Assembly (NCBI GenBank): GCA_903915625.1
Contig: CAIWTN010000091.1
Location: forward strand, 1-36,424
Direction: 5' to 3'
DNA length: 36,424 bases
From: an uncultured Pseudomonadota bacterium
GTDB taxonomy: Bacteria > Bdellovibrionota_B > Oligoflexia > Oligoflexales > CAIYRB01
Made by a program: the position numbers and the translations under genes. Positions 1 through 36,424 of this stretch are shown here, one piece after another (position 1 is the stretch's first letter; each line of letters starts with the position of its first letter). The notes beneath the pieces are model-generated. The model had not been told where the DNA came from and made no database searches. It saw nothing but the letters and a program-made list of their open reading frames with translations.

Positions 1-41
1 AGCCTTGCTGCTGCGGATAGCCTTGCTGCTGCGGATAGCCT
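1..41. repeat. 18-bp in-frame tandem repeat
   Basis: The unit agccttgctgctgcggat occurs exactly twice (1-18 and 19-36), followed by the first five bases of a third copy. On the minus strand it encodes GYPQQQ in the tail of the PEGA protein. The array probably continues beyond the left edge. Because the unit is a multiple of three, copy-number change would alter tail length without breaking the frame. Confidence 0.85.
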
Positions 42-1132
42 GAAGGCGCGTATCCCGGGGGTGTCTGTTGTAGCTGTAGTGCCTGCTGCTGACTTGCAGC
101 CTGCCCGGCCCTTGCTCCGCCTTGCTGCGAACGATTGGCTGCCAGCCCGGGACCCTGTGCGCCGGTGGCCCGTGTTGTGGCCGGCTCGCCAAACATATCG
201 TCGTTGGCTGTCTTCGGTCGGCCTTGAGTATTATTTGATCCGCGTTTTTTACTCGGGCGTCCGGCTGGTGCGCCGGAGTTGGGAGCTCCGGCGATACCGA
301 TTTCGTCAGCGCCCTGAGGTGCTGCTTGTGGCACTGCCTTTGGCCGTGGAGGTGCCTTTGGTTGGTTTTTTTCAAGATTTATGCTGACATCGTTATCCTG
401 ATCTTTGATGATATTGATCCGCAGCTTCTTCGTCTTGTAGCCGTTCAGGGACACTTCCACCAATACTTTGCCGGGCTCAGTATTTATCTTGTTGTTGACC
501 TGACCAGCGATGATGCCGTCGATCGTGATATTAGCGCCCTTATTTGGGGAATTAATCATCAGGAAGGTTTGCTTGAGTGGATTGCCGTTTGAGTCAGTGG
601 TTCGTTTATTAGGAGATTTTGACGTGCTCGCTGCGGAGTGACCTTTTCCAGTGCTGGCATTCCCACCGCTCGGAGCAGTAGATTTAATCTTGTTAAAGAA
701 TCCGAGCACTGCGTCATCTAGCACCTCACCGGCGTCAATGTGAGTTGAAGAGTCGAAGCTCAGTGCACTCTTGAAGCTTTCTGTGGCAGCGGTCTTATTG
801 TTCTGCATAAATTGGCAGATGCCTAATAATTTAAGAGTGCTGGCCTGTTCTTTCGCTGGAAGCTTGTTGCGTAGAGACTCTTTAAGTATTTTTTCTGCGC
901 CTGCGAAATCACCCTGCTGGTATTTATCAAATCCATTCGAGTACGCCGATGCGAGTGCTGTAGAGGAAATCAGCATCGATGCACTGTAACCTGCGGGCAA
1001 TGCAATGCTCAGCATTAAGGTCCAGATCAACAGGTCGCGAATAACGCCGGCTGCAATAGTCGCAATGGCCACGGATATCCCCGTGATCGAGCGACCATTT
1101 GGCTGGTTGTTATTTGTTGACTGTCTACTCAA
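1..1132 (-). CDS. PEGA-domain protein with TPR-like segment and Gln/Pro-rich tail (partial, 3' end off left edge)
   Basis: An uninterrupted frame of 377 codons runs from a TTG at 1132 to the left edge. The TTG has a GGAG Shine-Dalgarno about nine bases upstream and lies 16 bp after the stop of the upstream kinase gene, so the two are very likely co-transcribed. Visible parts: a hydrophobic stretch at residues 19-48 (signal peptide or membrane anchor), a TPR-like helical segment at about 65-125, a PEGA-like beta domain at about 188-254 (NSPNKGANITIDG, then PGKVLVEVSLNGYK), and a disordered tail rich in Gly, Pro, Ala and Gln ending in GYPQQQ repeats. PEGA domains are extracytoplasmic surface or cell-wall modules; the exact role is unknown. 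The context suggests a partner of the kinase. The gene lacks an early ATG, so ATG-only gene callers would miss or shorten it. Confidence 0.8.
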   Translation of the reverse strand, partial: MSRQSTNNNQPNGRSITGISVAIATIAAGVIRDLLIWTLMLSIALPAGYSASMLISSTALASAYSNGFDKYQQGDFAGAEKILKESLRNKLPAKEQASTLKLLGICQFMQNNKTAATESFKSALSFDSSTHIDAGEVLDDAVLGFFNKIKSTAPSGGNASTGKGHSAASTSKSPNKRTTDSNGNPLKQTFLMINSPNKGANITIDGIIAGQVNNKINTEPGKVLVEVSLNGYKTKKLRINIIKDQDNDVSINLEKNQPKAPPRPKAVPQAAPQGADEIGIAGAPNSGAPAGRPSKKRGSNNTQGRPKTANDDMFGEPATTRATGAQGPGLAANRSQQGGARAGQAASQQQALQLQQTPPGYAPSGYPQQQGYPQQQG

Positions 1133-1148
1133 GATCTAAGCTCCAACT

Positions 1149-3494
1149 TTACTTCTTAAATTCTGCGCTGAATGTGAGCTGTCCTTCGTTGCCGTTTAAG
1201 CTCAGTTCACGTTCCTTCGCGTCTGTATTGTGTTCGACTCTAAGGTAGTAGCGACCCGCAGCAAGTTGTACCTGCTTGCTGTTGCCGCGTAGGGAAAATA
1301 TTTGGGTCGCATTGCTATTTAAATTTCGCAGCGTGACTTGCGCCACATCAGTATTAGTGCGAATTGTCAGTGTTACCAACTGATTGCTATTTGAGTTTTC
1401 CCGGTTGCCAAGAGTGACCCGGGGGAGTGTGAGAATCTCATCAGTAGCAAGTTCAAAAACGCGGCGATATACAGGAAAACCCGTTCGCCTTAGCTCAAGA
1501 GAATGTTTGCCGGGCGCAAGGGGGAGTGGTCCACTGTCACCCGTGCGATCGATGGTAGTGCCGATCCGCCTACCGTCAACATAGACTTCTGAAGCAGGCT
1601 GAGAGCTCACAATGACCATGCCTTTGCCTCGGGCTGGTGTCAGCTTGGGATCATTTTTTTCGTTAGTGATTTTGTTGTCTTTAGTCTCTAGTCGCTCAAC
1701 TTGATCTTGTTTTTCTGCTTGGTCGTTCCGATCAATTGGAGTAAGTGATGCGGGCAATATCGTCTCCAGCCCAGTTGTATTATCTACAGCCGATGCCTGC
1801 TTGCGTTGTCTTGCCGACTCCGTCTCAGACGAGGTTTTATTGGCAGATAAGTCTACAGGTGAGTGAAGAAGCTCAGCCTTATTAGCCTCAATCTTGTTTT
1901 GCAGTGGCCTAAAATCATGGCTTTTTTGTGATTTTTTTATGGTTTTAGTAGGTCTCTGATGAGCCTCCGTTAGTCGTTGTGCTGGCACGGTTCCCAGGAT
2001 GGGCGGCGTGCTTACTGCGGCCGAAGGTGCTCTGCCTCCAGCTCCAACTCCAGCTGTAACAGTCGCTCTCGGGGGGGTGCCATCTCGTTTTGGGTGCTTT
2101 GGCTGGCGCGCGCTGTAAGACGCGCTGCGGCTATTTGACGGCCAATTTTCTCGTCGTTGACTTACATTAAGATTGCTCGCGTCTAAGCGAGTCTGGATTA
2201 GGTTGAAGCCCCACAAGCTTAAAGCGCAGGTGAGTCCAATGAAGATGAAGCTTAATGAATAGCTAAACCAAGTTCTGTTTTGAGATACGCTTATAACTGC
2301 GCGTCGCCTTGGATTTTGCCTAAGTGATGCTGATGGCTTGCGTTGCTGCGGCAGAATTGCCTGACGTTGCGGCATTCCGGTGGCAAATTGAGCTATAGGT
2401 GCAAAGGCCGCAGTAGGGGTCGGCGGTGATGTTTCTATCCGCTGATTTTGATTAGCGGGCGCAAAACTAGGTTGTCTTTGATTGGATTTAGGAGCCAATG
2501 TCGCCGCGATTACCGAGCGAGGAGGCACTCCTGGCGTTGGAACTGCTAACCTTGTCATTGGTATAGGTGGCGTTGCCGTTCCGACAGTGAAAGTTTTTAG
2601 GCGCGATTGAAAAGTAGCGGGGTCTCTAGCGTATCGCTCTAGCTCAATATGACTCTCGTCAAAGTTCAGTAGGCGCAGCATTTGGTCAATAATTTCGCGA
2701 TAATAATCTGCGCTCTGTGGCCTGCCGGTGACCTGCTTTGACATGCCTTGAATGATTAGCTCGTCATAGGCGGGCGGTATTCCAGGTACGAGATAGCGCG
2801 GATGAGTAAAGTTACCCTCCATGATCTTGAGTATAACATCATGGGTAGTGTTTCCGATGTATGGGAGCCGTCCAGTAACTAGTTCGTAAAAGAGAACAGA
2901 TAGGCTGTAGATATCGCTTCGCCAATCAACATCGCGACCGCGGATTTGCTCTGGTGACATGTAGCTGGGGGAGCCCATGAAGGTGCCAGTGACGGTGACA
3001 CTAGATTTCGCTAGATCTTTAGATATGCCAAAATCCATGAGTTTTATGCGGCCGTCATATGTGATCATGACGTTTTCAGGTTTGATATCGCGATGAACGA
3101 TACTGCTCTCATGAGCCTTGGATAGCCCTTTGCAAATTTCTGCGACTATACAGGCAGCGATAACGGGGTGTAGCCACTTGTTACTTAGGTTCTGGACATA
3201 TTGAGCAAGGTTTTTGCCTTGGATAACTTCAGTGACGATCCAAAGTCGTCCGATTTGATCGCCTGAAAAATCATATATTTTTACGATATTCGGATGATCG
3301 AAGGCGGAAATCGTTTGTGCTTCCGCTTGGAAACGCTGTCTGATTTCCGGATTTCGTTCCATGTGTTCGTGCAAAACCTTCACGGCAACGCGACGGCCAA
3401 GCTTCTCGTCGATGGCGACGTAGACGTAAGCCATCCCACCTTCGCCGATGAGATCGACGATGCGGTAACGGTTACCGAGAAGTTTGTTACGCAT
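1149..3494 (-). CDS. Membrane Ser/Thr protein kinase with C-terminal PEGA domains
   Basis: A Hanks-type kinase with all core motifs (numbered from ATG 3494): glycine loop GEGGMAYV at 17-24, AVKVL with catalytic Lys39, HRDIKPEN with Asp136, DFG at 154-156, and a SPSYMSPEQ segment before the APE position. The kinase domain ends near 270. A Pro/Gln-rich linker leads to one membrane helix at 409-432. A long disordered outer linker then leads to a PEGA domain at about 625-697 (SSQPASEVYVDGRRIG, then LAPGKHSLELRR) and a second PEGA-like beta domain to the C-terminus. ATG 3494 is preferred over the in-frame GTG at 3503, because AAGGTGG sits five bases before the ATG and almost touches the GTG. The topology places the kinase in the cytoplasm and PEGA outside. 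Substrates are unknown. It is followed within 16 bp by another PEGA gene. Confidence 0.92.
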   Translation of the reverse strand: MRNKLLGNRYRIVDLIGEGGMAYVYVAIDEKLGRRVAVKVLHEHMERNPEIRQRFQAEAQTISAFDHPNIVKIYDFSGDQIGRLWIVTEVIQGKNLAQYVQNLSNKWLHPVIAACIVAEICKGLSKAHESSIVHRDIKPENVMITYDGRIKLMDFGISKDLAKSSVTVTGTFMGSPSYMSPEQIRGRDVDWRSDIYSLSVLFYELVTGRLPYIGNTTHDVILKIMEGNFTHPRYLVPGIPPAYDELIIQGMSKQVTGRPQSADYYREIIDQMLRLLNFDESHIELERYARDPATFQSRLKTFTVGTATPPIPMTRLAVPTPGVPPRSVIAATLAPKSNQRQPSFAPANQNQRIETSPPTPTAAFAPIAQFATGMPQRQAILPQQRKPSASLRQNPRRRAVISVSQNRTWFSYSLSFIFIGLTCALSLWGFNLIQTRLDASNLNVSQRRENWPSNSRSASYSARQPKHPKRDGTPPRATVTAGVGAGGRAPSAAVSTPPILGTVPAQRLTEAHQRPTKTIKKSQKSHDFRPLQNKIEANKAELLHSPVDLSANKTSSETESARQRKQASAVDNTTGLETILPASLTPIDRNDQAEKQDQVERLETKDNKITNEKNDPKLTPARGKGMVIVSSQPASEVYVDGRRIGTTIDRTGDSGPLPLAPGKHSLELRRTGFPVYRRVFELATDEILTLPRVTLGNRENSNSNQLVTLTIRTNTDVAQVTLRNLNSNATQIFSLRGNSKQVQLAAGRYYLRVEHNTDAKERELSLNGNEGQLTFSAEFKK

Positions 3495-3794
3495 TAGCTC
3501 CACCTTTAATGCCGGATGGGGTTTTGCACCCGCGCTCCATTCTTCGGGTAATTAGTTATTTTTCTTGAGTCTTTGCCGAGATGGACAAGGTCTTTGATGA
3601 CGTTTGAACGTCGCTTGATTGGTTTGGTTGTAATAATAAATTTATTTATAAAATGTTTATGACCTGGGACTTGCAAATTCGTGGATTGGGTAGTGATAAT
3701 GATAAGAATTTGACCATTGCAACGTACCGACTGAGTGCCAGGGGACAGGCTAGTCTCTTGGGCGGAAGGAGCAAGGCATTTGGTCAAATCTCAA
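3495..3794. other. Non-coding gap between cyclase and kinase genes
   Basis: Three hundred bases separate two minus-strand genes. The segment around 3625-3655 is very A+T-rich (aataaatttatttataaa) and could hold promoter elements for the kinase-PEGA pair, but no convincing -35/-10 pair or intrinsic terminator was found. Short frames here have no recognisable protein features. Confidence 0.5.
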
Positions 3795-5669
3795 CTATGC
3801 AGACAGCGGCAGTGAGAGAAGATCGGCTGGTGCGGAATTGTCGAACACTAAATAATAGAGAGCCTCAGCAGCGGAGTCATCACGAACTATTGCGTGGTTT
3901 TCCCGCAGCGAAAATTTGGTGAACTTCGACCTCTCAGTGGCTGATAAACTATAAAAGACTCGCTCTTGCGCAATTAGAACACTTCCTGTCATGCCACTCG
4001 GAAACATCACTTTTCGCATCGTCTCATAACGCGTCGCGAGAATAATCGACCGACCGTAAAGGTCGTAAGACCGAGTGCCACCTGAAGGATAAAATCCGGA
4101 GATACTGTCCATAGCAAGAGCAATGCAGCAGTAAAGCGGTTCGTGATACGCAAACTTCTCAACTTCTTCCTGGAAAATATCTAAGAATCGGATGGCTAGA
4201 CCTAATCCGTCTCTCGCCATTGATCCGCTGAGCGATTTGAATGGATATCCGACGCTGCAAATAAAGCCATCGCCCATTTCCTTGATACGAAAACCACTGG
4301 CCACCAGACGACTTGGGTCGTAGCCGTCGTCCATCGCCTCGTTACAGCGCCGAAAGACATTGCGAAGAAAATCCTTTGTCTTTTCGTGGTTGATCTTGCT
4401 ACTTCCAACAATGTCAAAACAAAGTACACAAGCCTCGCCGCTGCCCGTCGGCATCGTTAGTTCGAGTTCAATGCCGGTGCGTATTTGCTGTATTTGGTGG
4501 GGATAGAATACTTTTTCCATTTGTCGAAAAGCGTGCGTATTTTCGACCGTCACTTTTAACTCAGCTAACCGTGCCTTATATCCGACGGCAATAGCAAAAA
4601 ATACACTTTCGACCGCAAATGCTAGGTAGAGCGAGTAGCGCCACATCATCCCTACGGACGCCGCGTAGGCTAAGGCGTTGATCACATACCCGGCGGTGAG
4701 CAGGGTCCAACCAGCCATGAGGAAGGTAGCTGGTTTATAGCCTTGCCGATGGCGAATAATTGCTCCGATAATCGACGCACCGTAAAGTCCTATCTGCGGC
4801 ACGTACCAGGGAAAGTGCTGATTATATGCTATTTCAGGCGCCATTAATGCGGCCATTGTTACAAGCATGATTATCATGGAGTAAAAAATTCTGGGCGTAT
4901 AGGTACGCATAGATAACGCCGTTGTCATGAACAGAAATACTGCTAAGGCATTGATCAGCAGCATGCTGTTCCATAGCCACTGGGAGAAATTTGCCATGTG
5001 GAACGAGGCGACCGCAAGAATCCCGAGCATAGATAAGCTGTAAAGAATGTAGTAAAGGAAGTAGGACCTTTTATATATCAAAAGCCAGCCGAGATTCAGC
5101 AAAATCATCGCAATAGTGACGCCGTAAAGAAGTGCAATGAAATCTCTGCTCGAGAATATTTGTGCATGCATTTCAAATGCACTAGAAATCTTAAATCTAG
5201 ACTTCATCGTATGCGACTTGCAGTTTTTGAGATGAAGGTAAAAGTCATGCGAACCACGTGGTAGATTTAGTTCAAAAAGTGGCGCATAACTGCGAGAAGG
5301 CTTTAGTTGAGTTAAGGTTTGGTTGTGCCTCCAGAAAAGTTGTGCGTCGTCAATGGGGAGATTCCAACGATGCTCAAGAATTGCTGGAAAGGGCGTTTCA
5401 TTTTCAATGTGAAAACGCATCCAAACATCTGCAGGCTGCATACCAAAGGTGCTCTCTGTCGCGCGCTGCCAAGCTAAATTGCTATCTAACTCTGCTGAAC
5501 TAAAGTTTATCTCTCCTGTGGGATCGATTAAATACTCAACGTTATTAAACTCTAGAGGTAAATTTTCCGCAGTTACCTTTACGGATTCGGAGGCGACATT
5601 GGACAGGCCATCCGGCATAGCTAGCGCCAGACTAGAACAGAACAATGCGAATAGAGTCCTGAAGACCAT
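3795..5669 (-). CDS. 7TM-DISM membrane class III nucleotide cyclase
   Basis: Domain order (624 aa from ATG 5669): a signal peptide at 1-18 (MVFRTLFALFCSSLALAMP), a periplasmic DISMED2-like beta domain at about 35-165, seven hydrophobic helices at about 177-365, a short linker, and a class III adenylate/guanylate cyclase domain at about 405-600. Both metal-binding aspartates are present (CFDIVGSS, Asp419; KEMGDGF, Asp467), as is Lys463 in the adenine-selecting position. The segment normally reading GDxVNxAxR instead reads GRSIILATR, so the transition-state Asn appears to be Ile543. The likely reaction is ATP to cAMP, with activity uncertain. ATG 5669 is chosen because GAGGTGA precedes it and a signal peptide starts there; an upstream in-frame TTG at 5723 has no ribosome site. 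The gene sits between a SpoIIE-type phosphatase and a Ser/Thr kinase on the same strand. Confidence 0.88.
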   Translation of the reverse strand: MVFRTLFALFCSSLALAMPDGLSNVASESVKVTAENLPLEFNNVEYLIDPTGEINFSSAELDSNLAWQRATESTFGMQPADVWMRFHIENETPFPAILEHRWNLPIDDAQLFWRHNQTLTQLKPSRSYAPLFELNLPRGSHDFYLHLKNCKSHTMKSRFKISSAFEMHAQIFSSRDFIALLYGVTIAMILLNLGWLLIYKRSYFLYYILYSLSMLGILAVASFHMANFSQWLWNSMLLINALAVFLFMTTALSMRTYTPRIFYSMIIMLVTMAALMAPEIAYNQHFPWYVPQIGLYGASIIGAIIRHRQGYKPATFLMAGWTLLTAGYVINALAYAASVGMMWRYSLYLAFAVESVFFAIAVGYKARLAELKVTVENTHAFRQMEKVFYPHQIQQIRTGIELELTMPTGSGEACVLCFDIVGSSKINHEKTKDFLRNVFRRCNEAMDDGYDPSRLVASGFRIKEMGDGFICSVGYPFKSLSGSMARDGLGLAIRFLDIFQEEVEKFAYHEPLYCCIALAMDSISGFYPSGGTRSYDLYGRSIILATRYETMRKVMFPSGMTGSVLIAQERVFYSLSATERSKFTKFSLRENHAIVRDDSAAEALYYLVFDNSAPADLLSLPLSA

Positions 5670-5848
5670 GAATGGGCTCACCTCACGTGGTATATCGACG
5701 CGAGGAGGGACTTTATTAGCCAAAAACTTTGAAGACGGCTCAAATCAGGTTGGGAAAAAAGCAAACTCGTCAGAAAAAACGCTTAATAATTGAACCCAAG
5801 GATTAGCTTACAGATCTGGGATGGCCTAGTCACGCGGTAGTTGGATGG

Positions 5849-7315
5849 TTAACTGTCGGCGCCAATCTCTATCGGTAATTCAGCGGCGATCGACCCGGAT
5901 GGGGTCTTTCCTCTAAATTGCCCAGCGTATTCAACCCAAACCAAAATTTGGTCATCTTCCTCATCGATAGACTCTAGGGCGGATTTGCCTTGGCTACGTA
6001 CATCTTCAACCAGTTTTAGAATGCGACTTTTCTTGCGGCGCACCTGCCAAGGTAGCACACCATCGGTGGCGAGAAATATTGAGTGGGGGCGCCATGTGTC
6101 AAAGTCTACGACAACGGGTTTAATTGCCAAATGGGCGTCGATACCGAGGACGCTGCCGCCTCCTTGTATTGCTGTGATTTGCATTGGGTCTGTAGGTGAG
6201 CCAAGTAGCAGCAACGGTACGTGCCCAGCTGAGTAATAAGTTAGCCGCCTCTGTTCCAAAACCATGATGCCGAGCGTCAAAGTGTACGGATGTCTGCGTC
6301 CCATTGCGATCAATGTGTCATTAACGGAAGCAAGCCATTGAGCGGGGTCGAATTCAGGCGACCGCAGAGCCTGCGCCCATAATGACTGCACTGATTGCAC
6401 GACCATAGCAGCGGGTACACCTTTGCCGCTAACATCGCCGACCGCAATAGCCATCGCACCAGACGGTAGTATGCGTGCTGCTAACCAATCGCCGCCTAAA
6501 AGACCGTGGGGTACATGGAAAAAATGTGCGGCAAACTCATCAGTGATTAGTTCCGTCGGAGGCGGTATGAATGACTCTTGAATTTCGCGGGCTAGTAAGA
6601 GTTCGCCTTCAATTGCCCGTAACCTTAGCCGCTGGTTTTGCGACGCTAAATCCAGTGCTTGGTAATTAACTAGGGCGTGCTCTTTGGATTGGCGTGCCTG
6701 TTGTTGGAAGAATGAGATAACTAAAATTTCAGATAAACAGAGTGTGAGACTCCAGGCGATAGGCTCAGGAGCATGATCGACATGCCAAATTATAAGGCAA
6801 CTGATGGTATGGACCAGCGCAAATGAGATCGCCAAGGCGCCCATAATAGGTGCTAAAAGTCCGATCATGAACCCTTGTACACCGAACATCAGTCCGATCA
6901 TGATGTACTGCGATGAATTTAAGTCATTGCCGGTAATTGTATAATGCAAAATCGAGCTAAATCCTGCGATTGCGACAGCACCAGCGGCTAGGCCAAAGAT
7001 ATTTAGCGCTCGCATTGTTGGTGGCTGCCTGAGCAGGTGGGTCCAAGTCAACCAAGCCAACGAAACTATGACTAGGGCACCAAATGTAAAAACACATGCA
7101 GGGCGGACCGAGGGGGGAGCGGTTTGTGTCATGACTGCAGCTGATAAGCTTAAAATTGGTACTGACGCACGGGAAAAGATATTTACGACGCGTTGTGCAT
7201 TTTGGATGCGCCAGCGCTGCATGTGCTCGATTTGCTCTAAATTTAACAGTGCGTCTGGTGCGCCTAACAGCACCGCAAGCATGGTGCTGATTTTAGCATC
7301 CCGAAAAACTTTCAA
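5849..7315 (-). CDS. Membrane SpoIIE/RsbU-type PP2C phosphatase
   Basis: The 488-residue protein has an N-terminal membrane region with about six hydrophobic helices (roughly 50-205), a coiled-coil linker (about 208-245), and a SpoIIE-type PP2C domain to the end. Phosphatase motifs are intact: LLGGDW (Asp276), VGDVSGKGVPAAM (Asp294), YYSAGHVPLLLL, LATDGV (Asp418) and EEDDQILVWVEY (Asp454/455). Such enzymes dephosphorylate Ser/Thr on anti-sigma antagonists or other regulators in response to a sensory N-terminus. No anti-sigma/antagonist pair is present in this window, so its partner is unknown. The start is a TTG at 7315 with GGAG ten bases upstream; the first internal ATG (residue 12) lacks a ribosome site. 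It lies 53 bp after the HAD nucleotidase stop, suggesting co-transcription. Confidence 0.88.
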   Translation of the reverse strand: MKVFRDAKISTMLAVLLGAPDALLNLEQIEHMQRWRIQNAQRVVNIFSRASVPILSLSAAVMTQTAPPSVRPACVFTFGALVIVSLAWLTWTHLLRQPPTMRALNIFGLAAGAVAIAGFSSILHYTITGNDLNSSQYIMIGLMFGVQGFMIGLLAPIMGALAISFALVHTISCLIIWHVDHAPEPIAWSLTLCLSEILVISFFQQQARQSKEHALVNYQALDLASQNQRLRLRAIEGELLLAREIQESFIPPPTELITDEFAAHFFHVPHGLLGGDWLAARILPSGAMAIAVGDVSGKGVPAAMVVQSVQSLWAQALRSPEFDPAQWLASVNDTLIAMGRRHPYTLTLGIMVLEQRRLTYYSAGHVPLLLLGSPTDPMQITAIQGGGSVLGIDAHLAIKPVVVDFDTWRPHSIFLATDGVLPWQVRRKKSRILKLVEDVRSQGKSALESIDEEDDQILVWVEYAGQFRGKTPSGSIAAELPIEIGADS

Positions 7316-7368
7316 TTCAGTCGATCTCCGATAGTGTCTTCAGGATGGCAGGGCAGCTTTGCCGGCCA

Positions 7369-8841
7369 TTAAAAGTCGTGTGCTAGCATATCGTGGACGG
7401 ACGAGAAACGCTTGAATGGGCTGTAAAACCTTAAGTTCGACACAGCACTTGTATATAGACAAGCGTAATCAGCAACCTGGTCAGCGAAGCGACTACGCTC
7501 AAGACCCACCTTCATGAGTTCACCCCAAACTGGGTGTACGCGGGCCGCTCGGGCCTCGGTCATCGTCTTGATTTCAAAGTCGAGCTTTTCTAATCGCGTT
7601 GCCAAGCGACCAGCTTTGGTGGCTAATTTTTCGCGTTCTTTCCCGATATATTGAGCCTTTTTTACTTCACCATTCGCTTGAGACTGCGCCATCAAACGTT
7701 CCTGCCAGCGAAGCTTCGAGTGCAGCACCTGTAGGTCTTCGTCGGCAATCTCGCGCTCTTCCATTTTAGACCTAATATCGCTGAGCGCCCGCTTTAAGGC
7801 CTCAAGTTTCACTAATTCAGTGCCAAGCTCTTCTATAACCAAAAGTGTGCGCCAATTAACGCTATGCTTCGAGCGAATGATGTCACCGTAGATATGGTCA
7901 CCAACGAATAGTATCTCATCACCGCGTATTCCAGTTAGCTGTTGAAAGAGTTTGGCATTCCCGCCTTGGTAAACGGAGCGCTCCGCAAGCGGCCCTGCCA
8001 GTGGCTTCACTGTACCGGTTTTTGTCTGAATCTCGTAAAAAGGTTGGCTACCAGTAAAGAACCCAGGTTTACCAGCGCTCACTAAAATATACTCAAAATA
8101 TTGTCGCCAGTCGGTGAACTCGTCACTTTCGTCGCCTAGGATATAGGTCATGAGTGCATTCGTATATTCCCAGCTCGAGTTGGTTAGTAGGAAGAGTGAC
8201 TTACCAGCCTCGATTTGTTGCTTCAGCGTCAGGGCTAGATATTTGTCTTTACGCACAAATTTTTCCGGATGGGCCAATACGTGTGTTTTTATTGATCCAT
8301 CAGCGTGACTCTGGTCGATAAATCGACGCAAGTCGTCGTACACTTCACGGTAGCTCTTCTGGATTTTGTTCGGATTGCGAGCCATGTAATCGACTATTTC
8401 GGTGAATAGCTGGACTTCGCTTAATGAGAAGAAGGTATCGACCGAAAGCAGTGATCCAGCCTTGAAGCTCTCAATATTGTAGACACTACGACGAACGTCT
8501 TTTGCTAGCCGAGTATGTCCGTGATAGGCGACTTTGACATATTTATGGCCATCGACTTTCAGTACATTTCCGCGGTCCATGTCGACCAACAAGCCTCGGA
8601 TCAATAGATTCGGATCGAAAGCTAGGGTCGCTAGCTCCTCAGGGTAACCGCTGGCAATAAATTTCTTCAATGTCTCCCGGAATGCTAGGGCCTCAAACGC
8701 CTCGCGGTTATAAACTACGAGGGTGTGATCCATGTCAAAACCAATCGCTTTAATGTTACCCATGTTGAGGGAACGATTAACGAATAGGCGTTGCCACTTT
8801 TTCAGACGGCTAATATTGCGGCTACCGGGTAAATTTGCCAT
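7369..8841 (-). CDS. HAD-IG family 5'-nucleotidase
   Basis: A 490-residue cytosolic HAD hydrolase of the cN-II-like IG subfamily. Motif I is FDMDHTL (nucleophile Asp36, general acid Asp38), motif II is LLTNSSWEYT (around residue 220), a downstream Lys is at about 258, and motif III is GDHIYGD (Asp315, Asp320). These define a metal-dependent phosphomonoesterase, typically a purine 5'-nucleotidase acting on IMP/GMP-type substrates. A predicted coiled coil at about 340-420 is usual for the subfamily. The ATG directly follows the TGA of the PilZ gene (TGAATG), implying translational coupling. Substrate is inferred from family membership only. A nucleotide-pool role next to cyclic-nucleotide and PilZ genes is possible but unproven. 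Confidence 0.9.
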   Translation of the reverse strand: MANLPGSRNISRLKKWQRLFVNRSLNMGNIKAIGFDMDHTLVVYNREAFEALAFRETLKKFIASGYPEELATLAFDPNLLIRGLLVDMDRGNVLKVDGHKYVKVAYHGHTRLAKDVRRSVYNIESFKAGSLLSVDTFFSLSEVQLFTEIVDYMARNPNKIQKSYREVYDDLRRFIDQSHADGSIKTHVLAHPEKFVRKDKYLALTLKQQIEAGKSLFLLTNSSWEYTNALMTYILGDESDEFTDWRQYFEYILVSAGKPGFFTGSQPFYEIQTKTGTVKPLAGPLAERSVYQGGNAKLFQQLTGIRGDEILFVGDHIYGDIIRSKHSVNWRTLLVIEELGTELVKLEALKRALSDIRSKMEEREIADEDLQVLHSKLRWQERLMAQSQANGEVKKAQYIGKEREKLATKAGRLATRLEKLDFEIKTMTEARAARVHPVWGELMKVGLERSRFADQVADYACLYTSAVSNLRFYSPFKRFSSVHDMLAHDF

Positions 8842-9435
8842 TCAACTCTCGAATTTAATTCCGACTTGACTGCGTATCTGGCCACCGAGATCCATTAACT
8901 TTCTGCGATAAACCACACGACCAGAGCCTTTTTTATATAGTTCGCCGTCAACTAAGACTCGCATCGTGGGTAGATAAGTGTCAGGACGGAAAAGCTGTGA
9001 TTCAAACGTCGTGCGCAGAGACAGGCCCGTTGCTGACATGTCCATGACTGATTTTGAGATCCGGGTTTCGCCATCGAAGGGATTAAGTATTTCCACAATG
9101 ACACGCTCATCAGTAGTGAAATAAAACCGTTCTGACTGACGTGTTTCTTCAATAACAGAGTCTTTTTTTAGTGGGAAAATGACATTTTGGCCGTCTGAAA
9201 TTATTTTGTCTGACTGAAACCTGACCATGCCTATTTGTAAGCTAAAGGCCCGGGAGTTCATGAAGTCGCCGATATACTTTGGTCGGATGTGGTTGGCCAG
9301 GACCAGACCATCAGCATTCCGTGATACTACGAAAGTCTGAAACGTGATTGCCAGGCCATCACCCGATATAAATACAGCCTGGCGCAGTCTTAGTGCCTCA
9401 TCGATGGCTTTCTGGCTGCTCGCAACTTCTACCAA
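8842..9435 (-). CDS. PilZ-domain c-di-GMP-binding protein
   Basis: A 197-residue cytosolic protein. The C-terminal half carries the two PilZ signatures for c-di-GMP binding: RxxxR (RQSER, Arg99 and Arg103) and DxSxxG (DMSATG, Asp132 to Gly137), with the expected beta-barrel-like pattern to the end. The N-terminal half (about 1-95) resembles the YcgR-type accessory domain in length and strand pattern, but the match is weak. It probably acts as a c-di-GMP effector on motility, surface or envelope functions. The start is a TTG at 9435 with GGGG seven bases upstream. It overlaps the upstream barrel gene stop by seven bases (TTGGTAG), and its own stop touches the HAD gene ATG, so the three form one operon. 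Confidence 0.85.
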   Translation of the reverse strand: MVEVASSQKAIDEALRLRQAVFISGDGLAITFQTFVVSRNADGLVLANHIRPKYIGDFMNSRAFSLQIGMVRFQSDKIISDGQNVIFPLKKDSVIEETRQSERFYFTTDERVIVEILNPFDGETRISKSVMDMSATGLSLRTTFESQLFRPDTYLPTMRVLVDGELYKKGSGRVVYRRKLMDLGGQIRSQVGIKFES

Positions 9436-11210
9436 GTCTTCCCCCCTTTGGTAAAGGCCGCGTCCGCAAAACGGTCCACAAACCTCGATACCCGTTTCAC
9501 ACTGGGAAACGCTAGCGTATACATTACTTGGATGTTCTTCGTTGTCTGATTGAATTCCTTTTGATCGGCATTCTCGTTGCTAATATATTGTATCAGCATG
9601 GAAACTCGCTGAAACTGTGTTCTATTCCAGTATAAACCTAGTTGATATAGCGTGCCAGTATCGTTGCGATTACAGCCACGAGGGGTTGACGAGGCGATGA
9701 ATTGATCTGTGGACGTATTGTCGAGTGTGCTGCAGTTGTAGCTTTTAACGCGGGGAAAAACGTAGCGGTCGCTATAGTAGCCACCTATGCCAGCCACCGT
9801 CCAGCGTTGGAGAAAGTCTTGCTCCACTCCGATGAAAATTCCCTGGCGATTATAATCAAGCCAAGGATCGTTGTAGATAAATTCATAGCGAAATAGCTCG
9901 ATATCTATGGCTAAATCATAGCGGGGTAGGTCAATGGCATGGCTGATGCCAAGGCTCATGGTCGGGGTTTTACTACTAAGCCCAAAATCATAGCTCTTGT
10001 TGGAGAATTCTGGGCTGTTAAAGACAAGTTGCTTGTTCATGTATAGGTAAAATAGCGTCCTAAAATGGTCCCAGTAGGCCGCCCCAATCCAAGGTATCAA
10101 GAGCTGTATTTGACCTTGATCGAGGGTCTTGCGGAACATCGGGCTATCGGCGGATGGGAAGTAGGCTGAGCCGACGCGCGCAAATTCTAGCCGACCAAAT
10201 ACTCCGACGAAAAATGTTTTGCGGAAGTCGCGGCGAAAATCGGCATAAATTTGGTGGCGGCGGAGCAGTAGATCGGCCTGAAAGGGGAAGGTGTCTAAAT
10301 CTGTTGGGGACTCCACCCAGCGATTGATCCGGTCACTGTTTGAGTCCCAGGTTTGTTTGTAGGAATAGCCGGCAAATAAGGTGATGTCATCCTCACGGAT
10401 CGGTCCGATACCAACTCCGGCGTTGGCAAGCATGGCAATAAACCTGTTGTCGCTAGCGCTGATTTGCGCCCTCGCTTTGGGTTCTTGAGCAGCTACCTCG
10501 GAATATTGAAATCCGCCTTGGGTAAACCAGTAATGCGGTAGAGGGCCTAGGGAAAGATTGTTGTACTTGAACAGCGCCGATTCCATGTTCGGCTTTTTGG
10601 TCCCTTCGACATTAGTGAGCCAACGGTTTTCTTGGAGGCTTTGTAGGAGCTGATTGACTTGTGGGGCGTAGCTTCCCTTCGGGTACTGTGACAGATAGCG
10701 GGTAAGCCAATGCCGTGCGGCAGCTTTATTATGAGCTAGGTATTCGAGTACTCCGACTTCATAAGTGGCACGGGCAGCGTACTCATCAGTAAAGCGCTGG
10801 GATGCAAGGGCAAAATATTGCTTGGCTTTAAGTAGGTCTGCGGGCTCGGCTGCATCCAGCGCTGCTGGTGCCAAAGCTTCGTAGCACAGGCCTTGGTGAT
10901 AATAATTGTATGCCGAGGCGGTCGTGAGGTGTTCTGCGTGTTTAAAATAACGTAGGGCCCGCCTAGGTTGACCGGAATAATAATACGCCGTCGCCAGCAA
11001 ATTCCAGGTATTGTAGTCCTTGGGCGACTGCCTAAGATGCATCCTCAGTAGGTCGATAGCTTCGTCGTAGTTCTTCTGCGCTAGTTGCAGACGGCCTGCC
11101 TCGGCGTAATTGGCGGTAGCATCTGCTGCATACAATGGCTTGCAAGCCAGCACGACGAAAGCGTGAGCGATTATGAGTAATGAGAATATTTTTTCTCGCC
11201 AGATCAGCAA
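9429..11210 (-). CDS. TPR plus outer-membrane beta-barrel protein
   Basis: The 593-residue product starts at a TTG (11210) with GAGG five bases upstream. A signal peptide follows (KIFSLLIIAHAFVVLA then KPLYA), then TPR-like helical repeats at about 30-180 with regular A/Y/G spacing (NYDEAIDLLRMHL, NTWNLLATAYYYSGQPRRAL). The remaining roughly 380 residues are rich in aromatic alternating strands (VGVFGRLEFARV, YLYMNKQLVF, FIGVEQDFLQRW), as in outer-membrane barrels. The overall plan resembles Slam/DUF560-type translocators (periplasmic TPR plus barrel), but I cannot confirm homology. Extending the frame to an ATG at 11363 would add 51 residues before the signal peptide, so that start was rejected. 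It is first in an operon with the PilZ and HAD genes. Confidence 0.78.
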   Translation of the reverse strand: MLIWREKIFSLLIIAHAFVVLACKPLYAADATANYAEAGRLQLAQKNYDEAIDLLRMHLRQSPKDYNTWNLLATAYYYSGQPRRALRYFKHAEHLTTASAYNYYHQGLCYEALAPAALDAAEPADLLKAKQYFALASQRFTDEYAARATYEVGVLEYLAHNKAAARHWLTRYLSQYPKGSYAPQVNQLLQSLQENRWLTNVEGTKKPNMESALFKYNNLSLGPLPHYWFTQGGFQYSEVAAQEPKARAQISASDNRFIAMLANAGVGIGPIREDDITLFAGYSYKQTWDSNSDRINRWVESPTDLDTFPFQADLLLRRHQIYADFRRDFRKTFFVGVFGRLEFARVGSAYFPSADSPMFRKTLDQGQIQLLIPWIGAAYWDHFRTLFYLYMNKQLVFNSPEFSNKSYDFGLSSKTPTMSLGISHAIDLPRYDLAIDIELFRYEFIYNDPWLDYNRQGIFIGVEQDFLQRWTVAGIGGYYSDRYVFPRVKSYNCSTLDNTSTDQFIASSTPRGCNRNDTGTLYQLGLYWNRTQFQRVSMLIQYISNENADQKEFNQTTKNIQVMYTLAFPSVKRVSRFVDRFADAAFTKGGKTW

Positions 11211-12078
11211 TAAATCCTCGACGCTCAGCAGTGTTAGGACGGCGGGTATCCACTTGTCAGGACCTAATGCAAACAAGACGGCTCTAGTGGTTGCCTCAGG
11301 TAATCCTCGCCATGCACCTGTTGAGATATCCCAAGTATATGAAAAGATCGGAGCATATGGCACTTTATTTTCTGACGACCGCTTGGTCGAGCTGCTTCTA
11401 CACCATGGCCCCTTTGCCGCCGTGTTCGTCGATTGTCCACTAACTTTGCCGCCCTGCGTGGCCTGTCAGCGCCCCATCTGTCCTGGGGCAGTGCAGTGTG
11501 ACGACGTTGCGGTCGCTTACATGTTGGCAATCAGTAGTCGGGTGAGACGGCGTGGCGCGCGGAAGGCGCGGCCGGTAAATCCCCAGAGCCAGCGTGTGTG
11601 GGACGTTATGCAGTTGAATCAAGACGAGGGCGAAGCACAGGAGCCGACTTACAGCGCCAATCTAGCCCCTTTAGTCACTCGGGCCCGGACTCTGCAAAGG
11701 CGGCTGAATGCCATGTCGCCACGGATTGAACTTTTAGAAACCCAGGTAGCCAATGCGATTGAGTTCATGCGGGAACCACTGGGATTGCCGGATCATGCGC
11801 GCCAAAATTATCGACGCTTTGAGACAGGTCTAGCCATGCGGCAGGGTATCTTGGGTGCGATGATCGGAGCTCATTTGGTGGCGCCAATGAATCCGTCTCT
11901 AAGTGATCAGCTTTGCGGCAGCGTGGAAGTTTTTCACGCTTTTATCTCTACCGTTGTCGCGTCGCTGCAGAGCAGCGGTTTGACGCAACAGAGGCCAGAT
12001 CATTACCGAGATGTGGATGGGTGGGTGTATTTGCCGGAGATGAGTATCTGGCCGAGTTTGGGTGCCAGCCGGGGCTAG
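11173..12078 (+). CDS. DUF429-like predicted RNase-H-fold protein
   Basis: A 301-residue protein. After about 22 residues it shows an RNase-H-like first strand (TAGIHLSGPNANKTALVV) and then FVDCPLTLPPCVAC with CQRPICPG, followed by an Arg/Lys-rich stretch (RRGARKARPVNPQSQR). This pattern resembles DUF429-type predicted nucleases, where the first strand usually reads GIDL; here it is GIHL, so one expected acidic residue is His. The Asp in VDCPL is kept. The Cys cluster (CxxC, CxxxxC) could bind metal. Function is unknown. ATG 11173 is the only normal start before the conserved strand, and it forces a 38-bp head-to-head overlap with the barrel gene on the other strand. Ribosome site is weak, so the exact start is uncertain. 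Confidence 0.65.
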   Translation: MSNENIFSRQISNKSSTLSSVRTAGIHLSGPNANKTALVVASGNPRHAPVEISQVYEKIGAYGTLFSDDRLVELLLHHGPFAAVFVDCPLTLPPCVACQRPICPGAVQCDDVAVAYMLAISSRVRRRGARKARPVNPQSQRVWDVMQLNQDEGEAQEPTYSANLAPLVTRARTLQRRLNAMSPRIELLETQVANAIEFMREPLGLPDHARQNYRRFETGLAMRQGILGAMIGAHLVAPMNPSLSDQLCGSVEVFHAFISTVVASLQSSGLTQQRPDHYRDVDGWVYLPEMSIWPSLGASRG

Positions 12079-12117
12079 AGTCAGGGCTAGGCTCAAGCAC
12101 TCAGATACCGCGCTCAT

Positions 12118-13287
12118 TTATGGCTCCCGGATCCGTCTCAGGCGAGAGCCAGCTTCAGCAATGGTTGCTTGGTTCTTACAGAATGCGAACCGTACGTAGC
12201 GATAGCGGCGCGCAGCAAGTTGCTGATCCGTGTAAAATACTGAGATCGGAATGGCCGCTACTTTGTGTTGCTCGGTAAGTTGTGAGGCAAACTTCAGGTC
12301 ATCAACTGTTGAGAGGTCGCTGTAATCGGCGACTATGAAGTAAGTTCCCTCAGGAGCTTCGGCGCGAAAACCAGATGCGCGGAGTTCTGTAAGCAAAAGG
12401 TCCCGGCGCAGACGGTAGTCCTGGCGTAATTCGCTGAAATATTCTGGCCCAAGCTCTAAAGCGGCGATCATACCGTACTGTAGCGGTGTTGCAGAACAAA
12501 AGACGGTGAATTGGTGTACCGCGCGTAATGCTGCGGTTAGCTCTTTGGGGGCGAATGCATAGCCAACTTTCCAGCCCGTAAAGCTAAATGTCTTCGCGGT
12601 CGACGATATGACGATGCTACGTTCCGCCATGTCGGGCAAATCAGCAATACTTTGATGTTTAGCTGGACTGTAAACTAGTTCTTCGTAAACTTCATCTGTG
12701 ATCACTAAGAGGTCGTGCGCCAGAACAAAATCACGCAGTATCTCTAGCTCAACTTGGTTAAAGGCTCGACCAGTGGGATTATGCGGTGAATTCAGAAGCA
12801 GGGCCCGGGTGCGTTTAGTGACAGCCTGTTCCAGGCTAGAGCGAGTGAAGGTAAAACTCGGTGGGTCCAGCGGGATACCCACAATTCGGGCACCGCTGCT
12901 ATGTGCCGCTGCTGGGTAGGAATCGAAGTAAGGCTCAAACGCTAAAATTTCATCGCCGGGATCGAATAGGGCTTGTAAGGCACAAAAAATTGCCTCAGAG
13001 GCACCGGAAAAGATGGTGACTTCACTATGCCAATCGTAAGTGCGTTGGCTTTGTTCTGCCTTTCGCTGCGCTAAGAGTTGCCTAAGTTCTGGTACACCGG
13101 GGGCTGGTGCGTATTGATTACGACCAGCCTTGATCGCTGCGATGGCTGCATCTTTTATGACTGTTGGTCCATCGAAATCAGGAAATCCCTGGGCTAGATT
13201 GACAGCGCCACTGGCGATCGCTTTTTGGGTCATTATCGAGAATATGGAGGTGCCGAAATCCCTCCACTTGGCGGAAATTTTCGGCAT
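12118..13287 (-). CDS. PLP-dependent class I/II aminotransferase
   Basis: A 389-residue fold-type I aminotransferase of the aspartate/kynurenine/methionine group. It has NLAQGFPDF near the N-terminus, YAPAPGVPELRQ, SGASEAI, NSPHNPTG (Asn170), TDEVYEEL (Asp198, Tyr201), SSTAKTFSFTGWKVGY with PLP-binding Lys232, and the carboxylate-binding Arg366 in YRYVRFAF. The combination LAQGFPDF plus TGWKVGY is typical of methionine/kynurenine-type enzymes (YbdL-like), which transaminate Met, Phe, Tyr or kynurenine with 2-oxo acids in the cytosol. Substrate cannot be fixed from sequence. The start ATG has GAGGT seven bases upstream. It is convergent with the DUF429-like gene (39-bp gap) and divergent from the PP2C gene. 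Confidence 0.93.
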   Translation of the reverse strand: MPKISAKWRDFGTSIFSIMTQKAIASGAVNLAQGFPDFDGPTVIKDAAIAAIKAGRNQYAPAPGVPELRQLLAQRKAEQSQRTYDWHSEVTIFSGASEAIFCALQALFDPGDEILAFEPYFDSYPAAAHSSGARIVGIPLDPPSFTFTRSSLEQAVTKRTRALLLNSPHNPTGRAFNQVELEILRDFVLAHDLLVITDEVYEELVYSPAKHQSIADLPDMAERSIVISSTAKTFSFTGWKVGYAFAPKELTAALRAVHQFTVFCSATPLQYGMIAALELGPEYFSELRQDYRLRRDLLLTELRASGFRAEAPEGTYFIVADYSDLSTVDDLKFASQLTEQHKVAAIPISVFYTDQQLAARRYRYVRFAFCKNQATIAEAGSRLRRIREP

Positions 13288-13309
13288 CGAGGTGACCTCA
13301 CGAGTATAC

Positions 13310-13324
13310 TGGCGAGTCTCGCCA
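13310..13324. promoter_or_regulatory. Perfect inverted repeat in aminotransferase promoter region
   Basis: TGGCGAG-T-CTCGCCA is a perfect 7-bp-arm palindrome. It lies 23-37 bp upstream of the aminotransferase ATG (minus strand), directly upstream of a TATACT -10-like element (13303-13308). This is a typical operator position. No regulator gene is adjacent, and the -35 is poor. Confidence 0.4.
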
Positions 13325-13426
13325 ACAAATTAAAGTGTTTTGGTTGTCTTTATTAAGTTAGCTTTTTTTCCTATCAAAGTCAGCGGCTTTGTCGTTTCGC
13401 TGATTTTGTTCTGTCAGCCTTTGATA

Positions 13427-13456
13427 TTGAAAAAAGGTAACCCAAACTGCTACGAT
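13427..13456 (+). promoter_or_regulatory. Candidate sigma70 promoter of PP2C operon
   Basis: TTGAAA (13427-13432), an 18-bp spacer, and TACGAT (13451-13456), about 118 bp upstream of the GTG start of the PP2C gene. Best such pair seen in the 286-bp divergent gap; predicted by eye only. Confidence 0.4.
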
Positions 13457-13573
13457 TTGTTATTCTTTTCGATAGGTTGGAAAGTAAACTAGTAATTCCG
13501 ATGCAGGCGGGCCGCGCTAAGGGAATCGCCTCAATATTCCGATTCCGAGCCAGAAGCAAAGTGGAGGCAGCGC

Positions 13574-14302
13574 GTGCAGGTTCGTATGATCGGAGCCACC
13601 GATGTCGGTCGGCGGCGAAAAAGTAATCAAGACAGCCTATACTACGACGAGGCAGCTGGATTCGGCATAGTCGCGGACGGTATTGGCGGCCGCAGTGGCG
13701 GAGAAGTTGCTTCGAGCATGGTCGTAAATGGCCTGCGGAAATCATTTCTTAACAGCGATCGTATTCGCCACGAAGAAATTGCGCCGTTTTTGTCGAGCTC
13801 CATCGATCGCGTTAATATGGAAATACTTGAGCGTGGGCGACGCGATCGCGATCTCACGGGTATGGGAACGACCTTAAATTGCCTCATGTTTGTCGGAGAA
13901 TCCCTTCATCTCGCGCACGTTGGGGATAGTCGGACCTACCTTTACTATAAGAAGCATATCTTCCAATTAACTTTGGATCACAGCGTCGGCAATTTTATTG
14001 AGCGCGGTTGGCTACCGCGGTCAGCCGTGCTACCCGGGGCAAAGGAAGGAGCGTTAGTTCGAGCAATGGGCCTAGGTGAGCGAGTGGACGTAGATATCTA
14101 CGAAGTTCCGCTCAAGCCGGGACAGATTTTTCTTACTTGTTCGGATGGGCTGAGCGGTATGCTTGAAGATCGCAAAACGGCTCAGATCATCACGGAAAAC
14201 CTAGACCATCTAGATTCTCTGCCAAAGGTTTTAATCGATGCAGCTAATGCAGCTGGCGGCAGAGATAATATCACCGTTCTTATTTCGCATGTGAGAGGCT
14301 AA
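13574..14302 (+). CDS. PP2C-family Ser/Thr phosphatase (Stp/PrpC type)
   Basis: A 242-residue soluble PP2C phosphatase with all metal-binding motifs: RKSNQDS (Asp20), VADGIGGRSGGE (Asp35), GMGTT, HVGDSRTYLY (Asp118), CSDGLSGML (Asp191) and GGRDNITVLIS (Asp231). Enzymes of this size act in the cytosol and reverse Hanks-kinase phosphorylation. Two such kinases are encoded nearby (1149-3494 and 20520-22412), though not adjacent. The start is a GTG at 13574 with GGAGG six bases upstream. The stop overlaps the ATG of the next gene by one base (TAATG), so translation is probably coupled. Confidence 0.93.
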   Translation: MQVRMIGATDVGRRRKSNQDSLYYDEAAGFGIVADGIGGRSGGEVASSMVVNGLRKSFLNSDRIRHEEIAPFLSSSIDRVNMEILERGRRDRDLTGMGTTLNCLMFVGESLHLAHVGDSRTYLYYKKHIFQLTLDHSVGNFIERGWLPRSAVLPGAKEGALVRAMGLGERVDVDIYEVPLKPGQIFLTCSDGLSGMLEDRKTAQIITENLDHLDSLPKVLIDAANAAGGRDNITVLISHVRG

Positions 14303-15633
14303 TGGCGAAACTCTACCTTATAAGGCGTAACCTTGAAGCCTTCACAGGGCCAATGACCCTGATGGAGTTAAAGGATGCCTATAAACGGATGCAATTTGGC
14401 CTCCAAGACGAAGTCTCGGGGCATTGTGGTCCGTGGGTGACGCTCGAAAATTTAGAGCGCGTAAAAAAGCAGTATCCTGATGTTGCCCGCATCGTTCATG
14501 AGGATATGACAGGAGCTTGGGGCGTCGCTACTGATAGTGACGCGAAGCTCATCAACGAAGATACCAAGCGAGTTAAAGTAAAATCTACCCGTGGTGTCGG
14601 CTTGGCTATGGCCTTTTTGGCGATCGCCATTGTCGCCTTTGTCGCAGCAATTTATATGGCAAATTCCGCTCGCATGTCGAGTAAGGCTAAAGAGCAGCAG
14701 GACCATAATTTAAAACCAGAAGATGTACAATCGCTGCTGGATAAGGGTGATCGTGAGGGCTTTAATCGTCTGATGCAGTCTAATAGCAGCGATATAGTAG
14801 AGCAGGTTCAGCAGCAAAAAATTTACGCTGATGCTTGGCTACCGTACTTGCGAAGCTATGTTTATAGCCACGAGGGCCAATTGCCTGGCCTTGATCCAAA
14901 GATACTGCGTGGGACCGCAATTGCACCGGTAGATTGTTCGCTAAAAATGTGGTCGCGCCGCTGGCGTTCCAGTTATCGGGACTGGAATGAATTTCTGACC
15001 GACCATAAGTTAGTGCACGCACATTGGGCGCGGATGCTGGCATGGGATCCCAATTGGATTAAGCATCGCGACAATAAGGGTTGGTTGAGCACGGAGAACT
15101 ACTATTCTGCATGTTTGACTATGGCTCAACGTGCCTTAAATGATTTGGTAAACGAAGGAGCGCTTAGTTTAAGCCGATCGGAATTGGATAGGATGGGACT
15201 GAATAAAATTAAATCTCGTCTGGAATGGCAATTGGCGTCAGTTAGAGGCGCAGCGACACCTGAAGTGGCCTTAGATCCAAGTGCAAGTCTAGCCGGCTGG
15301 ACCTGTTTAGAGGCGGCACGTGACCTGAGCAGTTTGCAGAGATGCCGAGCTACTTTGGCCCGCAGTAACGACATATGGAACGAATATAATGAAGAAAGAT
15401 TTGGTTGGAACCTGCTCCGCGTAGCTGCAGCCATGCACGGCGCTTTACCAGCTGATCTCACCAACCAGATTGCTCAGCTTGCTGGAAAAATGAATCAAGA
15501 GGATCACTTCACCCGGTTTGATTACCAGACGGAAGCTCGCTTGCTAAATTCGCTGGTTACCCGAGAGCAGTCGCCAGTGAAGGCAGCTGAGCAGGCTCAG
15601 CCCGAATTATCCAATGTTAAACTGTCGCATTGA
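14302..15633 (+). CDS. GYF-like single-pass membrane protein of unknown function
   Basis: The 443-residue protein begins with a GYF_2-like domain (about 3-65: LYLIRRNLEAFTGPMTLMEL, then GPWVTLENLE), a motif often seen at the cytosolic face of bacterial membrane proteins. One clear membrane helix follows at 98-120, and then a roughly 320-residue outer part that looks largely helical and hydrophilic (many Trp and Arg; WSRRWRSSYRDWNEF, HWARMLAWDPNW). I do not recognise the outer domain. The gene is coupled by one base to the PP2C gene before it and overlaps the following barrel gene by 20 bases. This suggests an inner-membrane component linking cytosolic phosphatase signalling with an envelope function. 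Confidence 0.75.
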   Translation: MAKLYLIRRNLEAFTGPMTLMELKDAYKRMQFGLQDEVSGHCGPWVTLENLERVKKQYPDVARIVHEDMTGAWGVATDSDAKLINEDTKRVKVKSTRGVGLAMAFLAIAIVAFVAAIYMANSARMSSKAKEQQDHNLKPEDVQSLLDKGDREGFNRLMQSNSSDIVEQVQQQKIYADAWLPYLRSYVYSHEGQLPGLDPKILRGTAIAPVDCSLKMWSRRWRSSYRDWNEFLTDHKLVHAHWARMLAWDPNWIKHRDNKGWLSTENYYSACLTMAQRALNDLVNEGALSLSRSELDRMGLNKIKSRLEWQLASVRGAATPEVALDPSASLAGWTCLEAARDLSSLQRCRATLARSNDIWNEYNEERFGWNLLRVAAAMHGALPADLTNQIAQLAGKMNQEDHFTRFDYQTEARLLNSLVTREQSPVKAAEQAQPELSNVKLSH

Positions 15634-16927
15634 TACTCGCGCTTCTAGCCGTCCACTGTTGCAGTGTCGGTCAGTTGCAACATGCTTGTTTCTGTTCATG
15701 GGGTTAAACCCCACGGATAGTCTTGCAGTAGACATCCATGAGAGGGCTGTCGATGCCTCGTTCACCGATTTTGCGGCAGGTTATGGTACGGCAGGGCATA
15801 GCCGGCCGGTGCGGCCATATGCGCCAGCGCGCAAGAACGAAGTTGAGGAAAAAAATCCCCCTGGTTTTAAATTTGACTATATAGAATCAGGTTTATTTTT
15901 GACGCAGAAGTCCCAGTATGTGACGAATTTTCTGCTAACTTCGGCACAAACTAGCGCATCTTCTCTCGATGTCACGCTAAAAACCCAGGGAACTTATGGA
16001 TTGAGCTTTACAGGGTCGGCTGGTCGACCATTTATAACTTTAACCGGGTATGTCCGGGAAAAGTGGGCCAAGACCACAGGCAGTAAGAGCTCATACAATT
16101 TAGATAATGGTGCGTATTATCCGATCACGACTTTGTCTCCACCGGGTAACTGGCGGTTCCTGACTACTCAGGTCGCTAGTGAGTTAGTGGTGCCATTTAG
16201 TTCTAATGGTCTCGAGGGTTTCGTTGCGCCTTGGGTTGGCTACGGTTTGCCAGATCTAAACTCAAGTAAAATGACGTCCAATTACACGGTCGCAACTGGG
16301 TTTCGCTACAACAGTAAGGCGAATACAGCGAAATTTAGCATCAAACAAAGGCAGGTGGCGGTTAGCGAACCGGCGCCAGCTGGGCCGGTCGGTTATTTTG
16401 ATTATTTTGCCTATATTGGTGATCCTTTCGATCAGGGGGCTTCAGGCAATACCTTTAGTGGGCAACTCAACAGTGCAGATATTGGGATGACTCATAATTG
16501 GGAGACTCTTAGCTTGGGTGGATCGGTGGGCTATAGCGCGGCCCAGCCTTCTACGGGTTATTTCATGTATGGGGAAGCTAGCAGTATTTCGTTTGGTTTA
16601 AACGCGAGCAAAAAATTACCATTCGGTACCACCACAACGGTGAGTGCGGGGCGCTCGATTCTTAATGATTACAAACAGGCCGTGACAGATCCTAATGCTG
16701 CAGCAGACAGTCCAAAGGTAGAGGCTGTCGGTCAAGGGACGAATGACCGGTTTCGCGCTGAGGTCACGATTGCGCCGATTGAGTGGTTTTATGTTTCAGC
16801 TCGCTTTGATTACGCGATGTTGGCTTTTTCCGCGGTGGATCCAGATTTGCTTGTCGGTTTTAACGAGGTGTCGCCGAAAAATAAAACTGCCTATGGCTTA
16901 CAAATTGGCGTAAAGAAGAAGTTCTAA
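15614..16927 (+). CDS. Predicted outer-membrane beta-barrel protein
   Basis: The 437-residue protein has a signal-like hydrophobic segment (SVATCLFLFMGLNPTDSLA) near the N-terminus. The mature part is built of alternating Gly/aromatic strands (FITLTGYVREKWA, ASELVVPF, TVATGFRYNSKANTAKFSIK, LSLGGSVGYSAA, FYVSARFDYAML) and ends in GLQIGVKKKF, the C-terminal Phe strand typical of outer-membrane proteins. The specific family is not recognised. It overlaps the GYF-like gene by 20 bases and is followed after 26 bases by an RlmK-like gene. The start at ATG 15614 gives a rather long n-region; a later TTG near residue 16 (LLQCRSVATCL) is possible. Confidence 0.72.
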   Translation: MLNCRIDTRASSRPLLQCRSVATCLFLFMGLNPTDSLAVDIHERAVDASFTDFAAGYGTAGHSRPVRPYAPARKNEVEEKNPPGFKFDYIESGLFLTQKSQYVTNFLLTSAQTSASSLDVTLKTQGTYGLSFTGSAGRPFITLTGYVREKWAKTTGSKSSYNLDNGAYYPITTLSPPGNWRFLTTQVASELVVPFSSNGLEGFVAPWVGYGLPDLNSSKMTSNYTVATGFRYNSKANTAKFSIKQRQVAVSEPAPAGPVGYFDYFAYIGDPFDQGASGNTFSGQLNSADIGMTHNWETLSLGGSVGYSAAQPSTGYFMYGEASSISFGLNASKKLPFGTTTTVSAGRSILNDYKQAVTDPNAAADSPKVEAVGQGTNDRFRAEVTIAPIEWFYVSARFDYAMLAFSAVDPDLLVGFNEVSPKNKTAYGLQIGVKKKF

Positions 16928-16953
16928 AAAATTGGGGCTATCTGGACTTTCGT

Positions 16954-17883
16954 ATGCATGATTTATCGGCCTTTGCTAACCGTCTTCGTAAATCCCTAAA
17001 ACCCCGCCGTAGCTGGGCTAAGCAGGCGAATGTTGAGGCATTTCGGCTCTACGATGCTGATATCCCGGAGTTGCCTTTTATCGTCGATCTGTACGGCCCC
17101 CATGCCGTGGTTTATGACCGTCGGGACGGTGAGGCCAGCGCCGCAGCGGAGGACGAACTGCGGACGGTGGTCAGTGGTGCTTTGAGCATTCCAGCGGAAC
17201 TCGTGCACATTAAAGGGCGGCGGCGGATGCCTGGTGCAGCGCAGTATACCAAGCTGAGTGACGGGGGGCGTCCGCTCGTAGTCGCGGAGGAGTCGAGTCG
17301 TTATCTCGTAAACCTCACCGATTATTTAGATACCGGGCTTTTTCTCGATCATCGGCCGCTGCGGTCTCGGTTTCGTAAGTTGCCGTCTGGTCTTCGCTTA
17401 CTTAATTTGTTCTGTTACACGGGCAGCGTCAGTGTCGCTGCTGCGCAGGCCGGTGTCATCACCGATAGCGTGGACCTATCTGCTACGTACTTAGAATGGG
17501 CGCAGGACAATTTTCGGACGAATGGCCTTGATCCTGCGAAGCACGGATTTATTCGGGCAGATGCGAGAGAGTTTCTCGAGCAGAGGCCTGCGGAGCATCC
17601 ACTTTACGATATCGTTTTTCTCGATCCGCCGACATTTTCTAATTCCAAACGAATGGTTGGAGTCCTGGATATTCAGCGCGATCATCGGCGTTTGATTGAT
17701 TTGGCGATGGCATGGACGGCTCCTGGCGGAATACTTTATTTCTCGACTAACAAGAAAGTTTTCATGTTGGATGAAAACCTAAGTCGGAAATTTGAGGTGG
17801 CTGACATTACCGCAGCGACCATCCCCGAGGATTTTCGCGACGCCCGGATACACCGAGCATTCACGCTGAAGCACAGGCCCTAA
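16954..17883 (+). CDS. rlmK: RlmK-type 23S rRNA (guanine-N7) methyltransferase
   Basis: A 309-residue class I SAM methyltransferase matching the C-terminal (RlmK) half of E. coli RlmKL. Signatures: FANRLRKSLKPRRSWAK and RLYDADIPELPF at the N-terminus, TGLFLDHRPLR at 127-137, SAM motif NLFCYTGS (151-158), SVDLSATYLEWAQ with Asp174, and the base-flipping loop DPPTFSNSKRM (224-234). RlmK makes m7G2069 in 23S rRNA. Here it is a stand-alone protein without the RlmL half, as in many non-enteric bacteria; assignment to RlmK over RlmI rests on the N-terminal motif. It lies in the same direction as, and 26 bp after, the barrel gene, but its function is probably unrelated. It converges with xseB, leaving a 9-bp gap. 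Confidence 0.85.
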   Translation: MHDLSAFANRLRKSLKPRRSWAKQANVEAFRLYDADIPELPFIVDLYGPHAVVYDRRDGEASAAAEDELRTVVSGALSIPAELVHIKGRRRMPGAAQYTKLSDGGRPLVVAEESSRYLVNLTDYLDTGLFLDHRPLRSRFRKLPSGLRLLNLFCYTGSVSVAAAQAGVITDSVDLSATYLEWAQDNFRTNGLDPAKHGFIRADAREFLEQRPAEHPLYDIVFLDPPTFSNSKRMVGVLDIQRDHRRLIDLAMAWTAPGGILYFSTNKKVFMLDENLSRKFEVADITAATIPEDFRDARIHRAFTLKHRP

Positions 17884-17892
17884 AAGCAATGC

Positions 17893-18126
17893 TCACTCAA
17901 AATCGAGACGGAGCTGTTCGACTTTTTGTTTAGTGGTCTCTAAGCGTGTGCGCATGGCCTTGATTAGGTTGTAGCCGCGTTCTATTTTCGTGACCATGTC
18001 GTCTAGATCAAGATCTGGCTGACCTACTTCTTTGACCAGGTTTTCCACTTCGCTTAGCATCCCCTTATAGGTTGCGGATTCAGTTGTGGCTTCGGTTTTT
18101 TTAGCTTTCTCACTGGACTCTGTCAT
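17893..18126 (-). CDS. xseB: Exodeoxyribonuclease VII small subunit
   Basis: A 77-residue protein with the XseB helical hairpin: YKGMLSEVENLVKEV, then DLDLDDMVTKIERGYNLI and a coiled-coil C-terminus. XseB binds the long coiled coils of XseA, and the complex degrades single-stranded DNA to oligonucleotides. Its ATG overlaps the xseA TGA by four bases (ATGA), the usual arrangement. A longer in-frame start 78 bases upstream would encode residues lying inside xseA and unlike XseB, so it was rejected. Confidence 0.93.
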   Translation of the reverse strand: MTESSEKAKKTEATTESATYKGMLSEVENLVKEVGQPDLDLDDMVTKIERGYNLIKAMRTRLETTKQKVEQLRLDFE

Positions 18127-19763
18127 GGCAAGGCCTCCGGAGTATGGGTATCTGTTTGTGGGCGAGACCGCGGTACCTTTTCTTGGACACTTAAGTTGAG
18201 CCAACCATCGGCTAGTCTGGCTTTGACGGCTTCGCCCAAAGCTACTTGCTCACAGCTAGTGATGGGTCCATTGACCCCGCTGAGTCTAGTCCACCCTTGG
18301 CTCAGCCAGGCGGTGGGATCTCGCCGCTGCAGTGCCCCTAGCATCTCGGCCAAGCGTGTTGCAAAGCTGCCCAGATGGCGCTCGGCAGCGATGTTGAACT
18401 TTGATTTGAAGTCGCTAAGATGGCTCATCGTGGTGTTGATACGGGATGTGGCGGTCCGCTGTAAGTGATTCCCCAGCTGGTTGAGCATCAACGAACGGCT
18501 GTCTAACCCACGTTCTGCTGCAGCATGGAGGCGTCCGACCAGAGCGGCAGATAATAAACTGACCTCACTAAGACGCTGTCCCAACAAGTTGGCTAGGCCA
18601 GCAGCCATGCTGTCGATAAGTGCCCGGGTATCCAGGCAAATACTCACGACAAAGTCTGCCGCAGCGGTGGGAGTTTTCTGTCTGAGGTGGCAGATTTCCT
18701 CAGCGACGCAAACGTCATCGTGATGGCCGATCGCGGCAATCACCGGTACGCTCGCTGCTGCAATTGCATAGGCAATTTCCGGCGCATCAAACCAGCGAAG
18801 GTCTGCGGCACTGCCGCCGCCGCGCGTGATGACGACCAGATCACAACCGTGTTGGATCAGCAAAGTCAGTGCTGCAACTACTTGTCGCGGCACCTGCTCT
18901 CCTTGCATAGTGGCCGGGCAAAACAGCACTTCCCCTGGATAGTTAAGGCAGTCCAGTTGGTCGAGAAAATCCGATTGCGCCCTAGAGCCCTCAGAGCTGA
19001 TGAGCCCAATACGGAGCGGAAATGGCGGCAGATCGAGCCGCTTGTTGGCCTGGTCGAGGCCTTTGGCCCGTAACTCTTTGAGCAGGCGCTCGCGAGCCAG
19101 AGCCAGTGCTCCTTTGGTGAATGTGGGATCGATATCTGAGATGAGCAGGGTGATACTGCCACGGTCTTTATAGAGCTGGACTTGGCACAAGCAGCGGAGC
19201 TGCAGACCTTCCTGGAGCACCTCTGCTAATTTATCTGCGCCTCGGCGAGCCTGCATCGTTGCTAGTGCATTGCCCCAGATGATGCTGCGCACAGTGACAG
19301 TGGCGTTGGCATGGGCACCAGTCCTGGCTTCGGCCAGATCAAAAAAGATGCCTGTGCCTTTGCGGCTTAAGTTTTGCACCTCACCAGTCACCCATACGGT
19401 TTGCGGGAATGCCTGGTTAATGGCGACGTCAACTTGCTCCATCAACTGCCGAATGGTGAGGCTGGGATCTGTTGATTGGTTGCCCTCGATGACGGCGCGG
19501 GTGTGCTCAGCCATGGCTGGGATTGGGCTGCTCTGCGGGAGAGTCAGCTCGACACTGGGTGCGGTGCCCAAACTGCCGCCGCCGGCTTTGGTGCAAAGTT
19601 CTGCAACGGAAGCTAGGTTGGCCGGTGTGAAAGGCACGCGCCAATTACGTTCGCTACCATTATACCGGGCTCCCAGCGTCTTCAGCTGGTCGCGATAGGC
19701 ATAGGTATTGCCAATAATGACGATGGCACTGCCGTGCTGGCGATAGTGAAGGCTCAAACGCAA
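18123..19763 (-). CDS. xseA: Exodeoxyribonuclease VII large subunit with N-terminal extension
   Basis: The 546-residue protein contains the XseA core from about residue 100: OB-fold (VTGEVQNLSRKGTGIFFDL), catalytic region (RIGLISSEGSRAQSDFLDQL, ITRGGGSAADLRWFDAPEI, IAAIGHHDDV, KTPTAAADF) and C-terminal coiled coils. With XseB it forms an ATP-independent ssDNA exonuclease. Two oddities: the usual GHETD reads GHHDD, and a roughly 100-residue extension precedes the OB-fold. The extension includes YRDQLKTLGARYN then NWRVPFTPANL, resembling the small LGARWD...WYVP modules of some primases and helicases (DUF5710-like). Typical XseA is about 400-460 residues. The start is TTG 19763 or TTG 19757; the latter has AGGGG at better spacing. 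Confidence 0.9.
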   Translation of the reverse strand: MRLSLHYRQHGSAIVIIGNTYAYRDQLKTLGARYNGSERNWRVPFTPANLASVAELCTKAGGGSLGTAPSVELTLPQSSPIPAMAEHTRAVIEGNQSTDPSLTIRQLMEQVDVAINQAFPQTVWVTGEVQNLSRKGTGIFFDLAEARTGAHANATVTVRSIIWGNALATMQARRGADKLAEVLQEGLQLRCLCQVQLYKDRGSITLLISDIDPTFTKGALALARERLLKELRAKGLDQANKRLDLPPFPLRIGLISSEGSRAQSDFLDQLDCLNYPGEVLFCPATMQGEQVPRQVVAALTLLIQHGCDLVVITRGGGSAADLRWFDAPEIAYAIAAASVPVIAAIGHHDDVCVAEEICHLRQKTPTAAADFVVSICLDTRALIDSMAAGLANLLGQRLSEVSLLSAALVGRLHAAAERGLDSRSLMLNQLGNHLQRTATSRINTTMSHLSDFKSKFNIAAERHLGSFATRLAEMLGALQRRDPTAWLSQGWTRLSGVNGPITSCEQVALGEAVKARLADGWLNLSVQEKVPRSRPQTDTHTPEALP

Positions 19764-19792
19764 GTCCCCTGCCGGAGTCGAAACCCAGCGAG

Positions 19793-19820
19793 GTTAAATG
19801 GGGCGGCACGTCGCTGTCAA
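19793..19820 (-). promoter_or_regulatory. Candidate sigma70 promoter of xseA-xseB
   Basis: On the minus strand TTGACA (19820-19815), a 16-bp spacer and TTTAAC (19798-19793), about 30 bp before the xseA start. The -35 is a perfect consensus. Confidence 0.5.
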
Positions 19821-19886
19821 CCCAAGCCCGGTAGGTGGGTGGTCTGGCGGCGAATTAGTTTCTCAGGCGAAGGCGCTGGACACTGA

Positions 19887-20510
19887 TTACGGGCTGATTC
19901 GTCGATCGCAGCCGCTGATTTTGAACTTACCGTTCTTATTCTTGAGCTTAAGATGAGCTACTGCGACGTCCCCAGTTCCAGTTGAGGTCGGGGTAAACTT
20001 GCATTTAACGCCGCCCTCGCGGCTTGGCCATTTAGGGTAGCAGCTCAACTGGTGTGGCTGCCCTGCCAGTAAGTCTGGAGCGGTCATCGGCGTGATGCCC
20101 CGGGCAAATCCGTCATCGATGTCACAGTTTAGGGGGGCATCTTCGCTAGTTATCTCGACATTTGCGAGGAGCGTCCCTGCTACGCGTACCAGCATGATAT
20201 CGTCCATATTCAGGGCATCCCCTGCTTCAGCGTCAATCGTAAGCTGCTGGGTAACAAAGCCGTCTCGAGCAATCTTTAGTTTGTGTCTGCCCGGATGCAG
20301 CATGATCTGCGTCGGAGTATCAATGTAAGCACCGCCCTCGGCCTTTTCTGAATCCACGGTGATACGCACGCTCATTGGCTCTGTTTCAATGTTTAGAGTT
20401 GCCGAGGCACGCGCCAAGAGTTGTTGTTTACTAGATCCAACAAGTATGACGGCAGTCCACACGCAAGCCGTAAGAGATATGATCGTCAACCTGCGTGTCC
20501 GGCGCTTCAT
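19887..20510 (-). CDS. Signal-anchored PEGA protein, paralogue of adjacent kinase ectodomain
   Basis: A 207-residue protein with an N-terminal basic stretch and one hydrophobic helix (residues 8-24), then a PEGA domain: SATLNIETEPMSVRITVD, LHPGRHKLKIARDGFV. The remainder has several Cys residues (LNCDIDD, LSCYPKWP, VKCKFTP, ISGCDRR). The order of elements, GxYIDT motif, PGxHxLxIxRxGF motif and C-terminal CxFxP motif all parallel the C-terminal region of the kinase encoded 9 bp upstream, indicating duplication. It lacks any kinase domain. Location is periplasmic or membrane-anchored outside. The start ATG has AGGGG six bases upstream. Function unknown; likely works with the kinase. Confidence 0.82.
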   Translation of the reverse strand: MKRRTRRLTIISLTACVWTAVILVGSSKQQLLARASATLNIETEPMSVRITVDSEKAEGGAYIDTPTQIMLHPGRHKLKIARDGFVTQQLTIDAEAGDALNMDDIMLVRVAGTLLANVEITSEDAPLNCDIDDGFARGITPMTAPDLLAGQPHQLSCYPKWPSREGGVKCKFTPTSTGTGDVAVAHLKLKNKNGKFKISGCDRRISP

Positions 20511-20519
20511 TGGCGACCC

Positions 20520-22412
20520 CTACCGTTGGATCGAGCATTTGCGATCTTTCATGTCGACCGTAAGCTCGTCCGGCGTTAGCCATGAAGTGGACCTGGGATT
20601 AAAACTACATTTAAACTCTCGCTCATGATCGCTGCTTGGTGTCACCTTCACTTCATAATTTGGTCCAAGTCGCAGGTCCTTAGCCAAAATCGGCTCGCGT
20701 TGATTAGCTTTGAAGTTGGACCGGAAATAGCCAGAATTGATACTGACAACAGCGTTTTTATTCATTCCTTTTACAAAAATTTTCACCGCCGCTACCGCGC
20801 CTTCTGGCCTTAGTACGATGTCATCTTTGATCTGGCGTTCGCCACCTTTCACCGTGAATTTGTGCCGTACCGGCGCAAATCCGGCGCGGGATATCAGCAG
20901 TGTGTGAGGACCCGGTGGCAAATGCAGTTCGTAGAATTTGTTGGCTGTCGTATCGACGTAGTGACTACCTTCGATGGGCTTGTCACCAACAGTTAGGCGA
21001 ACAAACCTGGGTTGCGTTCTGATTTGCAACGTCGCTAGTCGGTACTGCGCGGTAAGGCTAGTGTATGCCCTGGCGCCGACAAAAAATAATGCTGCTGCAA
21101 ATAAGATCGCTATCAAAGGCGCAGCGAAGCTTGGTTTGCGTGATCTGCGGAATAGTGGGCTGCCACCATGTACTGGGTTATTAACTTGCCGCGGCGCGCC
21201 AGCGCGAGCGGGCGCAGCAGCATTTGGTCTGACCAGGCCCGGCGATACCTTCAGGGAGTTCGGGAGTAGACTCTTGCCAGTACCCGACACGGGCTGAGGT
21301 AACTGACTCCGAACGGCAAACCCGGGTGAGCTCTTCCCATCAAATTCAATGTCGCGCGGCCGTCCTTGGTCTGAGTTGTTACCATCGGCACTAGGGGCGA
21401 GTGGTGTCGTGGAGCTGGTGTTGGTTTTGCGTCCAGGCCTTAAATTGGTCTCGGTCAGGGTCCGCTTAATTTCGGCCGCTGATTCGGTCCGGCGATTTTC
21501 CATAACTTTCTTGAGGAAATCTCCGAGGTCCTCGGGAGTAAATTCGGGATGGCGTCGGCTCATGTAGCGACGCAGTTCTTTCTCTAGGTCGGCAGCGGTG
21601 CGGTAACGTTTTTTCGGGTCACGAGCTAGACCTTTCTTAATGATCGCATCAAGCTCTTCATCCACTTCCGGATTTAGTTGGCGTAGTTCAACATCGATAC
21701 GGCAGTTTTTAACTTTGGTAATGGTGTCGACTTCGTTCTCACCCTGAAACAGTCGACGCATCGCCAACATTTCCCAAAAGACAATCGATAGGGCAAAGAT
21801 ATCTGTGCGCTGATCCACTGGTTTGGCGCTGATCTGCTCGGGACTCATGTAAGAATACTTGCCTTTGACGACGCCAGGTCTCGTGTCGGTCAACTTACTT
21901 TCAGCATCGGCGATGCCAAAGTCCGTCACCTTAATCTCGCCCTCAAAGCTCACCAGGATGTTCTGTGGCGAGATATCGCGGTGGACAATGCCCAGAGGTT
22001 GTTGCGAAATCTCGTCAGTTTTAGTGTGGGCATAGTGGAGACCGCGGGCGCATTCGGCAATGATGAAACAGGCCATCGGCACTGGCAGTTTCTGGCGACT
22101 TTGCTCTACGGCATGAAGCAGGGTCCGCACATCGGCGCCATCGACGAACTCCATAATGATTGCATAGGAGCCATCAACTTGTTCAAAGTCTTCGACCCGT
22201 ACAATATTACCGTGCTGTAGGCGCTTACAGATGTGCGCCTCGTCGCGGAACATTTGCATGAATTCTTGGTCGGTAGAATAATGAGGAAGGATCCGCTTGA
22301 TCGCTACCAGTCGCTGGAAGCCATCTTCGCCTACTTGTTTGCCGAGAAAAATCTCCGCCATACCGCCGCGGGCGATTTTTTTAGCTAGAATGTAGCGCGA
22401 CATTTCGCTCAT
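20520..22412 (-). CDS. Membrane Ser/Thr protein kinase with PEGA ectodomain
   Basis: A 630-residue Hanks-type kinase: glycine loop ARGGMAEIFLG (14-24), AIKRIL with Lys39, HRDISPQN with catalytic Asp146, DFG (164-166) and MSPEQ. Position 148, usually Lys in bacterial HRDxKPxN, is Ser, a variant common in myxobacterial-type kinases and not expected to abolish activity. The kinase domain ends near 285. A disordered Pro/Ser/Arg-rich linker leads to one membrane helix (429-449), then an outer PEGA domain (about 458-536: TQPRFVRLTVG, LPPGPHTLLISRAGF) and a C-terminal Cys-containing segment. It is 9 bp upstream of the PEGA gene that resembles its own ectodomain. Two ATGs (residues 1 and 4) are possible starts. 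Confidence 0.92.
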   Translation of the reverse strand: MSEMSRYILAKKIARGGMAEIFLGKQVGEDGFQRLVAIKRILPHYSTDQEFMQMFRDEAHICKRLQHGNIVRVEDFEQVDGSYAIIMEFVDGADVRTLLHAVEQSRQKLPVPMACFIIAECARGLHYAHTKTDEISQQPLGIVHRDISPQNILVSFEGEIKVTDFGIADAESKLTDTRPGVVKGKYSYMSPEQISAKPVDQRTDIFALSIVFWEMLAMRRLFQGENEVDTITKVKNCRIDVELRQLNPEVDEELDAIIKKGLARDPKKRYRTAADLEKELRRYMSRRHPEFTPEDLGDFLKKVMENRRTESAAEIKRTLTETNLRPGRKTNTSSTTPLAPSADGNNSDQGRPRDIEFDGKSSPGFAVRSQLPQPVSGTGKSLLPNSLKVSPGLVRPNAAAPARAGAPRQVNNPVHGGSPLFRRSRKPSFAAPLIAILFAAALFFVGARAYTSLTAQYRLATLQIRTQPRFVRLTVGDKPIEGSHYVDTTANKFYELHLPPGPHTLLISRAGFAPVRHKFTVKGGERQIKDDIVLRPEGAVAAVKIFVKGMNKNAVVSINSGYFRSNFKANQREPILAKDLRLGPNYEVKVTPSSDHEREFKCSFNPRSTSWLTPDELTVDMKDRKCSIQR

Positions 22413-22590
22413 GCCTGTTCCGATTGGCTATACGACCATTGGGTGGTACTTAGACACCCTCGACGTAGCTATCGGCGCTTGAGTTGGAAAAGTGAGAGGA
22501 CTCAGGCGTTTAAATGCGGGCCAAGACTACCGGGTGCGGGACTAAGCTGCTAAAACCCTTAGCTTCACGGCGGACTTTTGGGTGGATTCC

Positions 22591-22619
22591 TTGACCAGCT
22601 TTGGTTTGGCTGCTAATGT
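22591..22619 (+). promoter_or_regulatory. Candidate promoter of tmk-holB-ricT
   Basis: TTGACC (22591-22596), a 17-bp spacer and TAATGT (22614-22619). The predicted transcript would start near 22625, after the first possible tmk ATG (22623), which favours the ATG at 22644 or a later start. The -10 matches poorly. Confidence 0.3.
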
Positions 22620-22622
22620 TCA

Positions 22623-23315
22623 ATGGATTTTTTAAATATCTTAATGAGTTATAGATTGAAAGAGCGGGTTCAACTGGGGCGATTTATTGCGGTTGAGGGA
22701 GGCGAGGGGGTAGGTAAATCCTCGTTTGTCCGCAGCCTTGCCGAGCATTTACGGACCAGAGGTCTGACCTTGGTCACGAGCCGTGAGCCTGGTGGGACCC
22801 CGGTCGCTGATGCCCTGCGGGCGCTGTTCGCTAAGCCTCCGGGTGATGAGCCACTCAGCATTGTCACGGAAGCCTTAATGGTTTCAGCTGGGCGAGCTCA
22901 ACATTGTGACCGAGTCATCCGGCCAGCACTGGCGGCAGGCAACTGGGTACTTTGCGACCGTTTTGCCGACTCTACTCGAGTTTATCAGGGTGTGTTGGGT
23001 GGCCTTTCGCCGGTCGTGACAGAGCAACTCATCGAGATTTCTACAGCCGGCTTACGTCCAGACCTTACGTTTGTTCTAGATTGTCCGGTAAGTGTGTCAC
23101 TTAGTCGCCTTGGTCAGCGTGTGAGCGATCAACAAGACGCTATCGAGCGCTACGACGGGGTTAAAGCCCAAGATCACGAGCGTCGTCGGCTGGCTTACTT
23201 AGAACTGTTGAAACGTGACCCCAATGGTCACGTGCGCATAGATGCCGGACTCACCACGGAAGCCATGGTAGCCGCTGCGTTGGCGGAGCTGGAGGCGCGC
23301 TTTGGCAAGGTCTGA
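22623..23315 (+). CDS. tmk: Thymidylate kinase
   Basis: A 230-residue P-loop kinase converting dTMP to dTDP in the cytosol. P-loop is EGGEGVGKSS (25-34), the dTMP-binding REPGGTP is at 54-60, and CDRFADSTRVYQG (Asp112, Arg113) is the DRx motif, followed by DCPVSVSLSRL and a LID-like RVSDQQDAIERY. The lack of basic residues in the P-loop (GEGVGKSS) with an LID region of this kind cannot be assigned further. The protein has about 15 extra N-terminal residues compared with most TMKs, so ATG 22644 or TTG 22656 are credible true starts; no clear ribosome site marks any of them. It overlaps holB by 14 bases. Confidence 0.94.
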   Translation: MDFLNILMSYRLKERVQLGRFIAVEGGEGVGKSSFVRSLAEHLRTRGLTLVTSREPGGTPVADALRALFAKPPGDEPLSIVTEALMVSAGRAQHCDRVIRPALAAGNWVLCDRFADSTRVYQGVLGGLSPVVTEQLIEISTAGLRPDLTFVLDCPVSVSLSRLGQRVSDQQDAIERYDGVKAQDHERRRLAYLELLKRDPNGHVRIDAGLTTEAMVAAALAELEARFGKV

Positions 23316-24294
23316 TGATCTCAGTGAGGCGCTAGCACCGCTGCCGGCGTGGCGAGGCCTCCTTGGCTATGATCAGGCACTGAATACCTGGCAGGGACTC
23401 GTGCAGCGTGAACGGTTGCCTTCGCCATTATTGTTGGTAGGGCGAGCAGGTATCGGCAAACGGTCGCTTTTGGCGGCTCTGACGGCCATGCATTATTGCG
23501 AAGTTGGGACGGCCTGTGGCGAGTGCGTTCAGTGTCGATACTTGCTCAGTGGTAAGCACCCTGAAGTGTTGTGGATGGAGGTGGACGACGGAGCCGCTTT
23601 TCTTACCGACGATGCCTGTAAACTCCAAGATCACCTGGCACTAAGTCCGGGGCCAGGCGCCCGTTACCGGACGGTAGTACTGGTCGATGCAGACCGATTA
23701 ACTGAAGCTGCAGCCAATCGGTTGCTTAAGGTCATTGAAGAACCGCCACCAGGAGCGCGGCTGTTTCTAAGCACCAGTCGCGTGGGAGCGGTACTGCCTA
23801 CGATCCTTTCCAGGCTCGTGCGTTGGCACCTGCCCCCACCACCGCTGGCCTTGAGCTTACAGTGGTTGGCTAAGGAATCAGCGGCAGCGGGTCTGTCGCC
23901 ATTGCCTGCCGCTGAACTCGAGGACTTACTCAAGCGATCGGCCTTGTCTCCTGGGATGGCTTGGCGTGAGCTCTCGGCGGCAGCAGAGCAAAAAGGCGGT
24001 GGTTTTTCCTTGTTGCCGCAGACTGCTACAGCTGCTGAGATGGTAGAATGGGCTGAGACCTGTACGAGGCAGCAAGGACGCAGTGCAGCCCAGTTGATAG
24101 AACAGTGGGACGTATCCTTGAATCAGTATTATCGTAAGGTCATAGCCTCCGGTGTCGCTCCCGACTCAGGGGTGGTGGCAAGAACACAGCGGCGCGATTT
24201 GCTGCGGCGCGCACGCGGATTAGCACGGGGGGCGCGGGTGCCCTTGAATGCGCAGTTGTTAGCAGAGGCCCTAGCTTTGACCCAACGGTCATAA
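23302..24294 (+). CDS. holB: DNA polymerase III delta' subunit (clamp loader)
   Basis: A 330-residue AAA+ clamp-loader protein. Walker A-like GRAGIGKRS is at 47-55, a Cys4 zinc module (Cys66, 72, 75, 78) follows, then VVLVDADRLTEAAANRLLK (Walker B region) and an SRL motif (TILSRLVRW) where active subunits have SRC. The C-terminal domain is less conserved. Delta' opens and loads the beta clamp with delta and gamma/tau. The start is TTG 23302 with GGAGG six bases upstream, inside the end of tmk. Position between tmk and ricT, as in Firmicutes, supports delta' over DnaX, which would be longer. Confidence 0.88.
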   Translation: MARSDDLSEALAPLPAWRGLLGYDQALNTWQGLVQRERLPSPLLLVGRAGIGKRSLLAALTAMHYCEVGTACGECVQCRYLLSGKHPEVLWMEVDDGAAFLTDDACKLQDHLALSPGPGARYRTVVLVDADRLTEAAANRLLKVIEEPPPGARLFLSTSRVGAVLPTILSRLVRWHLPPPPLALSLQWLAKESAAAGLSPLPAAELEDLLKRSALSPGMAWRELSAAAEQKGGGFSLLPQTATAAEMVEWAETCTRQQGRSAAQLIEQWDVSLNQYYRKVIASGVAPDSGVVARTQRRDLLRRARGLARGARVPLNAQLLAEALALTQRS

Positions 24295-24306
24295 AGGTGG
24301 ATGTGA

Positions 24307-25311
24307 ATGGACGGGATCAATATAGTCGGAGTTCAGTTTCGTCGCGCCGGGCGCATTTATGAATTTGCTGCTGGCGAGAGCGACCTTAGGGTTGGTGATG
24401 ATGTGGTCGTGGATACCGAGCGTGGGCCAAGCCTGGCTAAGGTAGCACTGGTGCGCTTCGCTTTTGAAGCCACTGACACCAAAGATTTGAAGACCATCAC
24501 CCGACTGGCAACGCGTCGTGACCTTGATGAAACGCGCAAGCTTACCCCTGAAGATGCAGTCAAATATGCGCGCTCGCGGGCAGACCTTCTTGGTTTGAAA
24601 ATGACTGTGCTGCAGAGCGAAGTACAGTTTGGCGGCAACAAGGTGATCATTTATTTCTCCGCACCGGGCCGGGTCGATTTTCGCGAGTTAGTGAAAGATC
24701 TAGCAACAGGGCTTAAGGCCCGAGTTGAACTCAAGCAAGTGGGCGCTCGTGACGAGGCTAAACTCGTCGGCGGTATTGGCATCTGCGGCCGTGAGTTTTG
24801 CTGCTCGAGCTTTCTGCGTGAGTTTGTGCCGGTCTCGATCAAGATGGCGAAGAATCAAAATCTAGCCTTGAATCCAAGCAAAGTCTCCGGTGGCTGCGGC
24901 AGGTTGCTTTGCTGTTTATCTTATGAGAACGACCTCTATACTGAGCTCAGGAGCAAATTGCCGCCGCGCGGTACGCGCGTCCGCTCTTTAGAAGACGGCG
25001 AGGTTGGTAATATCATCAAAGGCGATATTCTTAATCAAATTGTCGTAATTGAGACTGCGGAAGGGCGGCAAGTGACTGTTTCTGTTGCCCAGATGGAAGT
25101 GGTTGAGGCCGGAACTGAAACCACCGCGGATGACTCCAGCGAAGCCGAGGCATGGGGCGAAGATATTGATTTCGCTGCATTATCTGCTCTTGGTGACGAA
25201 GGTGGCGAGCCTGGTCCGGGGCGCGGACGGGACTCACAGCAAGGGAGTGACAAGGGCGGGCGTGGACCAAGGCCACCGCAAGGTGGGGGGCGCAGGCCGC
25301 GGGGACGATAA
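24307..25311 (+). CDS. ricT: RicT/YaaT (PSP1-domain) protein
   Basis: A 334-residue cytosolic PSP1 protein. The hallmark cysteines are present: GICGREFCC (Cys160, 165, 166) and GGCGRLLCCLSYE (Cys197, 202, 203), which in Bacillus RicT take part in binding an Fe-S cluster. In Bacillus, RicT with RicA and RicF promotes RNase Y-dependent mRNA processing; no RicA/RicF genes are present here. The C-terminus from about 275 is an acidic then Gly/Arg-rich tail (GRGRD, GGRGPRPPQGGGRRPRGR), probably disordered and possibly RNA-binding. The start ATG has AAGGTGG six bases upstream. It is 12 bp after holB, so tmk-holB-ricT form an operon. Confidence 0.92.
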   Translation: MDGINIVGVQFRRAGRIYEFAAGESDLRVGDDVVVDTERGPSLAKVALVRFAFEATDTKDLKTITRLATRRDLDETRKLTPEDAVKYARSRADLLGLKMTVLQSEVQFGGNKVIIYFSAPGRVDFRELVKDLATGLKARVELKQVGARDEAKLVGGIGICGREFCCSSFLREFVPVSIKMAKNQNLALNPSKVSGGCGRLLCCLSYENDLYTELRSKLPPRGTRVRSLEDGEVGNIIKGDILNQIVVIETAEGRQVTVSVAQMEVVEAGTETTADDSSEAEAWGEDIDFAALSALGDEGGEPGPGRGRDSQQGSDKGGRGPRPPQGGGRRPRGR

Positions 25312-25335
25312 GCATGACCTGCCTCGAAAGTGGAC

Positions 25336-25362
25336 ACTCGGTAATGATATGATGAACCGAGT
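25336..25362. promoter_or_regulatory. Inverted repeat upstream of thioredoxin-like gene
   Basis: ACTCGGT (25336-25342) and ACCGAGT (25356-25362) are perfect inverted arms around a 13-bp A/T-rich centre. There is no following T-run, so a terminator for ricT is unlikely; an operator or transcript hairpin in the 5' region of the thioredoxin-like gene is possible. Confidence 0.4.
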
Positions 25363-25383
25363 ACATTTAGAGTAAGGTGCTAT

Positions 25384-25761
25384 ATGACGTGCATGAATAG
25401 AGCTATGCGCCTAGTCTGGCTGGCGGCTGTTATCGTTGGTCTTCATGCACCGTTGGCTCGTGCTGACGTTTGCCCAAAATTATCCCCACGTGCTTTGTCG
25501 GGCTTAGTCAAAGAGCGCGGTCCACTCAAACTAATCTTTTTTGCCTCATGGTGCGGTGAGTGCCTGCATCATATGCGGGCGACGCACACCAAAAACACTT
25601 TATTGATCGCCACTTTTGATGAAAAAGATGCCGTCGAACAAGTCATTCAAAAATTTCGGCCCACTGCACCGTGCTATCTAGATGACGGTGTCGCTGAAAA
25701 GCTGGGTATAAACGGAGTCCCAAGAGTCGTGCAGTACGACGGCTCTACCAGTAAATCGTAA
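25384..25761 (+). CDS. Secreted thioredoxin-like protein
   Basis: A short 125-residue protein: a signal peptide (MRLVWLAAVIVGLHAPLARA), then a thioredoxin-fold core with a redox WCGEC (FFASWCGEC) and a cis-Pro segment (INGVPRVVQYDG). It lacks the usual final strand and helix, so it is on the small side for the family. A periplasmic disulfide or thiol-redox role is likely; partner unknown. The ATG has AAGG six bases upstream. The gene converges with the VanX-type gene, leaving only 2 bp between stops. Confidence 0.82.
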   Translation: MTCMNRAMRLVWLAAVIVGLHAPLARADVCPKLSPRALSGLVKERGPLKLIFFASWCGECLHHMRATHTKNTLLIATFDEKDAVEQVIQKFRPTAPCYLDDGVAEKLGINGVPRVVQYDGSTSKS

Positions 25762-25763
25762 AT

Positions 25764-26447
25764 CTACTTAACTGGACCATCGAAGTACTGGTTGGGAAAC
25801 TGTTCCGACTTCACTGTAAAGTGCCACCACTCTTTCGCATAATTTTCAAAACCTACGCGCTCTAAAGCTGATGAGAGCAGAGCGCGATTTGCGCGTGCCT
25901 GCTGCGATATACTTGAGTTTGCTGTGTGCGATATGGGGTCGAAGAAGTCGAACGGAGCCCCCATGTCCAGGCCCTCAATCCCGATATCAACGGTACTGCC
26001 ACGGCTGTGACCTGATTTATGAGATATATATCCATCGCGAAAAAGGGTCTCTTTGCCCACTTTGGGATAGTGACTTGCCTTCATCTTGGTATCGTTCAGG
26101 TCACTGGCCCAACGTGCGAACTCTTTGACAGCTTGAGTGGGGCGGTAGCAATCGTAGACTACAAGTCGAAGCTGAAATTTATTCAGCCAATCTTGTGCCA
26201 AACGCAAGCTGTTTGCCGCCTTTCGCGTTAGTAGGCACTTGGCGGCGAGATATCCAGGAACAGGTTTGCCAGTGAAGTTGTCACTGCCGTAGTAGCGCAT
26301 ATCGACTTTAATATCCGGCGCAATCTCGGCGAGCGAGACAAAGTCTCGCGGCAGTTCTTCGGCCGAGCTCGGAGCTGCACACGCGATGACTCCTAAGCTT
26401 AGTGCTAGGATGTTGCTAGTGTCGAAAAGTTTGTGAACACCTAACAC
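25764..26447 (-). CDS. VanX/DdpX-type D-Ala-D-Ala dipeptidase (M15D)
   Basis: A 227-residue zinc peptidase of family M15. Zinc and catalytic residues are present: SGHSRGSTVD with His147 and Asp154, EWWHF with Glu206 and His209, and VYDCYRP with Arg102. This matches VanX/DdpX D-alanyl-D-alanine dipeptidases, which cleave the cell-wall dipeptide. The N-terminus carries an export signal (NILALSLGVIACAAPSSA); VIAC fits a lipobox, so it may be a lipoprotein rather than freely periplasmic. Export argues for wall recycling or nutrition rather than cytosolic VanX-type vancomycin resistance, and no vanH/vanA genes are nearby. The start is GTG 26447 with GAGGAG five bases upstream. It lies 14 bp after the alpha/beta-hydrolase gene. 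Confidence 0.9.
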   Translation of the reverse strand: MLGVHKLFDTSNILALSLGVIACAAPSSAEELPRDFVSLAEIAPDIKVDMRYYGSDNFTGKPVPGYLAAKCLLTRKAANSLRLAQDWLNKFQLRLVVYDCYRPTQAVKEFARWASDLNDTKMKASHYPKVGKETLFRDGYISHKSGHSRGSTVDIGIEGLDMGAPFDFFDPISHTANSSISQQARANRALLSSALERVGFENYAKEWWHFTVKSEQFPNQYFDGPVK

Positions 26448-26461
26448 GAATGCTCCTCAGC

Positions 26462-28003
26462 TCACTTGAGACCAAAGATGGTTGCCCATTCAACAATGCG
26501 AGCTGGTGGTAGTAACTTGCAGTAGTGGGCGCCGGCAAACAGCGCAATTTTCACATCATCCGCGGTCATTAGGTCGCCAGTGGTTAGTTGCCATGAAGAC
26601 GCTGTTTTGGGCTCGAAAGCAAAGCGACTCCTGATCCATGATTGGCCGGTGGCTTTCTTTTCACTGCGGATCGTGATTGGTCCGTACTGCACTTGGTCTG
26701 AGGCGTCGTCACTCAGAGCCTCAAGAGCCCAGGTCTCAGGATCACCGTATTTTGCGCTGAAGCGGGCCCGCTGTGTAGCGTCCGTGATCGTAGCGAGTGT
26801 GGAAGCAATCACGCGCTGATTTAATTCGGCGCAGTTTAAGTCGGGCTTGGTCGTGGTGATGCCGGTTTCCGCAGCAATTTTTGACGCAGTGCGCATTTTG
26901 CATAAGAGTGCGCGAGGAGCCAGGTAGTTATTTTTCGAGATGTCAGTCATATCGATTGCGTTGTCTATCAGCACTGGCAAGTGCAGTTTAAAGCCTTGTG
27001 CATCTTTAGAGACAGACGATTTATCAAAGATGAATAATGCCTCGCTAGGACCGTGATGATAAAACTTGGATTCAATCCTGATGGCATCCCAACCTGGAGC
27101 CGCAAGCTCGACTGCAGCTCTCTGTGCTTCAGCGCAAGTCATGTCTTCTGTAGCTTGAGCCAGCCGATAAGGTTCTATCAAATTCGTGGTCGCTGCTACC
27201 TGGGCTTTAATATTTGACTTGCCTGAGTCCTGATTGAAGCTTGTGAGCGCTCCGCGACTGGCAATGAAATTTACGATTACGTTAGCTATAGCATCGTGTG
27301 CATGGACTAGTGATACTTCTGGCGGGATAGAATCAGCAGCATCCGCGGAACCATCAGCAAACTGTCTGTGAGTCACTCCACGTAGGAGCACGACAGGCTT
27401 CTCTGTCACTACATTTACGTCCGTGCGGGCCATCGCCGCAACCGTCAGGGAATCCCGTGCGACATAGTTTATCCCAGTGAGACCGTCGAGCTCTCCGCCC
27501 AGCATCAGCACAGGCTTCGGAAAGTTGGCGATCGTCTGCGAACTGACTGCGCTATGCGGTAAGTAGCTAGCTAAAAGTATTAAGCCGCCGAGATCCTGTG
27601 ACACAGGGGTGTTATTGACCGCCATCCCGCCGTGTGAGTGGCCAGCTGCGAAGACGTGCAAAGATGGTGACGCAATGCCCCGCTGCGCTAGGTAGCTGAT
27701 TGCTGCATCGATCTTATGACCGGTGCGTCCTGGAATAGCAAAATCGCCGAAAAAATGCGGAATAAAAACGGCGATTTCCTGATTTGAATTGCTGACGATG
27801 GCTTTGGCTAGGTCCTCGTAGCCAGTAGGCTTGATAAATGCGCCAGCGACTAGAACAACAGCGGCTTGTGGATTTGGCCCACTGATGATGGTCTCATTGC
27901 CATTATCGGTGACCGTTACGGCTTCGGGAAGGGTATCGTAGGCCATAGCAGGCGTGCCGAAAGTGAGCGCATAAAGTAACGCCGTCTTCACAGAAAACCG
28001 CAT
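26462..28003 (-). CDS. Secreted alpha/beta hydrolase with extra C-terminal domain
   Basis: 513 residues from ATG 28003, which has GAGG five bases upstream and begins a signal peptide (MRFSVKTALLYALTFGTPAMA). The N-terminal half is an alpha/beta-hydrolase: oxyanion region VVLVAGAFIKP, nucleophile elbow GHSHGG (Ser123), acid GGELDGL (about Asp173) and GVTHRQF (His212), a complete likely triad. The C-terminal half (about 240-513) contains a repeated Cys pattern (DMTCAEAQR, DLNCAELNQ) and is not recognised. Substrate unknown. Starting at an upstream TTG would add 33 residues before the signal peptide and was rejected. It probably shares an mRNA with the downstream dipeptidase gene. Confidence 0.82.
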   Translation of the reverse strand: MRFSVKTALLYALTFGTPAMAYDTLPEAVTVTDNGNETIISGPNPQAAVVLVAGAFIKPTGYEDLAKAIVSNSNQEIAVFIPHFFGDFAIPGRTGHKIDAAISYLAQRGIASPSLHVFAAGHSHGGMAVNNTPVSQDLGGLILLASYLPHSAVSSQTIANFPKPVLMLGGELDGLTGINYVARDSLTVAAMARTDVNVVTEKPVVLLRGVTHRQFADGSADAADSIPPEVSLVHAHDAIANVIVNFIASRGALTSFNQDSGKSNIKAQVAATTNLIEPYRLAQATEDMTCAEAQRAAVELAAPGWDAIRIESKFYHHGPSEALFIFDKSSVSKDAQGFKLHLPVLIDNAIDMTDISKNNYLAPRALLCKMRTASKIAAETGITTTKPDLNCAELNQRVIASTLATITDATQRARFSAKYGDPETWALEALSDDASDQVQYGPITIRSEKKATGQSWIRSRFAFEPKTASSWQLTTGDLMTADDVKIALFAGAHYCKLLPPARIVEWATIFGLK

Positions 28004-28229
28004 GAAAACCTCAGTAGATGGTCCGGGTCGCATGATGGCCGGGGGCAGTTTTGAAAAACGAGATATTCCCAAAGTTGTCCTGTATTTCCAGGCTCTTTTC
28101 AAGTGAATAGTTGGGCTCGTGCGACGCCGGCGTAGGGGTGCGGAGTTTTGTACTGTGGGCGGTGGCCGCGAGGTTCACGCTCAAAGTTGAGGGACGCCTC
28201 GCAGCTTGCGGAAGGGATTTGTAATCAGC

Positions 28230-28832
28230 TCACGCTGTCTTTGTCCTGAGCTGGTCGAGTTTTTTCTTGCCGGCGCGGATGCGGAAGCTATTGGCAATCA
28301 TGACTACGCCAGCAAACAGAGACCATAGTCCGAAGAAGAAGCTTAGGCCGATTCCATATGCCACTGGTGCGGAAAGTAGGATGGTGCCAAAGACTAGGCT
28401 AAGCACACCAAGCAGGATCATGCTCCAGTCGCTGTGTTGGCCCTTCTCGGCGCGAAAACCGGAAGATATTTCTAAAATCCCGCCAAATACAGCCGCTATG
28501 CCGACCAAAGTACCGAGTAAAGCGGACGTCATCACGGCAGACAAAATGGGAGTGGCTAGGACAGCCAGACCGGCTAGCACGTAAAGCACGCCACGAATCA
28601 CTACAAAACTGCGTTTGGTCTCACCGGTGCGATTGGTGAGTGCTGCGAATAAAAGGTACACGCCGTCCACAAAGAGAAATACGCCCAAGAATTGCACCAT
28701 GACCACCATGGTCAATGCTGGTTGGCTAACGGCGTAAAAGCCGAAGGCTAGTGCCAATAGGCCGCGAATCAGCTGCAGCCACCAGGGCGTCGTGAGTATC
28801 TGAGCCATTAGGGTTAGTTGGGCTTTTTGCAT
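28230..28832 (-). CDS. HdeD-family (DUF308) membrane protein
   Basis: A 200-residue inner-membrane protein with about six hydrophobic helices, arranged as three repeated pairs (for example LIRGLLALAFGFYAVSQPAL, GVLYVLAGLAVLATP, LLGVLSLVFGTILLSAPVA). This is the HdeD/DUF308 pattern; E. coli HdeD is linked to acid resistance, but the family's biochemical role is unknown. The C-terminal tail is basic (RIRAGKKKLDQLRTK). The ATG has AAGGA upstream. It is preceded by a divergent region shared with the plus-strand cyclase gene. Confidence 0.87.
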   Translation of the reverse strand: MQKAQLTLMAQILTTPWWLQLIRGLLALAFGFYAVSQPALTMVVMVQFLGVFLFVDGVYLLFAALTNRTGETKRSFVVIRGVLYVLAGLAVLATPILSAVMTSALLGTLVGIAAVFGGILEISSGFRAEKGQHSDWSMILLGVLSLVFGTILLSAPVAYGIGLSFFFGLWSLFAGVVMIANSFRIRAGKKKLDQLRTKTA

Positions 28833-29106
28833 AGTATGTGTTCCTTAAGTTTGGCTGTTAGTAATGCGCCACCAAGCATGCGCCATAATCCGTTCATAGC
28901 GAGAACCTGTCGCGGGAGCAACTCATGACTCGGGTGCCCAAAGCATCTGGTCGTCAGATTTCAGGCTTACCACGGTTAGGGTCTGTAATTGGTAGGCTTT
29001 GCCCTAAGTATTTTAGGCTGCAAGATCCCAATAATAATACCTTTTAATTCCCGTCCTTCAGGTTTTGTCTAAGTCCTCCGATAGACATTTAGAAGGATGG
29101 GGAGTG
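28833..29106. other. Divergent intergenic region
   Basis: The 274 bp between the HdeD-family gene and the cyclase-PilZ gene must hold both promoters. An A/T-rich stretch (taataatacc, near 29033-29042) is a possible -10 region for the plus strand, without a good -35. I found no clear operator or coding frame. Confidence 0.4.
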
Positions 29107-31428
29107 ATGCGCTTTAGTTTTCTAATTCTGACGCTACTGAGTGCGCTTGCTGCGGCGGCGGCTACTCGCGCGGATGCTTTTGGAAATTTGCCGTCACAGA
29201 TGTCCGCCGATCTTGCGGCTGTTAAAGTGACGCCTCCGACGGTGACGCCTCCAGTCGTGGTCAGTGATTCCGCTGATTTTCATGCTAGTGTGTTTCCTCA
29301 TGTAGACAAGCTGGATGAGTCTGCCGCCGGAATCGTGCCTGTCGATCAGATCGCAGCGCCAAAGCTCGCTAACTACTTTGTACATTCCAATGTCACTCAG
29401 TCTGTCAATACGGATCATCATGTCTGGTACCGGTTTAAGGTGTTAAATCCGGGCAGGGCAGAACTGCCGCTTGTATTTTATAGCTATTTTTCGTTTCGCT
29501 CGATTTTAGTCGTAGTCGCTGATGATGCGGGTCACGAACTTTCGCGGAGCGAGGTCGGTTACGGCACTATTGTGGACCAAGGCAGGGGATGGATATTCCC
29601 GGCTATAAATCTAAGTTTTCCGGTAGGTGCTTCCTCGGTATATTTTGGAGTCGATAGTTTTAAAGACCCATCTAAGATCGACTTTCAACTGACACAGCCA
29701 GATACTTTCGATCGGATGAACCGAGAGTACATTGCAATCGCAGCTTCATTCTTGGTATCTGCGCTGGCTTTGATTGTGTTCAATGCGATCATGATTTTGA
29801 GTCTGCGCTCGCTGGTTTACTTTTACTTCATCACAACCGTCCTTGGGCTACTCCTTCTCCAAGCGTGCACGAGTGGAGCACTTGGGTTTTTTAACTTAGA
29901 ACTATTAGCCTCTTCGGCACGCATTTGGATCCATTCTTTAAATATCGTGATTATTAGTACCGGCATGTTCGCTTTTAATTACTTTGAAGCGAGGCGTGTC
30001 GACCATCCATGGCTTTATGGAATTCACTATTTAGCTGCTGGGATTACCCTCGCCACAGCAGTCGGATACCCCTGGTTGTGGGAGTATTCTTTAGCGCTGG
30101 TAGCACTCAGTGTTGTACTGCTTCTAGGAGTTATTTTTGGAGTTTTATTGCATGCTTCCCGAACGATGACGAAAAAGGTTTGGCTTTTTGGGGTCTGTGC
30201 AAGCCCACTGATATTGTTTGGTTTTTCCGAGTTGGCCAGATTTTATCTGGAGTCAGAAAATGGTTCGAGTAATCTTTATTTTTGGGGCTGTTCGTTAGGT
30301 TCCTTGTTTCTTTTTTCCATCTTAAATGCTTTAGAAATCGGGCGGAACGACAAGAGGAGCAGGGCCCTTGCTGCAAGCCTAAGCGCAGTATTTCCACCCT
30401 TTCAAGTCCAGAAAATCGTCTCTGAAGGTCTACAGCTAAACAAGACTCCCAGTGTTAGTTATGTAAGCATCATGTTTGTCGACATCGTGGGCTACACCTT
30501 AGCTGCGCGCGGTCGCAAGCCTGATGAGTCGTTCCAGTTTTTAAAAGACACTTTGGGCTTTATTGGCAAGATTGTGCATCAGTATGGTGGCATCATCGAT
30601 AAAAGTCTGGGAGATGGATGTCTGTGCTTTTTTGGCTACGATATTTCCGGTAAGGAGGTCGTTGGTCACGAGACCACTGCGGTCGCATGTGCACTAGAAA
30701 TTCAACGCAAGATGGTCGACTACATCAACTCAATCAGCGCTGAAACCAAAGATATTTTCCCCCTGCGCATTGGAGTCAATAGTGCTTCAGTCTGCATCGG
30801 TAATATGGGTGACGAGCACCGTGTTGACTTCACGCTACACGGGGATGGTGTGAGCATGGCCAAGCGATTTGAGTCGGCCTGCGAGCCATTTAAAGTCACT
30901 ATTGGTCAATCGACATATCAGGCTCTAGATGAGGGCATGCGGAGTTCAGAGAAGTTTTATCAGCGACTAATACCGATAAAAAACGCAAATAATCTCACCG
31001 AAAGTTATGAATGCAACCCATTTGAGAAGGCTGCGGAATCGATTGATAAGGCGCGCGCAAAATATTGGCAGCGGATTGGAGTGCAGAGGCTGGAGCAGCG
31101 ATTTTCTTCAAATAAGAACTTATTTGTAATTCAGTCTGCCCACGGCGAGATGCAGCTGCAGAATTTCTCACTAAATGGATTTTGCGTTAGATCGCCAGTT
31201 TTTCTTGGTAAAGGGGCTGAGTTTACTTTGGACCTTTCTGGGGTGATTCCAGAGCATCAGATGAAATTCTTGGGAATCGTCAGCGTCCAGGTGCGCTGGG
31301 GAGTGCCTGAGGGTGACGACGAGTTTATCCTGGGAACCATGATTAATGGGCTAAGTGATCAACACCGCGAACTCATCTTTAATAGCCTCTTGGTCGTGGC
31401 GCAGAGGCAGCTATCTATCGCGGGATGA
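29107..31428 (+). CDS. 7TM-DISM class III nucleotide cyclase with C-terminal PilZ domain
   Basis: 773 residues from ATG 29107 (AAGGA nine bases upstream; signal peptide MRFSFLILTLLSALAAAAA). Order: periplasmic DISMED2-like domain (about 50-200), seven membrane helices (about 205-410), class III cyclase (about 440-625), and a PilZ-like domain (about 655-773). The cyclase has metal aspartates Asp459 (FVDIVGY) and Asp503 (SLGDGCL) and the adenine-selecting Lys499. In HGDGVSMAKR the usual transition-state Asn is Ser. The PilZ part shows RxxxR (RLEQR, 661-665) and NxSxxG (NFSLNG, 686-691), the two c-di-GMP-binding motifs. It likely makes cAMP under combined periplasmic and c-di-GMP control. An upstream TTG (29065) was rejected. 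Confidence 0.88.
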   Translation: MRFSFLILTLLSALAAAAATRADAFGNLPSQMSADLAAVKVTPPTVTPPVVVSDSADFHASVFPHVDKLDESAAGIVPVDQIAAPKLANYFVHSNVTQSVNTDHHVWYRFKVLNPGRAELPLVFYSYFSFRSILVVVADDAGHELSRSEVGYGTIVDQGRGWIFPAINLSFPVGASSVYFGVDSFKDPSKIDFQLTQPDTFDRMNREYIAIAASFLVSALALIVFNAIMILSLRSLVYFYFITTVLGLLLLQACTSGALGFFNLELLASSARIWIHSLNIVIISTGMFAFNYFEARRVDHPWLYGIHYLAAGITLATAVGYPWLWEYSLALVALSVVLLLGVIFGVLLHASRTMTKKVWLFGVCASPLILFGFSELARFYLESENGSSNLYFWGCSLGSLFLFSILNALEIGRNDKRSRALAASLSAVFPPFQVQKIVSEGLQLNKTPSVSYVSIMFVDIVGYTLAARGRKPDESFQFLKDTLGFIGKIVHQYGGIIDKSLGDGCLCFFGYDISGKEVVGHETTAVACALEIQRKMVDYINSISAETKDIFPLRIGVNSASVCIGNMGDEHRVDFTLHGDGVSMAKRFESACEPFKVTIGQSTYQALDEGMRSSEKFYQRLIPIKNANNLTESYECNPFEKAAESIDKARAKYWQRIGVQRLEQRFSSNKNLFVIQSAHGEMQLQNFSLNGFCVRSPVFLGKGAEFTLDLSGVIPEHQMKFLGIVSVQVRWGVPEGDDEFILGTMINGLSDQHRELIFNSLLVVAQRQLSIAG

Positions 31429-31432
31429 TAAA

Positions 31433-31455
31433 AAAGGCCGATTGATGCGGCCTTT
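31433..31455. terminator. Bidirectional intrinsic terminator
   Basis: AAAGGCCG (31433-31440), a 7-nt loop and CGGCCTTT (31448-31455) form a perfect 8-bp stem between convergent stops. On the minus strand it ends in six T residues (end of the FG-GAP-like gene); on the plus strand the T-run is only three. Confidence 0.85.
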
Positions 31456-31458
31456 AGC

Positions 31459-32700
31459 TCAGTGAGCGGGAGTGCGGCCTATTAGTTTAAAGACGTGGAT
31501 TCGACTCTGGTCGTAATCAGGAACGAACAGGTGCGGGTTGCCATCGCTGTCGGGTGCACCAAGTGCCATGTGGCCTATAGTAGATCCCGCATCTAAAAGC
31601 ACTTGCTCAGTGTAGGTCCAGTCTTTAGGATCCTCGCTGTTTGGCTTTAGCCAGTGAGCTTTACCGGAGCCATCGCCGGCAACAAAAATATCAGACTTGC
31701 GACCTGGGTGACTCCAAGTCAGAGCAGAGCCAGGGGATGCCGCTGCTGGGCTCGTTACTTTAGTGGCGATTCCACCTAGGATTGTGTGGCGTGTCCATGC
31801 GCCATGTTGCCAATCATCAGGAATTTCATATGCAAATACTGCAGCCTTTTCCTTTGCCTCATGGTTAGTGACTAACAAGTCTTCGTGCCCATCGCCATTT
31901 AGGTCGGTAAGAGATACATCAAATGCTGCACCAAGTGTCTCGTCGATGATTCGCTGGGCCCATTGCCCATCGTGGCGCCAGTGCATACTAAGCCGCTTGT
32001 TGAAAAACTCCGTGGCAATAATTGCTAAATCATCATGATGTTCCGTGACGACAAAGTTGACGTCTGGGCCGGAAGCTATGAGGTGTTCGGTCCAGATTTT
32101 TTGGGATTTATCGAGCGGTTGTTCTATCCAGAGTAATTCACCTGCGTGCTGTCCCAGCCACCCAAGTTTAGCTCGAGCAGTGATGATGTCGAGGCGACCA
32201 TCGTTATTTACATCGGCCCAAACAGCCTGATGGTAGAAAAAGTCTGTCTTCGGCTTGACTATAGATTGCGTGTCACCTGTTGCCACATCGACTAATGAAA
32301 TAGTCCCTGTTTTGTATCCAGGAATTAAAAAACCAGACCCGACCACTACTTTCCCAGGTCCTAAGACGGATTCAGGGACTGCGGTAACGTGGTTGGGCCA
32401 AGCGATACTTCTGCTGATTGTGTGTAGTTTCTTATAAGAAGCTTGTAACCAGTCCGCAGAATTGGTTAGCAATGGCATTGAGTACACTCGGCCGGGGGCA
32501 AACATGGCGAAGCTAGATATCATCAGCTGTTCCATGCCATCGTCACTTGGCAGTAAATGTAAAAACGCTGGTTTGCTGACATAAAGATCGCCCAAAGGCA
32601 CAGCATGCACTTCGGATTCACCATACGCCTGCGGTATGATCATATTGAATGCGGCCACCACTATGGCGACTACAGATAATTCTGCTAGTTTAAGTCGCAT
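31459..32700 (-). CDS. Secreted FG-GAP/VCBS-like beta-propeller protein
   Basis: A 413-residue protein with a signal peptide (LSVVAIVVAAFNMIIPQAYG). The body is a repeat-rich beta protein with Ca-binding FG-GAP/VCBS-type loops: ADVNNDGRLDII and TDLNGDGHEDLL, plus a degenerate APDSDGNPHLF, separated by about 60-100 residues. Such repeats form beta-propellers outside the cytoplasm and often bind ligands or surfaces. No catalytic domain is recognised. The start ATG has GGAG five bases upstream. A strong terminator follows the stop. Confidence 0.8.
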   Translation of the reverse strand: MRLKLAELSVVAIVVAAFNMIIPQAYGESEVHAVPLGDLYVSKPAFLHLLPSDDGMEQLMISSFAMFAPGRVYSMPLLTNSADWLQASYKKLHTISRSIAWPNHVTAVPESVLGPGKVVVGSGFLIPGYKTGTISLVDVATGDTQSIVKPKTDFFYHQAVWADVNNDGRLDIITARAKLGWLGQHAGELLWIEQPLDKSQKIWTEHLIASGPDVNFVVTEHHDDLAIIATEFFNKRLSMHWRHDGQWAQRIIDETLGAAFDVSLTDLNGDGHEDLLVTNHEAKEKAAVFAYEIPDDWQHGAWTRHTILGGIATKVTSPAAASPGSALTWSHPGRKSDIFVAGDGSGKAHWLKPNSEDPKDWTYTEQVLLDAGSTIGHMALGAPDSDGNPHLFVPDYDQSRIHVFKLIGRTPAH

Positions 32701-32733
32701 ATCAGCTCCGTAATTTATCGCGTTTGCGAAACA

Positions 32734-32752
32734 TTAACGTGAGCTTAACGTG
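32734..32752 (-). promoter_or_regulatory. 11-bp-spaced direct repeat upstream of FG-GAP-like gene
   Basis: TTAACGTG occurs at 32734-32741 and 32745-32752 (CACGTTAA on the transcribed strand), one helical turn apart and 34-52 bp before the ATG. This spacing is typical of OmpR/PhoB-family binding sites; identity of the regulator is unknown. Confidence 0.4.
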
Positions 32753-32814
32753 CGCCTTTGTGGGACTCAATCAGATTTTAAATGCGCCGCTGTCGGGAAT
32801 ACTTTTATTTACTC

Positions 32815-33504
32815 TTATTGTATTTCCAAAGTTAGCGACTGTTCAGCGCCGCCTCTGCGAAAGCTAACATCGGCACTTTTGGCATCTTTCATGCCCTGGA
32901 GTAGTTTGATGGTCATGGCGACGTCGGAGAGTTTGTGACCGTTTACCGTGGTCACGATGTCACCATCTTTGAATCCTACTTTGTCGTAAATGCTTCCAGC
33001 ATCGATGGCTAATAATTTAAATCCTGATAGCCGCCCTTCCTCATAATAGGGCATCGCAGCCGCTTGCATTAAGACACGGCTCAGTTGACGGCTAGTTAAC
33101 TCTTCTCTCAGTTCAGAGCTTATGCGGACGGTGGATCCGACCCGTTCTACGCCCTTAGACAAATGGTCGATATCCGCATAGGCCGTCGGCGAACTAGAGT
33201 CACTGCTCGCCGTGTCTTCGCCTACGCGGACTTTGTTTTCACGGCCGTCTATGACGAAATAAACGTAATCTCTAGAAATGCTAGTAATTTGTGTACCAGG
33301 TCCGAGCTCCTGACCGGAGCGTGCGGCGAAGGTTGTGCCCGAGGCCTCAGACTTAATTAGGGCAATGCCGGCCTTGTGGTCTCCCGAGGCAATGACTCCG
33401 AGTACCAAAAAGTTTGATTTTGCTGCCAATCTCATTTGAGTTGGAAAGTTCCACGTAAGGCAAACGAGCGATACCAGTAGATTTTGAACTGCGGTCTTCC
33501 GCAT
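32815..33504 (-). CDS. GspC-like PDZ protein
   Basis: A 229-residue protein. An N-terminal hydrophobic segment (residues 6-22) is followed by a GspC-like homology-region domain (about 31-96: NFLVLGVIASGDHKAGIALI, then GPGTQITSISRDYVYFVIDG), a Ser-rich linker, and a PDZ domain (about 148-229: GFKLLAIDAGSIYDKVGFKD, GDIVTTVNGHKL). The order matches GspC, the inner-membrane clamp that connects a type II secretion system to its outer-membrane secretin. No other Gsp gene is in the window, so it is an orphan here. The ATG has GAGG five bases upstream. Specific role in secretion is inferred. Confidence 0.8.
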   Translation of the reverse strand: MRKTAVQNLLVSLVCLTWNFPTQMRLAAKSNFLVLGVIASGDHKAGIALIKSEASGTTFAARSGQELGPGTQITSISRDYVYFVIDGRENKVRVGEDTASSDSSSPTAYADIDHLSKGVERVGSTVRISSELREELTSRQLSRVLMQAAAMPYYEEGRLSGFKLLAIDAGSIYDKVGFKDGDIVTTVNGHKLSDVAMTIKLLQGMKDAKSADVSFRRGGAEQSLTLEIQ

Positions 33505-33649
33505 GTGAACCTCAGCAACAGCAAGAACCTTAAGAGCTCAAACAGCAAACTTGTGGAGTTCAGTCACCCATGTCGGGTAGACCTCCACTCCAATGTCTGT
33601 TTAGCAAAAAGCGGTCCTAGGCAGGTCGCTGTGTAAATATTTAATTTTA

Positions 33650-33730
33650 TTGCCGAAGGCACCCCGACAGCGAGTCGCTGCGGGTCCTTGGACTGACTAA
33701 GGGTTGGACGATTGCCCAGGAAAGCTGGGC
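33650..33730. other. Cluster of stem-loops in intergenic region
   Basis: Three hairpins lie in the 254-bp gap: TGCC-gaa-GGCA (33650-33660); a 9-bp stem with one bulge, CCCG-a-CAGCG-agt-CGCTG-CGGG (33663-33684); and GCCCAG-gaaag-CTGGGC (33714-33730), about 30 nt after the stop of the minus-strand gene ending at 33759. None has a T-run, so intrinsic termination is doubtful. The gap otherwise holds no recognisable gene. Confidence 0.5.
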
Positions 33731-33758
33731 TCGTCACTAAAGTGGGGATGTCGAGGTA

Positions 33759-35522
33759 TCAATTAGCTCCGTCAAATACCAAGTTTTTTACCGCTGCATC
33801 CGCATTGCGGCCGTAACTAGTAACGCGCAACCTTAGCCCATCTTTAAAGCTCTTCTCGGACTGATCATAAGCCAATGCATATTTGGCGAGAGCCTCAAGT
33901 ACGATGGCAGCTGTGTAGGCGTCAGAGCGCCATTGTGCCAGCTTCCAATTGGATGCTGAGAAGAATACGCCGGAATCCCATTTACGCGCTCTGTCTAGCG
34001 GAGTTGGGAAAAGGAAGTAATCGTTAGCGCGATTAAAGGTGTTACCAAAATAAATATGTACCGCTTGTTGACGTGTCAGCAGGTAGGACACGGCATCGTT
34101 GATGGCTCTTTGGTATTCGTCTGTCATTCCCGCAGCCGCAGCGACGGCTTCTCCGATGTTCAACAGACTAGCCAGACCTAGGCCAGTCGATAGGTCGTAG
34201 GTGGGGTCGGCACCACCAGGAAAGGCGCCGCGGTGTGATGGGTTTTGAGATGCGAGATCGCGTTGCTCGCGCAGGAGATCGAATAGCAGGCGCTGCATGG
34301 CTTGCTGCATAGCCGCTGTTCTTACATTGCCATCGCGATATGCACGCGTGAGTGAGTAAGGAAAAATCATCCGCTGTGGATAGTAAAGTCCACATTCAGG
34401 CCAGCTCCGCTGCTCGGTGGCCTTCTGCATCAGCTCAGTGATTTGGTTGACTGCCGGGCTGTCGCCGTATCCTTGAATACCCAGGGCCAAAAGTGCGTTG
34501 GCATTGACCACGCAGTCGACGTTGTTAACACCGAGTGGAATCACGCCACTTTCAGGGGTTTTGAAGCGGTCTTCGCGCGGCACTGACTCGTCTTTGAGCC
34601 AAGTCAATATGCCTCCGGAGTTGCTGCCTTTCCACGAGTCGCGGCCGTCTTCTCGTGTTCTTTGTACATCGCGCCAGCGTAGCAGCTCATCAGAAAATTC
34701 CTGCGTCGGGCGCTCGGAACCGTCGAACGCAGCCGCTAGCTCCAAAGCCACAGCGGCGAGAGCTGTATCGTCAGCATCATTGGGGATGTTTGCGAGTGCA
34801 TCTGCACCGTAGGGGTTGATCTCCGGATTGAAAAGATCTGTCGACCATTCGTGGTAATGGGCGTTAGCAGCAGCCTTGCGACCGCTGGGAAAGACATTCT
34901 GTAGATTACCTGCAGCCATCGGAATATTTACAGGACCGACGCGGCCGGCATCGCTAGTAGAGCCGGCTAGTTTTGGCCAAAAGGTAAAAGCGCTGCCGTG
35001 CTGGTAGGTGCGAATCGTATCTTCAGCCTGTTTACGCATATCAGTCACAGTCTGTCGGTCATGTTGCAGGCTGGACTCATCGAACAAGTAAAGCGGGTAG
35101 GAGATAGTAGCCGTCATGAATAGATTTGAGTCTTGAATTTGAATCAGAGATTCGTTTTCTTTGTTATGCGGACTCAGTGCGTCGGGAAAGATGTGGATGA
35201 AGTTTGCCCACTCGCCCTTGCGGTTGTGTGTAAAAGGTAGTGGAAGGGGGAGCGCTTGACCTGTCCCGGGTACGAGTGGCAAGCAACCATCACCGGAGCA
35301 GGCATCGACGCGCGGATCATGGAGTCCGTGACGCTGGCGAATCTGAGTGTCGTCCAAATAGAGTAGGGCGCCCATGATGGCTTTTTTGAGCTCAACGTTC
35401 TCGAGTCTTTGTTCAGTGGTCACCGGCAGCGTCGTTGCCTTGGCACTGGTACTTGCACACGCGACGGCGGCGATGGCTAAGCATATGCGGCCTAAATTTG
35501 TGACTGAGCGAGAGGTATTCAT
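33759..35522 (-). CDS. Secreted protein of unknown function, alpha/alpha-toroid-like
   Basis: 587 residues from ATG 35522, which has GGAA six bases upstream and starts a signal peptide (NLGRICLAIAAVACASTSAKA). Starting at an upstream TTG would add 27 residues and was rejected. The mature protein is mainly helical with repeated Ala-rich helices spaced by loops (DADDTALAAVALELAAAF, VVNANALLALGIQGYG, AYTAAIVLEALAKYALAY). This spacing recalls alpha/alpha-toroid folds of terpene cyclases or six-hairpin glycosidases, and DADD resembles the DxDD acid motif of class II terpene cyclases, but no family is recognised. The secreted location makes a cyclase unlikely. It is followed by the stem-loop cluster. 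It is divergent from the fibre-like gene across a long gap. Confidence 0.75.
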   Translation of the reverse strand: MNTSRSVTNLGRICLAIAAVACASTSAKATTLPVTTEQRLENVELKKAIMGALLYLDDTQIRQRHGLHDPRVDACSGDGCLPLVPGTGQALPLPLPFTHNRKGEWANFIHIFPDALSPHNKENESLIQIQDSNLFMTATISYPLYLFDESSLQHDRQTVTDMRKQAEDTIRTYQHGSAFTFWPKLAGSTSDAGRVGPVNIPMAAGNLQNVFPSGRKAAANAHYHEWSTDLFNPEINPYGADALANIPNDADDTALAAVALELAAAFDGSERPTQEFSDELLRWRDVQRTREDGRDSWKGSNSGGILTWLKDESVPREDRFKTPESGVIPLGVNNVDCVVNANALLALGIQGYGDSPAVNQITELMQKATEQRSWPECGLYYPQRMIFPYSLTRAYRDGNVRTAAMQQAMQRLLFDLLREQRDLASQNPSHRGAFPGGADPTYDLSTGLGLASLLNIGEAVAAAAGMTDEYQRAINDAVSYLLTRQQAVHIYFGNTFNRANDYFLFPTPLDRARKWDSGVFFSASNWKLAQWRSDAYTAAIVLEALAKYALAYDQSEKSFKDGLRLRVTSYGRNADAAVKNLVFDGAN

Positions 35523-35929
35523 GTAAACTTCCGGTATGATGATGCTTTTTCTAAAGTCTTCTATCTGCCAGTGGGTTTTACCTTGCGAGATTGCTCTGGT
35601 CACGCCTCTTTTTGGCCTTTCCCTTTTGGGTCTTTCACGGCTTTCGAGATCCCATTTTTGGTCATACCTCTACAAAGATTTGCATTGTTGAGGTCGCTGT
35701 AACCAATTAACTTAATTACCAAAATTTTCTTGTGCGAGATGGTCTGGTCGTATGTAGCCGAGCCGGTGCTCGTCAGTGATCATGGACGGCGTACATGTGA
35801 TGTTGAGCAGGGCGTAACTAGGCGAAAGATCAAGGCTTAAAAAAAGAACTCAAGCTTTAACTCGGCACTGTCGATGGCCTTTAAAGAATCTCTTGAGAAG
35901 GGGAGCTTTTGTCACGACTTAGGTAGCCG
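35523..35929. other. Long divergent intergenic region
   Basis: The 407 bp hold no convincing gene. Seen: a palindrome AATTAA-C-TTAATT (35705-35717) in an A/T-rich stretch, a short CGAGC-cggt-GCTCG hairpin (35759-35772), and a purine-rich run (aaaaaaagaactcaag, near 35838-35853). The region presumably contains both divergent promoters. Confidence 0.5.
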
Positions 35930-36424
35930 ATGGATAGATTTTCGCAAAAAATCTTCGTGGCAATTATGGCTTGCTTGTTTAGCGGGTGGCTGGTCACATC
36001 GCAAACAGCATTGGCTCAAGGTGGAGTTTACTCTCTGTCTTACTCGGGGCGTCTGACTCAAGCTGACGGTGCGCCATTAAACGGGCCGGTCGATGTTACC
36101 GTAAAGTTTTGGACAGGGGTTTCAGGTGGGGCTGCACTCACAGCTCCAATTGAGTTGAGCAACATAGAACTAAACCAAGGTGTATTTATACTTCCGCTTG
36201 AGCTTAATCCGGCTCAAGTTACCGCGGTGTTTGGCCAGGGTGCAGATCCGGTATTTATCGAAATTACGGCAGCTGGAAAGACATATCCTAGGCAGCAGTA
36301 TAGCTACGTGCCCTTCGCGTTAAGAGTACCTGTAGATGGTAAGACGTTGGCTTTTGATACTGACGGTAAGCTCGCTCTATCGCTAACTAGTCAACCGAGT
36401 GCAAATCAATTTCTAACCAAAGAT
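35930..36424 (+). CDS. Secreted fibre-like protein (partial, 3' end off right edge)
   Basis: ATG 35930, with AGG upstream, opens an uninterrupted 165-codon frame to the right edge. A signal peptide (KIFVAIMACLFSGW to SQTALAQ) precedes a beta domain: YSGRLTQADGAPLNGPVDV, VKFWTGVSGGAALT, LNQGVFILPLEL, FIEITAAGKTYPRQQY, VPFALRVPVDGKTLAFD. This N-terminal module (SGRLxxxxGxPLNGPVDxxVxFW) is common at the start of long secreted, fibre- or collagen-like surface proteins in deltaproteobacteria, often ending in an S74-type tail-fibre chaperone domain; that end is not visible here. Exact partner and function unknown. The overlapping frame at 35874-36056 lacks these features. Confidence 0.78.
   Translation, partial: MDRFSQKIFVAIMACLFSGWLVTSQTALAQGGVYSLSYSGRLTQADGAPLNGPVDVTVKFWTGVSGGAALTAPIELSNIELNQGVFILPLELNPAQVTAVFGQGADPVFIEITAAGKTYPRQQYSYVPFALRVPVDGKTLAFDTDGKLALSLTSQPSANQFLTKD

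Follow-up and report, generated by a model that had tools for sequence, protein, structure and literature searches.

Single polypeptides that link a cyclic mononucleotide to c-di-GMP have been described, with c-di-GMP metabolism as the regulated end. In Xanthomonas campestris, the cNMP-GGDEF protein XC_0249 forms such a single-chain link, in which cGMP controls c-di-GMP synthesis (PMC3770947), and in Bdellovibrio the cAMP-sensing EAL protein Bd1971 places c-di-GMP breakdown under the control of cAMP (PMC6717892). A 2024 review describes cross-regulation between c-di-GMP and cAMP as mostly transcriptional and poorly understood (PMC11139211). The PilZ receptors VCA0042, YcgR, Alg44 and BcsA share a barrel fold and carry two c-di-GMP motifs, RxxxR and (D/N)xSxxG (PMC7288161). 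Class III cyclases of known structure include CyaB from P. aeruginosa (3r5g) and Cya2 from Synechocystis (2w01).

Here, we describe a gene in the window (the whole 36,424-nucleotide stretch of DNA that we analysed) whose product combines elements of these systems in one chain. It has the membrane module of 7TMR-DISM receptors but differs from them in its output, a class III cyclase plus PilZ. Its cyclase has the same catalytic fold and the same metal, purine and Arg residues as CyaB and Cya2, whose structural entries are without PilZ, and it differs from them also in carrying Ser at the Asn position. Its PilZ domain has the barrel and both motifs of the known receptors but is fused to a mononucleotide cyclase, whereas the partner of the PilZ domain in BcsA is cellulose synthase. 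The direction of control that we propose, from c-di-GMP to cAMP, is opposite to that of XC_0249 and Bd1971. In a search of openly accessible literature, no publication described a class III cyclase fused to PilZ, although such a fusion may have been noticed earlier, for example in a domain-architecture table, and the same search found nothing on an adenylate cyclase of Oligoflexus. For CHASE2, PilZ and cyclase together, the matching publications, in the portions available, dealt with cyanobacterial c-di-GMP enzymes and reported no fusion.

A sensor, a cyclase and a PilZ domain in one chain

The gene is a single open frame of 773 codons (Table 1), and its ATG start at 29107 is the same in an orthologue of 91% identity from a second genome. 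The sequence-only reading had proposed that one chain joins a DISM sensor to a class III cyclase, with PilZ at the C-terminus, and Pfam, the relatives and the structural model together support this. Guanylate_cyc matched residues 449-611 (E 3e-21, 76.2 bits against a curated cut-off of 21.9), and 7TMR-DISM_7TM matched residues 215-386 at 28.3 bits (E 2e-6), just under its cut-off of 29. Both models match all 53 full-length DISM relatives. A DISMED2-type periplasmic domain was matched in 39 of the 53 and not in the query protein itself, for which an NCBIfam scan also returned no equivalog. The full-length model had an overall pTM of 0.57. In the alignment, every residue position given by the sequence-only reading proved exact (D459, D503, K499, D574, S583, R587, R661/R665 and N686/S688/G691), and these cyclase and PilZ residues are conserved above chance across relatives.

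Table 1. Features of the cyclase-PilZ gene and its product, in window coordinates.
Feature	Position	Strand	Basis
7TMR-DISM / class III cyclase / PilZ fusion protein, 773 aa	29107..31428	+	ORF, Pfam, orthologues at 91% and 50%
Predicted signal peptide, residues 1-24 (MRFSFLILTLLSALAAAAATRADA)	29107..29178	+	sequence reading (inferred); model helix 2-25
Predicted periplasmic beta-rich domain, residues 25-197, 7TMR-DISMED2 position	29179..29697	+	model strands
Seven-helix membrane region, residues 198-410	29698..30336	+	Pfam 7TMR-DISM_7TM at 215-386; model helices
Linker/signalling helix N-terminal to cyclase, residues 411-447	30337..30447	+	model helices 389-425, 431-440
Class III cyclase domain, residues 449-636	30451..31014	+	Pfam; closest solved CyaB 3r5g, Cya2 2w01
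Metal Asp D459	30481..30483	+	alignment
Purine-selecting Lys K499	30601..30603	+	alignment
Metal Asp D503	30613..30615	+	alignment
Purine-selecting Asp D574	30826..30828	+	alignment
Ser583, position of transition-state Asn	30853..30855	+	alignment
Transition-state Arg R587	30865..30867	+	alignment
PilZ domain, residues 658-772	31078..31422	+	relatives' Pfam matches, profile alignment, model, fold search
RxxxR motif R661-R665 (RLEQR)	31087..31101	+	sequence, alignment
(D/N)xSxxG motif N686-G691 (NFSLNG)	31162..31179	+	sequence, alignment

Comparison with the 91% orthologue, a single sequence pair analysed by the Nei-Gojobori method, gave dN/dS values of 0.22 for the periplasmic part, 0.27 for the 7TM region, 0.022 for the linker helix (391-447), 0.061 for the cyclase and 0.062 for PilZ. 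Purifying selection is strong on the output and PilZ parts, and the sensing parts evolve faster.

A large family within the lineage

Relatives were gathered from 58 genomes, all of the same phylum. The source genome (4.4 Mb in 252 contigs, 96% complete) encodes 15 sensor-cyclase-PilZ proteins. Pfam identifies 18 class III cyclase domains in it, 15 of which lie in these proteins. Other members of the order have CHASE2 as the sensor in place of DISM, and CHASE2-cyclase-PilZ is an order-wide form in which both PilZ motifs are usually intact. A cyclase-PilZ profile matched 54 of the 58 genomes at E 1e-20 or better; this survey covered one phylum, and other phyla may carry the fusion too. Matches spanning both domains occurred across many families of the phylum, and some genomes had cyclase-only matches. 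Among plasmid records, 585 matched the cyclase and none spanned 80% of the cyclase-PilZ query. The query protein is a member of a large lineage family, not a single oddity.

Two further loci show variants of this layout. At one (L071, G003:C58), four DISM-cyclase-PilZ genes form an array, and in two of them the catalytic site has decayed. The other, in the window at 3795-5723 on the reverse strand, encodes a second 7TMR-DISM protein (DISMED2 plus 7TM) in which the class III cyclase domain is weak, PilZ is absent and the Asn position is apparently Ile ('RSIILATRYE').

The PilZ domain

Against the full-length protein, the Pfam PilZ model reached E 0.011 over residues 681-759, under its cut-off, and against the isolated C-terminus it reached E 5e-4 and 20.8 bits, still short of the required 22.5. 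A lone single-sequence match of this kind is too weak to serve as proof, and relatives and structure were used instead. PilZ was matched at E 0.01 or better in C-terminal fragments of 70 of 97 relatives, and several paralogues in the same genome scored above the cut-off in a genome scan. A profile of the C-terminal fragments aligned to c-di-GMP-bound VCA0042 (3kyg) across RxxxR and DxSxxG. The AlphaFold model of residues 632-773 formed a barrel (mean pLDDT 85), and the best 38 Foldseek matches in the PDB were all PilZ domains, with probabilities of 0.98-1.00 and modest E-values (1.2e-3 and weaker). The PilZ assignment of the sequence-only reading is thus upheld by profile search and structure prediction alike, and we regard the fold as established with very high confidence.

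R661, R665, N686, S688 and G691 are all in place in the query protein, and S688 and G691 are invariant in the 53 relatives. Because both motifs are intact, binding of c-di-GMP by this domain is plausible, and on the strength of these residues we consider it likely. The source genome encodes four GGDEF proteins, one EAL protein and five cNMP-binding proteins, which makes the presence of both messengers in the cell plausible.

An alternative is that the PilZ domain is real but acts structurally or in protein-protein contacts, such as dimerisation or polar or pilus targeting, and exerts no c-di-GMP control over the cyclase. Relatives of the tandem DISM type retain (D/N)xSxxG in 52 of 53 sequences and RxxxR in just 9 of 53, the first Arg being mostly gone, and in the query clade both motifs occur in 4 of 12 sequences, namely the query protein and its three nearest relatives; these counts, like that for CHASE2 below, include orthologues and are not independent events. 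Most tandem paralogues keep the PilZ fold yet lose the first Arg. Retention of the domain thus does not require canonical c-di-GMP binding, which makes this a serious rival. However, the query protein and its relatives at 50% and 64% identity retain every ligand residue, both motifs are kept in 35 of 46 CHASE2-type relatives, and the genome encodes DGC, PDE and other PilZ proteins (about 11 of the latter outside the cyclase-PilZ family). We therefore judge a PilZ domain without a ligand role to be unlikely, though to be taken seriously.

Tandem pairs

Six head-to-tail pairs, whose members are separated by 0-81 bases, account for twelve of the 15 copies in the source genome. Across 17 complete pairs from the genus, the upstream copies group in one clade and the downstream copies in another (support 0.78 and 0.96), and the distance matrices of the two sets correlate (r 0.97, 0 of 5000 permutations); within the source genome alone the correlation was r 0.73 (2 of 720 permutations). 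Tandem partners co-evolve.

The transition-state Arg is missing from the upstream copy in 9 of the 17 pairs and from no downstream copy, and the second metal Asp is missing from three downstream copies, all with partners lacking the Arg, and from no upstream copy; counted as independent events, these come to about three losses of the Arg and one of the Asp. Polarised loss of this sort is what heterodimers with one active site predict, and we read the residue pattern as indicating that the tandem pairs probably form such heterodimers. Two unequal cyclase domains with a single active site are also found in the fungal RGC1/NeoR heterodimeric cyclases, as in mammalian tmAC (PMC12264004). These cyclases resemble the tandem pairs in design but are eukaryotic and without PilZ. 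The substrate of the tandem pairs is less certain, because they carry Arg at the position of the purine-selecting Lys.

Both losses coincide at L021, L114 and L119 (G000:C120 and its counterparts in two other genus genomes), where the upstream copy is without the Arg and the downstream copy without the second metal Asp, so that the two are complementary halves. At L120 (G004:C413), one tandem copy is present as two overlapping frames, an apparent frameshift. At L053 and L060 (G001:C103 and G002:C39), two query-clade genes stand divergently, 324 bases apart, and one member has Lys for the catalytic Arg.

As is probable for the tandem pairs, the query protein itself could depend for its activity on forming a heterodimer with another paralogue. 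The co-evolution of the six pairs and the polarity of their residue losses make this conceivable, as does the divergent query-clade pair, in which the R to K change in one member is accompanied at L060, in one genome, by replacement of the second metal Asp with Gly in the other. But the query gene, which groups in the tree with its 50% relative (L064) with full support, stands alone, without a paralogue next to it, and its product has both metal Asps and the Arg. We consider an obligate heterodimer improbable here; the protein would probably act as a lone copy, a homodimer with two equivalent sites that each carry Ser for Asn.

The cyclase domain

In the alignment the query protein has both metal Asps, the purine-selecting Lys and Asp, and R587; at the Asn position it has S583. 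The sequence-only reading had pointed to this Ser, which is indeed present, but it is not a family feature: Ser583 occurs only in the query protein and its 91% orthologue, and the 50% and 64% relatives carry Asn, which rules out a family-wide trait. On the alignment, Ser583 is a recent, clade-specific change, and it may reduce catalysis.

If that effect were strong, the cyclase would be weak or dead, and the protein would serve as a receptor or scaffold that reads the signal and c-di-GMP while making little cAMP. The Asn is substituted (by V, S or F) in 10 of the 12 query-clade sequences, two of which also have R to K. Set against this, the protein retains both metal Asps along with the Lys, Asp and Arg, the low cyclase dN/dS noted above points to constraint, and Ser is polar and may partly stand in for Asn. 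A weak or dead cyclase seems to us slightly less probable still than an obligate heterodimer.

From its residues, the domain is predicted to make cAMP. A product other than cAMP, such as cGMP, is the least probable of the alternatives, since K499 and D574 form the Lys/Asp combination with which class III cyclases usually select adenine, even though the guanylyl cyclase Cya2 is among the closest structures and the tandem paralogues have Arg for that Lys.

We also considered a Pycsar defence cyclase and set it aside: the PycC models cover the generic cyclase domain only, and a scan of three neighbours gave no PADLOC match.

Gene neighbourhood

The neighbours described here all lie on the reverse strand. 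Convergent with the cyclase gene is a gene for an FG-GAP-repeat protein (31459-32700), an arrangement seen in 4 of 4 orthologue-bearing genomes, and beyond it lies a gene for a GspC-like (type II secretion) protein with a PDZ domain (32815-33504). On the other side are a VanX-like D-Ala-D-Ala dipeptidase (25764-26447), which is probably a cell-wall recycling enzyme because its 195.8 bits fall under the NCBIfam cut-off of 320 for true VanX, and a Ser/Thr protein kinase (20520-22412) whose C-terminus weakly matches a carboxypeptidase-regulatory-like domain.

Discussion

We read the protein, with modest confidence, as a receptor cyclase whose cAMP output would be set by an outside signal and by c-di-GMP acting on PilZ. 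The periplasmic/7TM (7TMR-DISM) module would pick up an outside or membrane signal, which would travel via the helix to the class III cyclase dimer. PilZ would take c-di-GMP at R661/R665 and N686/S688/G691 and thereby alter the activity of this dimer, so that c-di-GMP would directly set cAMP output jointly with the 7TM sensor. We give such an effect of c-di-GMP on the cyclase a little better than an even chance. By analogy with BcsA, one guess is that c-di-GMP would release autoinhibition.

A broader suggestion, which we offer tentatively and regard as rather doubtful, is that membrane-bound cAMP synthesis in the phylum is mostly under direct c-di-GMP gating through cyclase-PilZ fusions, and that one branch has expanded into many obligate one-site heterodimeric receptor pairs.

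If this reading of the receptor and its family is true, c-di-GMP would act on cAMP within one membrane receptor, the reverse of XC_0249 and Bd1971, and the lineage would use this design in bulk. The tandem pairs would offer bacterial models for heterodimeric membrane cyclases, and the natural range of intact and lost PilZ arginines would be a ready test series.
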